Below the pieces are notes generated by a model, which searched no databases, was not told the DNA's origin, and saw only the letters and a program-made list of their open reading frames with translations. Position numbers and translations under genes: made by a program. A stretch of 64,000 bases of DNA from Bacteroidota bacterium (GTDB lineage Bacteria; Bacteroidota; Ignavibacteria; Ignavibacteriales; Ignavibacteriaceae): positions 1 through 64,000 of the forward strand of contig JAMCWE010000241.1 of the NCBI GenBank assembly GCA_023475265.1, read 5' to 3'. Positions 1 through 64,000 of this stretch are shown here, one piece after another; within the stretch, counting starts at the first letter, position 1; each line of letters starts with the position of its first letter.

Positions 1-125
1 TATAAACAACCAAATTATTTGTTGATACATTACCAATTTTTATAACACGTAAAGCTTTCTGTATATCATTGCTGACTTTAAAATAAAGTGAGTCGTTTTG
101 TAATAAAAGCTGCCTGGGATATTCT
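1..125 (-). other. Possible inverted segment or assembly junction at left edge
   Basis: On the plus strand this stretch is not readable in the frame of the following C25 gene: TAA lies at 84-86, and convincing C25 sequence begins only near 120-138. The minus strand is open from about 190 through base 1. It gives a protein-like sequence containing YPRQLLLQNDSLYFKVSND, rich in the Asp, Asn, Ser and Tyr typical of the neighbouring T9SS proteins. The simplest reading is a strand switch near 118-128, either a real inversion inside or beside the C25 gene or a chimeric contig end. A chance open frame in AT-rich DNA cannot be excluded. Confidence 0.35.
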
Positions 126-3100
126 ACTCCCGAATCAATTAAATTATTTTTAGAAACTGCATTCCAAAATTGGAACTCACCAAAACCATCTTACCTAACA
201 TTAATCGGTGACGCAAATTATGATTACAAACATTATAGATTTATAAACGATGGAGTAATTGGAGGAGGAAATTTTGTCCCCTCATATGGTGATCCGGTTA
301 GTGATAATTGGTATGCAGTTTGGTCTGACAGCAGTATTGATATTCCTCAGCTTATGGTTGGAAGAATACCAATAAATAATGCGACTGAATTAGATTATTA
401 TTTATCCAAGATTACAAATAATATAAATTCTTCCTATAGCGAATTTAACAAGCGATTTTTATTTTTTTCAGGAGGCAGCGCAAATAATCAATCAGAACTT
501 GATCAGTTAAGGGGTGAAAATAATTCTATAATAACCGGTTTAATAAAACCAAAACCGATTTCAGGTGAATACACACATTTCTATAAAACCGTTTCGCCTC
601 AATCTGATTTAGGTCCTTATACACAAGATCAAATTCAAAATGAAATTTCAAAAGGCGCATTATTAATTTCGTATATAGGCCATAGCGGTACTGCTACTTG
701 GGACAACGGCATAAATGAAACTACTCAATTGGAAAACAGCGTAAATGGAAATCCTTTAATTACTGATTTCGGTTGTTCAACAAATAAATTTGCCGAGCCG
801 GATATTGTCTGTTTTGGGGAAAGGTTTTTGCTGAATAGTAATGGCCAAGCTTTGGATTATATTGGTAATTCATCATTAGGCTTCACAAATACCGCTACAA
901 CAGTTCCATATTTATTCTATCAGTCTTTGATAAATGATTCTTTGCACATTGTCGGCAACGCACATCTTAATGCAAAGATTAATATGTTCAAGCAATATGG
1001 AAGTTCAAATGTATTTAATGTCTTTGCTTTGACTAACACAATATTAGGTGATCCGGCAATTCAAATTAAACTGCCAAATAAACCTAATTTGGAAATTGGA
1101 GCTACAGATTTAATTACTGCCGATAATTATATTGATGAAGGCAGAGATTCAACTTTGATGAAAATAGTTATTCATAATTTCGGAATTTCACTTAATGACA
1201 GTGTATTGATTTCGGTTTCTCATACATTAGAGAATAAGAAAATAGAAGAAAAAAATATCTATATTCCTTTCCCGGATTATATTGACACGCTTGATGTTTG
1301 GTTAAAAGTAAATCTCCTTCCTGGTATGCACACAGTTGATGTAACAATAGATCCATATAATAAAATTGATGAAATTTATAAAACAGACAATTCTGCACAA
1401 ACAAATTTTTTTGTATCTTCCAATGCTGTTAGAGATTTGTTATCAAATGTAATTGAAAATCCTTCCTTGAATTTGATGAAGATACTTAATCCATCATTAT
1501 ATTCTAAAAATCAGTTTAATATAATTTCTGAAATATCAACAGACCCTACTTTTCAAACTTATAATCAACTACTAACTCCATCTCAACCATTTATTACGAA
1601 AATAATTTTGCCGCAATTAAATCAGAATAAAAGATATTGGATACGATACAAACTTAATGATTCATTATCCAGTTTTTCACAACCTAAATCATTCTTAAAC
1701 TCTGAAGGTTCTAAATTTTATCTAGCAGATTCGCTGTCTCTTACTAATCAAATATTTAATAATTTAAATTACCTAGATAATGCCTTAAAACTATCTACTA
1801 AATCTGAAAAAATATCTTTATTATCAGCCGGCACATTTTCAGGTGCTACTTGCACAATTTCTTTAAATGGGAAAAATTTATTACCTAATTCATATTTTAC
1901 AGGAATGGGTATTGTTGTGTTTAATCCGAATACTTTGGTTGTTGACACTTCTGAATCTTACAATTTATTTAATCAGCCAGTCGTTATGCAACAATTAGTA
2001 ACATTAATTAATTCTATCGATACTGGGAAGATCGTGGCCATGGGTGTTTCCGATGATGCGGCAAATAATATTACTAGTAATCTGAAAAATGCAATTAAAA
2101 CTTTGGGTAGTACTAAAATAGACTCATTGAGATTTCAAGGATCATGGGCATTGATTGGAAGAAAAGGTGCAAATCCCGGGGATGTAATTGAACAGGTTAA
2201 AGGCCCTTACAACGGTTCGATATTAATTGATTCAACTTTTATAATACCAAATTCAACCGGGGAATTTATAACAAATAGTATTGGTCCAGCAATAAAATGG
2301 AAGTCGATAAATTTAATAAATACTACGCCTTCTGATTCCAAAATTAATTTTAAAATTTTAGGAATAAAGAATGACAGCAGTGTTGATACTCTTCAAGTCT
2401 TTAACTCAATTGATTCTACTGCTTCACTTTCAAATATAGATGCAAATGTTTATCCAAGACTTAAAGTACTTGCAAACTTCAATTCTTCTACAGATGGTAT
2501 TTCACCAGAATTAAAAAAAGTGTCAGTCGATTATATTCAGCCTCCGGAATTGGGTTTAAATTATCAAACTGTTTCTATTTCTGCAGATACTGTTTATCAA
2601 GGCGATTCCACAAAATTATTTTTCTCAATATTTAATGTTGGTGAATCTGAGGCAGATAGTTTTAAAGTTGATGTGTATTTAAACCGTTCAGATAAGACTC
2701 AAAAGTTATTATTCGATACTTTAGTTGTTAAGCTTGATACTATGTCAAAAGTTTCATTTGAACTTGGGTACAAGTCGAATTTTTACGATGGTTATGGGCC
2801 GTTATCATTTTCAATTCAAGTAGATAATGATCAAAGGATACCTGAGATGTATAAGGATAATAATTTTTATAATGAATCTTTTTATGTTGTAAAAGACACT
2901 ATTACATTAGTAAAAACGGCAAACATTTCATATACATTTGACGGCAACAATATTTTTGACGGCGATTATGTCTCATCAAACCCTGAAATATTATTTAAAT
3001 TGAATTATGGCTTCCAATATCCATTTAGAGATACAACAAAAGTTAATATTATTTTGGATGGACAAAAAATTTATTATGCAGGAATGGACTCAATAGTTTA

Positions 3101-3536
3101 TGATACTATAAATCGACAAGTATTATATAAAATTCGTCCAAAGTTGAAAGATGGGGAACATTATCTTACAATAAACGGGAATGATTTGGTTAACCAAGCG
3201 AGTGATTTGCAAAAAACTTTTATAGTTTCAAATGAGCTTAAAATTTTAGACTTATATAATTATCCAAATCCCTTTAATTTGAGTACTTACTTTACATTTA
3301 ATTTAACCCAAATACCGGAAGACATGAAAATTAAAATTTATACCGTAGCAGGCAGATTAATTAAAGAGATAAATATTCCTCCCTCGGTATTAAGAAATAA
3401 TTTTAATAGGATATTTTGGGACGGACGGGATGAAGATGGCGATCTGCTGGCAAACGGAGTATATCTTTATAAAATAATTGCAAAGCTTGCAGATAAAACT
3501 TATTCTGATATTCAGAAGCTTGCAATCGTTAGGTAA
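87..3536 (+). CDS. Gingipain-like C25 family peptidase with T9SS C-terminal domain (5'-incomplete)
   Basis: Secreted cysteine peptidase of family C25, lacking its signal peptide and pro-region here. Homology to the larger C25 protein at 47094 is recognisable from about nt 138 (FLETAFQNWNSP, then LTLIGDANYDYK). The expected catalytic pair is present: His in SYIGHSG (codon at 681) and Cys in TDFGCSTNKF (codon at 774). Downstream are CARDB-like Ig segments, a further repeat region, and a C-terminal FlgD/T9SS-like domain starting at YNYPNPFN and ending with GVYLYKIIAK. An ATG exists at 354, but it falls inside the peptidase domain, so it is not the true start; the limit at 87 is only the first codon after an in-frame stop. 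The stop overlaps the next ATG by one base. The function (cell-surface or extracellular proteolysis) is inferred from the family. See the left-edge entry for the interrupted 5' end. Confidence 0.8.
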   Translation, partial: SESFCNKSCLGYSTPESIKLFLETAFQNWNSPKPSYLTLIGDANYDYKHYRFINDGVIGGGNFVPSYGDPVSDNWYAVWSDSSIDIPQLMVGRIPINNATELDYYLSKITNNINSSYSEFNKRFLFFSGGSANNQSELDQLRGENNSIITGLIKPKPISGEYTHFYKTVSPQSDLGPYTQDQIQNEISKGALLISYIGHSGTATWDNGINETTQLENSVNGNPLITDFGCSTNKFAEPDIVCFGERFLLNSNGQALDYIGNSSLGFTNTATTVPYLFYQSLINDSLHIVGNAHLNAKINMFKQYGSSNVFNVFALTNTILGDPAIQIKLPNKPNLEIGATDLITADNYIDEGRDSTLMKIVIHNFGISLNDSVLISVSHTLENKKIEEKNIYIPFPDYIDTLDVWLKVNLLPGMHTVDVTIDPYNKIDEIYKTDNSAQTNFFVSSNAVRDLLSNVIENPSLNLMKILNPSLYSKNQFNIISEISTDPTFQTYNQLLTPSQPFITKIILPQLNQNKRYWIRYKLNDSLSSFSQPKSFLNSEGSKFYLADSLSLTNQIFNNLNYLDNALKLSTKSEKISLLSAGTFSGATCTISLNGKNLLPNSYFTGMGIVVFNPNTLVVDTSESYNLFNQPVVMQQLVTLINSIDTGKIVAMGVSDDAANNITSNLKNAIKTLGSTKIDSLRFQGSWALIGRKGANPGDVIEQVKGPYNGSILIDSTFIIPNSTGEFITNSIGPAIKWKSINLINTTPSDSKINFKILGIKNDSSVDTLQVFNSIDSTASLSNIDANVYPRLKVLANFNSSTDGISPELKKVSVDYIQPPELGLNYQTVSISADTVYQGDSTKLFFSIFNVGESEADSFKVDVYLNRSDKTQKLLFDTLVVKLDTMSKVSFELGYKSNFYDGYGPLSFSIQVDNDQRIPEMYKDNNFYNESFYVVKDTITLVKTANISYTFDGNNIFDGDYVSSNPEILFKLNYGFQYPFRDTTKVNIILDGQKIYYAGMDSIVYDTINRQVLYKIRPKLKDGEHYLTINGNDLVNQASDLQKTFIVSNELKILDLYNYPNPFNLSTYFTFNLTQIPEDMKIKIYTVAGRLIKEINIPPSVLRNNFNRIFWDGRDEDGDLLANGVYLYKIIAKLADKTYSDIQKLAIVR

Positions 3537-4201
3537 TGAGAATAATTAAGTATTCATTTTTGATTTTGTTAATTTACAGTGCAAACTTATTTGCTCAGTA
3601 TTATACTTTGCCGATAGAGTTAATTTATTTTAATTTTCAAATAGTAGATACGACTGTAAATTTAGCATGGGGCACAGCAACAGAAGTGAACAGTTATGGG
3701 TTTAATATCGAAAGGTATTCGAATCCGGATTCATTATGGGAAACTATTGGTTTTGTTATGGGAGCAGGTGTCAGCAATTCACCAAAGAATTATAATTTTG
3801 AAGATACAACAGTTATAAAAAATAAAACGTACTTTTACCGGCTAAAACAAATTGATAATGACGGCAGCTTTAAATACTCCGATACTTTGGTTGTTTCAAT
3901 AATATCTGAAATTAAAAAAGAAAATAATTTAACTCCCAAGAATTTTTTTGTATCGCAGAATTATCCAAATCCATTTAATCCTACAACAAATATTCGAGTT
4001 GAGATTCCGGAAGTGAATGAAATTATTCTTAAAGTATATGATTCACTTGGGAAAATAGTTTTAGAAAGAAATTATGGTGAAAAGATGCCGGGTGTTTATT
4101 TAATTTCTTTTAATGCTTCAAATCTTAGCAGCGGGATTTATTATTATTCTATTTCCTGCGGGAAATATTTTAAAGCTCAATCTATGGTTTTATTAAAGTA
4201 A
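3536..4201 (+). CDS. Small secreted protein with T9SS type A sorting domain
   Basis: A 221-residue protein with an N-terminal signal peptide (hydrophobic stretch ending LFAQ) and a fibronectin/Ig-like middle (LPIELIYFNFQ, then WGTATEVNSYGFNIERY), a pattern common in T9SS cargo. The C-terminal domain begins FVSQNYPNPFNPTTNI and ends GIYYYSISCGKYFKAQSMVLLK, a classic T9SS sorting signal. There is no recognisable catalytic domain, so it is probably a small surface or secreted adhesin-like or structural protein. It is translationally coupled to the C25 gene upstream: its ATG overlaps the TAA of that gene by one base, which suggests co-expression. Precise role unknown. Confidence 0.8.
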   Translation: MRIIKYSFLILLIYSANLFAQYYTLPIELIYFNFQIVDTTVNLAWGTATEVNSYGFNIERYSNPDSLWETIGFVMGAGVSNSPKNYNFEDTTVIKNKTYFYRLKQIDNDGSFKYSDTLVVSIISEIKKENNLTPKNFFVSQNYPNPFNPTTNIRVEIPEVNEIILKVYDSLGKIVLERNYGEKMPGVYLISFNASNLSSGIYYYSISCGKYFKAQSMVLLK

Positions 4202-4213
4202 ATTTATTTTATT

Positions 4214-4459
4214 ACTGCACTTACGCAAAAAAAGTAGTTACAATATTATAGAACCCTTTCAGGGTTCGAGTTTGTCTTATTTATTATTGCCAAGGGCGTT
4301 GTCTTGGCTTAGATATTTGTTCCTTTCAGGAACTCTGAGAAGCATAAAGACGCTGAAAGCGTTTGATATTCAAGATTGGGACAACGTCCCGATATACTAT
4401 ATTCTCAACTTTATTAGTAACCCTTGAAAGGGTGAAATAAGTCTTTGCGTAACTTCAGT
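4214..4459. repeat. MITE-like multi-hairpin element with terminal inverted repeats
   Basis: This fills most of the 338-nt gap between two genes. The ends are 16-bp imperfect inverted repeats: 4214-4229 (actgcacttacgcaaa) and 4444-4459 match at 14 of 16 positions. Inside are six short hairpins, mostly with loops of two or three bases: 4251-4267 (gaaccct/agggttc, loop ttc), 4289-4308 (gccaag/cttggc), 4319-4333 (gttcct/aggaac, loop ttc), 4350-4362 (acgct/agcgt, loop gaa), 4378-4390 (gggac/gtccc) and 4420-4433 (accctt/aagggt). No open frame of note. The layout suggests a non-autonomous mobile repeat or structured RNA-forming intergenic element. Mobility is not shown by the window, as only one copy is seen. 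Confidence 0.6.
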
Positions 4460-4539
4460 TATTTAATATTTTTTGAAAAAAGTATTAACTTTATTTTGTT
4501 AAATGAGTGAGTTAATAATTACTTTTATAATAATTTGAG

Positions 4540-5937
4540 ATGGAAATGAAAAAATATTTTCTGATTGCATTCGTTTTTTTACTTTCATTAAATCTTTTTG
4601 CGCAGTATGAAAATTATCCAATTCCAGGTAAAGGAAATTTAAATGGGGGCTTGGGATTAAACTGGATTGACGGGCAGCTTTATTACCGCTTCCATTTTAT
4701 GCCGGAAATATCCTTTGCAAACTTCGGCGTTGGTTTGGATTTGAATGTCGACATCGACAAAAACGGAAACATCCGCAAAGAAGATTTCAATGAGCTTTCT
4801 GATTACCTCAGCATCATCCGGTATGTAAGATACGGCTTAAAACACGATCCGGTTTTCATCAAGCTTGGCGCGCTTGATTATTACAACCTCGGACACGGCA
4901 GCATAATGTATCAATACAATAATAGTCCAAGTATTGATACTAGAAAAATCGGATTAGTTGCAGATATTGATTTCGGCGAATTCGGGTTTGAATCTATCTA
5001 CAGTACATTTGCCGAAGCCGGTGTCACAGCTGTAAGAGGATATGTAAGACCATTAAAATTTTCTTCTCTCGCTGATGTTCCGATCATCAGTAATCTGGAA
5101 GTAGGCGGGACTTATGCCGCCGACTTTAATAAATATTCTGGAGTAGTATTTCATACAGTTTATATACCTTCCCTCCAGGTACCTCCAGCCCCTGTTCCTC
5201 CAATTCCAGTTACAACTTCAGAAGATAAGGGAAGAATGCAAATTGTTGGATTGGACTTGGGACTTCCAATAATCAGATCGAGCATGTTTGATCTTCAGTT
5301 GTATGCTGACTACGCTAAGATAATAAATTACGGCAGCGGCGTAGCCACCGGAATTATGGTTGATGTAAACGGACTTGGAATTTTGAATGCATCTGCAAAG
5401 CTTGAAAGAAGATTTAACAATGCTCAATACATACCATCGTATTTTAATTCGATGTACGAGATAGAAAGATACCGCGTTGATACCTCGAACGGAAGTTATT
5501 CTTATACAAGCAAAGCAACTTTGCTCTCATCAATTACAAACCCGGATAACGGATACTTCGGAGAATTGGATCTTCATTTTCTCGGCTTGCTGGATGTAAT
5601 TGGAAGCTATCAACGATTAGATAAAACACCAAACAGCGGAGTTCTTCATTTGGTCGCAAATGTATCGCCCGAAGGTATGCCGGTTGTGGTAAGAGGCGGT
5701 TATGATAAAATAAATATCGGCGCGGAATCTCAAATCTTTAGAGTCGATAACAATTCTTTCATGTATTTTGAATTAGGCTATAAGCCGCTTCCATACATTA
5801 TAGTTTCCATGTTATACAGGTGGACGTTCACACCAATTCGTGATTCAAACGATAACATTATCGATTACCAGCCGCAAAAAAGAATTGAGCCTAGAATTTC
5901 TTTTGAATATCCGTTTAGTTTCGGTCAAGGTAATTGA
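4540..5937 (+). CDS. Predicted outer-membrane beta-barrel protein, unknown function
   Basis: A 465-residue protein with a signal peptide (MEMKKYFLIAFVFLLSLNLFAQ) followed by many alternating polar/aromatic strands and glycine turns, as in outer-membrane barrels. The last residues (EYPFSFGQGN) do not show the usual terminal aromatic residue. A proline-rich insert (VPPAPVPPIPVTT) near residue 220 may be an extracellular or linker loop. It does not resemble a TonB-dependent receptor, and there is no plug domain. It stands alone between the hairpin element and the phosphate locus, and no operon partner is evident. I do not recognise a specific family; similar proteins of this style are common in Ignavibacteria-type genomes. 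Function open. Confidence 0.6.
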   Translation: MEMKKYFLIAFVFLLSLNLFAQYENYPIPGKGNLNGGLGLNWIDGQLYYRFHFMPEISFANFGVGLDLNVDIDKNGNIRKEDFNELSDYLSIIRYVRYGLKHDPVFIKLGALDYYNLGHGSIMYQYNNSPSIDTRKIGLVADIDFGEFGFESIYSTFAEAGVTAVRGYVRPLKFSSLADVPIISNLEVGGTYAADFNKYSGVVFHTVYIPSLQVPPAPVPPIPVTTSEDKGRMQIVGLDLGLPIIRSSMFDLQLYADYAKIINYGSGVATGIMVDVNGLGILNASAKLERRFNNAQYIPSYFNSMYEIERYRVDTSNGSYSYTSKATLLSSITNPDNGYFGELDLHFLGLLDVIGSYQRLDKTPNSGVLHLVANVSPEGMPVVVRGGYDKINIGAESQIFRVDNNSFMYFELGYKPLPYIIVSMLYRWTFTPIRDSNDNIIDYQPQKRIEPRISFEYPFSFGQGN

Positions 5938-6056
5938 AATTTTATTTATTGAGGTTACTGATTTTATATAGTTGAGCGTATCAAACTTTATTAAATCAAT
6001 AACTTTTTGAATACAAAGCAATTAGTCATCCTCATTTAATTTCATTTTAAAGCCCA

Positions 6057-6095
6057 TTAACAATTTCTTAACATAAGCATAACATTGCCTTAACA
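6057..6095 (+). promoter_or_regulatory. PhoP/PhoB-type box array (four TTAACA repeats, 11-bp period)
   Basis: Four hexamers sit at exactly 11-bp intervals: TTAACA at 6057, TTAACA at 6068, ATAACA at 6079 and TTAACA at 6090. Direct repeats of TTAACA type with about 5-bp spacers are the known architecture of PhoP/PhoB binding sites (PHO boxes). The array ends 115 nt before the porin start and heads the porin-pst-phoU run, so it very likely makes that run phosphate-starvation inducible. The rest of the 272-nt gap holds no gene; the exact -10 is not assigned. Confidence 0.7.
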
Positions 6096-6209
6096 CTCGC
6101 GGGGAAATTTCTATTTATTATTACCGCATCATTTTTTTTATGACTACGTGACATTTAAAAAGCTAATAATCAGTTAAAAATTATTAATAACAAAAGAGAG
6201 AAATACTAT

Positions 6210-7232
6210 ATGAAAAAAATTGCACTATTACTTTTCGTGCTCCCATTCTTACTCAGCTTTACAAAGGCTCAAAATCTTCCGAAGTTCAGCGGGCTAATGT
6301 TCGGAGATTATTACTATGTTCAGCAGTATCATGATCAAACTCAAAAAGATTTACAGGCTTTTGAGTTTAGAAGAATTTATTTAACTGCAGATTATACAGT
6401 GTCCGACGGAATCTGGGCTAGATTTCGTTTGGAATCAGATCCAACAGCTTCAAACCTCGGCAACAATAAGTTATCTACAATGGTAAAAGATGCTTTTTTA
6501 GATTTCAAGAATGTTGGTAACGGCGATCTTGTTCTTGGTTTGCAAGGTACATGGAACATTAATATGGCTGAAGGAATTTTCGGCTATCGTCCTCTTGAAA
6601 AAACAATTCAAGATTTGCATGGAATTAGCGCATCAAGAGATTTAGGAATTTCTCTTACTCAAAAATTTTCAGATGCTTTTTCTGCCGGATTATTATTAGG
6701 CAACAATACCGGTAATGGCGATTCATTCTTACCGGGAACTGCCACAAATGCCAGCCAGGCAAGATACAAATCCGGTTATCTTTTCTTACAATTTAATCCT
6801 ATGAAAGAATTAACAATATTGGTTGACGGTCAATATTACGGCGCACCAAAATCTCAATACGGAAAGATCGGTGACGTTATTGTAAATTATGCTAACAGCA
6901 GTTTCAGCTTAGGCGTTCAAGCATTCTTAAATGCAATCGATCATGGTGAAGCCGATGGTTCAACTTTGGAAAGAAACGGCATTAGCTTAAACGGCTGGAT
7001 TGCTCTTACAGATAATATTCGATTGGTTGCTAGATATGATAATTATACCCCGGATTCTAATACAAAAAATACTACAATTGCCAACAGCACACAGAGTTTT
7101 ATTCTTGGCGCTCTTGATTTTGCAGTAAGAAAAAACGTTCACATAATGCCGAATATTGAATATACATCATATGGACTTTCAGGTTCGAAAGCAGATGTAT
7201 TGCTTAGAGGAACATTCTTTTTCAGCTTCTAA
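6210..7232 (+). CDS. Phosphate-selective porin O/P-like outer-membrane protein
   Basis: A 340-residue protein with a signal peptide (ends FTKAQ) and a porin-like sequence: an N-terminal FSGLMFGDYYY strand, then RRIYLTADYTVSDGIWARFRLE, which resembles the OprO/OprP-type porin family, followed by repeated amphipathic strands and a terminal phenylalanine (FFFSF), the classic barrel-insertion signature. It directly follows the PHO-box array and precedes pstS by 62 nt on the same strand. Location and family both suggest that it admits phosphate across the outer membrane and feeds the Pst transporter. Substrate specificity is inferred from context; a generic porin is the alternative. Confidence 0.7.
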   Translation: MKKIALLLFVLPFLLSFTKAQNLPKFSGLMFGDYYYVQQYHDQTQKDLQAFEFRRIYLTADYTVSDGIWARFRLESDPTASNLGNNKLSTMVKDAFLDFKNVGNGDLVLGLQGTWNINMAEGIFGYRPLEKTIQDLHGISASRDLGISLTQKFSDAFSAGLLLGNNTGNGDSFLPGTATNASQARYKSGYLFLQFNPMKELTILVDGQYYGAPKSQYGKIGDVIVNYANSSFSLGVQAFLNAIDHGEADGSTLERNGISLNGWIALTDNIRLVARYDNYTPDSNTKNTTIANSTQSFILGALDFAVRKNVHIMPNIEYTSYGLSGSKADVLLRGTFFFSF

Positions 7233-7294
7233 GGTTGTGTTTTTACTAAAAAGAAATTGTATAAAAATTAATTATATTTAACAGGAGTTATAAT

Positions 7295-8338
7295 ATGAAA
7301 ATAAAAATCTTATCGATCATAATTCTTTTAGCAGGATTATTTGGTGTAACCGTTAAAGCGCAAGTTAAGCTTACCGGCGCGGGTTCAACATTTGACTATC
7401 CAATCTTTTCAAAATGGTTTGACTCATACAATAAAATGACCGGAGTTCAAATCAATTATGCATCAATAGGCAGCGGCGGCGGTATTCAGCAGGTAACCAC
7501 TGGAACAGTTGATTTTGGCGCTTCCGATGCACCATTAACCGAAGAACAGATGAATAATTTCAAAGGGAAGAGAGGAACCGAAGTAGTTCATATTCCAATC
7601 ATTATGGGCGGCGTTGCTATTACCTATAATTTGCCTTCGGTAGGACAAGGAATAAAGCTTGATGGCGAAACTCTCGCAGATATTTATCTAGGTAAAATTT
7701 ATAAATGGAATGATCCGCGAATAGTAAAACTAAATCCAGGAAAAAATCTTCCTAACCAGGCTATTATAGTTGCTCATCGTTCAGAAGGCAGCGGCACAAC
7801 ATTTATCTTCACAAGTTATTTATCAAAAGTTAGTCCGGAATGGGCAAGGAGATGCGGAGTAAGTACTTCAGTTAATTGGCCGGTAGGACTTGGTGCAAAG
7901 GGAACAGAAGGCGTTGCGGGAATTATTGCACAGACCAAAGGAGCTATCGGTTATATTGAATTAGCTTATGCTAAACAAAATAATCTTCCTTATTGCCAGA
8001 TGAAAAATAAAGCCGGAAATTTTATTGATGTAAACTTCAATACTGTTTCGGAAGCTGCAGCTGGTGCAGTGAAGAATATGCCGAAAGATTTAAGAGCTGT
8101 AATTACAAATGCAGACGGAAAAAGTTCCTATCCTATCTGCGGATTTTCCTGGGTAGTTATACCAAAGGATATTAAAAATAATTCGCATGCTGAAGCGCTT
8201 GTTAAGTTCTTAAAGTGGGCAGTAACTAAAGGACAGGCAGATGCAACAAGTCTTTATTATGCGCCTCTACCGAAACCAGTACAGAAACTAGATCTTGAAA
8301 AATTAAATTCTATTACAAGTAACGGAAAGAAGCTTTAA
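7295..8338 (+). CDS. pstS: Phosphate ABC transporter substrate-binding protein PstS
   Basis: Periplasmic phosphate-binding protein that delivers phosphate to the PstCA permease. It is 347 residues, with a signal peptide ending VKAQ. The family's anion-binding loops are present: GAGSTFDYPIFSKW near the mature N-terminus, GSGGGIQQ, DFGASDAPLT, and HRSEGSGTTFIF. An AGGAG ribosome-binding site precedes the ATG. It is the first pst gene, between the porin and pstC, as in other phosphate regulons. Length and motifs are normal for the family. Confidence 0.95.
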   Translation: MKIKILSIIILLAGLFGVTVKAQVKLTGAGSTFDYPIFSKWFDSYNKMTGVQINYASIGSGGGIQQVTTGTVDFGASDAPLTEEQMNNFKGKRGTEVVHIPIIMGGVAITYNLPSVGQGIKLDGETLADIYLGKIYKWNDPRIVKLNPGKNLPNQAIIVAHRSEGSGTTFIFTSYLSKVSPEWARRCGVSTSVNWPVGLGAKGTEGVAGIIAQTKGAIGYIELAYAKQNNLPYCQMKNKAGNFIDVNFNTVSEAAAGAVKNMPKDLRAVITNADGKSSYPICGFSWVVIPKDIKNNSHAEALVKFLKWAVTKGQADATSLYYAPLPKPVQKLDLEKLNSITSNGKKL

Positions 8339-8340
8339 TA

Positions 8341-9381
8341 CTGAATAATCAATTAGAAAATACAAAAGGAAGTGAATCGTTTGAGAAGGTTTATGATTAT
8401 TTTAAGAAGAGCAGCGATAAATCAAAACGAAATCGTAATGGCTTCTTAAATAAAATATTAGGAAATAATAATCTCGGCGATTTAATTTTTGAAAGACTAA
8501 CATTGCTTTTTGCGGTGTTAGTCTTTCTGCTTATCATTTTTATGGGATGGGAGATGTATTCGAGTTCCATCCTTTCTATAAAAAAGTTTGGATGGGGATT
8601 TTTAACTTCATCAACCTGGGATCCATTTTCAGAAGTGTTTGGCGCGCTTCCAATGATATACGGAACTTTAGTTTCGTCTTTACTTGGACTCATAATTGCG
8701 ATTCCGCTTGGTCTTGGTGTCGCAGTGTTCTTATCTGAACTTGCACCATCATGGCTTGAAAAACCGTTATCATTTTTAACCGAACTGCTTGCAGGAATTC
8801 CAAGTGTTATTTACGGATTATGGGGAATATTTGTTTTAGTCCCCTGGCTTCGAGATTCAGTAGAACCTTTCCTTCAAAATGAATTTCCTAATTCACCTTT
8901 TTTTCAAGGAGCGCCATACGGATTTGGAATGCTTGCCGCGGCAATAATACTTTCAATAATGGTGCTTCCGATTATTTCTTCAATATCACGCGACGTATTA
9001 AAATCTGTTCCTAATTCTCAGCGTGAAGCCGCATATGCACTTGGAGCTACAAAATGGGAAGTTACCAAAATAGTTTTGAGCTACGCTAAATCAGGTTTGC
9101 TTGGTGCAATAATTCTAGGGCTTGGAAGAGCAATCGGCGAAACGATGGCAGTTACAATGGTAATTGGAAATCGTCCGCAAATATCAACATCACTCTTAGC
9201 TCCCGGCTATACAATGGCAAGTGTTCTTGCTAATGAATTTACCGAAGCAACTTCCGATTTATATTTAAACTCTTTAATTGAACTTGCTCTTGTCTTATTC
9301 GTAATTACAATTATAATCAATATTTTTGCTAGACTGCTTGTTTGGAGTACGGAACGTAAATGGAAATTAAGTCCAATGTAA
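8341..9381 (+). CDS. pstC: Phosphate ABC transporter permease PstC (non-canonical start)
   Basis: Inner-membrane permease subunit that pairs with PstA. Multiple membrane segments and the permease EAA-like motif (SQREAAYALGATKWEV) are clear, as is GLGRAIGETMAV. The TTG at 8503 would start inside the first membrane helix and drop the cytoplasmic N-terminus, so the start should lie upstream. The frame is open from 8323 and contains no ATG, GTG or TTG before 8503. CTG at 8341 (or ATA at 8338), just after the pstS stop and downstream of a GGAAAG, is the best candidate. This implies either a rare initiation codon or a small sequence error. The 3' end overlaps pstA by 22 nt, consistent with coupled translation. 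Confidence 0.85.
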   Translation: MNNQLENTKGSESFEKVYDYFKKSSDKSKRNRNGFLNKILGNNNLGDLIFERLTLLFAVLVFLLIIFMGWEMYSSSILSIKKFGWGFLTSSTWDPFSEVFGALPMIYGTLVSSLLGLIIAIPLGLGVAVFLSELAPSWLEKPLSFLTELLAGIPSVIYGLWGIFVLVPWLRDSVEPFLQNEFPNSPFFQGAPYGFGMLAAAIILSIMVLPIISSISRDVLKSVPNSQREAAYALGATKWEVTKIVLSYAKSGLLGAIILGLGRAIGETMAVTMVIGNRPQISTSLLAPGYTMASVLANEFTEATSDLYLNSLIELALVLFVITIIINIFARLLVWSTERKWKLSPM

Positions 9382-10229
9382 AAAATATTACTTTCTACAG
9401 AAGAAAAACCACAAACATTGTAATGTTGTCGTTTTCTTTTCTAGCAGCATTAATAACTCTTTTGCCGCTGATATTTATTTTCTATTATACAATTTCAAAA
9501 GGCATTGCAAATTTAAACGTTAATTTTTTTACTAAACTGCCTACGCCGGTTGGTGAATCAGGCGGGGGAATGGTAAATGCAATTATCGGAACTTTAATTT
9601 TAATTGCAATCGGCGGCGGGATTGGAATCCCGGTCGGGATTTTTACCGGAACATATTTATCAGAGTTTGGTCATAATAAGTTTGGCTTTGTCGTAAGATT
9701 TCTTACAGATGTACTAAGCGGTATTCCTTCAATAGTTGTAGGCGTTGTTGCATATACTTTAGTTGTCGTGCCGATGAAACATTTTTCAGCAGCAGCCGGC
9801 GGTGTTGCTTTAGCCATTTTGATGATCCCAACAATTACCAGAACAACTGAAGAAATGATCAAGCTTGTTCCGCAATCTTATAGAGAAGCAGGACTAGCCT
9901 TGGGCATTCCGAAGTGGAAAACAACTTTGTTGATAGTTCTTAAAACAGCATGGAAAGGAATTGCAACCGGAGTTTTGTTAGGGCTTTCTAGAGCTGCCGG
10001 CGAAACAGCTCCGCTTTTATTTACTGCTTTGGATAATAGATTCTGGTCAACAAATATTTTTCAGCCGATAGCCTCGCTTACCGTTTATATTTACCAATAT
10101 GCATCGGCGCCTTATAAAGATTGGAATGACCAAGCATGGACAGCGGCGCTTGTTCTAATTCTCCTAATATCACTTTTAAGTTTGATTTTCAGAATCATTA
10201 CAAGATCAAAATATAAAACAACGAATTAA
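9360..10229 (+). CDS. pstA: Phosphate ABC transporter permease PstA
   Basis: Second inner-membrane permease subunit of the Pst system, 289 residues. It has about six hydrophobic segments, the cytoplasmic coupling motif SYREAGLALGIPKWKT and the GLSRAAGETAPLLFTA segment typical of PstA. The GVVAYTLVVVPM segment and the overall length agree with the family. It starts inside the 3' end of pstC and stops immediately before the pstB ATG (no gap), so pstC-pstA-pstB is one tight translational unit. Confidence 0.95.
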   Translation: MEIKSNVKNITFYRRKTTNIVMLSFSFLAALITLLPLIFIFYYTISKGIANLNVNFFTKLPTPVGESGGGMVNAIIGTLILIAIGGGIGIPVGIFTGTYLSEFGHNKFGFVVRFLTDVLSGIPSIVVGVVAYTLVVVPMKHFSAAAGGVALAILMIPTITRTTEEMIKLVPQSYREAGLALGIPKWKTTLLIVLKTAWKGIATGVLLGLSRAAGETAPLLFTALDNRFWSTNIFQPIASLTVYIYQYASAPYKDWNDQAWTAALVLILLISLLSLIFRIITRSKYKTTN

Positions 10230-11039
10230 ATGGAAATTACTGAAAAAATTAAAACAGAAAACGTTCCCAAAACTAATGCTATGAATCAAGATCCAATAAA
10301 AATTTCCGTGCAGAATCTTTCGGCATATTTCGGGAAGATACAAGTATTAAAAAATGTTTCAATTGATATTCCGGAAAAGAAAGTTATCGCGATAATAGGT
10401 CCATCAGGCTGCGGTAAATCTACCTTTCTTCGAAGCATTAACCGCATGCATGAAGTTGCGAGAGGAACAATTACGGGAAAAATTATTTTTGACGACGAAG
10501 ACGTAATGAAGATTGATCCGGTTTATCTAAGAAGAAAAATTGGAATGGTTTTTCAGAAACCAAATCCCTTTCCAACTATGTCTGTCTTTAACAATGTTGT
10601 TGCCGGATTAAAATTAAACGGTTTTAGAAATAGAAAAGCTCTTAAGGAGATAGTTGAAAAAACACTTAAGCAAGCAGCGCTTTGGGATGAAGTAAAAGAT
10701 ATGTTGAATAAATCCGGCGCAAATCTTTCAGGCGGGCAGCAGCAGCGTTTGTGCATTGCAAGAACAATCGCAATAAATCCTGAAGTTATTTTAATGGATG
10801 AACCTGCAAGTGCGCTCGATCCAATTTCAACGGCAAAAATTGAGGAACTTATTTTTGAGCTGAAAAAGGATTACACAATTATTATCGTTACTCATAACAT
10901 GCAGCAAGCTGCTAGAGTTAGTGACTACACAGCTTTCTTTTACATGGGAGAGTTGATTGAATTTTCCGATACAAAAAAAATGTTCACGGCCCCGGCAAAA
11001 AAACAAACAGAAGATTATATTACAGGCAGGTTTGGATAA
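10230..11039 (+). CDS. pstB: Phosphate ABC transporter ATP-binding protein PstB
   Basis: Cytoplasmic ATPase that drives phosphate import through PstCA. Walker A is GPSGCGKST, the signature is LSGGQQQR, Walker B is [13 protein letters not shown], and the switch is [10 protein letters not shown]. At 269 residues it is slightly longer than usual because of a short charged N-terminal extension before [12 protein letters not shown]. The ATG at 10230 directly abuts the pstA stop. The alternative ATG 11 codons into the extension is also possible. Family assignment is secure. Confidence 0.96.
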
Positions 11040-11056
11040 AAATTTTTAGCGGCTTT

Positions 11057-11093
11057 GCGTCTCTGCGGTGAAAAGACTTAACCGCAAAGACGC
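11057..11093. repeat. Intergenic hairpin between pstB and phoU
   Basis: gcgtctctgcggt (11057-11069) and accgcaaagacgc (11081-11093) form a 13-bp stem with one mismatch and an 11-nt loop. It has no adjacent T-run, so it is more likely a dispersed repeat or mRNA-stabilising hairpin than a terminator. The wording (GCGTCTCTGCGGT type) resembles a repeat often seen in intergenic DNA of environmental bacteria. It may lower phoU expression relative to pstB. Confidence 0.55.
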
Positions 11094-11134
11094 TGAGACT
11101 CAAAGTAAAAGAATTAAATATTTTAAGGTATAAA

Positions 11135-11821
11135 ATGGAAAGACATTTTGAAAAAGAATTTGAAGAATTAAAAACCACCATCAACAAAATGGCGTCAATA
11201 GTTGATGAGCAAGTTGAGAACAGCTTCAAAGATATGGAAGATCAAGGCGCAAGACTTTATAAAACTGTTAAGCAAAGAGACAGAGAAGTAGATGCTTATG
11301 ATAATTTGATTATGGCTCAATGCGAAAATCTTTTGGCATTATATCAGCCTGTTGCCAGCGATCTTCGATTTATTTTGACTGCAATTAAGATTGACAGCCA
11401 GCTTGAACGATGCGGTGACATTGCGGTAAATATTGTTCAACGGATTAAGAAGACCGATAACTTTCGCGATCTTATTGTTCAAACTGATCTACCTGAAATG
11501 GCTAAAATTGCAAGGACAATGGTGAAGGACGCAATAACAGCTTTTATCAACTGCGATGGTGACCTTGCAAAAACAATTTGGGTAAATGATGATATTGTTG
11601 ACGATCTGAATAAAAAAATATTTAACCAGCTTGTTCAAATGATAAAGTCAAACCCGGAGATTGCCGAAGCGTGCGCTCACTTGATAGTATTAGCTAGGCA
11701 GATTGAAAGACTTGCAGACCATGCAACTAACATATCTGAGGACGTAATCTTCTTAGTGGAGAATGAAATTGTAACTCATAAAAAGAAATTACAAGATTTT
11801 CATTTGCCGGAAGAAATATAA
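11135..11821 (+). CDS. phoU: Phosphate signalling complex protein PhoU
   Basis: Negative regulator that links Pst transporter state to the PhoR-type sensor kinase and limits phosphate uptake. It is 228 residues, all-helical, with two repeated halves. Metal-binding E/D-rich motifs are seen in each repeat (VKQRDREVDAYDNLI in the first; LERCGDIAVNI and IERLADHATNISEDV as paired motifs). It lies 95 nt after pstB on the same strand and closes the phosphate locus. No phoB/phoR genes are visible nearby. Confidence 0.93.
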   Translation: MERHFEKEFEELKTTINKMASIVDEQVENSFKDMEDQGARLYKTVKQRDREVDAYDNLIMAQCENLLALYQPVASDLRFILTAIKIDSQLERCGDIAVNIVQRIKKTDNFRDLIVQTDLPEMAKIARTMVKDAITAFINCDGDLAKTIWVNDDIVDDLNKKIFNQLVQMIKSNPEIAEACAHLIVLARQIERLADHATNISEDVIFLVENEIVTHKKKLQDFHLPEEI

Positions 11822-11993
11822 TTTCATTCTGATACTTGTTATTGATTATAATGATTGAAAGTCATTTATAGTCATTGGTTGTCATTTTGTATTTATATCA
11901 TTAATTGAATTTTCAACATATTGGGCTTATTTATCAATCGTAAGATAAAATAAAAAGATCTGTAATTTGGTTGAACTTCTAATTTTACAAACT

Positions 11994-12026
11994 TTTGGTT
12001 CTTGAACATAAATAACCTTAAATTTG
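11994..12026 (+). promoter_or_regulatory. Bacteroidetes-type promoter upstream of tgt
   Basis: TTTG at 11994-11997 and TAAATTTG at 12019-12026 are separated by 21 bp. This matches the Bacteroidetes primary sigma consensus (TTTG, about 19-21 bp, TAnnTTTG). Transcription would start near 12033, about 37 nt before the tgt start. The remainder of the 248-nt gap after phoU is AT-rich with recurrent GTCATT words and no gene. Inferred from consensus only. Confidence 0.45.
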
Positions 12027-12060
12027 TATCCTGAAATTAAACAGACTAGAGTAGGTATAA

Positions 12061-13221
<1,161 letters not shown>

Positions 13222-13548
13222 TTGGAATCTTTATTGGCAATGGCCCCTCCGCCAAATGGTGGCGGCAGTGGAAGTTTAATCAGCACTGTAATAATGTTTG
13301 GTGCTATCTTTTTAATCTTTTATTTTATGATTATCAGACCCCAGCAAAAACGTGCAAAGGAAAGAGAAAAATTGCTTTCTAATATGCAGAAGGGAGATAA
13401 GGTTGTTACAAGCGGAGGTTTACACGGTACAATTGTGCACATTGAAGATAAGACAGTGCTCATACAGGTTAGTGATAATGTAAAACTTAAATATGAACGC
13501 TCTGCAATTGCAACAATTTTGCCGTCGGGAACTAAAGAAAGTAATTGA
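13222..13548 (+). CDS. yajC: Preprotein translocase auxiliary subunit YajC
   Basis: Small single-span membrane protein associated with SecDF. It is 108 residues, with one membrane helix (VIMFGAIFLIFYFMII) followed by RPQQKRAKEREKLLSNMQKGDKVVTSGGLHG, the diagnostic YajC motif. The TTG at 13222 follows CGGAGG with 5-nt spacing; another TTG at 13218 is in a different frame. It lies directly after tgt with no gap. secD/secF are not in the window. Assignment is secure. Confidence 0.94.
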   Translation: MESLLAMAPPPNGGGSGSLISTVIMFGAIFLIFYFMIIRPQQKRAKEREKLLSNMQKGDKVVTSGGLHGTIVHIEDKTVLIQVSDNVKLKYERSAIATILPSGTKESN

Positions 13549-13607
13549 TTTAAATTATTCCATTTACTTTTTATGGAACTTAATTTTAGATTAAGTTGTA
13601 AATCAGG

Positions 13608-14828
13608 ATGAGTAAAAATTTAGGTGCAAAAATGTTTTGTTCAGTTGAAGAAGCTGTTGAAGAAATAAAAAATGGAAAGTTGTTAATAATCGTTGATGAT
13701 GAAGACAGAGAAAATGAAGGTGACTTTGTTTGCGCTGCAGAATATGTAACTCCGGAAATTGTCAACTTCATGACTAAGCACGGAAGGGGAATGATTTGTG
13801 TCGCGGTTAGTGGAAATAGATTAGACGAACTTGGGCTTCCATTAATGGTTGGTTCTAATTCAGCTTTGCATGGAACTCAATTTACAATAACCATTGACGC
13901 AAAAGAAGGAACAACTACCGGTATTTCTGCTGCTGACAGAGCATTAACAATAAAAAAAATTATTGATGAAAAAAGTACAGCAGAAGATTTTGCACGCCCA
14001 GGACATATTTTTCCTCTTCGCGCTTTTGATGAAGGAGTTTTGAGACGTGCAGGACACACCGAAGCTGCTGTTGATATTTGTAGGCTTTCTAATTTGAAAT
14101 CTGCCGGCGTTTTGTGTGAAATCCTTCATGACAATGGTGAGATGGCTCGTGTTCCAGATCTAATAAAAATTGCGGAAAAGTTTAAGCTGAAGATTTTAAC
14201 AGTAAAAGATTTAATTAAATACCGGCTTCAAAAAGACAGACTAATTGAAAAAGTAGCCGAAGCAAAACTTCCTACTGTGCATGGCAACTTCAAAGTAAAA
14301 ATTTATAAAAGTTTAGTAGATCATAAAGAGCATATTGCTTTGATCAAAGGTAAAATTGATCATGCAAAACCAATTCTTGTAAGAATGCATTCCGAATGCT
14401 TGACAGGTGATGTCTTCCATTCGCTTCGCTGCGATTGCCACGATCAATTGAATGCTTCACTAGATATGATTGCTAAAGAAGAAAATGGCGTTATAGTTTA
14501 TATGAGACAAGAAGGAAGGGGAATTGGACTTCAAAATAAAATCAAAGCATATAAACTTCAGGATGAAGGTAAAGATACTGTGGAGGCAAATGAAGCTCTC
14601 GGTTTTAAACCGGACCTTCGCGACTACGGAATCGGCGCTCAAATCTTGTTGGATTTAGGCGTGAGAAAAATAAAATTACTTACAAACAATCCGAAAAAAG
14701 TAATTGGTCTAAAAGGGTATGGTTTGGAAATTGTTGAGAGGATTCCCATCGAAATTCCACCCAATGAAAATAATGAAAAGTATTTAAAGACTAAGCGCGA
14801 TAAACTCGGACATTTAATTTTAAGATAA
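13608..14828 (+). CDS. ribBA: Bifunctional DHBP synthase / GTP cyclohydrolase II (riboflavin synthesis)
   Basis: Fusion protein that makes both riboflavin precursors: the N-terminal half (RibB) converts ribulose 5-phosphate to 3,4-dihydroxy-2-butanone 4-phosphate, and the C-terminal half (RibA) opens the GTP ring. The RibB motifs DDEDRENEGDF, GTTTGISAADRA and GHTEAAVDI are present. RibA has the zinc ligands in SECLTGDVFHSLRCDC and the GTP-binding MRQEGRGIGL. At 406 residues it has the usual fusion length. The ATG at 13608 gives a short leader before AKMFCSVEEAVE; a second ATG is 8 codons in. It ends at a strong hairpin shared with the convergent gene. Confidence 0.95.
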   Translation: MSKNLGAKMFCSVEEAVEEIKNGKLLIIVDDEDRENEGDFVCAAEYVTPEIVNFMTKHGRGMICVAVSGNRLDELGLPLMVGSNSALHGTQFTITIDAKEGTTTGISAADRALTIKKIIDEKSTAEDFARPGHIFPLRAFDEGVLRRAGHTEAAVDICRLSNLKSAGVLCEILHDNGEMARVPDLIKIAEKFKLKILTVKDLIKYRLQKDRLIEKVAEAKLPTVHGNFKVKIYKSLVDHKEHIALIKGKIDHAKPILVRMHSECLTGDVFHSLRCDCHDQLNASLDMIAKEENGVIVYMRQEGRGIGLQNKIKAYKLQDEGKDTVEANEALGFKPDLRDYGIGAQILLDLGVRKIKLLTNNPKKVIGLKGYGLEIVERIPIEIPPNENNEKYLKTKRDKLGHLILR

Positions 14829-14843
14829 AGCTTTTTTATTCTA

Positions 14844-14885
14844 ACTCTTAATCTTGTCCAAATTTTATAGAACAAGATTAAGAGT
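14844..14885. terminator. Bidirectional rho-independent terminator
   Basis: A perfect inverted repeat: 14845-14857 (ctcttaatcttgt) and 14872-14884 (acaagattaagag), with one further A-T pair outside and a 14-nt loop. T/A-rich flanks lie on both sides. It sits between ribBA (plus) and the convergent lipoprotein gene (minus), so it can end both transcripts. Confidence 0.75.
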
Positions 14886-14897
14886 AGAAAAATATCT

Positions 14898-15944
14898 TTA
14901 CAGCAATTCTACAATATTCGTATTTGTTATATCTTCAGTTTTATTCCCTTTTTGTTTTCCTTTTGGCGAAGGAGCTTCCATTGTAAAGTAAATATGAATG
15001 TGTGTTTTAATATTTGATTTCTGAACGCAGCCTTTTGAAACATTAAAATAGATAGCGCCGTCAGCGGTTGTAACAGGTTTTGTAAAATTAAATTGCGCTC
15101 CACGTTCTTCGTACTTAGTATCGCCGGTAACTACCGTTTTCAATCCTGCAGTAATTATTGCTACAGTATCGCTATTATATTTTTCGAGCTCGTTAACTTT
15201 GAATAAGTTTGTATTTTCAAGCTTGAATATTAGAAATGGAGCTGGTGGCTGTGTGAATGCCCATGATGAATCTTTTGCAATTGTATTTGCCGGCATTTCG
15301 CGGAATAGTTGAGCCACTAAAGGTTTTAATGATCCTTGCGTTACATTATTGTTTAAATAATCACGCTGTTCTTGATTAACTGAAGCAGGAGATTTTTTAT
15401 TTAGTTCAATAAATTTGTTTACGATTTTATCAGCGCGGAATATTTCCAAAACGCCGCCTGCTTTTCCGACTCGAACGCTAAATGGATTATTTATTAATGA
15501 AGCATACTGTGCATATTTTTCAAGCTCAGTTGAGTCTTTCGTTTCTCCTGATTGATACATTTCCATTTGACCATCTACTGCCGCGTTAAATAGTATTGAT
15601 TTAATTTCACAATTAAATTCCATCACTCCATCTTTATCTAAATTAGCGAGGTCAACATTAATAATATAAATTACGCTTTGTTTAATCTTCTTAGTAACGC
15701 TGGTATCCGCTTTAATAATTAGATTATCTTCTGAGAAGGAAGCAATTCTATATTGATAGGTTTTCCCTTTTTCAAATTTATAAGCGATATTAAATTTTTG
15801 AGTTGGATTATCTATTGGAGTTGTTTTAATTGCAGTAGTATCAGCTTTCAATTTTGCACTTAGATCTGCAGGTTTATCTTTTTCTTTTTTACTGCATCCA
15901 AATATTATTGTGCTTAAAAATAAAATGATCAGAAATTTTTTCAT
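14898..15944 (-). CDS. DUF6263-like lipoprotein
   Basis: A 348-residue predicted lipoprotein: signal MKKFLIILFLSTIIFGC with lipobox IFGC, followed by a Lys/Asp-rich linker. The body has FEKGKTYQYRIASFSEDN and a central region with MEFNCEIKSILFNA, resembling the DUF6263 family of uncharacterised surface lipoproteins. There are no catalytic motifs. It follows the NamZ-like gene by 34 nt on the minus strand, so the two are probably cotranscribed and may both act in the periplasm. Exact function unknown. Confidence 0.65.
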   Translation of the reverse strand: MKKFLIILFLSTIIFGCSKKEKDKPADLSAKLKADTTAIKTTPIDNPTQKFNIAYKFEKGKTYQYRIASFSEDNLIIKADTSVTKKIKQSVIYIINVDLANLDKDGVMEFNCEIKSILFNAAVDGQMEMYQSGETKDSTELEKYAQYASLINNPFSVRVGKAGGVLEIFRADKIVNKFIELNKKSPASVNQEQRDYLNNNVTQGSLKPLVAQLFREMPANTIAKDSSWAFTQPPAPFLIFKLENTNLFKVNELEKYNSDTVAIITAGLKTVVTGDTKYEERGAQFNFTKPVTTADGAIYFNVSKGCVQKSNIKTHIHIYFTMEAPSPKGKQKGNKTEDITNTNIVELL

Positions 15945-15978
15945 TATCTTTTCCTTTCAATCTGACTGTGCAGACTGG

Positions 15979-17229
15979 TTAATATAGTAAATATTTTTTC
16001 CTTATTTTCAAAAAATCTTTCATTCCTTTTTTCCATGAGTTTTCAATCTTAACCGGAGAAATACCAGCTAATATTTTTTCCCTTACAGATTTATCGCCGC
16101 TAAGTCTATCGAATCCGGAATCTCGAAACTTAAATTTGTCTGGGTAAAGTGAATGGAGTGCGCAAACAAGTTTTAATCCAAAATCTACAGCTTTAAATTT
16201 TTTCCTATCAACGACTTTAATAGTAATTCCGTTGCAATTCTCTCCTTTATATTTAGGATTTGTGACCATCTTTGGAATGTCGACTGGAGTGTAAGAAACC
16301 GGTTTTAATTCAACACCCGGTATGGGGTAATTTTTTAATTTTTTTATAAGCGAATCTGAATTTATAAATGGCGCTCCGATTGTTAAAAATGGATGCAAAG
16401 TCCCTCTGCCTTCGGAAACATTTGTCCCTTCAATTAAACACGTTCCTGGATAAACTATTGCAGTTTCTAAATCTGGAATATTAGGTGAAGGTTTTATCCA
16501 AGGTAATGAATATTGATCGAGATAAGAATTACGTTTCCAATTTTTCATTTTTATAATTGTTAAATCCGGAGTTAAATTTTTCCCGATAAAATGTTCTCCG
16601 GCATAAATTTTTGCAAGCTCGCCAATTGTCATTCCTGGCATAATTGGCAAAGGAGCAATCCCTACAAACGAAGCTTCATCTTCTTTTCTAATTGGACCTT
16701 CAACATTAATACCATTTATCGGATTTGGTCTATCTAAAATAATTACTGGAATATGATTTTCAGCTCCAGCCTGAACAATATAAAATAACGTTGAAATGAA
16801 TGTATAAAATCTAGCTCCAACATCCTGAATATCATAAATTAATACATCAACATTTTTTAACATTTCAGTTGATGGTTTTTTATTAGCACCATATAACGAA
16901 TAAACTTTTATTCCTGTTTTAGCATCAACCGAATTGTCAACGGTTTGCCCTGCCGGTGCATTGCTGCGAACTCCATGCTCAGGTCCAAACAGTGCGGTTA
17001 TTTTTACATCATGCAAATTGGCAAGAGTATCTACAAGCGGTGTTCCATTTGATAAAACTCCGGATTCATTTGTAACCAATCCGATTCGCTTGTCTTTGAT
17101 TAAATGAAAATACTCTGAAAGCAGGCGATCAGCGCCGATAACAAGCTTTTCTTTTTTCTGATGATTCTGAGAATATCCGTTGCTCATAATCAACAAAATA
17201 CTGAAAATAAGTGAGAACAATTTTTTCAT
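15979..17229 (-). CDS. Exo-beta-N-acetylmuramidase NamZ-like protein (DUF1343)
   Basis: DUF1343 family; characterised members (NamZ) cleave terminal MurNAc from peptidoglycan fragments. It is 416 residues with a signal peptide (ends SNGYSQ), so periplasmic. Family hallmarks are KDKRIGLVTNESG, ALFGPEHGVR, VLIYDIQDVGARFYTF, LDRPNPINGINVEGP and VSEGRGTLHPF. The role in cell-wall recycling is inferred from the family. It is followed on the minus strand by the DUF6263-like lipoprotein and preceded by ndk. Confidence 0.88.
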   Translation of the reverse strand: MKKLFSLIFSILLIMSNGYSQNHQKKEKLVIGADRLLSEYFHLIKDKRIGLVTNESGVLSNGTPLVDTLANLHDVKITALFGPEHGVRSNAPAGQTVDNSVDAKTGIKVYSLYGANKKPSTEMLKNVDVLIYDIQDVGARFYTFISTLFYIVQAGAENHIPVIILDRPNPINGINVEGPIRKEDEASFVGIAPLPIMPGMTIGELAKIYAGEHFIGKNLTPDLTIIKMKNWKRNSYLDQYSLPWIKPSPNIPDLETAIVYPGTCLIEGTNVSEGRGTLHPFLTIGAPFINSDSLIKKLKNYPIPGVELKPVSYTPVDIPKMVTNPKYKGENCNGITIKVVDRKKFKAVDFGLKLVCALHSLYPDKFKFRDSGFDRLSGDKSVREKILAGISPVKIENSWKKGMKDFLKIRKKYLLY

Positions 17230-17314
17230 AATTTATTTTAATAAATAAATGTAAATGGAATAAACAAAAAGAATGACCGAAGTTTTATACTTGGTCATTC
17301 TTTGTAATAATTAT

Positions 17315-17746
17315 TTACAAACCGAAATTTTCTAATAATTCTTTTCTTGAAAAAAAGTGTGAAATTTCAATTACCGCATTTTCATCTGAATCAGAACCGT
17401 GAATTACATTTTCAGCTTTGTTTGCAGCGTATAGTTTTCTGATGGTACCTTCTTCAGCTTGAAGCGGATCTGTAGCACCAATTAATTTTCTAAAATCAGC
17501 AACTGCATTTTCCTTTTCAAGTGCAATTGGTATGCAAGGACCGGAAGTCATATATTCAATTAAATCGTTAAAGAAAAATCTTTCTTTATGAACTTCATAA
17601 AATCCGCCGGCAGAATCTTTTGTCAGCTTAACCATTTTTATTGCTTTAATCTTGAAGCCGGCTTCAGTAATTTTTGTTATTATTTGTCCGCATAAATTTT
17701 TTCTTACGCCATCAGGTTTAATGATTGCAAGTGTTCTGTTACTCAA
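17315..17746 (-). CDS. ndk: Nucleoside-diphosphate kinase
   Basis: Transfers phosphate from ATP to NDPs through a phosphohistidine. It is 143 residues, with [15 protein letters not shown] at the start, the [14 protein letters not shown] segment, and the active-site His in [12 protein letters not shown]. Length and motifs are canonical. It lies 23 nt downstream of hicA on the minus strand. sucD and ndk are functionally related (nucleotide coupling of the succinyl-CoA step), and hicBA sits between them. Confidence 0.96.
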
Positions 17747-17769
17747 AGTTTCTCCTTAGTAATTGATGT

Positions 17770-17997
17770 TTATAATAATTTTAAAAATTCTTCCAATTCT
17801 ATTTTAGTTTGTTTTAAAATATGAGATAAAGTTGATCTTTTTAATGGGGAATGTGCCGGGACGGTAATTTTCAAAACTTCATTTTTAGAATGTTTTTGCA
17901 ATCTAATGTGACTACCTTTTTGCCGAACTACAATCCACCCGTCTCTCTGCAATGCTTTGATAATTTCCTTATAAGAAAGAACATGAGTCTTTGTCAA
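17770..17997 (-). CDS. hicA: HicA-type mRNA interferase toxin
   Basis: Toxin of a type II toxin-antitoxin system that cleaves mRNA. It is 75 residues with a double-stranded-RNA-binding-like fold. The catalytic His is in VRQKGSHIRLQ, and VPAHSPLKRSTLSHILKQ is the usual C-terminal half. It overlaps the hicB stop by 4 nt, so translation is coupled. The gene order is antitoxin first, the reverse of the classic hicA-hicB order but common in Bacteroidetes and cyanobacteria. It is intact and likely functional. Confidence 0.9.
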   Translation of the reverse strand: MTKTHVLSYKEIIKALQRDGWIVVRQKGSHIRLQKHSKNEVLKITVPAHSPLKRSTLSHILKQTKIELEEFLKLL

Positions 17998-18197
17998 AGA
18001 TTTAATTCCTTTATAATAAGATCATTCGATTTTATTACATCATCCTCAACTGGTTCAAGATATAATTCAATTGCTTCAGTTATATTGTCTAGAGCTTCTT
18101 CGATTGAATTACCTTCACTAATACAACCTGGCAGAGAAGGCACATAAACGGTATAACCTCCATCATCGCTTTTCTCAAGTGCAACTTTTATCTTCAT
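17994..18197 (-). CDS. hicB: HicB-type antitoxin
   Basis: Antitoxin partner of HicA. It is 67 residues, with the partial RNase H-like HicB fold: KVALEKSDDGGYTVYVPSLPGC, then ISEGNSIEEALDNITEAIELYLE. The short form lacks a C-terminal DNA-binding domain, so autoregulation would need another factor. It is transcribed first, 62 nt after sucD, with hicA overlapping its 3' end. Confidence 0.88.
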   Translation of the reverse strand: MKIKVALEKSDDGGYTVYVPSLPGCISEGNSIEEALDNITEAIELYLEPVEDDVIKSNDLIIKELNL

Positions 18198-18259
18198 CTT
18201 AACCTCTTCTATTTATAAATCGAGCTAATAAAAAATTGGTTAATCATTTAACTAATTGA

Positions 18260-19264
18260 TTATTTTTTCTTCTTAACAATTTTCTTTGTTGCTTTCTTAA
18301 CTTTTATCTTAGCATTCTTTTTTGTCAAAGATTTTGTCGATTTCTTTACGGGCTTAGCTGCAGGTTTTTTCTTTGCGAGAGATTTTTTCTTAAGTGTTTC
18401 AATCGCTTTTAACATGGTTGAACCAATTTCAGCAGGACTATCAATAACTTTGATTCCTGCTTTTTTCATTGCTTCCATTTTTTCTGCAGCAGTTCCTTTG
18501 CCTCCGGAAATTATAGCGCCGGCATGACCCATTCTTCGTCCGGGAGGTGCTGTTCTTCCAGCAATAAAACCAACAACGGGTTTTGTCACATTTTTTTTAA
18601 TAAAAGAAGCGGCTTCTTCTTCCGCTGTACCGCCGATTTCACCTATCATAACTATTCCTTCGGTTTCCGGATCTTCATTAAACAATTTTATTATATCCAA
18701 AAACCTAGAGCCAATAACAGGATCGCCGCCAATTCCTACACAAGTTGATTGGCCAAGTTTTACATCGGTTAATTGTTTTACAGCTTCGTAAGTTAATGTC
18801 CCACTGCGGGAAACAACTCCAATTTTTCCTTCTTTATGAATGAAGCCAGGCATGATTCCTATTTTTGCTTTTCCAGGTGAAATAACTCCAGGACAATTTG
18901 GGCCAACAAGAACGACGCCTTTTTGTTTTATGGAATTATAAACTTCAACCATATCTGCTGCTGGAATACCTTCTGTAATACAGATAATCACTTTTATACC
19001 TGCGTTTGCAGCTTCTAGGATTGCATCGCTGGCAAAAGCAGGCGGTACAAATATTACTGAAGTATTTGCCTTTTGCTCTTTGACCGCTTGCTCAACTGTA
19101 TTATAGACCGGAATTCCTAAAAATTCTGTTCCTCCTTTACCAGGTGTTACGCCTGCAACTACTTTTGTTCCATATTCAATCATCTGTTGAGTATGAAATG
19201 AACCTTCACCGCCGGTTATTCCTTGAACAACGAGACGGGTTTTTTTATCGACTAAAATACTCAT
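18260..19264 (-). CDS. sucD: Succinate-CoA ligase alpha subunit with lysine-rich C-terminal tail
   Basis: Alpha subunit of succinyl-CoA synthetase (TCA cycle). The CoA-binding Rossmann motif [36 protein letters not shown] and the phosphohistidine loop [17 protein letters not shown]-type (here [16 protein letters not shown]) are all present. The enzyme body ends near residue 291 (LKAIETL), the normal family length. About 43 further residues follow that are nearly all Lys, Ala, Pro, Ser and Thr (for example [15 protein letters not shown]), resembling histone H1-like tails. The beta subunit is not in the window. The tail's function is unknown; it may bind nucleic acid or anchor the enzyme. Confidence 0.93.
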
Positions 19265-19374
19265 CTATAGTTTTCCCTTTATAATTTTCAAAAATTTTTG
19301 TACAAAGATAAGAAAATTCAATTTTAATTTTTAACGAGAAAAGATTTTATTTTGAATTGTTATTTCTAGATCAA

Positions 19375-19530
19375 TTAGTATCTTATAACCTCAATCACTT
19401 TAGGTCCATTAGTTTTGGGATTAAATGTTTTTAGCTCTATTTTTGTATGCAATAATTCAGGTAAATATGAAACTCGATTATTTTTACGAATTTCTGAAAA
19501 TATACTTCTGCGCTCAGAGTCACTTCTCAT
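19375..19530 (-). CDS. Small ORF, possible gene remnant
   Basis: A minus-strand frame of 51 codons from ATG, open further upstream to 19569 before a stop. It encodes a basic, well-mixed sequence (ERRSIFSEIRKNN, then FNPKTNGPKVIEVIRY at the end). It occupies the otherwise empty 312-nt gap between sucD and the permease gene. I recognise no family. It may be the 3' end of a decayed gene or a chance frame. Confidence 0.25.
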   Translation of the reverse strand: MRSDSERRSIFSEIRKNNRVSYLPELLHTKIELKTFNPKTNGPKVIEVIRY

Positions 19531-19576
19531 TTTTCTGCAATAAAATCTAAAATCATAATTATAGCTATTTTAATCT

Positions 19577-21571
19577 ATGGATACTTCTACAGGTTTAAAA
19601 AAAATTAAAACAATTGTTGTTGGCGGTGCCAGGGATCCGCACGATCAAAAGATTTTTCATAAGCTTTCTTTAATTGCTTTTTTAGCCTGGGTTGGGCTTG
19701 GCTCCGACGGGCTTTCTTCATCTTGCTATGGTCCTGCCGAAGCGTTTAAAGCATTAGGCGGGCATCCTTATCTTGGAATTTTCGTTGCACTTGGAACTGG
19801 AATTACAATATTTATAATTGCCGCAAGTTATTCTCATATTATTGAACTTTTCCCATCCGGCGGCGGCGGATATTTGGTTGCAAGCAAATTGCTTTCACCG
19901 AATATTGGAATGGTTTCCGGCTGTGCTCTTCTTATCGATTATGTTCTTACTATTACTATTTCAATTGCAAGCGGTGCCGATGCTATTTTTAGTTTCTTAC
20001 CTCAGAGCTGGCACGTGTATAAATTAGAATTTGCTGTATTTGGTGTAATAGTATTGTTACTTTTAAACTTGAGAGGAATTAAAGAAGCAGTTATTCCTTT
20101 GGTTCCGGTTTTCCTTCTTTTTGTTTTCACTCATCTATTTGCAATAGTCTATGCTATTGCATCTCATGCTGTTAAATTTCATGAAGTTTACAATTCAACC
20201 GGACAAGAACTTTCAAAGTCGTTTGGAACGTTAGGAGTGTTTGGAGTTTTGTTTTTAGTAATGAGAGCTTACAGCATGGGTGCCGGTACTTTTACAGGAA
20301 TTGAAGCTGTTAGCAACGGCCTTCCAATTTTAAGAGAACCAAGAGTAGCTACTGCTAAAAGAACTATGCATTACATGGCGTTCTCGCTTTCCATTACAGT
20401 AATCGGATTAATGATTGCATATCTTTTATTCAAAGTTGAAGATCAACCTGGTAAAACTTTAAACGCAATTTTATTTGAAAATATGTCAGCTGCATGGGGC
20501 GGCCATATTGGTTTCTTTTTCGTTCTAATTACTTTGCTTTCAGAAGCAATTTTATTATTCATTGCGGCTCAAACCGGATTTTTAGATGGACCGAGAGTGC
20601 TGGCGAATATGGCGATTGATAGATGGTTTCCAACAAGATTTGCAATGCTTAGCGACAGGCTGGTTACTCAAAATGGAATTCTTTTAATGGGCATTACTTC
20701 TTTAATAATGATGTTTGTGTCAAAAGGTTCAGTTGATTTTTTGATAGTTCTTTACAGCATAAATGTATTTATAACATTCAGTCTCTCGCAGCTTGGAATG
20801 GTAAAACATTGGTGGCAGGTGAGAAATTCTGAAAAGAATTGGTTAAGAAAATTATCAATAAACGGCGTTGGATTAATTTTAACTTCATTTATTTTATTTT
20901 CAGTTCTAATTATAAAATTTGGCGAAGGCGGATGGATAACTTTAGTAATTACTGCTGGTCTTGTCGCCCTCACTTTGGTTATAAAAAAACATTATTTAAT
21001 TGCTGCCGATCTTTTAAGGAGATTAGACACGATTGTTGATTCGGTTGAAGCTTCAATTTATAATATTCAAGGTGACAATGCAGAAGAATCAAAAGAAGAA
21101 CCTAAATTTGATCCTCAAGGAAAAACAGCTGCTATACTTGTTAATGGTTTTAATGGCTTAGGTTTGCATACTCTTTTAAGTGTATTCCGGTTATTCGGAG
21201 GCACTTATAAAAATTATGTTTTTCTTCAAGTCGGTTCTGTTGATGCTGGAAACTTTAAAGGTGCTGATGAAATTGAAAATCTTGACAAACATATTGATAC
21301 CGAAGCTAACCGATATGTTAAGTATATGAAAGAACATAATTATTATGCTGAGGCATTTACTTCGGTAGGAACCGATGTTGTTGATGAAATAAATAATATT
21401 GTCCCAAAGATTACTTCTAAGTTTCATAATGTGGTTTTCTTTGGCGGTCAGTTGGTTTTCCCGGAAGAATCATTTATGACAAAGTGGCTGCATAATTATA
21501 TTGTCTTTGCTGTTCAAAGAAAATTTTATAGGCAGGGAATACCGTTTGTTATTTTGCCGATAAGAGTTTGA
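19577..21571 (+). CDS. APC-superfamily permease, KimA/YdaO-like
   Basis: Large inner-membrane permease of 664 residues with about 12 helices and a ~170-residue cytoplasmic C-terminal domain. The N-terminal signature (LGSDGLSSSCYGPAEAF), FPSGGGGYLVASKLL and LIDYVLTITISIASGADAI closely match the KimA/YdaO branch of APC transporters, of which KimA imports potassium. Substrate here is not proven: amino acid or K+ are both possible. The terminal domain after residue ~510 (AAILVNGFNGLGLHTLLSV) resembles the soluble domain of that branch. Monocistronic, facing a convergent lipoprotein gene. Confidence 0.8.
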   Translation: MDTSTGLKKIKTIVVGGARDPHDQKIFHKLSLIAFLAWVGLGSDGLSSSCYGPAEAFKALGGHPYLGIFVALGTGITIFIIAASYSHIIELFPSGGGGYLVASKLLSPNIGMVSGCALLIDYVLTITISIASGADAIFSFLPQSWHVYKLEFAVFGVIVLLLLNLRGIKEAVIPLVPVFLLFVFTHLFAIVYAIASHAVKFHEVYNSTGQELSKSFGTLGVFGVLFLVMRAYSMGAGTFTGIEAVSNGLPILREPRVATAKRTMHYMAFSLSITVIGLMIAYLLFKVEDQPGKTLNAILFENMSAAWGGHIGFFFVLITLLSEAILLFIAAQTGFLDGPRVLANMAIDRWFPTRFAMLSDRLVTQNGILLMGITSLIMMFVSKGSVDFLIVLYSINVFITFSLSQLGMVKHWWQVRNSEKNWLRKLSINGVGLILTSFILFSVLIIKFGEGGWITLVITAGLVALTLVIKKHYLIAADLLRRLDTIVDSVEASIYNIQGDNAEESKEEPKFDPQGKTAAILVNGFNGLGLHTLLSVFRLFGGTYKNYVFLQVGSVDAGNFKGADEIENLDKHIDTEANRYVKYMKEHNYYAEAFTSVGTDVVDEINNIVPKITSKFHNVVFFGGQLVFPEESFMTKWLHNYIVFAVQRKFYRQGIPFVILPIRV

Positions 21572-21607
21572 TCTAAATAATTCACTTGTATGAAGATAAT
21601 TTAGATC
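21570..21607. terminator. Possible shared hairpin between convergent genes
   Basis: gatctaaat (21570-21578) and atttagatc (21599-21607) form a perfect 9-bp stem with a 20-nt loop, starting within the permease stop codon. There is no strong T-run. Its position between two convergent genes suggests termination, but it is AT-rich and weak. Confidence 0.35.
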
Positions 21608-21613
21608 AGTCTC

Positions 21614-22489
21614 TCATTTAATTTGGAAAGAGAGATAGTTTGAAACTGGATAAATCCCCCCTTGTAAATAAATTGTCGCATTATATTTTCCATACGGTAG
21701 TGACTTATAACTGACCATATCGTAATTCACAAAACTTTGATCCCATGAATAAGTAATTGTTTTTACTTCTCCAGGCTCTAATATTATTTCTGACGGTGAA
21801 GTCGTGTCTGAACTTGAAATTGAATTATCCGGTGTCCGAAAACTTATTTCAGGATTAGTTATATCATTATGTATTGCAACCTGAATGCGATACTTATTTT
21901 TAAAATATATAATTCTTTCTTTGGTAGTTTGATTTATTATTTTACAAAAAAAGTTAATTGAATCTGACTGAGAATATGATGTACTGTCCATTGAAAATTG
22001 ATAAGTAAGTCCGACCCAGGCTGCCTTTTCGTTGTAAATGCTATCCCGCACTTTTCCAAATAATATTACCAACTCTTTTAGCGGTTCAAGATTTGGATTA
22101 CGGTCAATAGAACACCCATCGAACTCAACTGTTTTTTGGCGTGTGTTTGTCTGCAAAGTTAATTTGTGTCTAAAGTCGTCGATGCAGCTATCTAAATATG
22201 AAGGCTGATAATTATCGAAATTTTTTAGATAGGATTTGATATTTGTGAATTCTTCTTCCGGCAATTGCATTTGCAGCACAGGGTAAACCGATACATATGA
22301 AGCAAGACCGGTATTGTCAATAATTAATTTAAAATAATCACCCATTACGCCGCCCGATACTTCATAGATTATTGTCGGATTGTCCGCCTCGATTGGTACT
22401 ACCGGTGATTGGCAGCTAACTATGAAAATACAGCTTATACAAATAATCCATGCAAGAACTGTGAGTAATATGTGAATATAAGTTTTCAC
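21614..22489 (-). CDS. Lipoprotein with BsuPI-like Ig domain
   Basis: A 291-residue predicted lipoprotein with a hydrophobic leader and lipobox FIVSC. The N-terminal half (IYEVSGGVMGDYFKLIID) is an uncharacterised beta-rich region. The C-terminal half has the pattern of the intracellular proteinase inhibitor BsuPI fold: KIINQTTKERIIYFKNKYRIQV, LEPGEVKTITYSWDQ, and YGKYNATIYL. The family tie is by pattern only. It is a single gene, convergent with the permease. Function unknown; a periplasmic protein-interaction role is the likeliest. Confidence 0.6.
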   Translation of the reverse strand: MKTYIHILLTVLAWIICISCIFIVSCQSPVVPIEADNPTIIYEVSGGVMGDYFKLIIDNTGLASYVSVYPVLQMQLPEEEFTNIKSYLKNFDNYQPSYLDSCIDDFRHKLTLQTNTRQKTVEFDGCSIDRNPNLEPLKELVILFGKVRDSIYNEKAAWVGLTYQFSMDSTSYSQSDSINFFCKIINQTTKERIIYFKNKYRIQVAIHNDITNPEISFRTPDNSISSSDTTSPSEIILEPGEVKTITYSWDQSFVNYDMVSYKSLPYGKYNATIYLQGGIYPVSNYLSFQIK

Positions 22490-22643
22490 AATTACATTCT
22501 ACAAATTTATTTTTAAAATCACAATGCCGGCAAGACAAGTTTGTCTATGTAATGCAATTAATCACGGGTAATAAATTAAGTAGTGATTGGATCCCGATAC
22601 TATAAAACAGGAAAGGGAGATTCTAAATGCTAATCAAATGTTA

Positions 22644-24071
22644 TTAAAGAATTTCTTCTTGAATATAGTAGCTCATCTTTAGCAAATTCGTTTCATCAAA
22701 TTGATTAGCCATAAGCTGAAGTCCAATCGGTAAGCCTGAGGAATCTTTTGCAACCGGGATATTGATGCCTGGGATTCCGGCAAGGTTAGCAGAAGTAGTG
22801 TAAATATCAGCTAAATACATTTCAAGAGGATCAGTTGTTTTTTCACCAAGCTTAAATGCAGTTGTCGGCGAGGTTGGAGTTAAGATGATATCAACTTTTT
22901 TGAAAGCTTCATCAAAATCTTGTTTGATAATTCTTCTTACCTTTTGAGCTTTCCGGTAATAAGCATCGTAATATCCAGCAGATAAAACATAAGTGCCGAG
23001 CATAATTCTTCTTTTTACTTCACTGCCGAATCCTTCAGATCGTGAAGATTTATACATATCAATTAATGAAGAACTTTCTTGCGATCTGTATCCGTATCTT
23101 GCGCCGTCATATCTTGCAAGATTTGAAGATGCTTCTGCTGTAGTTAAAATATAATAAGTTGAAATTGAGTAATCAGAATGGGGAAGATGAATTTCTTCAA
23201 CTTCAAATCCGTGCTGTTTCAAATTTCCCATTAAATTTTCGATAGCTGATTTTACTTCCGGTGAAATTCCTTCCCCGAAATATTCTTTAGCAAAACCAAG
23301 CCTCAATTTTTTCCCATTGAGCGGTAAATCATTTGAAAAATTTGGGACTGAATTTTTTGATGAAGTTGAATCATTTACATCCCAGCCAGATATTACTTCA
23401 AGAATCGCTGCAGCATCTTCTGTATTTTTAGCAAAAGGCCCAATCGAATCGAATGAGGAAGCAAATGCAGTTAAACCAAATCGAGAAACTCTTCCGTATG
23501 TCGGTTTTAATCCATACACGCCGCAAAAAGATGCCGGCTGCCTTATTGATCCGCCGGTATCAGTTCCTAAAGCTACATCGCAAAGATCGGCAGCAACAGC
23601 AGCAGCAGAACCTCCGCTTGATCCGCCGGGAACTCTTTCATTATCAACTGGATTTAAAACATTTCCAAAAGCTGAATTTTCATTTGAAGATCCCATGGCG
23701 AATTCGTCGCAGTTAGTTTTGCCGATAATTATTGCGTCTTCAGCAATCAGCTTTTGAACAGCGGTCGAATTATATAGTGCAATAAAATCTTTTAGGATTT
23801 TTGACGAGCAGGTGTTTGGTTTATCTTTTATGGAGAGGACATCTTTAATTGCAATTACAAGTCCCGCAAGTTTTCCATGTTTTCCCGATTTAATTTTCTC
23901 TTCAACTATTTTTGCCTTTTCAACAGCTTCGTCGGCAAAAACAAAATTAAACGCGTTAAGATGTTTATTATCCTGAATTCTTTTCAAAAAATAATTTACA
24001 TTTTCTATAAGGGATAGTTTCCCATCCTTTATTTGATCAAGCTTTTGATAATAATTTTTGTACGGCAACAA
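22644..24071 (-). CDS. gatA: Asp-tRNA(Asn)/Glu-tRNA(Gln) amidotransferase subunit A
   Basis: Glutaminase/amidase subunit that supplies ammonia for converting misacylated Glu-tRNA(Gln) or Asp-tRNA(Asn). It is 475 residues with the amidase-signature triad: Lys in VIAIKDVLS, cis-Ser in GSSGGSAAAVAAD and the nucleophile Ser in GTDTGGSIRQPASFCG. GPFAKNTEDAAAIL and the C-terminal PTSPTTAFKLGEK segment are also typical. It lies at the end of a minus-strand run after two tatA genes; gatB and gatC are not seen nearby, as is common in Bacteroidetes. Confidence 0.95.
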   Translation of the reverse strand: MLPYKNYYQKLDQIKDGKLSLIENVNYFLKRIQDNKHLNAFNFVFADEAVEKAKIVEEKIKSGKHGKLAGLVIAIKDVLSIKDKPNTCSSKILKDFIALYNSTAVQKLIAEDAIIIGKTNCDEFAMGSSNENSAFGNVLNPVDNERVPGGSSGGSAAAVAADLCDVALGTDTGGSIRQPASFCGVYGLKPTYGRVSRFGLTAFASSFDSIGPFAKNTEDAAAILEVISGWDVNDSTSSKNSVPNFSNDLPLNGKKLRLGFAKEYFGEGISPEVKSAIENLMGNLKQHGFEVEEIHLPHSDYSISTYYILTTAEASSNLARYDGARYGYRSQESSSLIDMYKSSRSEGFGSEVKRRIMLGTYVLSAGYYDAYYRKAQKVRRIIKQDFDEAFKKVDIILTPTSPTTAFKLGEKTTDPLEMYLADIYTTSANLAGIPGINIPVAKDSSGLPIGLQLMANQFDETNLLKMSYYIQEEIL

Positions 24072-24149
24072 TGGTAATCCCGCAGTTTAATATTATAAAA
24101 ATCGCAGCATTAAATTTATGCGCGGAAAAATGAAATGAACACTTGCTGA

Positions 24150-24344
24150 TTATTGAACTTGCTTATTTTCAGTTTTTTTTTCTTGATTCTCCGGTGAAGC
24201 ATCTTCGTCTTTCAATGCTTTTTTGAATTCACGAATTCCTTTGCCAAGCCCTTGAGCAAGATCAGGAATTTTCTTAGCACCGAATAAAACCATAACAACA
24301 AGGAGAATAATTAACAATTTACCAAAGCTTAAATCTTCTAACAT
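24150..24344 (-). CDS. tatA: Twin-arginine translocase subunit TatA/E (copy 2)
   Basis: A 64-residue membrane protein that forms the Tat translocation pore. One N-terminal helix ([27 protein letters not shown]) leads into the amphipathic helix [11 protein letters not shown], then an acidic/lysine tail. It is close to the copy 64 nt upstream (24408), so this is a recent tandem duplication or a TatA/TatE-type pair. No tatC is visible in the window. It lies just before gatA on the minus strand. Confidence 0.9.
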
Positions 24345-24407
24345 TTTAGTTCCTAATAAATATTCTTTAAATTTTTAATTACAAAATAATACAAGTTCAG
24401 TTGAAAT

Positions 24408-24608
24408 TTATTTCTTTTCAGTATCGCTTTTCTTTTCGTTATTATCCGGAATTTTAATGTCTTCTTGAACATCTCGCATAGCTTTCTTGAATTCTCTGAT
24501 TCCTTTGCCAAGTCCTTGTGCTAAGTCCGGTATCTTTTTGGAGCCAAAAAGAATAAGAACTACAAGCAATATTATGAGAAGTTCGCCCATGCCCATATTG
24601 TCAAACAT
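24408..24608 (-). CDS. tatA: Twin-arginine translocase subunit TatA/E (copy 1)
   Basis: A 66-residue Tat pore protein. It has an N-terminal Glu-containing membrane helix ([24 protein letters not shown]), followed by [18 protein letters not shown] and a charged tail. It is nearly identical in its helical core to the second copy downstream, while the tails differ. It sits 15 nt after purQ in the minus-strand run purS-purQ-tatA-tatA-gatA. Two copies may allow mixed pores or dose control; this is inference. Confidence 0.9.
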
Positions 24609-24623
24609 TGAAGCACCTTTTAT

Positions 24624-25319
24624 TTAATTTAAATTTTTCAAAATAGACTCAAAAAACATTTTTCCATCGGATTTACCAAGCACCGGGTCGCAAGCTCGTT
24701 CCGGATGCGGCATCATTCCTAAAACATTTCCATTTCTATTTATTATTCCGGCAATATTCATTGTTGAACCGTTAGGATTTGATTCATCATCAATCCTACC
24801 ATCTTGAGAAGAATATTTAAAAACAATTTGATCATTATCTAATAATTCTTTTAACGTTTCATCATCAGCAAAATAATTACCTTCGCCATGAGCAATTGGA
24901 ACTTTGAATGGTTTTTCAAAATTTATATCTGATGTAAAGACAGTTTTTTTATTTTCTACCGTTAAATAAATATCCTTGCAAACAAATTTTAGAGATTTAT
25001 TTTTTATCATTACACCAGGCAATAATCCTGCTTCGAGAAGAACTTGAAAACCGTTACAGATTCCAATTACAATTCCGCCTTTGTTGGCGAAATCTACTAC
25101 TGAATTCATGATAGGAGAAAACCTTGCAATAGCGCCGCAGCGGAGATAATCGCCGTATGAAAATCCACCAGGAAGAATAATAACATTTGTATCTTGAAGA
25201 TCGTTTTCTTTATGCCAAAGAAAAGTAACGTCAACATTCATTATTTTTCTTAATGCATAATAAGCATCGTGATCACAGTTAGAACCAGGAAATACAACAA
25301 CTCCAAACTTTGGCTTCAT
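24624..25319 (-). CDS. purQ: Phosphoribosylformylglycinamidine synthase subunit PurQ
   Basis: Glutaminase subunit of the three-part FGAM synthase (step 4 of purine synthesis), which works with PurS and PurL. It is 231 residues. Class I glutamine amidotransferase motifs are present: VVFPGSNCDHDAYYA at the start, nucleophile Cys in IGICNGFQVLLEAGLLPG, and the His-Glu pair in MMPHPERACDP. It overlaps purS by one base, indicating coupled translation. purL is not in the window. Confidence 0.95.
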   Translation of the reverse strand: MKPKFGVVVFPGSNCDHDAYYALRKIMNVDVTFLWHKENDLQDTNVIILPGGFSYGDYLRCGAIARFSPIMNSVVDFANKGGIVIGICNGFQVLLEAGLLPGVMIKNKSLKFVCKDIYLTVENKKTVFTSDINFEKPFKVPIAHGEGNYFADDETLKELLDNDQIVFKYSSQDGRIDDESNPNGSTMNIAGIINRNGNVLGMMPHPERACDPVLGKSDGKMFFESILKNLN

Positions 25320-25567
25320 TATAAATTTTCCAAAGTAAATTCAAAATCTTCCATAATTGGATTTGCTAACAGCTTGTTGCAGTATTCAGTAACTTCTTTT
25401 TCTGCAGCCATCTTATCTTTAGTGTCAACAGTAAATTCGATAAACTTTCCAATTCTTGTTTCCTTAATATTAGTAAGTCCAAGATGAAAAGCGCCTTTTT
25501 CCACCGCTATCCCTTGCGGATCCAAAATTGATGGTCTGCGTTTTATTATAACTTTTGCTTTAAACAA
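25319..25567 (-). CDS. purS: Phosphoribosylformylglycinamidine synthase subunit PurS
   Basis: Small subunit (82 residues) that bridges PurQ and PurL in the FGAM synthase complex. Family features are KVIIKRRPSILDPQGIAVEKG at the start, LGLTNIKETRIGKFIEF and the helix AAEKEVTEYCNKLLANPIMED. It precedes purQ with a one-base overlap. The adjacent divergent PurC-like gene upstream suggests remains of a larger purine cluster. Confidence 0.93.
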   Translation of the reverse strand: MFKAKVIIKRRPSILDPQGIAVEKGAFHLGLTNIKETRIGKFIEFTVDTKDKMAAEKEVTEYCNKLLANPIMEDFEFTLENL

Positions 25568-25621
25568 ATTTGTCTTCCTAAATTCTTCAGATAAATTTTT
25601 AATAAAGTGAGAAAAATTTCA

Positions 25622-26347
25622 TCAAACTTTTTTTGCTAACAAATAAAAAAGATGGCGAAAAATACCAAATAGAATGATGAAAACAAAGATAAAGAACAAT
25701 GCCTTGCCTGAGGTCAAAATCAAGATTACAATTGAAAGTATTACAAACCCAAATTGAAATGGTTTTTCTTTCATTCCTTTTATAGTAAATTTTGGCAAAG
25801 TATCGTATTTTATCGAGCTAACCATCAGGATAGATAAGATAAATACTAATGGAATAGTTAATGAAGAAAATGGCGGCTCAATTCCGATTCCGGTTTTATA
25901 GTAAGTTAATATAAATGAAGCCAGTGTAATTGCCGAAGATGGAATTGGTAATCCTTTGAAATATTCTTTGCTGAAACCGACGAGCTGCACATTAAATCTT
26001 GCTAATCTAAATCCTCCGGCAATCATAATTAAAGAGCTTATTATTACGCCAATGGAGTTATAATTAAATAACTGTATTTCATAAATTAAAAATGCAGGCG
26101 CTGCTCCAAAGCTTATAATATCGGATAAGGAATCAAGCTCAACGCCAAGCTCGCTGCTTGAGTTTGTTAACCTTGCCATCATTCCATCAAGAGCATCAAA
26201 TATTGCAGCAATTACTATCAACCAAGCTGCGTAAGAATATTTTCCCTCGCTTGCGTTGATAATAGAAAGGAAACCGCAAAACATATTCATTGCGGTAAAA
26301 AGATTCGGTATAACAGAAGGCGTCAGTCTAAAACGATTCATTGTCAA
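25622..26347 (-). CDS. pssA: CDP-diacylglycerol-serine O-phosphatidyltransferase
   Basis: Makes phosphatidylserine from CDP-diacylglycerol and serine at the inner membrane. It is 241 residues with about eight helices. The CDP-alcohol phosphatidyltransferase motif is complete: DALDGMMARLTNSSSELGVE then LDSLSDIISFG. PSVIPNLFTAMNMFCGFLS is the usual N-terminus. It overlaps psd by 4 nt, so PS synthase and PS decarboxylase are made together for phosphatidylethanolamine synthesis. Confidence 0.95.
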   Translation of the reverse strand: MTMNRFRLTPSVIPNLFTAMNMFCGFLSIINASEGKYSYAAWLIVIAAIFDALDGMMARLTNSSSELGVELDSLSDIISFGAAPAFLIYEIQLFNYNSIGVIISSLIMIAGGFRLARFNVQLVGFSKEYFKGLPIPSSAITLASFILTYYKTGIGIEPPFSSLTIPLVFILSILMVSSIKYDTLPKFTIKGMKEKPFQFGFVILSIVILILTSGKALFFIFVFIILFGIFRHLFYLLAKKV

Positions 26348-26994
26348 TTTGTTAACTCAAATAAAATAGTTTCTCCCGCTTTCACGTGATCTCCTTTTTT
26401 TACTTTCGGCTGCCAATTATCCGGAACAACAACATCGGCTCTGCTGCCGAATTTTATCATTCCAAATCTTTCTCCGATATTTACAGAATCACCAACTTTA
26501 ATTTGAAACACTATTCGTCTTGCGATGAAACCAGCAACTTGTGTGAAAAAGATTTTTCCGTTTTTATTTTCAATTCCAAACTCAGCGCGTTCATTTTCCT
26601 CTGAAGCTTTATCTTCAAAGGCAGCAAAATATTTGCCTTTATGATATTTTAAATATTCAACCTTACCGGAAATTGGAATTCTGTTTACATGAACATCTAA
26701 CGGAGACATGAAAATAGAAATTTGTTTTGCTTTGCCGTTTATAAATTTGTTATCAAAAACATCTTTTACAAAAAGTACTTTGCCGTCAGCTGGTGACGCA
26801 ACTATTTTGTCGCCTTGCGGTGTAGTTCTTTCCGGATCTCTGAAAAAGTAAAGTGAAAATAATAGGAAGATCAGCGGGACAATAATAAGAATTGATTTTA
26901 CAAAAGTATTATTTACTAATAAACCTAAAGTGATAATTATGAGCGTACTAATTGCAATTATTCCAAGAGTAGAATATCCATATTTGGTAAACAT
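26344..26994 (-). CDS. psd: Phosphatidylserine decarboxylase (archaeal/short type)
   Basis: Converts phosphatidylserine to phosphatidylethanolamine. It is a self-processing enzyme with a pyruvoyl cofactor made from the Ser in MIKFGSRADVVVP. It is the short 216-residue type, with two N-terminal helices, FRDPERTTPQGDKIVASPADGKV and SIFMSPLDVHVNRIP. It overlaps pssA at the 3' end by 4 nt. The upstream neighbour ends 3 nt before its start, so the whole run is likely one operon. Confidence 0.94.
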   Translation of the reverse strand: MFTKYGYSTLGIIAISTLIIITLGLLVNNTFVKSILIIVPLIFLLFSLYFFRDPERTTPQGDKIVASPADGKVLFVKDVFDNKFINGKAKQISIFMSPLDVHVNRIPISGKVEYLKYHKGKYFAAFEDKASEENERAEFGIENKNGKIFFTQVAGFIARRIVFQIKVGDSVNIGERFGMIKFGSRADVVVPDNWQPKVKKGDHVKAGETILFELTN

Positions 26995-26997
26995 TTT

Positions 26998-27708
26998 TTA
27001 AGCGCTCATCATATTGAACAAGTGATCGGTGTAATGCCTAATTTCGGCAGACGTGGTGAACTTGTAAGGATCGATTGATTTTTCGTTTTTATTAATTGGA
27101 AGAATTTTCAAACTTTTTGGAGTAAAATCGTCAACGACAAAAATTTTATCTTCGTGTTTACCGAAATGACAAGTAGTTTCTGCTAAGAGATAACCCCTTC
27201 TTTCGAAATAGGATTTTAGTACAGCATTTATTTTCGAACAAATTCGGTTGATGATTTTTAACTCTTCAATTGAACATAAATCAAAAGTAATTAAATGGCT
27301 TTCTGCAATCATCGAATCTTTACCATTTCCAAAGTGTACTTCAAAAATTGGTAAATTAAGTAATTCACCTTCTTTACGTCCAAAAATTTTTGCAGTTCTT
27401 TTGTCAATAATATTTAAAATTTTTATACCGAACGGAAATCTTTTATATTTCATAAACTTGAGGGAATTTTTGTCATGACTTCTGACAAAAGCGGCAGGTA
27501 TATGATATTCCTTCAAATAATCAAAAAAGAATGAATTAATAAAAGCAAACTTTTCACCCAGATTTTTGATTTTAACTTTCTTATCACCATTTGAATTTAT
27601 AAAATCAAAATATTCAAGAATGAAATAATCTTTCTCGTCAAAAATTAAATCTTTTTTAGGAAATTCATCTTCAAAATGATTATTGTTATTATTTTTATTC
27701 AACCCCAA
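26998..27708 (-). CDS. Divergent SAICAR synthetase (PurC)-like protein
   Basis: A 236-residue protein aligned by eye to PurC: LGEKFAFINSFFFDYLKEYHIPAAFV in the place of the family's helix before the substrate site, MKYKRFPFGIKILNIIDKRTAKIFGRKEG for the VRNxxAGS region, PIFEVHFGNGKDSMIAESHL, and INAVLKSYFERRGYLL. Signature residues differ: the N-terminal GKxKxxY strand is missing, AAGS is replaced, and the catalytic DExxPDxxR-type motif reads VDDFTPKSLKI. This suggests a PurC-derived protein with altered or lost activity. The TTG at 27708 is used as the start. It heads the psd-pssA-purS-purQ run. Confidence 0.6.
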   Translation of the reverse strand: MGLNKNNNNNHFEDEFPKKDLIFDEKDYFILEYFDFINSNGDKKVKIKNLGEKFAFINSFFFDYLKEYHIPAAFVRSHDKNSLKFMKYKRFPFGIKILNIIDKRTAKIFGRKEGELLNLPIFEVHFGNGKDSMIAESHLITFDLCSIEELKIINRICSKINAVLKSYFERRGYLLAETTCHFGKHEDKIFVVDDFTPKSLKILPINKNEKSIDPYKFTTSAEIRHYTDHLFNMMSA

Positions 27709-27844
27709 AATATCCTTTGTAAATTATGCCATAGAAATTATAAAAATTAGGTACAAAAAGTCAATCGTTTGTATTATATTTACTTTAAATTTTATTAAAT
27801 ATAAATAATTAAAAGTGTAGACAAAATTAGACAGGAGGCACTTG

Positions 27845-28171
27845 ATGAAGGGCGGAATGCAGGGAATGTTGAAACAAGTTCAAAAAATGCAGGAAGAAAT
27901 GCAAAAGGTTCAGAGCCGTTTAGGCGATTTAATTGTAAGCGAAGAAGCTGGCGGCGGAATGATTAAAGCTACTGCAAACGGTAATAAAGAAATTGTTTCG
28001 GTTGTAATTGACCCACAAGTCATTAATAAGGAAGAAAAAGAAATTCTAGAAGATTTGGTTGTTGCCGCAGTTAATAAAGCATTGAATTCAGCAAATAAAC
28101 TGGCTGAAGAAGAAATGTCTAAAGTTACAAAAGGAATGCTGCCTCCAGGATTTAATATTCCAGGTTTATAA
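27845..28171 (+). CDS. YbaB/EbfC family nucleoid-associated protein
   Basis: A small DNA-binding protein (108 residues) of the YbaB/EbfC family, dimeric, usually encoded beside recR. It opens with a Met/Gly-rich leader and the coiled helix QKMQEEMQKVQSRL, followed by GGGMIKATANGNKEIVSVVIDP, the core strand motif, and VNKALNSANKLAEEEMSK. ATG at 27845 follows AGGAGG with 6-nt spacing; TTG at 27842 is in frame but too close to that site. It precedes recR by one base. Confidence 0.93.
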   Translation: MKGGMQGMLKQVQKMQEEMQKVQSRLGDLIVSEEAGGGMIKATANGNKEIVSVVIDPQVINKEEKEILEDLVVAAVNKALNSANKLAEEEMSKVTKGMLPPGFNIPGL

Positions 28172-28172
28172 A

Positions 28173-28769
28173 TTGCAAATAGCCGAACCTCTAACAGCTG
28201 CGATTGAAGAGTTGAGTAAACTGCCAAGCATTGGTAAAAAAACTGCACAAAGATTAGCTCTTCATATATTAAAAAGTGAAAAGGAATCAGTAGAAAATCT
28301 TGTTAATGCAATTTTAGAATTGAAAACAAAATTAAGATTCTGTTCACGATGCTTTAATTTATCCGAAGAAGATTTTTGTGAAATTTGTAAAAGTCAAAAG
28401 CGTGATAATTCTATTGTTTGTGTAGTTGAAGATGTAAGTGATGTTATTGCTATAGAAAAAACTAATGAATATAATGGTGTGTATCATGTTTTAGGCGGCG
28501 TGCTTTCACCTCTTTCTGGAATAAGCACTGAATCGTTAAAAATAAAAGAATTAATAAAAAGATTTGAGACGGAAGAGATTCGAGAAATTATTTTAGCAAT
28601 AAATCCGGATACTGAAGGCGAAACCACCACTCTTTATCTTGCAAAATTGATAAAGCCATTAGGAATAAAAGTTTCAAGAATTGCACGTGGTTTGCCGATT
28701 GGCGGTGATCTGGAATTTGCTGACGAAGCAACAATTGGAAGGGCAGTGATAGGAAGAATAGAATTATAA
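28173..28769 (+). CDS. recR: Recombination mediator RecR
   Basis: Part of the RecFOR pathway that loads RecA at gaps. It is 198 residues. Helix-hairpin-helix (LSKLPSIGKKTAQRLALHIL), C4 zinc finger (CSRCFNLSEEDFCEIC) and Toprim domain (IVCVVEDVSDVIAIEKT, then LAINPDTEGETTTLYLA) are all present. The TTG at 28173 is the start, immediately after the ybaB stop. The ybaB-recR pairing is conserved in bacteria. Assignment is secure. Confidence 0.96.
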   Translation: MQIAEPLTAAIEELSKLPSIGKKTAQRLALHILKSEKESVENLVNAILELKTKLRFCSRCFNLSEEDFCEICKSQKRDNSIVCVVEDVSDVIAIEKTNEYNGVYHVLGGVLSPLSGISTESLKIKELIKRFETEEIREIILAINPDTEGETTTLYLAKLIKPLGIKVSRIARGLPIGGDLEFADEATIGRAVIGRIEL

Positions 28770-28832
28770 TGTATGAACGGTTTAAGATTTTGTTTGACTC
28801 TAAAAAATTTTTATATGTTAATCTAAATAAAA

Positions 28833-29408
28833 ATGAAGCTTTGGCCTTTTATATTGTTTATAATTCTTTTAAATGGCTGCGACTTGTTTACAACTCGCAG
28901 TGCAGAAACACCAAACCAGCCGCGATCGAATTACCAGCAAGCAGTTACACCGGATATTTTAATTTCTAATTTTATTAGTTCTCTGCAGGATAAAAGCGTA
29001 GAAAATTATCTTTCATGTTTGTCTGATTCATCATTTGCCCAAAAAGTTTTTGTGTTTTCACCTTCAAGCAGTGCACTTTCGCAATTTCCAGCTTTGTCTG
29101 AAGATTGGGGTAAAAAAAATGAAGAGCAATATTTTAATAATCTAATAACAAAAGTTTCTCAAAGCCTGCCGGTTACTCTGACTTTGTCAAACGCGTCTGA
29201 AAGCCCGCAGGGAGACAGCTTAATTTATACAGCTTCATATTTTCTAAGAGTGCCCACAACAGATCCTAACTTTCCGCAAAATTATCAGGGCGCTTTGAGA
29301 TTTAATATGATTAGAGATTCCCGTTCTATTTGGAGTATCTATTATTGGCAGGATACAAAGAATAGCGATTTACCAAGCTGGAGTGAGTTAAAAGGGAGGA
29401 CATATTAA
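28833..29408 (+). CDS. Predicted lipoprotein, unknown function
   Basis: A 191-residue protein with a short signal and lipobox (MKLWPFILFIILLNGC). After a Ser/Asn/Gln-rich linker there is a helical-beta body (DILISNFISSLQDKSVENYLSCL, then YQGALRFNMIRDSRSIWSIYYWQD), resembling NTF2-like or lumazine-type folds seen in small lipoproteins, but I cannot name the family. It ends at TAA 29406-29408, which overlaps the next lipoprotein start. The two appear to be a co-expressed pair. Confidence 0.65.
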   Translation: MKLWPFILFIILLNGCDLFTTRSAETPNQPRSNYQQAVTPDILISNFISSLQDKSVENYLSCLSDSSFAQKVFVFSPSSSALSQFPALSEDWGKKNEEQYFNNLITKVSQSLPVTLTLSNASESPQGDSLIYTASYFLRVPTTDPNFPQNYQGALRFNMIRDSRSIWSIYYWQDTKNSDLPSWSELKGRTY

Positions 29409-29913
29409 TAAGAAAGTAATAACATATTTATTATTCCTATTAATTTTTGCCGGCTGCAAAAATCCTTTTGCACCGGCACTAGATGAAAGTTCAAATAATC
29501 CTTCCTCCACACTTTCAGATCAAAAAACAATTGACGGAGTTTTCCAAAATTTTCAGTATGCTTATACTTTTAGGGATACAATCATCTACGGAAAATTAAT
29601 TGATGATAATTTTATTTTTACTTACAGAGATTATGATCAGGGAGTAGATGTTTCTTGGGGGAGAGATGAAGAAATGAAAACAACTTACGGGTTATTCCAA
29701 AATTCTCAACGCCTTGACTTAATTTGGAATAATATAGTATTATCAACTATAGATTCTTCTTCTGCAAATATTGTGCGGGGATTTAATTTAACAATTACTT
29801 TTAGCTCAACAGATATTGAAAGATTAGATGGGAGAGTTAATATGTCTTTAGTAAAAGATCCGCAAACTAGTAAATGGTTAATTACAAGATGGATTGATGA
29901 ATCTAACTTTTAA
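29404..29913 (+). CDS. Second predicted lipoprotein, ATT start
   Basis: From ATT at 29404 the frame encodes about 169 residues beginning (M)NKKVITYLLFLLIFAGC, an excellent lipoprotein signal with lipobox FAGC. A GGGAGGA sits just upstream, and there is no ATG, GTG or TTG between the upstream in-frame stop (29389) and the lipobox. ATG at 29674 would remove signal and lipobox, so ATT is preferred. The C-terminal part (GRVNMSLVKDPQTSKWLITRWID) resembles the end of the preceding lipoprotein, so they are likely distant paralogues. It overlaps that gene's stop by 5 nt. Function unknown. Confidence 0.6.
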   Translation: MNKKVITYLLFLLIFAGCKNPFAPALDESSNNPSSTLSDQKTIDGVFQNFQYAYTFRDTIIYGKLIDDNFIFTYRDYDQGVDVSWGRDEEMKTTYGLFQNSQRLDLIWNNIVLSTIDSSSANIVRGFNLTITFSSTDIERLDGRVNMSLVKDPQTSKWLITRWIDESNF

Positions 29914-29960
29914 TTAATTTAACTTAGCATACAAATTTTATTAATTAACATTTTGTATAA

Positions 29961-30824
29961 ATGATATATTTTTGGTTGCGAGAAGCATTTAAGCTTATTA
30001 GCCGTGCAAAGTCTTCATTTTTTCTTTCATTAATTTCAACAAGCATTTCGGTGTTCTTAATAGCGGCTTCGCTAATTACGATCCAGCTTTCAAATCAGCT
30101 TCAAAGAAAAATTACTACTAATGTTAACATAAATGTTTTCTTAAAAGACACTCTGAAAACAAGCGATATTGCAAAGTTGAAATCTAATTTGGCTAGTAAG
30201 AATTATATCAATAAAATTTTGTATATAGATAAAAATCAAGCGGCTCAAAATTTTATAAAAGAAACCGGCGAAGATTTTAGAAATATTCTTGATTATAATC
30301 CTCTCCCGGCTTCGTTTTTAATAACATTAAAAGAGGGTTACGTTGAGCGTGATTCGATGAATAAAATTGTAAATACAATTTCTAAAATGAGTGGCGTTGA
30401 TGAAGTTGTTTTTCAAAAAGAATTTGTCTATAAAGTCCTTTCTTATATTAATAAAATTAAAAAGTACATTTTTATTATCACAGCAATTTTATTCTTTATT
30501 TCTATTTATATTGTTTTTAGTACCATGAAATTAATTACTAAATCTAAATATGAAGAACTGGAAACAATGAAATTAGTGGGAGCTAAGTTATCCACTATTA
30601 AGATGCCAATCATATTGAATGGAATAATAATTGGGATTTTATCAAGCATTATTTCCTTAGCTGCGTTTTATCTTTTGATTTATAATTTTTCCAGCCTAAT
30701 TGAATTTCAAAAGCTCTTTAATTTTAATTCCCAATTTTATGTCCTATTTTTACTTGTCATCGGTCCTGTAATTGGAGCAGTTGTTTGTATTTTTTCTTTA
30801 AGGAAAATAACTCTAAAGGTTTGA
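29961..30824 (+). CDS. ftsX: Cell division protein FtsX
   Basis: Membrane component of the FtsEX complex, which activates cell-wall hydrolases at division. It is 287 residues: N-terminal helix (FFLSLISTSISVFLIAASLI), periplasmic extracellular domain with NINVFLKDTLKTSDI and LPASFLITLKEGYV, then three C-terminal helices with the MKLVGAKLSTIKMPIILNG motif. ftsE is not adjacent. It sits 48 nt after the lipoprotein and before the polysaccharide locus. Confidence 0.9.
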   Translation: MIYFWLREAFKLISRAKSSFFLSLISTSISVFLIAASLITIQLSNQLQRKITTNVNINVFLKDTLKTSDIAKLKSNLASKNYINKILYIDKNQAAQNFIKETGEDFRNILDYNPLPASFLITLKEGYVERDSMNKIVNTISKMSGVDEVVFQKEFVYKVLSYINKIKKYIFIITAILFFISIYIVFSTMKLITKSKYEELETMKLVGAKLSTIKMPIILNGIIIGILSSIISLAAFYLLIYNFSSLIEFQKLFNFNSQFYVLFLLVIGPVIGAVVCIFSLRKITLKV

Positions 30825-30868
30825 ACTAAATGAATTATTTCCTAATTTTTGCCGAGAGAAGTTAAAAC

Positions 30869-32536
30869 ATGCCAACCAAAAGGCTGTTGAGAGGAGTTCA
30901 TAATAATATTTTCCTGAGAAACAGATTTAATCGTTTTAATGAATTGAAAACAAAATTTTTTTTATTTTTAATCTTATCGATCTTTATTAACCAATCATTA
31001 TTTTCCCAAAATATTCCGGATTATAAAGAAAGATCATTTGCCAGTCTAACAGACTCAGCGATGACACAAAATTATATGGTAGAAGCCACAGAAGGCAGCA
31101 TCAATCCAAATGAATATATTGTTGGCCCGGGAGACAAATTATTTATATCAATTATTGGAGTGCAGGATTTTTCCATTAATTTGATGATTAACCAGGAAGG
31201 ATTTTTATTCATTCCAAAAGTTGGCGGGATTGATCTTCGAAATACAACCCTTGCTGCTTCTAAGGAAAAAATTATTTCTCTCATTAATAAATATTATAAA
31301 AATGTTGATGTATTTATTTCACTTATTGATTTCCGAAAAATAAAAGTCTCTCTGCTTGGCGACGTTAAGAAACCTTCCTCTTATGTTCTTCCCGGAAATT
31401 CAAGACTTATTGATTTGATTACTAATTCATATGGATTGTCACCTACATCGAATTACAGAAATATTAAAGTGGTAAGTAACGACAGCACTTCAAAAGTTTA
31501 TGACTTCTTGAAATATTTAAGATTCGGCGATAGCAATAACGATCCGATGCTTAGAGAAGGCGACGTAGTTATTGTTGATAAAGTTGATAAAGTCATTTCA
31601 ATAAAAGGTGAAGTTAAATATCCCGGAGTTTACGAATTTGTAAGAGGTGAATCTGTCAGCGATTTTATTAAACTTGCAGGCGGCTTTTTGAGTAAAGCAA
31701 AAACCGATACAATTGAAGTTGTAAAGTTTGATCCGGAAGGTAAAAATCAAAAAAGTTATTACTATACTTATAATCGATTAAAAGATAAAAATATTTTGCT
31801 TGATAATCAGGATATGGTTTTGGTGCGGCAAGTTCCTCAATACTTTATTGATCGATTTGTTAAAATTGGGGGCTGGGTAAAATATCCTGGTTACTACAAA
31901 ATTATTGAAGATAAAACCACACTTGAAGAAGTAATCAATGAAGCCGGTGGTTTTTTAAAAGATGCTTCTTTAGTTGACGCAAGCTTGTACAGAAATTTAG
32001 GAACTGTTGAGAATGATCCGGAATATGACCGGTTAAAAGAAATGCAGCGTAAAGATATGACTGATGACGAGTATGATTATTTTAAAGCTAAGTCTCGTCA
32101 AAGGAAAGGAAAGGTTGTAGTTGATTTTGTGGCGCTTTTTAAAAATCATGATGAATCTGAAAATGTAGTTTTAAAAAATGGTGATGTTATAAATGTTCCG
32201 GAAGCTAAAAATTATATAATTATGCTGGGACAAGTTATAAATCCTGGGGATATTATCTATCAAAAAAATCTGAAAGTTGAAGATTACATCCGCATTGCCG
32301 GCGGTTATGGATGGAGAGCTGAAACCGGAGATGTTCGTGTTATCAGAGCAAATTCAGGTGAATGGGTTTATGCAAATAAAGTTGACCAATTATATCCTGG
32401 CGATGCAATTTGGGTTCCGGAAGAACCACCGGCGCCAAAATTCTGGGATGTATTTACAACTTCATTACAAATTGTTGGACAGTTAGCTTCTATTGTTGCT
32501 GCAACAGTTGCAGTTATTATCGCATCAAGAAAGTAG
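30869..32536 (+). CDS. SLBB-domain polysaccharide export protein
   Basis: Outer-membrane or periplasmic export component of Wza type. It is 555 residues as drawn. The poly-export domain is in NEYIVGPGDKLFISIIGVQDF, and several SLBB segments follow (KVSLLGDVKKPSSYVLPG, SIKGEVKYPGVYEFVRG, KIGGWVKYPGYYKII, LGQVINPGDIIYQ). A terminal hydrophobic segment (IVGQLASIVAATVAVIIASRK) may span the membrane. The annotated ATG gives a 25-residue basic prefix; TTG at 30944 would yield a clean signal peptide, (M)KTKFFLFLILSIFINQSLFSQ-like, and may be the true start. It opens the polysaccharide locus. Confidence 0.85.
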   Translation: MPTKRLLRGVHNNIFLRNRFNRFNELKTKFFLFLILSIFINQSLFSQNIPDYKERSFASLTDSAMTQNYMVEATEGSINPNEYIVGPGDKLFISIIGVQDFSINLMINQEGFLFIPKVGGIDLRNTTLAASKEKIISLINKYYKNVDVFISLIDFRKIKVSLLGDVKKPSSYVLPGNSRLIDLITNSYGLSPTSNYRNIKVVSNDSTSKVYDFLKYLRFGDSNNDPMLREGDVVIVDKVDKVISIKGEVKYPGVYEFVRGESVSDFIKLAGGFLSKAKTDTIEVVKFDPEGKNQKSYYYTYNRLKDKNILLDNQDMVLVRQVPQYFIDRFVKIGGWVKYPGYYKIIEDKTTLEEVINEAGGFLKDASLVDASLYRNLGTVENDPEYDRLKEMQRKDMTDDEYDYFKAKSRQRKGKVVVDFVALFKNHDESENVVLKNGDVINVPEAKNYIIMLGQVINPGDIIYQKNLKVEDYIRIAGGYGWRAETGDVRVIRANSGEWVYANKVDQLYPGDAIWVPEEPPAPKFWDVFTTSLQIVGQLASIVAATVAVIIASRK

Positions 32537-32541
32537 AAATC

Positions 32542-33681
32542 TTGAGTTACCACGAATTAATAAATATTATAATTACTCATAGAATAAAAATTTTAAAAGT
32601 TACAATTTTTGCAACTGTTATAATTTTTCTAATCTTATTTTTTATTTATCCTTTAACTTACCGATCAACAGTAACAGTTTTGCCGCCGGAAGAAAATAAC
32701 CGCTTAGGTGGTGTCCAAAGTTTATTAGGCGGCCAGGATTTTTCTAATTTATTATTGAGCGAAGGTACGTCTGGAAACTCACAATTATATATGGAGATTC
32801 TGAAAAGCCGATCAGCCGCTCTTTATGTAATTAATAAAAATAATCTCGATTCATTTTACGGAATCAATAATAAATATAAAGCAGCAGAAAAATTAGATAA
32901 AGAACTTAACGTTGAAGTTTCTAAGGAAGGAATTATATCTTTAAGCGTTAACGTTTCAACTTCACTATTCCCGATGTTTGTTGGGCAAAGAGATTCAATA
33001 AAAAACTTAGCAGCATCCTTGTCTAATAGTTTTGTTGAAGCGCTGGATAAAATTAATCGGGAAAAATTAATTACTAAAGCGCAGAAAACTCGAGAGTTTA
33101 TTGGTCAGCAATTGATGCAGACAAAAACGAGATTAGATTCAGTTGAAAATGAATTAATGTTTTTCCAGGAAAAAAATAAAGCTGTTTCATTGCCTCAACA
33201 GGTAAACGCGGCAATCGATGCTGCGGCTAATATAAGAGCTGAAATTGTAAAAACAGAAATTGAAATTGGAACTTTAGAATCCAACCTTCGCGAGGACAAT
33301 AAAACTTTAATTGCCTTAAAGGATAAACTCCAGCAATTGAAAGATCAGTATTCAAAAATGGAAATGGGTAATCAAGATTATTTGCTTACATTTAAAAATG
33401 TACCGGAGCTTGGCAAAAAGTTAGCAAATTTACTTCGTGAAGTAAAAATTCAAAACGAAGTTTATTCAATGCTGCAGCAGCAATATTATAAAGAGTTAAT
33501 TCAAGAGAACAAAGATCTTCCAACAATTCAAGTATTGGATTCCGCTGTTCCTCCGTTAGGTGCAGTATCGCCTCGTCCAATTTTTTCTTCCGTAATGGGT
33601 GGAATATTTGTTTTCTTCTTAATGTGCTTCGTAAGTATTTATGATCAGAAACGAATGTATCTTTTTAAAAAAGAAAAATAA
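32542..33681 (+). CDS. Wzz/GumC-type chain-length determinant protein
   Basis: Inner-membrane polysaccharide co-polymerase. TTG at 32542 is chosen, 5 nt after the preceding stop, giving 379 residues; the frame is open further upstream but lies within the SLBB gene. N-terminal helix ([22 protein letters not shown]), coiled-coil periplasmic middle with [18 protein letters not shown], and a C-terminal helix preceded by the proline motif [18 protein letters not shown]. No kinase domain. The pair with the SLBB protein forms the export/length-control module. Confidence 0.88.
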
Positions 33682-33692
33682 GGAGAACTATT

Positions 33693-34637
33693 TTGTATAA
33701 GCCTACGGCAGTTGTAACAGGTGGTGCGGGATTTCTTGGCTCGCATTTATGCGATCGTTTATTAGCTGAAGGATTTAAAGTAATCTGCGTTGATAATCTT
33801 ATAACAGGTAATATAAATAATATTTCTCATCTGTCTGGGAATGAAAATTTTTCTTTTGTAAAACATGATATTACAAATTATATTTTTTTACCAGGAAGGA
33901 TTGATTACATCTTACATTTTGCATCACCGGCAAGTCCGATAGATTATTTAAAACTTCCAATTCAAACTTTAAAAGTTGGCTCGCTGGGAACTCATAAAGT
34001 TTTAGGTTTAGCCAAAGAAAAAAAAGCAAGAATGCTGCTTGCCTCAACTTCTGAAGTTTATGGTGACCCAAGCGTTCATCCGCAGACGGAAGATTATTGG
34101 GGAAATGTAAATCCAATTGGCCCGCGCGGAGTTTATGATGAAGCGAAACGTTTTGCTGAAGCAATGACGATGGCTTATCATCGTTATCATGGAGTAGAAA
34201 CTCGAATTGTAAGAATCTTTAATACTTACGGTCCCCGGATGAGACTTGATGACGGAAGAGTTTTACCTGCATTTGTTGGTCAAGCTTTGCGTGGAGAGGA
34301 CTTAACTGTTTTTGGAGATGGTTCTCAAACTAGAAGTTTTTGTTTTGTCTCAGATTTAGTTGATGGCATTTATAAATTATTATTGTCGAACGAAACCAAT
34401 CCGGTAAACATTGGTAACCCTGCTGAAATAACAATTCAACAATTTGCGGAAGAGATTATAAAATTAACCGGTGCAAAGACTAAAATAATTTATAAAGAAC
34501 TTCCGGAAGATGATCCTAAAATTAGGCAGCCAAATATTGAAAAAGCTAAAAAAGTTTTGGGATGGATGCCGAAAGTTGACAGATCAGAAGGTTTGAAAAT
34601 TACGTTAGAATATTTTAAGAAAGTTATTACTCCTTAG
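33693..34637 (+). CDS. SDR epimerase/UDP-glucuronate decarboxylase-like (UDP-xylose synthase)
   Basis: Extended short-chain dehydrogenase/reductase, 314 residues. It has the NAD motif [33 protein letters not shown], Ser/Tyr/Lys chemistry ([14 protein letters not shown] and [12 protein letters not shown]) and [18 protein letters not shown], all typical of UDP-xylose synthase, which turns UDP-glucuronate into UDP-xylose. The TTG at 33693 follows AAGGAG. Provides a donor sugar for the polysaccharide; the exact product is inferred. Confidence 0.9.
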
Positions 34638-34642
34638 ATTCG

Positions 34643-36190
34643 ATGAAAAGAAATTTTACATCTACAGTAGCGGGAGCTTCAATTCTTATTACTGCTGTAG
34701 GTTTAATAGGGAAGGGCTTAGGCTTAGTTAGAGAAATAGTTTTTGCTAATTTTTTTGGTTTAAATGCTCAATACGATCTTTATCTCGTCGGCGCCGTTCT
34801 TCCTTTAACAATCAATTCAATAATTCTTTATCTCAGTCAAAATTATTTTATACCGAATTATAACCGGATCAAAATTAATGAGCCGGATAATTCAAAGCGA
34901 TTTACTAATTCGACATTTTGGCTTTTTTCTATTTTGAGTATTGTATTTTCGTTAGTACTTTTTTCCTTATCAAAATTTATTATAAAATTTTATCTCCAGC
35001 CTTCTTCTTATTCAACTTTCGAATCAACGCTCGAAGTATTTAGGATATTTTTAATAACAATTCCTTTAAACACTTCATTTTCTGTTTTAGCTGCTTATCT
35101 TCAAGCAGAATATGAATTTAAATTACCTGCTTATTCGCAGCTGTTTTTGAACGTATCAATTATTTTTATTGTCATAATCTTTTCAACTAAGACTGGCATT
35201 TATACGATTCCATACGGGTATGTTATCGGCAGTTTGCTTCAACTAATATTTCTTCTGATAAAAGTTAAGGACAGAATTAAATTAAATTTATTCGAATTTA
35301 TAAAATCAAAAAACAGTTTTTCCATCATTAATTATTCGTTGGTAATTACAATCCTAATTGAATCGATCAGCCAAATTTATTTATTGGCAGATAGATATTT
35401 TTTTGATTCGGTTCCGCAGGGCGGAATTGCTGCCCTTAACTATGCCTCAAATATTTTTCTTCTGCCTATAACGATTATTTCTGTAGCGCTTTCAACTGCA
35501 ATCTTTCCCAAATTATCTCATTCGATTAGCTCAAATAATAAAGAAGATTTAGAAAATAAATTGAGCAGTTTTTACAGTATAAATCTCTATTTGTTTGTAC
35601 CAATAAGTTTGATATTATTTTTTTACGGCGATTTGATAATACGAATTCTATTTCAGCGAGGCGAATTCAATTTTAGCGCGACCATAATGACATTTGACGT
35701 TTTGAAGTTCTACGCTTTAAGCCTGATATTTTATTCTACATATGCTGTTATAAATAAATTAATATACAGCGCAAATCTTGTCAGACATCTTTTGATAATT
35801 ACAATTGTCGGATCAATTATAAAAGTAATTTTGAATTTTGCTTTAGTCGGAAAATATCAACAGGCTGGCTTAGCCATTAGCTCTGTTATAAGCTATGTGT
35901 TTTTCTTTTTATGCGGAACAATTTTAATTAGCCATAACCTAAAATTGAAAATCAAAAAATTTTTTAGCGAATTTCTATTCAATATAGTTAACGGAATGCT
36001 CAGTTATTTAATCTGTGGAATTTTGGTTAACAATTATATTTCAAAAAATTATTTTATAAACAGCTTTTTCAAGTTGATATTGTTTATTATAATCTATGTT
36101 GCTAATTCAATTATCATAAATCAAAATGCTGTAAATTTATTTAGGAATGTTATTTTTAATAGAAGATCAAAGGAAGTTAAAGCAATTTAA
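34643..36190 (+). CDS. MurJ/MviN-like polysaccharide flippase
   Basis: A 515-residue integral membrane protein with about 14 hydrophobic segments, N-terminal SILITAVGLIGKGLGLVREIVFANFFG being the MurJ/MviN-like signature, and IIRILFQRGEFNFSATIMTFDVLKFYALSL. MurJ flips lipid II; inside a polysaccharide cluster, this homologue more likely flips the lipid-linked oligosaccharide, as Wzx does. Both roles are possible. It follows the SDR gene by 5 nt. Confidence 0.8.
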   Translation: MKRNFTSTVAGASILITAVGLIGKGLGLVREIVFANFFGLNAQYDLYLVGAVLPLTINSIILYLSQNYFIPNYNRIKINEPDNSKRFTNSTFWLFSILSIVFSLVLFSLSKFIIKFYLQPSSYSTFESTLEVFRIFLITIPLNTSFSVLAAYLQAEYEFKLPAYSQLFLNVSIIFIVIIFSTKTGIYTIPYGYVIGSLLQLIFLLIKVKDRIKLNLFEFIKSKNSFSIINYSLVITILIESISQIYLLADRYFFDSVPQGGIAALNYASNIFLLPITIISVALSTAIFPKLSHSISSNNKEDLENKLSSFYSINLYLFVPISLILFFYGDLIIRILFQRGEFNFSATIMTFDVLKFYALSLIFYSTYAVINKLIYSANLVRHLLIITIVGSIIKVILNFALVGKYQQAGLAISSVISYVFFFLCGTILISHNLKLKIKKFFSEFLFNIVNGMLSYLICGILVNNYISKNYFINSFFKLILFIIIYVANSIIINQNAVNLFRNVIFNRRSKEVKAI

Positions 36191-36195
36191 AGGTT

Positions 36196-37326
36196 TTGAA
36201 TTTGTTTGAAATTTCAAAATATATTAGGAGAGATGGAATAGTTGAGAGATGTCTTCAATTTATTATTTCAATTTTTATAATAACCATTAGATTTATATTT
36301 CAAAGAAGGTTTGAGAATTCAAAAATATTAATAATTTCACTTCACAAACTCGGTGACACTGTCTTTACGATTCCTGCAATTAAAGCACTGAAAGAAGAAT
36401 TTGGTTCCGGAATTACAATTGTGTGTTATGATGATTCACAAAAAATTTATGAATTGGCATTCGATGACTTGGAATATCTGACCTTGAAGAAGAATGATTT
36501 TCACTTCCATGGACGAATTGCAAATTCTAGAAGCAGAAGAAAATTAAATAATATCAAAGCTGGAACTATAATTGATCTTACCGGAGCCGTAAATTCGGCG
36601 TCTTTAATTTTTAATAATCGCGCAAAAAAAATAATTGGTTATAATGAAATATATTTTAAGAAAATTTATTCTGATTTTATTCCTAAGAGAAAAATTCCTC
36701 ATCTCATGGATTTATATTTAGACGTTGCTAAAGTTTTTGTAAAGATTGAAAACGAAAATGAAATTAAGAGTTTTGGCAAATCGACAACACATGGCGAATA
36801 TATTTTACTTCATCCTTTTGCAGGATGGAAAGCAAAGGAATGGGGAATAGAAAAATTTATTAAGCTGGCAGAGCTGTTGAATAAAAATAATAAATGTAAG
36901 CTTATAATTCCCAATGATAGAGCAGACAATGAAACTCTGTCATTGATAAACTCAAAAAATATTTCTTATAAAATTTCTTCGAAAGTTTCGGAATTAATTG
37001 AAACTATTGAAAATGCTTCTGCGGTTATCGGTTGCGATTCTGGCGCAGTATACATTGCAAGTCTATTAGGCAAACCAACTTTTACAATTTATGGACCGAC
37101 AAATCCAAGGTTTAGTTTGCCGTTTGGAAGTAGTCACGATTTCATTCAAAAAGAAATTAAATGTTCTCCGGAATTAAATGATCAGTATTGTCTTTTGGAT
37201 GCCGGCAGAAAGTGTGCTGCAATTGATTGCATGAATTTATTAAAAGTGGAAGAAGTTACCGAAAGATTCTATTTATTTCTAGAAAAAGTAAAATTAATTG
37301 AAACTTCAAAAGTTGAAAAAGGCTGA
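36196..37326 (+). CDS. Glycosyltransferase family 9 protein
   Basis: Heptosyltransferase-like GT9, 376 residues. N-terminal LIISLHKLGDTVFTIPAIKALKEEFG, and C-terminal LLHPFAGWKAKEWG, IGCDSGAVYIASLLGKPTFTIYGPTNP are classic for the family. A Cys cluster near the end (CSPELNDQYCLLDAGRKCAAIDC) is also seen in GT9 enzymes. It starts at TTG 36196, 5 nt after the flippase gene. Adds a heptose or related sugar; the acceptor is unknown. Confidence 0.9.
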   Translation: MNLFEISKYIRRDGIVERCLQFIISIFIITIRFIFQRRFENSKILIISLHKLGDTVFTIPAIKALKEEFGSGITIVCYDDSQKIYELAFDDLEYLTLKKNDFHFHGRIANSRSRRKLNNIKAGTIIDLTGAVNSASLIFNNRAKKIIGYNEIYFKKIYSDFIPKRKIPHLMDLYLDVAKVFVKIENENEIKSFGKSTTHGEYILLHPFAGWKAKEWGIEKFIKLAELLNKNNKCKLIIPNDRADNETLSLINSKNISYKISSKVSELIETIENASAVIGCDSGAVYIASLLGKPTFTIYGPTNPRFSLPFGSSHDFIQKEIKCSPELNDQYCLLDAGRKCAAIDCMNLLKVEEVTERFYLFLEKVKLIETSKVEKG

Positions 37327-37329
37327 AGT

Positions 37330-38736
37330 TTGAATTTTGAATTAACAAATAATTGGAAAAAACTAATTCTTGTTTCGTTAGGATTAGGATTGGTTGCAAT
37401 CGGAATTTTTCCTTTTACCTGGTTTGCAATAGCTGCAATTTCCTTTTTATTAATTGTTTATTCCTCGGGCGATAAATATTTAATTCCATTTACAATAATT
37501 CTTTTTCTAGTGATGACGAGTGATTTTACAGAAAGTTACAGAAATTATATAAATATATTTTTAATACTGCTGTTAGTTTATCTGTATCTTAAAAACTTTG
37601 GTTTATCTTTGTCGTATGCTATAAAATTTCCCAAAGAAATTAATTATGTACTAGCACTTACTTTATTTTCAATGTTAATCTCTTCATTGTTTTCTGAAAA
37701 TATTCCATTTACTCTTTTAGTAACCTTCCGGCAAATAGTTTTCTTCATTATTGTTTATATATATTTTTCGTTTATAAAAGATGAGGGCGCAGTTTCCTTT
37801 TACATTGGTTCTTTAATCATAGTAAGTATTGTTTTGGGTGCTGTAATATTTTATGAAATTATCAGTAAAGGATTAGGTCTTTTTTCAGTACAAAGTAATT
37901 CATTCGTACAATTTTCCGGTTTATACAGCAATCCAAATGAAGTCGGACTACTTTTAAGTGTCTCAATTCCGATGATGATAGCTGTTGTACTGATAAAAAG
38001 AGGCGAGCAGAATAAATTCATTCATCTTTATTATTTTGCTCTTATATTTTTACTAGTGATCTTATTGTTGACGGATTCGCGAGCATCAATTGGGGCAGTG
38101 TTTTTAAGCACTATTTTTATTCTGTGGAAAATAAAACCCAAATATTTAAAATATGTTTTTTACTCCTTTGTATTGTTTGCATTAATAATTTTTCTTATCC
38201 CGGTTCTAAATGAATTTGCAGGAATTTATTTCCGCGTTGGTAGAATCTTTGAAAATACCCGCTATGACATTTGGAGTATGACATTTAAAATTATTAAGAA
38301 TAATTTTTTGTTCGGTGTGGGACCGGATTTGTACTGGACAAAAATATATTCATACCTTCCGGTAATGCTTGGCAGTTTTGAAGAACATCAAATATGGTGG
38401 GCACGAACCGGAACTGCACATAATTTTTTTCTTTTTAAGTTTGCAGAAACCGGTATATTCGGATTTGCGTCAGCGGTTTATTTGTTTTATGCGTTCTTTA
38501 AAATTTCTAATAATATTGAAAAAAAATTAAAGGATATAAATAGAAAGAATTATTTAATTTCTGTCGCGATAAGCAGTGTTGGTGTTGGTTTACTTGCACG
38601 AGCTTTCTTGGAATCAACAGGATTACTGACAAATGGCTGGATTACCCGAGACTTACCATTCTGGATACTATTCATAATTGCCGCACATTTTTATCAAAAC
38701 TTAATTGTAACAGAAAAGAAAATTGAAGATATTTAA
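37330..38736 (+). CDS. O-antigen ligase/polymerase family membrane protein
   Basis: A 468-residue membrane protein with about 12 helices and the large periplasmic loop region before IIKNNFLFGVGPDLYWTKI, with TAHNFFLFKFAETGIFG (His in the loop) and LTDSRASIGAVF, a pattern of Wzy/WaaL family proteins. It polymerises repeat units or ligates them to lipid A-core. It is impossible to tell polymerase from ligase here. TTG at 37330 begins 3 nt after the GT9 stop. Confidence 0.85.
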   Translation: MNFELTNNWKKLILVSLGLGLVAIGIFPFTWFAIAAISFLLIVYSSGDKYLIPFTIILFLVMTSDFTESYRNYINIFLILLLVYLYLKNFGLSLSYAIKFPKEINYVLALTLFSMLISSLFSENIPFTLLVTFRQIVFFIIVYIYFSFIKDEGAVSFYIGSLIIVSIVLGAVIFYEIISKGLGLFSVQSNSFVQFSGLYSNPNEVGLLLSVSIPMMIAVVLIKRGEQNKFIHLYYFALIFLLVILLLTDSRASIGAVFLSTIFILWKIKPKYLKYVFYSFVLFALIIFLIPVLNEFAGIYFRVGRIFENTRYDIWSMTFKIIKNNFLFGVGPDLYWTKIYSYLPVMLGSFEEHQIWWARTGTAHNFFLFKFAETGIFGFASAVYLFYAFFKISNNIEKKLKDINRKNYLISVAISSVGVGLLARAFLESTGLLTNGWITRDLPFWILFIIAAHFYQNLIVTEKKIEDI

Positions 38737-38762
38737 ATTAAGGTGAATGACAGGAAAGTTGA

Positions 38763-39875
38763 ATGAAAATATTGATGTTAGCTGATCCGGGTTCGGCGCA
38801 CACAATCAAATGGGTTAACTATTTAGTTAAGAGAAATATCCAAATATTCTTATTCGGCTTATCTGAATTTAACGTAGAAGATTATCCTGACAATCAATTC
38901 TTGAATATTGAATCATTAAAAATTAAAGATCATGTTTTTGCAAAAGCTGACGGTGCACTTTCAAAATTTTATTATCTTATAGCCTTGCCGAAAATCAAAA
39001 GAATAATTAAAGAATTTAATCCTGATATACTCCATTCGCATTATGCATCGAGCTATGGATTGCTTGGTGCATTGACCGGTTTCCATCCGTTTATAATTTC
39101 TGTATATGGCTCAGATGTTTATAATTTCCCAACTAGAAATTATTTCTCTAAAATTATTTTCAAATATAATTTATCAAAGGCTGATAAAATATTATCAACC
39201 AGCAAAATAATGACCGTGCAGATTAGGACATACACCAATAAGCAAATTGAAGTTACACCTTTCGGAATTGATATAAATATTTTTCAACCTTGCGACACAA
39301 AAGAAAGATTATTCAATAAAAATGATTTTGTTATCGGCACAGTAAAAACGTTAGAAGATAAATATGGAATCGAATATCTAATCAGAGCTTTTAAAATTGT
39401 TAAGGATAATCATCCCGAACTTCCGTTAAAATTATTGCTGGTCGGAAAAGGTTATAGAGAAAATTATTTTAAAAAGCTTGTTGATGATTTAGGAATCACT
39501 GATGCAACAATATTTACCGGATACGTAAATCCGAATGAGATTCAAATATTTCATAATATGATTGATATTTCTGTTTTTGTTTCAAATGAGGAAAGCTTTG
39601 GCGTTTCTGTTTTGGAAGCTTCTGCGTGCGGTAAACCGGTAGTAGTTTCAAATATCGGCGGCTTACCGGAAATTGTTGAAAATAATTTTACGGGTATAAT
39701 TGTTCATGAAAAAAATGTTAAAGAAACTACCGAAGCAATAGAAAAACTTTTAATGAATAAAGAACTGCGAACATCTTTAGGAAAAAATGGAAGGGAAAGA
39801 GTAATCCGGTGTTATAATATTCAGGACAATGTTCAACAGGTGATTGACATTTATAAAACGGTAATTGATAAATAA
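38763..39875 (+). CDS. Glycosyltransferase family 4 protein
   Basis: Retaining GT-B glycosyltransferase of 370 residues. The N-terminal donor half has ADPGSAHTIKWVNYLVKRN and DILHSHYASSYG; the C-terminal half has LLLVGKGYRE, IFTGYV, ESFGVSVLEASACGKPVVVSNIGGLPEIV, the conserved EX7E nucleotide-sugar site. It belongs with the cluster on the same strand, 26 nt after the ligase. The donor is unknown. It is followed by the long repeat array. Confidence 0.92.
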   Translation: MKILMLADPGSAHTIKWVNYLVKRNIQIFLFGLSEFNVEDYPDNQFLNIESLKIKDHVFAKADGALSKFYYLIALPKIKRIIKEFNPDILHSHYASSYGLLGALTGFHPFIISVYGSDVYNFPTRNYFSKIIFKYNLSKADKILSTSKIMTVQIRTYTNKQIEVTPFGIDINIFQPCDTKERLFNKNDFVIGTVKTLEDKYGIEYLIRAFKIVKDNHPELPLKLLLVGKGYRENYFKKLVDDLGITDATIFTGYVNPNEIQIFHNMIDISVFVSNEESFGVSVLEASACGKPVVVSNIGGLPEIVENNFTGIIVHEKNVKETTEAIEKLLMNKELRTSLGKNGRERVIRCYNIQDNVQQVIDIYKTVIDK

Positions 39876-40012
39876 GATTGATAGATTACGTTATGCGAGA
39901 TGGAGAGATTATATCTTACTCAATGATCAACACCAGTTACATCTTTTTTGATAATAATAAATTTAGCTTTAACTATAACCTTATTCTAAAAAAATAGAAT
40001 ATTTTCAAAGTT

Positions 40013-40295
40013 AATTGTGATAATTTAATATGAAATTATAATTAATCGACGATTAATTGTAATTCCATGACTTAGAATTACAATTTTTTGGTTTCGAATT
40101 ATAATTATTTAATCTTTAATTGTAATTAATTAGGATGTAATTATAATAGTTTTGTCTTTTATTATAATTCCAATAATCAGAATTATAATAAAATGAAGAT
40201 TAATTGTAATTATTTTGTTCCTAATTATAATAGTTTCAAAGGTTATTATAATTTCAATAAAAAAAATTCTAATAATCTTTAGATTAATTGAAGTT
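40013..40295. repeat. Array of 10-bp AATT-palindromes at exact 21-bp period
   Basis: Inside a 534-nt gene-free gap (39876-40409), 10-bp units of consensus AATTRYAATT start at 40013, 40034, 40055, 40076, 40097, 40118, 40139, 40160, 40181, 40202, 40223, 40244, 40265 and 40286: every step is 21 bp. The units read for example aattataatt, aattgtaatt, aattacaatt and tattataatt; the inner eleven (40034-40253) match at 9-10 of 10 positions, the outer ones less well. Weaker matches in phase occur at 39971 and 39992. The 11-bp spacers are unrelated to each other (aatcgacgatt, ccatgacttag, ttttggtttcg and so on). The period is two helical turns, so all palindromes face the same side of the DNA. It could be a cooperative protein-binding array, phased curvature or a repeat relic. 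Not CRISPR: the repeat is too short and no cas gene is seen. Confidence 0.85.
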
Positions 40296-40409
40296 AATAT
40301 TCAATTTAAATAACTCAATTAACATAAATATGATAAAATTTTGAAAGTAGTTTTTAAAACTTTCAATATTACGCGGCAATAAAATTTTAATACAAACTAA
40401 AAAATAATT

Positions 40410-41435
40410 TTGTCTCAAGAAAATTCAAATTCTAATCCTTTAATATCAGTTATTGTTCCTTGCCGGAATGAATCTGCTTATATTGAAAAAACTATTCAAT
40501 CATTATTTGGACAAAAAAATGTTCCCGGTGAAATTGAAATCTTAGTGGTCGATGGAGAAAGTACCGATGGAACACGAGATTTATTAAATAAGATTTCGTT
40601 AAAAGACAAAAGATTAAAAGTAATTTCTAATCAGAAAAAAATAACTCCCGTTGCGATGAATCTTGGAATAAAAGAAGCTCAAGGTGAATTTATAGCAATA
40701 ATGGGAGCTCATTCTGAGTATGATGAAAATTATTTATCAGAATGTTTAAAACTATTTAATATAGATTCATCAATTATGTGTACGGGCGGACCAATATTTA
40801 GCGAAGGTAAAACTAGTTTTGGAAAAGCTGCGGCGATTGCAATGTCTCATCCAATCGGTGTCGGAAATGCTAAACACCGATTTCCAAATTATGAAGGTTA
40901 CGCGGAAGGTGCCGGCTTCCCGGTTTTTAAAAAGGAAGTTTTGGAAAAAATCGGATTGTATGATGAGGACTTGGTTAGAAATCAGGATGATGAATTAAAT
41001 TTTAGATTAACTAAATCCGGATACAAAGTTTATATTTCTCCAAAAGCAAAAAGCAAATATTACGTTAGAGATAATCCCCAAAAATTATTTAATCAATATT
41101 TCAATTATGGTTTTTGGCGAATTGCAACCTTGAAAAAACATGGCGTGGCAGTATCGTTTCGTCAATTAGTTCCTGCGTTGTTTTATTTAAGTATTATTTT
41201 AACGATTGGGATTGCGCCATTTATTCCTTTAACTCCTTTGATTACAATTTTAACAATTCCTATTATTTATTTAAGTATTGTTGCTATATTTACATCCAAA
41301 ATAATGATTGAAAAGGGAATCAAAATCGGGTTGATGTTTCCTCTAGCAATTATGATTCTTCATTTCTCTTATGCTTTTGGTTTTTTAAAAGGATTGGGGG
41401 CTCTTTATAAATCAGAAATGATTTTCCAGTTATAA
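40410..41435 (+). CDS. Glycosyltransferase family 2 protein, ExoA-like
   Basis: Inverting GT-A glycosyltransferase, 341 residues. The N-terminal domain has VIVPCRNESAYIEKTIQSL, the DXD-like VVDGESTDGT, and NLGIKEAQGEFIAIMGAHSEY; YDEDLVRNQDDELNFRL is the typical acceptor-site motif. Two or three C-terminal helices (LVPALFYLSIILTIGIAPF) anchor it to the membrane, as in ExoA-type succinoglycan transferases. TTG at 40410 is the first codon downstream of the palindrome array. Its transcription may start within the gap. Confidence 0.88.
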   Translation: MSQENSNSNPLISVIVPCRNESAYIEKTIQSLFGQKNVPGEIEILVVDGESTDGTRDLLNKISLKDKRLKVISNQKKITPVAMNLGIKEAQGEFIAIMGAHSEYDENYLSECLKLFNIDSSIMCTGGPIFSEGKTSFGKAAAIAMSHPIGVGNAKHRFPNYEGYAEGAGFPVFKKEVLEKIGLYDEDLVRNQDDELNFRLTKSGYKVYISPKAKSKYYVRDNPQKLFNQYFNYGFWRIATLKKHGVAVSFRQLVPALFYLSIILTIGIAPFIPLTPLITILTIPIIYLSIVAIFTSKIMIEKGIKIGLMFPLAIMILHFSYAFGFLKGLGALYKSEMIFQL

Positions 41436-41553
41436 AATATTGCTTAATTGGTTTCCTTTTCCCAATTTTTAGAATTGAAGATGAGAAAATTAACAATATA
41501 ATTTGTTTTCCAATTTTAATTTGCGGTATTAAATTTGAGCGTTAAAAATAATT

Positions 41554-42714
41554 ATGGAAAAAGATTTTATAAATTTTCATAAACCTTTAGTCACTGATGA
41601 TGAAATAAAGGAAGTAGTTGATACTATTCGTTCCGGTTGGTGGACAACTGGACCAAAAACCATCCAATTTGAAAAAGAATTTAACTCATATATCGGTTCT
41701 AATTATTCTTTGTCGGTATCTTCCTGGACTGCGGCAGCACATCTTGCATTAGAAGCTGTTGGACTGCAAGATGGCGATGAAGTAATTGTTCCTTCAATGA
41801 CATTTACCGCAACTGCTGAAATCGTTTGTTATTTCGGCGCTAAGCCTGTAATTGTAGATGTTCAAAAAAAATCTTTAAACATTGATCCGCAAGAAATAGA
41901 AAAAGCAATAACGAAAAAGACAAAGGCAATTATTCCAGTTCATTTCGGTGGTAATCCTTGCGATATGAAGGAGATCATTGAAATAGCTAATCAATACAAT
42001 CTCAAAATTATTGAAGATGCCGCACATGCTTTGCCCGCCTGGTACAATGACAAGCTAATTGGAACAATTGGTGATGTAACTTGTTTCAGCTTTTATGTAA
42101 CTAAAACTTTAGCAACCGGTGAAGGCGGAATGATCTGCACAAATAATTATGAAATTGCAGAAAGATGTTCCATTATGCGTTTGCATGGAATTAACAAGGA
42201 CGCATGGAAACGATATAGCACTGAAGGTTCCTGGTATTATGAAGTTGTTGCACCCGGTTATAAATATAATTTTACTGATGTACAAGCAGCGTTAGGTTTA
42301 GCTCAATTGAGAAAAATTGATTTTATGTTGAATGAAAGAAAAAAAATTTTTGAAAAGTATAATGAAATCTTTTCACAAAACGAACAAATACAGCTTTATA
42401 ATTATGAAAAAGATAGAAAGCCGTCATATCATCTCTATCCTATCTTTCTAAATATAGAACAGCTTAAAATTACGAGAGCACAATTTATCGATGAATTGAA
42501 AAAACTTGGAATCGGTGCAAGCGTACATTTTATTCCATTATACAGGCATCCTTATTATAAAAACACTTTCGGATTAGAAGAAAAAAATTTTCCGATCTCT
42601 GAGTATTTATACCCCAGGATTATTACATTGCCGATATGGCCTGGAATGACTGACTCTCAGATATATCGCGTAGCTGAAAGCGTTAATGCACTATCGATGA
42701 AATATAAAAAATGA
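41554..42714 (+). CDS. DegT/DnrJ/EryC1/StrS family sugar aminotransferase
   Basis: PLP-dependent aminotransferase that aminates a keto-sugar nucleotide. It is 386 residues. It opens with DFINFHKPLVTDDEIKEVVD, contains WTTGPKTIQFEKEF, VIVPSMTFTATAEIV, EDAAHALPAWYN, and the PLP Lys in FSFYVTKTLATGEGG. Its ATG is 118 nt downstream of the GT2 stop; the 3' end overlaps the next gene by 4 nt. Paired with the downstream CapD-like dehydratase it probably yields a 4-amino-4,6-dideoxy sugar. Confidence 0.92.
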   Translation: MEKDFINFHKPLVTDDEIKEVVDTIRSGWWTTGPKTIQFEKEFNSYIGSNYSLSVSSWTAAAHLALEAVGLQDGDEVIVPSMTFTATAEIVCYFGAKPVIVDVQKKSLNIDPQEIEKAITKKTKAIIPVHFGGNPCDMKEIIEIANQYNLKIIEDAAHALPAWYNDKLIGTIGDVTCFSFYVTKTLATGEGGMICTNNYEIAERCSIMRLHGINKDAWKRYSTEGSWYYEVVAPGYKYNFTDVQAALGLAQLRKIDFMLNERKKIFEKYNEIFSQNEQIQLYNYEKDRKPSYHLYPIFLNIEQLKITRAQFIDELKKLGIGASVHFIPLYRHPYYKNTFGLEEKNFPISEYLYPRIITLPIWPGMTDSQIYRVAESVNALSMKYKK

Positions 42715-43340
42715 AAAACAATAAAAAGTTAGACGACATAAGAATTTATTTTTTTGTTAAAAGATCAATTGATATTCTGACATCATTATTCTTGATGCTG
42801 TTGTTGCTTCCTATGTTTTTAATAATTTCAGCAATGATAATTTTTACTTCCGGGTTCCCAATTTTCTTTTATCAAGAAAGAATGGGTAAAGATTGGAAAT
42901 CATTTATGATTCTTAAATTTCGCACAATGATAAAAGATGCTGATAAAATGGGGCCGGGAATAACTTCATCCGATGATAAAAGAATAACTTCGATTGGAAA
43001 AATTTTAAGGAAATTAAAGTTAGATGAATTACCGCAGCTTATAAATGTAATCCGCGGTGATATGAGCTTAATTGGGCCAAGACCGGAATTACCCAAGTAT
43101 GTAAATTATTTTAAGACTGATTATTCTTCTATCCTTAATATTAAACCTGGAATTACAGATTACGCTGCTATTAAATTTATTGACGAGGAAAGTTTAATTT
43201 GCGACGAAAATATAGAATCCATTTATTTGAATAAAATTCTTCCTTCGAAAATAGTTTTATATAAAAAATATATTAACGACATAAGTTTCCTTACGGATAT
43301 AAAAATCTTATTCTCTACTTTAAAAGGGTTAGTTACATGA
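42711..43340 (+). CDS. Initiating sugar transferase (bacterial sugar transferase, PglC/WcaJ-like)
   Basis: Monotopic phosphoglycosyltransferase that places the first sugar-phosphate on undecaprenyl phosphate. It is 209 residues. N-terminal re-entrant helix (KRSIDILTSLFLMLLLLPMF), then FFYQERMGKDWKSFMILKFRTM, GKILRKLKLDELPQLINVI and GDMSLIGPRPELP, the classic family motifs. Short PglC-like form without extra membrane helices. It overlaps both neighbours by 4 nt, so aminotransferase, transferase and dehydratase are one unit. Confidence 0.94.
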   Translation: MKNNKKLDDIRIYFFVKRSIDILTSLFLMLLLLPMFLIISAMIIFTSGFPIFFYQERMGKDWKSFMILKFRTMIKDADKMGPGITSSDDKRITSIGKILRKLKLDELPQLINVIRGDMSLIGPRPELPKYVNYFKTDYSSILNIKPGITDYAAIKFIDEESLICDENIESIYLNKILPSKIVLYKKYINDISFLTDIKILFSTLKGLVT

Positions 43341-45280
43341 AGAGCCAAGATTCTGTTTTTTCAACTTCATCCAATTTAATGCGAAAATTATTATTCATCT
43401 TTTTTGATTTAGTTTCTTTTGCTGCTTCAATTATTTTAGCATTTGCAATCAAAGATGATTCAGCATATTTGTTCTGGGTAAGCGGCTCGTTTTACACAAT
43501 ACTTGCAACTTTTCTTGTCATCAAATTGTCGATCTTTTTCTTTTTCAAACTTTATGATATTTCCTGGCGGTATGTTTCTCTCCATGATCTCGCAAATATT
43601 AGCAAAGCCTGCCTCATCAGTAATGGGATTATATTTATAATCATATACGGATTTAATATTCACATATTTTACAACTTTCCCAAAATTGTTTTATTGATCG
43701 ATCTTGTTTTTACTTTTCTTCTGTCCTCTGGATTTAAAATTTCAAAGCGAATGTATCTTGAAGTGATGAGGCAAAGCATTGGAAACTCTGATTTGAAAAG
43801 AACATTGATAATTGGAGCGGGAAGCAGCGGCGAACAACTGTTGAGAGATATTCATCGGAGCCATCCAAGGAAAATTTTCCCGATTGGTTTTGTTGATGAC
43901 GATCCATCAAAACAAAATTTATATTACCAGGGAATAAAAGTTTTGGGAATGACTGATAAGCTTGGAGAAATAATTAGGAAATACAACATCGATATGGTGC
44001 TGATTTCGGTTTTGACAGCTGACAGAAATTTCCACCGGAAGATTTTAAATATTGCACGTACCTCCGGTGTAAAAGATGTCAAAGTTGTTTCTTCAATAAA
44101 TGATGTATCCAATTCAATTCAGGTTGGAATGAATGATATTAGAGATATTGATGTTTGCGATTTAATCGGACGCCAAGCAGTTTCAATTAATACAAAAGTT
44201 ATTAGCGGATATTTAAAAGATAAAAAGGTTCTAATTTCCGGGGCCGCTGGTTCTATTGGAAGTGAAATTTCTAGACAAGTTGCATTTTATGAACCTGAAC
44301 AAATTGCAATCGTGGACATAAATGAAAGTGATCTCGCTGATCTTGAGCTACAACTCAAGAGAATGTTTCCTTCAACAGAAATAAAAATGTATCTATGCGA
44401 TATTTCAAATAAATTAAAAGTTGAAAGAATGTTCGATCAGTTTAGACCCGAAGTAGTTTTTCATGCAGCAGCATATAAGCATGTTCCGGTAATGGAAAAG
44501 TTTCCTGAAGAAGCTGTAAGAGTAAATATTATTGGAACTCATATTTTATCTTCAATTTCAACAAAGTATGGTGTTGAAAATTTTATTTTAATATCAACAG
44601 ATAAAGCAGTTAATCCGACAAGCATAATGGGCGCTTCAAAAAGAATTGCTGAAAATATTGTTACCGGTATCGGCAAAGGAAGTGCTTCGCGTTTTGTTGC
44701 TGTCCGTTTTGGAAATGTTATTGGCAGCCGCGGAAGTGCATTACCAATTTTTATTGATCAATTGAAAAACGGCGGCCCGTTAACAATTACTCACCCGGAA
44801 ATGAAAAGATATTTTATGACAATACCTGAAGCTGTAGCTCTTGTTCTTCAAGCTGCGGCTACCGGTAAAAATGGCGACGTCTTTATTTTAGATATGGGTG
44901 AGCCGATTAAAATTGTTGACCTTGCAACTGAATTAATTCTTTTAAATAATCTTATTCCTGGAAAAGATATTAAAATAGAATACACCGGAATTAGAGAAGG
45001 TGAAAAACTTTTTGAAGAAGTTCTAACTGCTGAAGAAGGAGTTATTAAAACTTCTCATGAAAAGATATTTAAATCCCGTTTGGTATGTATGCATAATGAA
45101 GAATCAATAAATACAATGGTAAAAGAGTTTATTGATATGTTAAATTATTCCTCTAAAAGTGATTGGATTGCAATTTTGAAATATTATATACCCACGTTTA
45201 ATCCATCTTCAAAAATTGATCAATACGATACCGAAACCGGAGGAGAAATTTTACCTCTTCAAGCTAATTCAAAAATTTGA
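43337..45280 (+). CDS. CapD/PglF-type nucleoside-diphosphate sugar 4,6-dehydratase
   Basis: Membrane-bound UDP-GlcNAc 4,6-dehydratase family, 647 residues. Four N-terminal helices (LLFIFFDLVSFAASIILAF), a first Rossmann domain (TLIIGAGSSGEQLLRDI), then the SDR domain: ISGAAGSIGSEISRQVAFY, HAAAYKHVPVMEKFPEEAV, STDKAVNPTSIMGASKRIAE and RFGNVIGSRGSALPIF. It prepares the keto-sugar for the DegT aminotransferase. The ATG overlaps the preceding stop by 4 nt. Confidence 0.94.
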   Translation: MKSQDSVFSTSSNLMRKLLFIFFDLVSFAASIILAFAIKDDSAYLFWVSGSFYTILATFLVIKLSIFFFFKLYDISWRYVSLHDLANISKACLISNGIIFIIIYGFNIHIFYNFPKIVLLIDLVFTFLLSSGFKISKRMYLEVMRQSIGNSDLKRTLIIGAGSSGEQLLRDIHRSHPRKIFPIGFVDDDPSKQNLYYQGIKVLGMTDKLGEIIRKYNIDMVLISVLTADRNFHRKILNIARTSGVKDVKVVSSINDVSNSIQVGMNDIRDIDVCDLIGRQAVSINTKVISGYLKDKKVLISGAAGSIGSEISRQVAFYEPEQIAIVDINESDLADLELQLKRMFPSTEIKMYLCDISNKLKVERMFDQFRPEVVFHAAAYKHVPVMEKFPEEAVRVNIIGTHILSSISTKYGVENFILISTDKAVNPTSIMGASKRIAENIVTGIGKGSASRFVAVRFGNVIGSRGSALPIFIDQLKNGGPLTITHPEMKRYFMTIPEAVALVLQAAATGKNGDVFILDMGEPIKIVDLATELILLNNLIPGKDIKIEYTGIREGEKLFEEVLTAEEGVIKTSHEKIFKSRLVCMHNEESINTMVKEFIDMLNYSSKSDWIAILKYYIPTFNPSSKIDQYDTETGGEILPLQANSKI

Positions 45281-45374
45281 TTCAGGCAGTTATGATTTAA
45301 TAGAGATAAGTAATTAAATTCTAAATAGAATATCTATCAATAGACAACCAATCATTAAATACCTTGCTGATTAG

Positions 45375-47066
45375 ATGAAAAGTGTCCCATCAAAAATAAA
45401 AACTTATCTAGTAATTTTGGTCGTGGTTAACTCCGGGATTGCACTTTCGCAGGTTGAGACCGTACCGGCTGATCATCCGGTTTATTCATTCCTAAAACAA
45501 ATGCAAGTAAAAGGCATTCTGAAAAATTATAATGATGTAATCCTTCCGCTTTCCAAACAGCAGGTAATTGATGATTTAAAACAAATCGATGACAAAAGTG
45601 ATAAGTTGAATCAAATCGATAAAGAATTTCTGGAAAGAATGGAAGAAAAGTTAGGAATGAATTCTAAACTAGATAAAAGCGCTTTAAATGTTTTTGATAA
45701 TTTTCCTCAAAAGCTTTGGCCGAATATAACAGCTGATTCGGAAAAGCATCTTTATAATTACAAAGATTCTACAATATCATTTTTTATTGATCCGATATTG
45801 GAAGGAAAATATATTTACTCAAGTTCGTATAAAAATAATAGTTCATTATTAAGCATTGGCGGGACAATTAGAGGAAGCTACGATAATTGGTTTGGATTTT
45901 ATTTGCAGGGAACTGATGGAAGTGTAACCGGAAGCAGAGATGTAGCCGAAATTGATAAAAGAGTTGAACAAAGTTATACTTTCAATCAAACAAAAATTAA
46001 TTTCTTTGATGAGACAAAAGGATATCTTCGTTTACAAAAAGGAATTGTCGACTTGCAAATGGGAAGAGAACGAGTTCTTTGGGGAAATGGTTATATAAAC
46101 AGGACAATACTTTCTGATAATCCGCAGATGTTCGATTTTATTCGCTTCGATATTGCTTATAAAAAATTCAGCTACAATTTTTTGCATGGCTGGCTTGTGC
46201 AAAAACCTATTGTTCAGCACATTGATTCGCTTATCGGCGATGTAAAATTTAAATCATCAAAATATGTTGCTATAAGCAGACTGGGTTACCAAGCAAATAA
46301 CTCGCTTTCATTTGGAATAACTCAAATGATAATTTATTCTGACAGACCGTTTGAACTTGCTTATTTAAATCCATTTTTATTCTGGGAATCAGCCCAGCGC
46401 TCATTGAATGATCTTGATAATTCTTTTTTAGCTTTTGATGGAAGATATTTAATTACAAACGGACTGGAAGTAAGTTCATCAATTATTTTTGATGATATAA
46501 ATTTTTCTTATTTATTCCAAGGCGAATGGGCAAGGAGTAATAACGGCGAAGAATGGCAGGCGGGTGCAATGATAACATCTCCGCTAATTCCTGATGACAT
46601 GGTTATAAAATTAGAATATATGCAGGCAAGGCCTTATATCTTTTCTCATCCGGGAATTGGTGAAGCGCTTACTTACACAAACAACGGATATCTTCTTGGC
46701 AGTGATTTACAGCCTAATTCTACAAGGTTTTCAACTGACATCAGCTATCGAATATCTGCAAGATCATTAATTAATATTTCTTATTCGCATACTTTGCACG
46801 GAAATAATATTTATGACGCAAATGGAAATTTAATTGAAAATTTTGGAGGCAGTGAATTTAATAATTTTTCTTTTTATGCTTCTGATTATGCTTACTTGTT
46901 AGATGGTATAAGAGAACTCTATGATGATCTTAATCTAAACATTCAATATGAATTTGCTTACGGTTATTATTTAAATCTTAATTATGAATACAGAAGAAGT
47001 AAAATTTTTGGTAAAGAAGTTCATGAAAATATTTTTTGGACATCATTTGATGTTAATTTTGAATAG
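45375..47066 (+). CDS. Capsule assembly Wzi family outer-membrane protein
   Basis: Outer-membrane protein, 563 residues, signal peptide ending IALSQ. The N-terminal region (ADHPVYSFLKQMQVKGILKNYNDV) resembles the S-layer-like start of Wzi-type proteins, and the body is an 18-strand-like barrel (LRLQKGIVDLQMGRERVLWGNGY, FELAYLNPFLFWESAQRS). Wzi helps attach capsule to the cell surface. The C-terminus ends FDVNFE, not aromatic. It closes the polysaccharide locus and precedes the giant T9SS C25 protein by 27 nt. Confidence 0.85.
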   Translation: MKSVPSKIKTYLVILVVVNSGIALSQVETVPADHPVYSFLKQMQVKGILKNYNDVILPLSKQQVIDDLKQIDDKSDKLNQIDKEFLERMEEKLGMNSKLDKSALNVFDNFPQKLWPNITADSEKHLYNYKDSTISFFIDPILEGKYIYSSSYKNNSSLLSIGGTIRGSYDNWFGFYLQGTDGSVTGSRDVAEIDKRVEQSYTFNQTKINFFDETKGYLRLQKGIVDLQMGRERVLWGNGYINRTILSDNPQMFDFIRFDIAYKKFSYNFLHGWLVQKPIVQHIDSLIGDVKFKSSKYVAISRLGYQANNSLSFGITQMIIYSDRPFELAYLNPFLFWESAQRSLNDLDNSFLAFDGRYLITNGLEVSSSIIFDDINFSYLFQGEWARSNNGEEWQAGAMITSPLIPDDMVIKLEYMQARPYIFSHPGIGEALTYTNNGYLLGSDLQPNSTRFSTDISYRISARSLINISYSHTLHGNNIYDANGNLIENFGGSEFNNFSFYASDYAYLLDGIRELYDDLNLNIQYEFAYGYYLNLNYEYRRSKIFGKEVHENIFWTSFDVNFE

Positions 47067-47093
47067 GAAAGGAAACAGGTCCCAAATTATTTA

Positions 47094-50000
47094 ATGAAAT
47101 ATTTTTTTAACATATTATTAATTTTCTTGATTGTCTCAAGTAGAACAATCTTTTGTCAAAATTATAAAATAATTGAATCGGCTAACGATCATATTAAAAT
47201 TGAATTTAACTTCGGAAACAGCTACCGGGTAATTGATACTTTAATTGATGGAAAAAATTTTCAATATATTTCAAGAGGAAACTTTTCTTTAAGAACAGTT
47301 GGCGAACCCTGGCTGCCGTCTTTTTATATAAACGTTGGCGTGCCGATAAATTCAACTCCCAAAGTAAAAATACTTTCAACTGATAAAGTCATTTATCAAA
47401 ACAAATTTATTCTGCCATTACCCAAATATGATCCTGCCGAAAAGCAATTGTCAATTAATGATTTGGATGAAAAAATTTACAGCTCCAATAATTTTTTCCC
47501 GTCTGAATCTGCTGAAATAGTTGATGATTATATTTATCGTTATGCTAGAATTATAATTCTTAATACGTCGCCTTTCCAATTTAATCCTATCTCAAAGGAA
47601 TTAATATTTAATAGAAAAATACAAGTTGAAATTGATTTTAATGTCGCTTCAAATGGATTGGTTCAAAATGTTGCAAAAGTTAATGATCCTCAAACAAATG
47701 AATTCATTAATAATTCTGTAGCAAATAAGCTGCAAGCAATAAATTGGATTGGAGTAAGTAAACCGGTTATAAATCAGAAAATTGTTTCAGGCCAAAGTTA
47801 TTGGTATAATCCCAATAAAAATTATTATCAAATATATTTGAATAAAAAGGGAGTTTATCGGATAACTTATGATCAGTTAATCGCGGCTGGCATGCAATTA
47901 AATGATATTCCTCTTAATAAATTAGAACTATATAATAATGGAAACCAGGTTCCAATTAACATTTCTGATTTAAACAATGACGGCATTTTTAATTCCGGAG
48001 ATTATTTTGAATTTGTTGGTTATCCTCCAACTCCAACTCCTTATGCATCGCAAAATATTTATAATAATGGCAACGTTTATTTCTTCTCTGTTCAAGCTGA
48101 TTCTGATGGCCTTAGATATAAAGAGTTTGACGGATATCCCAAAACTTGGGATTATACTTATCAAACTAATTTAACTACTCTTCATTTTGAAAAAGATTCG
48201 TTGTTTGAAAATCTTGGTTATGCCGGCGATGACCACAGAGATTTTTGGTTGTGGGATAATATCTCAGGACAAAACGGAAGTGTTCAGCATGACTTTGAAT
48301 ATACCTTTAACGGATTGAAGGAGATGGATGCTGATTCAACCTATATCACTATCAGAGTTCAGATGCAAGGTTTAACTACAAACGGCGGCTGCGATGCAAA
48401 TCATAAAGCTTATGTCAGTCTAAACAGCATGCCTATTGATGCAATATCTTGGGCGGCTCAAAATACTGCTACATTTGAAAAAACAATCAAAATTTCAAAT
48501 GATAGTTTTCATCTTTATCCGACCGGAAATCTTTTACAAGTAAAAGTTATTGGCGATGCTTGTCCATTAATAAACAGCGATGAGGTTGCAGTCAATTGGT
48601 TCGAGATTGATTATTGGAGAGATAATAGAGCAGATACAAATCATATTGAGTTTAGCAGCCCGCCAAACATTTCCGGAAAAGTTGAATTTTGGACTTGGCG
48701 TTGGGAAAGAGATTCAATAGAAGTATTCATCCCGCAAAAAGGAGAAATAATTAAAAATGCACTTGTCCCTCATGATCAATATAGTTCTGCAATTTTCGTT
48801 GATTCAGTAAATTCAAATTCACCTGTTGATTATTTCTGTGCGGGTTATGATTATTATTTATCTCCGGACTCGATCGTTAAAAGTGTTCAATCAGATTTAA
48901 GAAACACCGCCAACGGTGCCGATTATATAATTATTGCTCATCCGGATTTTAAATCAGTCGCAGAAAAATTAGCAAGCTTCAGGCAAAATAATTTCCCGGA
49001 TTCCACAATAACAAATCCACGAATAAAAATTGTTTATGTAAATCAAATTTATAATGAGTTTTCAAACGGGCTTCTTGATCCATACGCTTTGCAAGATTTT
49101 GTAAAATTTGCTTTTTATAATTGGCAGAAACCATCGCCTGCATATGTTGTTTTGCTAGGAGATATGAGTCATGATTATAGGCATCTTCTTACAACAAGCC
49201 GTCCTAATTTTGTTCCTTCGATACCTTATTACTCTTACACCTATGGTGAAGGTATAAGCGATAATATGATTGTGGCTGTAACAGGAAATAGTGTTCATCC
49301 CGATTTAGCAATTGGCAGGTTATCATGTGAAACAGTTGATGAAGGAAATATTCTTGTTGATAAGCTGATAAATTATCCTCAGGATAATTCGAAAGATTGG
49401 AAACGAAATGTTTTATTACTTTCATCAGGAATAGACCAAGCCGATGAAAGCGCTTTGGGTTTGAATCAAGCGAGCGTTGAACTTGAACAAACATTTCTTG
49501 TTCCCAATGGAATTAAATCGACCAAAGTAATGCGGTATCCAAATCAACCGGATTATATTCCATTCCAGGGCGGTGGACCTGAAATAAGAGATAAAATTAA
49601 TCAAGGCACTGTGCTGACAAATTATTATGGTCATGGCGGCGGGTATCAGTGGGATCTTACATTTCTTAATGATGATATTTATTTGTTGAATAATGGCGGA
49701 AGGCTTCCGTTAATCCTTAGTCTAACTTGCTACACAGCTCATTTTGATGATCAAGATGTTTTTGGTGAACAGTTTAATCAAGTTCCGGGTAAAGGAAGTA
49801 TCGGATTTTTCGGCAATGTAGGTTTAACTTATTGGAATGTAGCAACAAATTTTGATAACGATATTTTTAGAGAAATTTTTGACAATAAAGATTATATATC
49901 AGGCAAGGTTTTTCAGTACCTAAAAAATGTTGAAGCTGCAGCTGGTTATAACACCAGTCAAATTGCACTGCTGACTTATTTAGGTGATCCCTTATTTAAA

Positions 50001-52826
50001 TTAGCTTTGCCAGACAAACCGGACTTTAGCATTTCACGTTCAGGTATTTCCTTGAATAAAGATAATGCGGTTGTAAATGATACTATTCAAGTAAAAGTAA
50101 ATGTTCAAAACTTTGGTGTAATATTTCCAAATGATACTGTAACAGTTCAACTGTTTGTTCAATCTTCAGATACTTCTTATCAATTAGTTCAGAGGAAGTT
50201 ATCAAGTTTTGGTTTGGAAGATTCAACATATTTTTCTTGGATTCCGCCGAAAGCCGGTCTTTATACTTTAACAGCTAAAGTTAATGATGTAAATATTATA
50301 CCCGAAGAAGATTATACGGATAATTCTGCATCAGTTACATTTGCTGTTTACAATTTGAATAATCCAAATATACTTTCGCCAATTGACGGTTATTCTACTT
50401 CTAATAATTTTGTTGAATTTAAAATTGCAGATATTGGCGCTAACTTAAATTATAATTTATCATATTACGTTCAGGTTGATACAAATCTAAATTTCTCAAC
50501 AACTATAAATTCACCAACCTTATCAGCTTCCGACGGTTTGATTTATTGGAAGCTGCCGAATTTAAATAAAGGAATTTATTATTGGCGTTCGAGAATTTAT
50601 GACGGAAAAGATTCAAGCGGATGGAGTCAGCCGCGTACTTTTTCAATTTCCAATTCAAATCAATATGGATATTTTATTTCGGGTAAACAATTTGATATGT
50701 TCAATTCTTATAATATGAATGTTACTGATTCCGGAATTGTACTCAACACAAATTATCTTCCGCCAAAGCCTTCTAACAAAACTTTCCTGGAAGATATTTC
50801 GTTTAGTCCCGCTTCTTTTGATTCAGTTGGATTTACCGCAATTACAACTGACGGGACGTATTTATACTGCGCAGATATTTGGTATTATGCACTAAGAAAT
50901 AATGCAAATGGTTTTTCAAATATTTATAAGTTCGGTACCGGGTATAATGGAACTGTGAAAGGACAATTTTACGGCACTCTTCCGAATTTCTTTGCACCAG
51001 TCAAAGATGCGATGTTTTATTTTAGAGATGGATTTATTTATGTAGCAACCGGAGATTCGTATACCTTGTTAAAGGTTGATAGAACTTCCGGTGATACGGT
51101 AAGTGTTAGAATTACTCCCGGTATGTTCAGATATGACAATACAAAAATTCAGAGCGGTTCTTTTTATTTAGCTGCCGATAGTAATTACGTTTACAACTTA
51201 ACTATTAAAGACAGCATTGGTAACTATAAATATTATCTGCGAACTTTTAATCCGAATAATAATTGGTCATTAGCTAAACCTGATATGCAATTAAGCGGAA
51301 CAAGCTATACCGGATTTACCAATTTCTTTGTTGCCGATGGATATGTATTTCCTTATGAAAATTATCAAAGCGGTTTTATGCGAAGGCTAAGACTTTCTGA
51401 CGGAATCTTTGAAGAAGAATGGGTTACTTATAGTCCTTTCCAAAATTATTATGCATGGTGTTATGATTTGGTTAATAATGTTGTTTATACATCAGTATTT
51501 AATCCAAATGGAATTGTATCTAAGACATCGAAATTCAAAGGAAGATATTTAGATGGATTAGGAACTGTTTCAACTAATGATATCGGGCCTGCAAGCAAGT
51601 GGAGCAGTTTAAACTTTAATATTGAAAACAATAATTCTAATGTTTCATTCAATGCGATGCTGCTTGGTGAAAATTCATCAACAAAGTTGTGGGACACAGT
51701 AAAAACAAATTTGTCGTCGCCGTATAACATTGGAAACATCGACCCTAAAAAATATGAGTTTATCAAGATGAATTTTAATTTTTGGGATTCATCATTTATT
51801 TCTTCATCTCCTATTAAACTGAAATCCATATCTGTAAATTATACTTCGCTGCCGGATATTTCTTTATCAAAAAATGATCTTGCTTTTAATCCGGATTCAA
51901 TCATGCAGGGTGTACCGCTAAATATAAATTTAAAGCTGCATAATTATGGGCTTTCCAACGCTGATTCATCAACAGTAAAATTATTTCTAAATTCTTCAGG
52001 TAATCCGTTCTTTACAAAAGATATTTCAATTCCTGCTGACAGCACAGTTGAAATAAATACTACATTATCTACTACTAATCTAAATTCTGAAAATGATATT
52101 AGTGCAGAAGCAAATTACAGCGGGAATGAATTTTATTCATTTAATAATATTGTTGATAATAAATTTTATGTTGTTAGAGATTCAATTACTCCAACACTGT
52201 CGATTACTTTTGACGGTAAGGAAATAGTCAACGGAGATATTGTTTCGGCAAAGCCTAAAATAGTTTTTGCGCTAAAGGATAATAGTCCGCTTCCGCTTGA
52301 CACAACAGATTTTTCAATTGTATTTGATAATTCTCCATTTAATTTCAGCAGCCCGGATGTTCTATTTGCTTATGATCCATATCCGAATTCTCAAGCAAAG
52401 ATTACCTGGATTCCAAAACTTGCTGACGGGCAGCACACATTAAACGTATTAACAAAAGATGGTTCAGGAAATTATTCGGATACTTCCGCAACTCAATTAA
52501 TGTTTAATGTGTACAGTCAATCTGATATAATTAATGTATATAATTTTCCCAATCCTTTTAAAACGAATACATATTTTACATTTGAATTAACAGGCTTCCA
52601 AGTTCCGGATGAACTTAGAGTAAAAATCTATACAGTAGCAGGCCGTTTAATTAGAGAAATTTCTATTCCACCTTCAGAGCTTCGTCTTGGTTTTAACAGA
52701 ATAAATTGGGATGGCAGGGATCAAGATGGCGATGATATTGCAAATGGCATCTATTTTTATAAAATTGTATATAAGAATGGCGACGTTGTAAAAGCAGTCA
52801 CTCAAAAGTTAGCAAGAGTTCAATAA
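47094..52826 (+). CDS. Large gingipain-like C25 peptidase with T9SS sorting domain
   Basis: A 1910-residue secreted cysteine peptidase. Signal peptide (MKYFFNILLIFLIVSSRTIFC), N-terminal pro-region with LRTVGEPWLPSFYINVGVP, catalytic C25 domain from about residue 620 (TANGADYIIIAHPDF), with catalytic His847 (NYYGHGGGYQWD) and Cys879 (LSLTCYTAHFDD). CARDB/Ig-like domains follow (near 1000 and 1600), then a FlgD/T9SS C-terminal domain from about residue 1815 (NVYNFPNPFKTNTYF to ANGIYFYKIVYKNG). It is a paralogue of the truncated gene at the left edge. It is likely exported by T9SS and held at the surface, and its place next to the polysaccharide locus is suggestive because T9SS cargo is often attached to a lipopolysaccharide. 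Confidence 0.92.
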   Translation: MKYFFNILLIFLIVSSRTIFCQNYKIIESANDHIKIEFNFGNSYRVIDTLIDGKNFQYISRGNFSLRTVGEPWLPSFYINVGVPINSTPKVKILSTDKVIYQNKFILPLPKYDPAEKQLSINDLDEKIYSSNNFFPSESAEIVDDYIYRYARIIILNTSPFQFNPISKELIFNRKIQVEIDFNVASNGLVQNVAKVNDPQTNEFINNSVANKLQAINWIGVSKPVINQKIVSGQSYWYNPNKNYYQIYLNKKGVYRITYDQLIAAGMQLNDIPLNKLELYNNGNQVPINISDLNNDGIFNSGDYFEFVGYPPTPTPYASQNIYNNGNVYFFSVQADSDGLRYKEFDGYPKTWDYTYQTNLTTLHFEKDSLFENLGYAGDDHRDFWLWDNISGQNGSVQHDFEYTFNGLKEMDADSTYITIRVQMQGLTTNGGCDANHKAYVSLNSMPIDAISWAAQNTATFEKTIKISNDSFHLYPTGNLLQVKVIGDACPLINSDEVAVNWFEIDYWRDNRADTNHIEFSSPPNISGKVEFWTWRWERDSIEVFIPQKGEIIKNALVPHDQYSSAIFVDSVNSNSPVDYFCAGYDYYLSPDSIVKSVQSDLRNTANGADYIIIAHPDFKSVAEKLASFRQNNFPDSTITNPRIKIVYVNQIYNEFSNGLLDPYALQDFVKFAFYNWQKPSPAYVVLLGDMSHDYRHLLTTSRPNFVPSIPYYSYTYGEGISDNMIVAVTGNSVHPDLAIGRLSCETVDEGNILVDKLINYPQDNSKDWKRNVLLLSSGIDQADESALGLNQASVELEQTFLVPNGIKSTKVMRYPNQPDYIPFQGGGPEIRDKINQGTVLTNYYGHGGGYQWDLTFLNDDIYLLNNGGRLPLILSLTCYTAHFDDQDVFGEQFNQVPGKGSIGFFGNVGLTYWNVATNFDNDIFREIFDNKDYISGKVFQYLKNVEAAAGYNTSQIALLTYLGDPLFKLALPDKPDFSISRSGISLNKDNAVVNDTIQVKVNVQNFGVIFPNDTVTVQLFVQSSDTSYQLVQRKLSSFGLEDSTYFSWIPPKAGLYTLTAKVNDVNIIPEEDYTDNSASVTFAVYNLNNPNILSPIDGYSTSNNFVEFKIADIGANLNYNLSYYVQVDTNLNFSTTINSPTLSASDGLIYWKLPNLNKGIYYWRSRIYDGKDSSGWSQPRTFSISNSNQYGYFISGKQFDMFNSYNMNVTDSGIVLNTNYLPPKPSNKTFLEDISFSPASFDSVGFTAITTDGTYLYCADIWYYALRNNANGFSNIYKFGTGYNGTVKGQFYGTLPNFFAPVKDAMFYFRDGFIYVATGDSYTLLKVDRTSGDTVSVRITPGMFRYDNTKIQSGSFYLAADSNYVYNLTIKDSIGNYKYYLRTFNPNNNWSLAKPDMQLSGTSYTGFTNFFVADGYVFPYENYQSGFMRRLRLSDGIFEEEWVTYSPFQNYYAWCYDLVNNVVYTSVFNPNGIVSKTSKFKGRYLDGLGTVSTNDIGPASKWSSLNFNIENNNSNVSFNAMLLGENSSTKLWDTVKTNLSSPYNIGNIDPKKYEFIKMNFNFWDSSFISSSPIKLKSISVNYTSLPDISLSKNDLAFNPDSIMQGVPLNINLKLHNYGLSNADSSTVKLFLNSSGNPFFTKDISIPADSTVEINTTLSTTNLNSENDISAEANYSGNEFYSFNNIVDNKFYVVRDSITPTLSITFDGKEIVNGDIVSAKPKIVFALKDNSPLPLDTTDFSIVFDNSPFNFSSPDVLFAYDPYPNSQAKITWIPKLADGQHTLNVLTKDGSGNYSDTSATQLMFNVYSQSDIINVYNFPNPFKTNTYFTFELTGFQVPDELRVKIYTVAGRLIREISIPPSELRLGFNRINWDGRDQDGDDIANGIYFYKIVYKNGDVVKAVTQKLARVQ

Positions 52827-52910
52827 GTTTAAAAATAATTTGCAAATAGTTTTTCTTTCTCATTTCTAAATTTTAGTACAATAATTTCTTTTAAGAATAA
52901 GGAGATTCAA

Positions 52911-54743
52911 ATGTGTGGAATCGTCGGTTATATTGGAAATAAGAATTGTGTTCCTATTCTGATTAACGGTTTAAAACGTTTGGAATACCGCGGATACGAT
53001 TCTGCCGGAATTGGTCTTATTCTTAATAATCATTCGCAGGTAGTTAAGAATAAAGGCAAAGTATCTCTGCTCGAAGAAAAAATTGAAAAGCTTAATTTAA
53101 CAGCAACACTTGGAATCGGCCATACACGCTGGGCAACGCACGGTGTGCCGAATGAAATAAATGCTCATCCTCATTGTAATAAATCTAAAAATTTATTTGT
53201 TATTCATAATGGAATCATTGAGAATTTTCAGATTCTAAAAGCTGGTCTGCAAAAATTCGGTTATACTTTTGTAAGCGAAACTGATTCTGAAGTTCTGCCG
53301 CATTTAATCGATAGCTTTTTGATTAAGGGGCATTCACTCTTCCGATCCGTTCAATTAGCTTTAGCTGAAGTTGAAGGAACGTACGGCATCGCAGTAATCT
53401 ATGAAGGCGAACCTGATAAAATTATTGTTGCCAGAAAAGGTTCACCGCTTGTCGTTGGAATCGGTGAGCAGGAAAATTTTATCGCTTCCGATGTATCCGC
53501 AATTTTAGCGCACACCAAACAAATTGTTTACTTGGAAGATGGTGAAGTTGTTGAAGTATGTAGAGATCGATTTACCGCAAAAACAATTTTGGATAAAGAA
53601 ATTGAAAAAGAAATTCATGAAATTACAATGAGCCTTGAAGAAATAAACAAAGGCGGATATCCTCATTTCATGCTTAAAGAAATTATGGAACAGCCGGCTT
53701 CGGTTTGTAATTCGATGCGAGGACGTTTGCTCATTGATAAAGGGACATCTAAGCTTGGCGGATTAGAGGCAGTGGTTGATCAATTAGTTAATACAAAAAG
53801 AATTATTATATCAGCTTGCGGAACATCCTGGCATGCCGGACTTGTCGGTGAATATATGCTGGAACAATTTGCTAGGATTCCCACCGAAGTTGAATATGCT
53901 TCTGAATTTCGATATAGAAATCCAATTGTAAATAAGGAAGATGCAATATTTTTTATTTCTCAAAGCGGTGAGACTGCGGATACTCTTGCAGCATTAAGAG
54001 AAGCAAAAATTCGCGGAGCTTTGGTGATTGGAATTTGCAATGTTGTCGGTAGTTCAATTGCACGAGAAAGTTTATCCGGAGTTTATACTCATGCCGGGCC
54101 TGAAATAGGAGTTGCTTCTACAAAAGCATTTACTTCTCAACTGGTGGTGCTTGCGTTAATCACTTTATTAATTGCCCGTAGAAAAGATATGAGCCTGGTA
54201 GACGGCAAATCAATTGCTGAAGAGATGCAGAAAATTCCGGACAAGATATCGGATATTTTAAAGCTCAATGATCAGATTGAACAAATTGCAAATGAATTTA
54301 AAGATGTAAAAAATTTCTTATACCTTGGCAGAGGATATAATTTTCCTGTTGCTTTAGAAGGCGCTTTAAAGCTGAAAGAAATTTCTTACATTCATGCCGA
54401 AGGATATCCGGCAGCAGAAATGAAGCATGGACCAATTGCATTAATCGATGAAAATATGCCGGTTATTTTTATCGCCCCAAAAGATTCTACATACGAAAAA
54501 ATTATAAGTAATATTCAAGAGATCAGAGCTCGAAAGGGAAGGATTATTGCAATTGCAAGCGAGAATGACGATAACATTGATAAGCTTGTGGATTATTCAA
54601 TTAAAATTCCCGATACGATCAGAATGCTTATGCCTATTCTTACAGTAATTCCTCTTCAATTATTGGCATACCATATTGCCGTTAAAAAGGGATTAAATGT
54701 TGATCAGCCGAGAAATTTAGCAAAAAGCGTTACCGTAGAATAA
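52911..54743 (+). CDS. glmS: Glutamine-fructose-6-phosphate aminotransferase
   Basis: Forms glucosamine 6-phosphate, the entry to UDP-GlcNAc. It is 610 residues. Nucleophile Cys2 (MCGIVGYIGNKNC), GHTRWATHGVPNEINAHPH, two SIS domains (SACGTSWHAGLVGEYMLEQ, SQSGETADTLAALREAK, then EGALKLKEISYIHAEGYPAAEMKHGP) and the C-terminal DQPRNLAKSVTVE. A GGAG lies upstream of the ATG; there is no glmS-ribozyme-like fold visible. It supplies precursors to the polysaccharide and cell wall. Confidence 0.96.
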   Translation: MCGIVGYIGNKNCVPILINGLKRLEYRGYDSAGIGLILNNHSQVVKNKGKVSLLEEKIEKLNLTATLGIGHTRWATHGVPNEINAHPHCNKSKNLFVIHNGIIENFQILKAGLQKFGYTFVSETDSEVLPHLIDSFLIKGHSLFRSVQLALAEVEGTYGIAVIYEGEPDKIIVARKGSPLVVGIGEQENFIASDVSAILAHTKQIVYLEDGEVVEVCRDRFTAKTILDKEIEKEIHEITMSLEEINKGGYPHFMLKEIMEQPASVCNSMRGRLLIDKGTSKLGGLEAVVDQLVNTKRIIISACGTSWHAGLVGEYMLEQFARIPTEVEYASEFRYRNPIVNKEDAIFFISQSGETADTLAALREAKIRGALVIGICNVVGSSIARESLSGVYTHAGPEIGVASTKAFTSQLVVLALITLLIARRKDMSLVDGKSIAEEMQKIPDKISDILKLNDQIEQIANEFKDVKNFLYLGRGYNFPVALEGALKLKEISYIHAEGYPAAEMKHGPIALIDENMPVIFIAPKDSTYEKIISNIQEIRARKGRIIAIASENDDNIDKLVDYSIKIPDTIRMLMPILTVIPLQLLAYHIAVKKGLNVDQPRNLAKSVTVE

Positions 54744-54925
54744 TTCAAAAATCTGAATAAAAATTTTTTTCTGAACTTGCGCCTTTCTCTAAAGACTTTC
54801 ACATTTTAATTTTCTATCTTAACCAGTATAATAATTCAGACATATAGTGATTATATACAAAATAAATCACTTAAGTTTGCTAATACTCACAAGGTTGAAC
54901 TAAAAAGAAAGGAAAGGGGGATTTT

Positions 54926-56245
54926 ATGTCCCGAAAAAATATTCTTATCATGGGTGCTGCCGGTCGTGACTTTCATAATTTTAACGTCTACTTCCGGAAT
55001 AACGAAAACTACAATGTTGTCGCATTCACTGCAACTCAAATACCAAATATTGATGGAAGAATTTATCCATCAGAGCTAGCCGGAAAATTTTATCCCAACG
55101 GAATTAAAATCTATGATGAAAAAAAGCTTGTTGAACTAATAAAAGAACTTAAAGTTGAAGAAGTTGTTTTTTCATATTCGGATGTTCCATTTAATTATGT
55201 AATGACTAAAGCATCAGTCGTAAATGCTGCTGGTGTTTCTTTTAGGCTTCTTGGTAATAATGAAACTATGATTAAAAGTTCTAAACCGGTTGTTGCAGTT
55301 ATAGCAGTACGAACCGGTTCCGGAAAATCTCAGACATCAAGGAAAGTTGTTCAAGTCTTGCGTGAAGCCGGAAAAAGAGTTGTTTCAATTCGTCATCCAA
55401 TGCCTTACGGTGATTTAGTAAAACAAAAAGTACAAAGGTTTGCGACGATTGAAGATTTAAAAAAACACGATTGCACAATTGAGGAAATGGAAGAGTATGA
55501 ACCTCATATTGTTATGGGAAGCGTTATTTATGCCGGTGTAGATTACGAAGCAATTTTGAGAGAAGCCGAAAAAGAAGCTGATGTTATTGTTTGGGATGGC
55601 GGAAACAATGACATTCCATTTTATGAATCTGATGTTGTTTTTACTGTTGTTGATCCGCATAGAGCCGGGCATGAATTGAGTTATTTTCCCGGCAACACTT
55701 CTTTAAGAATTGCGGACGCCGTTATAATTAATAAAATTGATTCTGCGGAACCGAAAAATTTAAAGATTGTTCGAGATAATATTAGAGCAATTAATCCAAA
55801 AGCAAAAGTAATTGAAGCTGCCTCGCCTTTATTTGTAGATCATCCGGAATTAATAGAAGGTAAGAAAGTTCTAGTTGTTGAAGATGGGCCGACACTAACT
55901 CACGGTGAAATGGAATATGGCGCCGGAATGATAGCAGCTTGGAATTACGGTGCATCGGAAATTATTGACCCAAGACCATTCACTGTGAATTCTATTAATG
56001 ACACTTACAAAAAATATCCAAAGATCGGCAAGCTTCTTCCGGCAATGGGATATGGAGAATTACAAATTAAAGATCTTGAAGCGACAATTAACAATACAGT
56101 TTGCGATTCAGTAATTATCGGAACTCCAATTGATCTTGGAAGAATTTTGAAAATAAATAAACCTTCGGTACGAGTTAAATACGAATTGCAGGAGATTGGT
56201 TCTATTACTGTAAAAAGTATTCTAAAGGAAAAAGGAATTATTTGA
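54926..56245 (+). CDS. Cyclic 2,3-diphosphoglycerate synthetase-like GTPase
   Basis: A 439-residue protein resembling archaeal cyclic 2,3-diphosphoglycerate synthetase. N-terminal Rossmann-like MGAAGRDFHNFNVYFRNN, P-loop in VIAVRTGSGKSQTSRKVVQVL, HPMPYGDLVKQKVQRFAT, WDGGNNDIPFYESDVVF, DPHRAGHELSYFPGN and VIINKIDSAEPKN (NKID, GTP-binding). A cDPG role in a mesophilic bacterium is doubtful; an unassigned NTP-dependent ligase is likelier. It lies 158 nt before argF, and the pairing suggests a metabolic link, not demonstrated. Confidence 0.75.
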   Translation: MSRKNILIMGAAGRDFHNFNVYFRNNENYNVVAFTATQIPNIDGRIYPSELAGKFYPNGIKIYDEKKLVELIKELKVEEVVFSYSDVPFNYVMTKASVVNAAGVSFRLLGNNETMIKSSKPVVAVIAVRTGSGKSQTSRKVVQVLREAGKRVVSIRHPMPYGDLVKQKVQRFATIEDLKKHDCTIEEMEEYEPHIVMGSVIYAGVDYEAILREAEKEADVIVWDGGNNDIPFYESDVVFTVVDPHRAGHELSYFPGNTSLRIADAVIINKIDSAEPKNLKIVRDNIRAINPKAKVIEAASPLFVDHPELIEGKKVLVVEDGPTLTHGEMEYGAGMIAAWNYGASEIIDPRPFTVNSINDTYKKYPKIGKLLPAMGYGELQIKDLEATINNTVCDSVIIGTPIDLGRILKINKPSVRVKYELQEIGSITVKSILKEKGII

Positions 56246-56403
56246 AAAATAAAAATGTAATATTATACCGTTCATGGGGATATATATTCCAAAAACGGAA
56301 ATTTCTGGGAATTTTTATTCATTTTATCTCAAATATTTCTTTGTAACAAATATAAAACTTTATAAATTTCATTAGTTAACTTTTAAATTTTACAAAGGTA
56401 GTT

Positions 56404-57336
56404 ATGGCAGTAAATATGAAGGGAAAAAGTTTAATATCAATCAATGATCTTTCCCACGAAGAAATTTGGCAAATATTTGAATTAAGTTCATCTCTTAAAT
56501 TCAAACAAATGACAGGCGAACCTCACCGCTTGCTTGAAGGAAAAACTTTAGGAATGATCTTTTCAAAACCATCAACAAGAACCCGTGTTTCTTTTGAAGT
56601 TGGTATTTATCAACTTGGCGGAATTGGAATGTATTTTGGCCCGAACGATCTTCAACTTAAAAGAAGCGAAAGCATTCCGGATACAGCAAAAGTTTTGTCG
56701 CGTTACCTAAGCGGAATAATGATTAGAACATTCGATCATCAGGACGTTGTTGATCTGGCAAAGTATGCTTCAATACCTGTTATCAATGGATTAACAGATC
56801 TGCTTCATCCTTGCCAGGTATTAACTGATTTGTTTACGATTTACGAAAAGAAAAAAATATTAAAAGGATTAAAGCTTGCTTATGTCGGTGATGGAAATAA
56901 TATAGCTCATAGTCTATTGCATGGCTGTTCTAAGGTTGGAATGAATATTTCCATAGCGTCGCCTAAAGATTATCAGCCGCAGAAACAAATTGTTGATAAT
57001 GCTTTGAGCAATGCAAAATCTTCCGGAAGCAAAATTGAAATTACTGAAGATCCGGTTAAAGCTGTGAAAAATGCTGATGTAATTTATACAGATGTTTGGG
57101 CAAGCATGGGACAAGAATCTGAATCTGAAAAAAGAAAAAAGGTTTTCAAGAATTACCAGGTAAATCCAAAACTTGTTAAGAATGCGAAAGAAGATTATCT
57201 CTTCATGCATTGTCTTCCTGCACACAGAGGTGACGAGGTTGTTGATGAAGTCGCAGACTCAGCCAATTCTGTAATTTTTGACGAAGCTGAAAACCGGCTG
57301 CATGTTCAAAAAGCAATTATGGCTTTGACGATGTAA
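56404..57336 (+). CDS. argF: Ornithine carbamoyltransferase
   Basis: Condenses ornithine and carbamoyl phosphate to citrulline (arginine synthesis). It is 310 residues. The carbamoyl-phosphate site SKPSTRTRVSFEVGIYQLGG, HPCQVLTDLFTIYE, the DxxxSMG-like TDVWASMGQE and HCLPAHRGDEVVDEV confirm the family. Ornithine-specific SMG loop is intact. The start ATG is used; a second ATG 4 codons on is possible. Final coding gene of the core region, before tRNA-Phe. Confidence 0.95.
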   Translation: MAVNMKGKSLISINDLSHEEIWQIFELSSSLKFKQMTGEPHRLLEGKTLGMIFSKPSTRTRVSFEVGIYQLGGIGMYFGPNDLQLKRSESIPDTAKVLSRYLSGIMIRTFDHQDVVDLAKYASIPVINGLTDLLHPCQVLTDLFTIYEKKKILKGLKLAYVGDGNNIAHSLLHGCSKVGMNISIASPKDYQPQKQIVDNALSNAKSSGSKIEITEDPVKAVKNADVIYTDVWASMGQESESEKRKKVFKNYQVNPKLVKNAKEDYLFMHCLPAHRGDEVVDEVADSANSVIFDEAENRLHVQKAIMALTM

Positions 57337-57455
57337 AATGTTGAATGTATAATTTTCAAAATATTTCATTTTAATTTTAAAATTCTAAATTATCTATTGA
57401 TTTAAGTTTTGAAATTATTCTCAATTTTAATAGATTTGTGCCACAAAATTTTGAA

Positions 57456-57528
57456 GGGCAGATAGCTCAGTCGGTAGAGCAAAGGACTGAAAATCCTTGT
57501 GTCGGCGGTTCGATTCCGTCTCTGCCCA
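57456..57528 (+). tRNA. tRNA-Phe (GAA)
   Basis: A 73-nt cloverleaf with acceptor arms GGGCAGA and TCTGCCC, D-arm (TAGCTCAGTCGGTAGAGC), anticodon loop CTGAAAA carrying GAA, and T-arm CGGTTCGATTCCG. Discriminator A at 57528; CCA is not encoded. tRNA genes are frequent integration sites, and the following DNA looks accessory. Confidence 0.95.
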
Positions 57529-57562
57529 CGTGTTGCGGCGTAGTGAAACGAAGCCGGACTTA

Positions 57563-57590
57563 AACCCGCTTACCGAGGCGGGTTTTTCTT
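57563..57590 (+). terminator. Rho-independent terminator after tRNA-Phe
   Basis: AACCCGC (57563-57569) and GCGGGTT (57578-57584) form a 7-bp GC-rich stem with an 8-nt loop, followed by a T-rich run (ttttctttt). It ends the tRNA-Phe transcript about 50 nt downstream. Confidence 0.8.
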
Positions 57591-57596
57591 TTTAAA

Positions 57597-57647
57597 AAAA
57601 TCCTTGTGCCTGTCCGCCGAAACTCTAGTGAAGACGTATCGGCGGTT
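57597..57647 (+). repeat. tRNA-Phe-like 3' fragment interrupted by an inverted repeat
   Basis: aaatccttgtg (57598-57608) matches tRNA-Phe 57491-57501, and tcggcggtt (57639-57647) matches the adjoining tRNA bases 57502-57510, but a 30-nt insert separates them. CCGCCGA (57614-57620) and TCGGCGG (57639-57645) form an inverted repeat around the insert. This is either a decayed copy of the tRNA 3' half with an inserted REP-like hairpin, or chance. The rest of the gap to 57994 holds no gene. Confidence 0.4.
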
Positions 57648-57994
57648 TTCCGAAAATCGGAATCTCTCCTAACATCAAGTGCGAAATCTTATCCAAAATA
57701 TAACTTCTTATTTTCAAGTTTCTCTTCTAAATCTTCATTCCAAATGCATCACTAATTTTTTACTAATGTATAAACAATGTTTGAACCTGAAATAAATTTT
57801 ATTATTTTGATTTGTACCAATTTTACGTTGCGGCATGCGTAACCAGGTTTAAACTGAAACTTATATAAATCTTTTTCTTATTTACGTGATAAACTCTAAT
57901 AACTGAGTAGAGTTTTTATAATAGGATTTATTACAGTTGTCTTTTATATTATTGCGGAAATTTTCATTTATATCTAAATATTAAAAACATAATT

Positions 57995-59509
57995 ATGAAT
58001 ATCTTGCTTCTTTATCCGGAGATGCCTGATACTTTTTGGGCGATGAAGCACTTAATGAAAATAATTTCCAAAAAGTCCAGCTATCCGCCGCTTGGGCTGT
58101 TGACTATCTCCCGGCTTCTGCCTAATGACTGGGAAAAGAAGCTAGTTGACCTTAACGTAACCAATCTTAGCCCTGCAGATGTTGAGTGGGCGGATTACGT
58201 TTTTATATCGGCTATGAATGTGCAGGCTGAATATGCTAAGAAAGCTATTGAATACTGTAAAAAGTTCAATAAAAAAGTTGTGGCGGGCGGACCGTTATTC
58301 ACACATGAGTTTGAAAAATTTTCTGAAGTAGACCACTTCGTGTTAAATGAAGCTGAAATTACTCTCCCAATCTTTATTAAAGATATTACTGAAGGTAAAC
58401 CGCAGAGGTATTACACTACCGGGGAGTTTGCAGACGTAACACAATCTCCTTTGCCGGATTGGAATCTTATCGACTTAAATAAATATGCTTATGCAATTGT
58501 TCAGTACTCCAGAGGCTGTCCTTACCGGTGCGACTTCTGCGATGTAACGACTTTATTCGGAAGAAAGCCTAGAACAAAAACATCTAACCAGATAATAGAT
58601 GAATTAAACTTAATACTTGCTTCAGGTAATCCCGGAATGATCTTGTTTGCCGACGACAATCTGATAGGGAACAGAAGAGATCTAAAGAATAATCTGCTGC
58701 CCGCATTGATTGATTGGCGGAGGAGAAATAAAAATGCGCCGGGATTTGCAACACAGGTAACTATAAATCTTGCAGATGACGAAGAGATGATGAAATTAAT
58801 GATTGAAGCAGGCTTCAGGCATATCTTCGTTGGTATTGAGTCTGTTAGCGAAGAGAGTCTGGAGGATTGTAAAAAGACTCAGAACCTCAGAAGGGATCTG
58901 CTTGAAAACGTAAAGCTGCTTCAGCAGAAAGGCTATATTGTTACCGGCGGGTTTATTGTTGGATTTGATTCCGATAAAGAATCCATCTTCCAAGAGCAAA
59001 TCGAATTTATACAAAACAGCGGAATTGTAATGGCTACAGTAAATATATTAAAAGCTCCTCCCGGTACCGATTTAAATATAAAGCTGAAGCTTGAGGACAG
59101 GCTGATTGAGCCTTTTGATTTTGACGAAAATATGACTAACATTATTACCAAAATGGATAAGATGGTCTTATATAACGGGTATAAAAAAATTCTGGATAAT
59201 ATTTACAATCCTCAAAAAATATATAATCGCGCAAGCCAATTCTTGTCATACTACGGAAACCACAGAGCAGAAAACCCTATTAGGAAAGAATTCGCTTTTA
59301 ACGATTTGGTTACATTATTCAAGATTATTTATTTCTCAGGCATAATGGGAAAGGGGAGGCTCTATTTCTGGAGATTATTTATCAGAACAATCTTTGTCAA
59401 CAGAAAAAATATTGTTCATGCATTATTATTCGGAGCTTTGATATTTCAATTCCAAAGACTGCACGAAAAATTTATGTTAAGTTATTATCAGATTTCAGAA
59501 TCATTATAG
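57995..59509 (+). CDS. B12-binding domain radical SAM protein (DUF4070 type)
   Basis: A 504-residue protein with an N-terminal cobalamin-binding Rossmann domain (ILLLYPEMPDTFWAMKH, VVAGGPLFTHEF) and a radical SAM core, whose cluster motif CxxxCxxC is in SRGCPYRCDFCDVTTLFGRK. GIESVSEESLEDCKKTQN and GFIVGFDSDKESIFQEQ are core motifs, and the C-terminal helical region fits DUF4070. Such enzymes often methylate or rearrange lipids or secondary metabolites; the substrate is unknown. By eye, its codons are richer in G+C than the preceding genes. It stands alone between tRNA-Phe fragments, so horizontal acquisition is plausible. Confidence 0.85.
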   Translation: MNILLLYPEMPDTFWAMKHLMKIISKKSSYPPLGLLTISRLLPNDWEKKLVDLNVTNLSPADVEWADYVFISAMNVQAEYAKKAIEYCKKFNKKVVAGGPLFTHEFEKFSEVDHFVLNEAEITLPIFIKDITEGKPQRYYTTGEFADVTQSPLPDWNLIDLNKYAYAIVQYSRGCPYRCDFCDVTTLFGRKPRTKTSNQIIDELNLILASGNPGMILFADDNLIGNRRDLKNNLLPALIDWRRRNKNAPGFATQVTINLADDEEMMKLMIEAGFRHIFVGIESVSEESLEDCKKTQNLRRDLLENVKLLQQKGYIVTGGFIVGFDSDKESIFQEQIEFIQNSGIVMATVNILKAPPGTDLNIKLKLEDRLIEPFDFDENMTNIITKMDKMVLYNGYKKILDNIYNPQKIYNRASQFLSYYGNHRAENPIRKEFAFNDLVTLFKIIYFSGIMGKGRLYFWRLFIRTIFVNRKNIVHALLFGALIFQFQRLHEKFMLSYYQISESL

Positions 59510-59587
59510 TGCGTTCCTTTCTAAAAAAGTTCATTTATAGCTGGCATCAAGCAAAGAAGACCGGCTTACTCATCAGATAAAACCAAG

Positions 59588-59631
59588 TCCTTAGCTCAGC
59601 CGGTAAAGCAAATGACTGAAAATCCTTAATT
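59588..59631 (+). pseudogene. tRNA-Phe-like remnant (D-arm and anticodon arm)
   Basis: tagctcagccggtaaagc and actgaaaatcctt match the D-arm and anticodon arm of the intact tRNA-Phe (57456-57528) with few changes and in the same order and spacing. Acceptor and T-arms are missing, so it cannot form a functional tRNA. It lies 79 nt after the radical SAM gene and may mark the far side of a segment inserted next to tRNA-Phe. The rest of the 707-nt gap (59510-60216) has no convincing gene. Confidence 0.55.
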
Positions 59632-60030
59632 TGTGAAAATACTATCAAGCAAATGTTTGTCATTGATTTTTGAATAAAACAGAAGCTTAAACTTGCGGTT
59701 TATCTTTACAAAACTAGAGTTGTGCAACACCCTCCGTTAGGAGTGTAATATTATTAACTGCTCGATAAAACATAATATGATTAAAATTCCGGCAGGAGTG
59801 ATATATTAAATTTTATTATGTAGCGCTTTGATTTAATCTTGAAAATGGAATTGGGGGATTGAAACTTGCCTTTCTAAATAAAGCATTTGTATGCTCTATT
59901 GTTTTAACTTTTCTATCATAATAAAAATAATTTGGACATCATTGCTTATAAATATAAATCAACTATGTCTGCTTGATTAAAGAATAATAAATTTGGGCAG
60001 CCTATTTCAGGACAGGACATTTCTTCAATC

Positions 60031-60072
60031 GTCAATTGTCATTAGTCATTCTTCATTCTCCATTCCTCATTC
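60031..60072. repeat. Degenerate heptanucleotide tandem repeat
   Basis: Six 7-mers in register: gtcaatt, gtcatta, gtcattc, ttcattc, tccattc, ctcattc. Short 7-bp repeats of this type occur as intergenic elements in several bacteria. Similar GTCATT words are seen after phoU (11860-11890). No coding role. Confidence 0.5.
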
Positions 60073-60216
60073 TTTGGCTTGGAAGAAGTTAAATTTTATA
60101 AGCTTTGGATTTCAAATTTTATTATATTTAAACTGCTTGACAGACTGCCCCGCATATTATCGTTGTCCGCTAGGCAAAAAAAATAACATGCTCTTAATAT
60201 TTAAGGTGGTTGTAAT

Positions 60217-61383
60217 ATGGAAGAGGATAACACGGGCAAAAAGGGCGAAGGAGAATCATCAAACGAGGAAGGAAGAAAGCTTACCGAAGATGAAATCTTT
60301 GAATTGAAGACGAAAGAATGCCTCGACGAGATAAATAAAAATCTCAAATACATTGAAGAGTTCGAAAAGTACAGTCCCTATTCTTTAGATACTTTCAAGA
60401 CCAGATATGCAGCTGCAAAAGCAAATATAAGTCTGTATGGAAATAACTATCTGAAGCGTGAAGAAGAATATGCAATGCGTTACCGCGTAATGGCGGAGAA
60501 AAGATTTTGGGACATACAGCAGAAAAAGCTGTTCGACATGCAGTGTGAGTGGCGCGCCGAAGAAATAAAAATCCAGGAAGTTGTGGTCAGCCCGGAATTT
60601 GAATACTGGGGCGAGCATATAAGTCTTTGCCCTTTTATTTCTCCGGTTACTCAGCAGGAATTAGAATTGTACATGGAATTCATTTCATCTGTGCCCTATG
60701 ATGATAAAATTGAGTGGGTCGAAAACTGGCAGGACTATGATGAATTCTTGAGTTTTTCTAACGTGGAAAATAAGACGGAATGGGACAGCAGGGAATATCC
60801 TCTTTGGTATAAATTCCATGACTCCAGGACGAAGCAGAATTTCTTTCGAAACCTTCCCAATATCCGCGGAGAAAAAGAAAGTTTCTATATTAATAAGATG
60901 AGAGAGAAAAGAAGAAAAGAATGGGAGGAAAAAGAAAAGAATAATCCGGGTAAAAATGCCGATAACCGTCCATGGATGAATTCTTTTTATGAAAATTGCG
61001 AAAAGTTTATTGAGATGTTTGAAGATGCTAAATTATTGAAACTGCATAAAGCTAGAGACCGCTGGGAAGAACTGAATGATGACCGCGACCTAAATAATGC
61101 GAAAGAGACTCTTCAACTTGCGAGTGAGGCAGTAGAGATGGATTATAACGAAAACTGGCGGCAGGGAATAATCGATGCGGCTAACGGATATAGAAGAAAA
61201 AAAATACTTCAGGAACTTCCGAAGGTTTATAAGGATTATAAGTTCAGACTAAGTATCAGTCTGCCGTTCGAAGATACGCATGATCGGAAGTATGATATTG
61301 CATCCGTTAAAGTTGAACACTGGAAAGAAGATATTCTTGATGCAAGGGAAATTAACGACGAGCCCAGAGATTTTAATTTTTAG
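60217..61383 (+). CDS. Tandem paralogue family, member 1 (unknown function)
   Basis: A 388-residue soluble, highly charged protein with no signal peptide or membrane segment. Acidic/lysine-rich N-terminus, then conserved blocks shared by all four copies: KRFWDIQQKKLFDMQCEWRA (around 93-112), WGEHISLCPFISPVTQQELE, ENWQDYDEF, LPNIRGEKESFYI, WRQGIIDAANGYRRKKILQE, and C-terminal ILDAREINDEPRDFNF. AAGGTGG precedes the ATG by 7 nt. I do not recognise a family. It starts a head-to-tail array; the next copy begins 10 nt after the stop. Confidence 0.75.
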   Translation: MEEDNTGKKGEGESSNEEGRKLTEDEIFELKTKECLDEINKNLKYIEEFEKYSPYSLDTFKTRYAAAKANISLYGNNYLKREEEYAMRYRVMAEKRFWDIQQKKLFDMQCEWRAEEIKIQEVVVSPEFEYWGEHISLCPFISPVTQQELELYMEFISSVPYDDKIEWVENWQDYDEFLSFSNVENKTEWDSREYPLWYKFHDSRTKQNFFRNLPNIRGEKESFYINKMREKRRKEWEEKEKNNPGKNADNRPWMNSFYENCEKFIEMFEDAKLLKLHKARDRWEELNDDRDLNNAKETLQLASEAVEMDYNENWRQGIIDAANGYRRKKILQELPKVYKDYKFRLSISLPFEDTHDRKYDIASVKVEHWKEDILDAREINDEPRDFNF

Positions 61384-61426
61384 AAAGAGGAATATGGACG
61401 AAGATAAAAACAAAAACGAAAGCTAT
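61366..61426 (+). repeat. 61-bp direct repeat at paralogue junction, copy A
   Basis: Bases 61366-61426 cover the 3' end of member 1 and the RBS/start of member 2, and are identical to 63712-63772 at the member 3/4 junction. Such long identity, against the divergence elsewhere, points to recent duplication or gene conversion at the gene boundary. Confidence 0.8.
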
Positions 61427-62545
61427 TCCGAGAAGCTTGCAAGAGAAAAAAAAGAAAGAGAAGAAAAATTTGAAAAGCTGAAAGTAGATATATTAAATGA
61501 CTTAAAGACTAACCCTAAATTCATTCCATTCTTTGAACCGTTTAATAATATCTCGGTCGAAGATTTCAAATTGTATTATGCCAGAAGGAAAGCTGAGCTA
61601 ATTGTATACGGCAAATATGCGGTTGATGAAGAAGAAGAAAGCTGCTCAAGGTATTCCCAAATGGCCAGTGAAAAAATATGGGAGATACAACAGGAAAAAT
61701 TATTAAGGCTTAATTATAAATGGAATGCAGAGCTTATAAAGATTAAAGAAGTTGATATAACATGGGACTTTGATTTTTGGTCACTTCATATTGTAAGATG
61801 TCCTTTTATCCCGGCAATAACTCAGGAAGAATTTGATACATATATGGACTATATAAAATCAAGCTCGTTCGAAGAGATAAATTATGAGCCAGCGCTTTGG
61901 CAGAATATTCAGAACTATAAGTATCAATATTTATCCAGTGCAAAAGAGGAAGATTATGGAGATGGAACACCGTACTGGTACAGGTATTGTGAAAAGAATA
62001 AAGGCCTAGCGGAGCTTTACAACTTGCCAAGCTTGCGAAGCCAGAAAGAAGAATTTTATAGCAATCTTTATTACGAGGAACAAGAGAAAGGAAAAAAAAA
62101 GAAGAATATTGTGAAGGAAGATAAAGACGATAGACCGGACTTGAACGCTTATGATAACGAACAGTTTGAAGAATTCCTAAAGTTCTTTGAAGACAGCCGG
62201 CTTTTAAGGATACACAGAGCATTTGAAAAAGATAAAGAGCGGGACACAGACGGTGAACTTAATCAGGCCTTAAAAATTCTGCAGCCGGAACCTGCTAATA
62301 TCGAAATCCGGTATAATAAAGACTGGAGGCTGGGATTGATCGAGACCGCCAATGAATATCAGAAAAAAAGACTTATAGAAGAACTACCAAAGGCATACAA
62401 AAAATATTTGTTTAGGATAAATGCAGGGCTGGAGCTTGAAGAAAAAGATGATTCAGATACTTTGGATTATTCAAACGCCTTCCATAAAAAAATAATTTTG
62501 CACGGCAGAGTTCTGAATAACGAACCGGAAGATTTTAATTTTTAA
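61394..62545 (+). CDS. Tandem paralogue family, member 2 (unknown function)
   Basis: A 383-residue paralogue. The ATG at 61394 is chosen because it is preceded by AAAGAGG and gives the same MDEDKNKNES start as member 4; the frame is open further upstream but overlaps member 1. Shared blocks: KIWEIQQEKLLRLNYKWNAE, HIVRCPFIPAITQEEFDTYM, LPSLRSQKEEFYS, WRLGLIETANEYQKKRLIEE, LPKAYKKYLFRI, and terminal RVLNNEPEDFNF. It is the most divergent of the three complete copies in the middle region (DWQDY is lost, with ALWQNIQNY instead). Charged, soluble, no recognised domain. Confidence 0.75.
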   Translation: MDEDKNKNESYSEKLAREKKEREEKFEKLKVDILNDLKTNPKFIPFFEPFNNISVEDFKLYYARRKAELIVYGKYAVDEEEESCSRYSQMASEKIWEIQQEKLLRLNYKWNAELIKIKEVDITWDFDFWSLHIVRCPFIPAITQEEFDTYMDYIKSSSFEEINYEPALWQNIQNYKYQYLSSAKEEDYGDGTPYWYRYCEKNKGLAELYNLPSLRSQKEEFYSNLYYEEQEKGKKKKNIVKEDKDDRPDLNAYDNEQFEEFLKFFEDSRLLRIHRAFEKDKERDTDGELNQALKILQPEPANIEIRYNKDWRLGLIETANEYQKKRLIEELPKAYKKYLFRINAGLELEEKDDSDTLDYSNAFHKKIILHGRVLNNEPEDFNF

Positions 62546-62556
62546 GGATGATGGTT

Positions 62557-63729
62557 ATGAATGAAGATGAAAATAATAGAGTAAACATTAAAGCAGGTTC
62601 ATTAAAAGTTGTCAGCTTCGAAGATGAACAAAAGATAAAGTATGATAATTTGTACTCAAAGATTTTAGCGGAACTGAATACCGATTCTAAATACAAAATC
62701 TTTTTTGATAAATACAAGCCATCTGGAGTTGACGGCTTTAAGCAGCGCTTTGCTCACCGTAAGACACTTTATACTTTGCATGGAGAATACGATCTTCAAA
62801 GAGAGGATGAAATTGCATCTATGTACTATGATATTGCGTCGGAAAAGATCTGGGAAATACAGCAGCGCAAATTATTTGATCTGCAATGTAAATGGAGAGC
62901 GGAACAAATTGTAATTCCGGAAATAGATATAAGCCATACGTTTGAAAAATGGGGCGAACATATCAAAAACTGTCCCTTCCTTACATCAATTACACAAGAA
63001 GAATTCGATATGTACATGGCTTTCATTCAAATAAGCCCGTACGATGATATTTTTGAGCGGGTAGAAGATTGGCAGGATTATGAAGGATATAAAGAGTGGA
63101 ATTTTACCTGGGATAGATATGATTGCGTTGCGCCGGATATTCCCGAATGGTACCAATTTTACGAATCAAGAACCGGCATGGGAACTTTATATCTTCTTCC
63201 CGACATTCGCGGTGAGAAGGAGGAGTTTTATATTAGTCTTAAAAGAAAAAAGTGGAAACAAGAGTTTGAGGAGAAGAACAAAGAGAAACCGGAATTTAAA
63301 ACTAATGAGGCGCCGCTGCTGTTTTTCAATGAAGAAAATATTTTGAAGTTCATGGAGAAGTTTGAAAATCCGGAGCTATTTTATTATGAAAAGACAAACC
63401 AAAAATATGAAGATATTGAACATGACGAAGAATTTAAAAAAGCTATTTTAATATTGCAGACAGCGTGTGAACCAGTAGAAGTAGAAGATAATATTCACTG
63501 GCGGAGAGGGATAATTCAAGCTGCAAATGAATATACCAAAAAGAGGCTTATTGAAGAACTGCCGAAGGCATACGATAATTATCTATTACGAATTAAAAAC
63601 GGAATTTTCTTTAATGAGGAGGAGGAAATCCTGCGGGATAAGTGGCATTTTGATTTAGAGGAAATGATAAGAAATGATATTCTGGACGGGAGGGAAATTA
63701 ACGGCGAACAGAGAGATTTTAATTTTTAG
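62557..63729 (+). CDS. Tandem paralogue family, member 3 (unknown function)
   Basis: About 390 residues, starting at ATG 62557 (MNEDENNRVN) by analogy with the other copies; ATG codons at 62548 and 62551 are also possible starts, of which 62548 is in frame. It begins 11 nt after member 2. Shared blocks: KIWEIQQRKLFDLQCKWRAE, WGEHIKNCPFLTSITQEEFD, EDWQDYEGY, LPDIRGEKEEFYI, WRRGIIQAANEYTKKRLIEE and terminal ILDGREINGEQRDFNF. It is closest to member 1 in the middle region. No recognised domain. Confidence 0.75.
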   Translation: MNEDENNRVNIKAGSLKVVSFEDEQKIKYDNLYSKILAELNTDSKYKIFFDKYKPSGVDGFKQRFAHRKTLYTLHGEYDLQREDEIASMYYDIASEKIWEIQQRKLFDLQCKWRAEQIVIPEIDISHTFEKWGEHIKNCPFLTSITQEEFDMYMAFIQISPYDDIFERVEDWQDYEGYKEWNFTWDRYDCVAPDIPEWYQFYESRTGMGTLYLLPDIRGEKEEFYISLKRKKWKQEFEEKNKEKPEFKTNEAPLLFFNEENILKFMEKFENPELFYYEKTNQKYEDIEHDEEFKKAILILQTACEPVEVEDNIHWRRGIIQAANEYTKKRLIEELPKAYDNYLLRIKNGIFFNEEEEILRDKWHFDLEEMIRNDILDGREINGEQRDFNF

Positions 63730-63772
63730 AAAGAGGAATATGGACGAAGATAAAAACAAAAACGAAAGCTAT
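63712..63772 (+). repeat. 61-bp direct repeat at paralogue junction, copy B
   Basis: Identical to 61366-61426. It spans the last codons of member 3, the stop, the AAAGAGG site and the first codons of member 4. Confidence 0.8.
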
Positions 63773-64000
63773 GCTGAAAAGCGTGCAAGAGAAAGAAAAG
63801 AATGGGCGGAAAAGTTCAAAAGGCTTGAGTCTGAATTCTTATCTGATCTAAAAACTAATCCCCGCTATTCCAGTTTTTTTGAGCCGTACAAAAAATCAAG
63901 TGTAGACAGCTTTATTGAAAGTTATGCTCATCATAAAGCAAGGCTTTTAGTTTACAGCGACTATTGTCTCAGTAATGAAGAAGATTATATAACGAAATAT
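63740..64000 (+). CDS. Tandem paralogue family, member 4 (3'-truncated by window edge)
   Basis: ATG at 63740 starts MDEDKNKNESYAEKRARERK, and 87 codons are visible before the edge. It is nearly identical to member 2 over its first ~11 residues, then diverges (DLKTNPRYSSFFEPYKKSSV). RBS AAAGAGG is the same as for member 2. Remaining length and further copies are outside the window. Confidence 0.75.
   Translation, partial: MDEDKNKNESYAEKRARERKEWAEKFKRLESEFLSDLKTNPRYSSFFEPYKKSSVDSFIESYAHHKARLLVYSDYCLSNEEDYITKY

Follow-up and report, generated by a model that had tools for sequence, protein, structure and literature searches.

The closest published element found was BrickBuilt (PMC4596501) of Porphyromonas gingivalis, in which a MITE carries a 23-bp minisatellite; it is always intergenic and present in 19 copies. 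The arrays described here resemble it in being noncoding and only intergenic, with variable gene neighbours and a tandem unit close to two turns of the helix in length (23 nt in BrickBuilt) in a small dispersed element, and in a host on the Bacteroidota side of the tree. BrickBuilt units are of 23 bp and one sequence, whereas the units here are of 21 bp (or 20/21 bp), highly degenerate, and built on a conserved core with a motif specific to each family; the IS5-like terminal inverted repeats of BrickBuilt were not found in the arrays here. Noncoding satellites occur as dispersed families in the genomes of Leptospira interrogans and Methanocella conradii (PMC6749651), and these too are noncoding tandem-repeat families copied around a genome. 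In the part of that survey drawn on here, the satellites are long repeats of other lengths, emphasis falls on coding multiples of three, and neither a fixed two-turn pitch nor a core/spacer structure is described. TAACTGA heptamer repeats of Beggiatoaceae, Cyanobacteria and some Bacteroidetes have no known function (PMC4679880). They are likewise short intergenic direct repeats, some of them in Bacteroidetes, with a 7-bp unit of fixed sequence, whereas a 7-bp sub-period was absent from the array studied here.

Three further systems were compared. The iterons of plasmid origins are tandem protein-binding sites of 17-22 bp at about two-turn spacing, vary in sequence between plasmids, and adjoin a rep gene and the origin. 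The arrays here differ in that many occur per chromosome and no rep gene adjoins; an iteron array was ruled out for the present locus, whose neighbours are glycosyltransferases with no adjacent replication initiator gene. REP, BIME and REPIN sequences are dispersed intergenic palindromes of few sequence classes per genome, tied to RAYT transposases; the arrays share the dispersed intergenic palindromes, but REP-type sequences are not known to have a tandem fixed 21-bp pitch. CRISPR also combines a palindromic repeat with a variable spacer of constant length. Its repeats are near-identical and roughly 23-50 bp long, with longer spacers and cas genes, whereas the core here is degenerate and 10 bp long and the spacer is 11 bp, and the pattern of constraint and the element-like spread also differ. 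By eye, no cas-like gene was present among the neighbouring ORFs, and with the short degenerate core and spacer this ruled out a CRISPR array. No paper combining Ignavibacteria with intergenic tandem repeats was found in the literature searched. The arrays are best placed with an already known kind, the dispersed bacterial minisatellite or MITE; the new part is the fixed helical pitch with its core/spacer constraint.

The locus lies in a 64-kb stretch of DNA analysed as a whole (the window). Here, between two sugar-transfer genes of an Ignavibacteria-like bacterium, 14 imperfect AATT palindromes form a noncoding ladder with an exact pitch of 21 bp, or two DNA turns. The array occupies 40013..40306 (no strand assigned, as for all parts of the array and its flanks), each unit consisting of a 10-bp dyad core, WATTRYAATW, and an 11-bp spacer. 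The 534-bp intergenic gap that houses it separates a GT4-type glycosyltransferase gene upstream (38763..39875, + strand, 370 aa) from a GT2-type glycosyltransferase gene downstream (40410..41435, + strand, 341 aa). The left flank (39876..40012) contains an AT-rich inverted repeat (TATTCTA..TAGAATA), and the right flank (40307..40409) contains the inverted repeat AATTTTGAAAGT/ACTTTCAATATT at 40337-40370. The original prediction, made from the sequence, had put the 14 units in unbroken phase at 40013+21n, and both coordinates and pitch were correct, TRF reporting 0% indels. Identity at lag 21 was 0.560 in the array, against a mean of 0.365 (sd 0.026, max 0.454) in 2000 dinucleotide shuffles of the gap, and the longest phased run was 14, against at most 3 in the same shuffles, which confirms the array. 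A lag-21 scan of the whole window gave no other place with a score close to that of the array. Two further weak units had been suggested upstream, at 39971 and 39992; they have 3 mismatches each, were not recovered by the unit profile, and are too weak to count.

The units had been described as AATT-R-Y-AATT palindromes. Six of the 14 cores are exact, five have one mismatch (AATTATAATA or TATTATAATT) and three, in the units at 40013, 40265 and 40286, have two; the best-conserved stretch is a run of five consecutive exact AATTRYAATT cores (units 1-5, 40034..40127). The half-site is WATTR, most often AATTA (13/28), then AATTG and TATTA (6/28 each). The R-Y centre is not strictly palindromic, being often GT and once AC; a dimer site would account for this more readily than a strict hairpin. 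The spacers had been held to share no sequence; they are not fully unrelated, in that an 84-bp (4-unit) higher-order repeat at 40096..40263, present in two copies of 74% identity, raises spacer identity to 0.45 at a distance of four units. Inverted relations among the spacers did not exceed chance.

Column rates were compared between cores and spacers. Spacers change two to three times as fast as the motif columns, both between copies and between units, and in 22 of 24 arrays the column rates were too uneven for a uniform-rate model on the unit tree. The window array was among the strongest (p<1/400), with 64 inferred changes and zero indels. Between two GAAGGAATATTCCTTC elements placed independently in one genome, divergence is 15% in the core and 36% in the spacers (p=7e-6), and orthologous CTTTCGAAG arrays in G000 and G004 are identical at 62/72 core positions and 44/84 positions of the other columns (p=6e-6), with no indel. 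Concerted evolution and mutation bias could add to the uneven column rates, and could less easily produce the contrast between copies. These observations bear on a selfish or neutral minisatellite, in which 21-bp tandem duplications spread and decay, the unit has no function, and the pattern is a residue of duplication history. The 42- and 84-bp higher-order repeats show that unequal exchange takes place, and the lineage-specific presence, intergenic position and lack of orientation bias of the arrays would all be expected; but neutral decay fails because of the core/spacer contrast, found within arrays against a tree-based null and again between homologous copies. It also does not account for a pitch held through as many substitutions as the window array has undergone, and it leaves the restriction to 21 and 42 bp unexplained, tandem repeats of other genomes having mixed periods. 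We consider this explanation unlikely, and the original view that site and spacing are under selection, rather than products of plain slippage, was supported.

The window array proved to be one of many. A scan at every lag between 8 and 60 covered stretches totalling about 1.2 Mb, drawn from the window's genome and from two relatives. Of 33 noncoding tandem arrays in the sampled DNA of genera g1 and g8, 24 had a lag of 21 or 42, a rate that refers to sampled stretches of MAGs rather than whole genomes, with a count slightly inflated by some stretches of G009 and G019 having been picked for a pattern match and hence not blindly. Flanks taken from 53 named genome stretches gave a corresponding figure of 0 of 12, each stretch's triggering array being excluded (Fisher p=1e-5 for the contrast). 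Neither 330 kb from other families of the order nor small samples of the family's genera other than g1 and g8 contained 21/42-bp arrays. With 24/33 in these two genera, none in the DNA sampled from other families and 0/12 elsewhere, the class looks like a lineage trait rather than a general property of bacterial tandem repeats, and it is apparently undescribed. A search for the pattern in genomes beyond the window's own gave 53 matches, mostly near-identical 21-bp tandem repeats selected by the pattern itself, so those outside Ignavibacteria are no proof of a widespread class. AATT arrays of the same pitch, the relatives of the window array, were found as the original prediction had proposed to search for them, in two genomes of the family that belong to a different genus, G019 with two loci and G044 with one; two of these arrays have common ends beyond the array. 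Every array family has its own motif, for example CTTTCGAAG, GAAGGAATATTCCTTC, TATTTAAATA, CATTT..aGTca and TGmCA..ATTgaTT.

Spacings between successive units were measured in the 24 arrays with each array's own profile as probe, giving 21 bp 333 times, 20 bp 16 times, and 22 and 23 bp three times each. Nearly all of the 20-bp spacings came from the GAAGGAATATTCCTTC family, in which both 20 and 21 occur. Both values correspond to two helical turns, and 20 is not a codon multiple. The last point concerns the explanation that the arrays are heptapeptide-repeat genes or their remnants (21 bp = 7 codons), for which the period is suitable, several arrays are open in one frame, and true coding heptads with AATTGTAATT occur in viral contigs. 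The window array has 4-25 stops per frame, however, and stops in the arrays were not clearly fewer than in column-shuffled versions (p=0.02 in 1 of 26 arrays and >0.1 in the others). Since one family has 20-bp pitches and stops are not avoided beyond column make-up, the pitch is not a reading frame; stop counts against column shuffles ruled out coding as the explanation, which we regard as barely credible. Four viral contigs with the pattern were likewise set aside as a link to viruses, the pattern there being coding heptads: L300 (2877-3170), L301, L299 and L298 have open frames with heptapeptide repeats whose DNA carries AATTGTAATT at 21 bp, and the heptapeptides of L300 and L301 are Cys-rich and NCNFCPC-like, so that they resemble the arrays in appearance and are coding. 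Two long 21-bp arrays also lie in open frames, L123 18813-19379 (27 units) and L139 13226-13603 (18 units); these are possibly real heptad-repeat proteins, or arrays open by chance.

A mobile repeat had been among the meanings first suggested, and it was supported by whole arrays of other families copied to unrelated loci. A 373-bp element of G009, nearly all array, is present at three unrelated loci, 95% identical at two of them and 79% at the third, and homology ends at the array edges. The copies consist of about 370 bp of GAAGGAATATTCCTTC palindromes at 20/21-bp pitch and lie at L130 (14642-15014), L131 (12617-12989) and L314 (G009 C68:87061-87417). The family of L091-L095 recurs at several G009 loci, that of L100 is found at three places in the window's own genome, and the CTTTCGAAG family is present in G004 at the orthologous locus and a second place. 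The three G009 copies and the L100 family are comparable to BrickBuilt in having several sharply bounded copies in unrelated intergenic positions; the window array has no second copy in its genus, its relatives being those in G019 and G044. The G009 C68 copy has AAATCCCTTCCGGCGAAG-like inverted ends, the units themselves being palindromic. No target-site duplication was visible at the ends of the three G009 copies, and a k-mer search of array flanks gave no terminal sequence common to all arrays; GATTTTAGCTTA is common to the L113 and L130 families only. It stands at L113 620-643 and at the right end of the L130 element, following two families of different motif, and is possibly a shared end. 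At L091 and L095 (end of G009 C45 and start of C67) the DNA beside a 42-bp array is duplicated at contig ends, which suggests part of a larger duplicated segment; L091 includes a LuxR-type regulator gene. A separate stretch at L100:1382-2188, part of a gene whose product has a type IX secretion C-terminal domain, recurs in dozens of copies across the genus.

At the window locus the array is a lineage-specific insertion. The nearest relative, G004, has the same two glycosyltransferase genes 15 bp apart and no array, about 510 bp (array and both flanks) of the window gap being missing from the orthologous gap. The array is also absent from the orthologous gaps of G001 and G008, which contain the decayed remains of a glycosyltransferase gene and a short open frame. 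The G001 gap (L282, G001 C11, about 29420-30030) contains a decayed GT2 glycosyltransferase fragment with several stops, and the gap between these genes therefore changes often. Six congeners were examined at the orthologue of one gene next to the L104 array, with that neighbour as the only anchor, and the array was not found in any of them. No second copy of the window array was found within its genus, so its own transposition is judged from the other families; we infer that the window copy was brought in by transposition and did not form where it now lies.

The genes next to the arrays have no common function, co-directional, convergent and divergent gaps all occur, and there is no orientation bias. 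No neighbour gene or mobile-element gene is common to the arrays, and no transposase was present among the neighbouring genes. The AATT array L045 adjoins a SpoIIE-type phosphatase, and L046 adjoins transglutaminase-like and pyridoxamine-oxidase-like ORFs (named by eye). The units might instead be operators at which a local regulator controls the polysaccharide operon. The dyad sites do lie some 100 bp ahead of a glycosyltransferase gene, and array L098 likewise precedes a glycosyltransferase gene; but the array is missing from the orthologous operon in three congeners, the AATT arrays L045 and L046 adjoin unrelated genes, and arrays overall show no promoter-side bias. We therefore hold local operators to be improbable. 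Sigma-70-like matches in the array arise from the TATAAT within the core and were not accepted as promoters. The original framing of the array as a feature of a polysaccharide locus was accordingly too narrow, the array being one of many at 21 bp that have other motifs and stand beside unrelated genes.

Dyad symmetry exceeded that of column permutations in the window array (p<1/400) and in about half of the arrays, and was absent in several (L104, L098 and L100). Symmetric units could act as RNA or single-stranded DNA, either as hairpins in a transcript (attenuator, insulator or stabiliser between operon genes) or as folded strands handled by a transposase or recombinase. RNA of the window array folds better than dinucleotide shuffles (z -6.3) and slightly better than the same cores with shuffled spacers (p=0.02), yet the cores alone give most of the fold energy. 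Covariation of within-unit pairs was found in some G009 families (L091, z 4.0; L094, z 5.0 at the dyad centre), and one-sided changes between copies restore pairs more often than they break them (16 vs 9); in the window array covariation was not significant. Several families have no dyad, and RNA hairpins need no fixed 21-bp pitch. An Rfam search of the window gave no match to the array. We judge an RNA or folded-strand role rather unlikely. The window's single Rfam match was a tRNA gene at 57456-57528.

Phased A/T curvature had been another of the suggested meanings: phasing at 21 bp would give planar-bent DNA bound by HU/H-NS-like proteins. In a wedge model, the result being that of a model only, arrays exceeded dinucleotide shuffles (Stouffer 5.7), but permuting their columns at unchanged period left them just as bent (Stouffer -0.1 and 0.75 in two models), and A/T content had no 10.5-bp harmonic (0.106 vs 0.102 in the null). 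Curvature fails on this comparison with permuted columns; the wedge model and the missing harmonic ruled it out as the shared cause, and it was not supported as the reason for the window array, where we regard it as very improbable.

A fixed two-turn pitch, free spacers, a constrained and often dyadic core, a family-specific motif and spread as units are best fitted by a ladder of sites on one helix face within a MITE-like element. We put the chance at about even that the window array is such a noncoding, nomadic minisatellite element, with units that are protein-binding sites along one face of the helix. Each element would be a ladder of about 8-27 degenerate protein-binding sites two helical turns apart (21 bp, with one family at 20 or 21). 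The constrained core feature is probably the protein contact, to which the uneven column rates and the slower change of cores between copies lend indirect support, and the window site would be a dimer site made of two inverted WATTR half-sites. With one dimer per rung on the same DNA face, each could contact neighbouring dimers, and the predicted binding protein would be a cooperative dimer, mostly dimeric across the class. Its putative role would be upkeep of the element itself or organisation of the nucleoid, rather than control of one particular neighbour gene. Because the motifs differ among array families, many proteins or one tolerant protein would be needed. A wider reading is more tentative and less likely than not: the mobile ladders of family-specific, helically phased sites in Ignavibacteria may be a new class of chromosomal element, with one or more proteins polymerising along one DNA face and with the pitch, not the sequence, conserved across the class, in the manner of a dispersed bacterial satellite or centromere-like system.

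Intergenic tandem repeats of bacteria are usually read as products of slippage or as fragments of coding repeats. The arrays in this family are noncoding and have many unrelated motifs at one exact two-turn pitch, with constrained cores, free spacers and partial mobility as units, so that helical phase is the likely selected property. Selection on helical phase predicts a protein that reads the pitch, and the class gives many natural replicates in which this may be tested. A cooperative protein, if one exists, would be the bacterial counterpart of proteins that bind satellite DNA.
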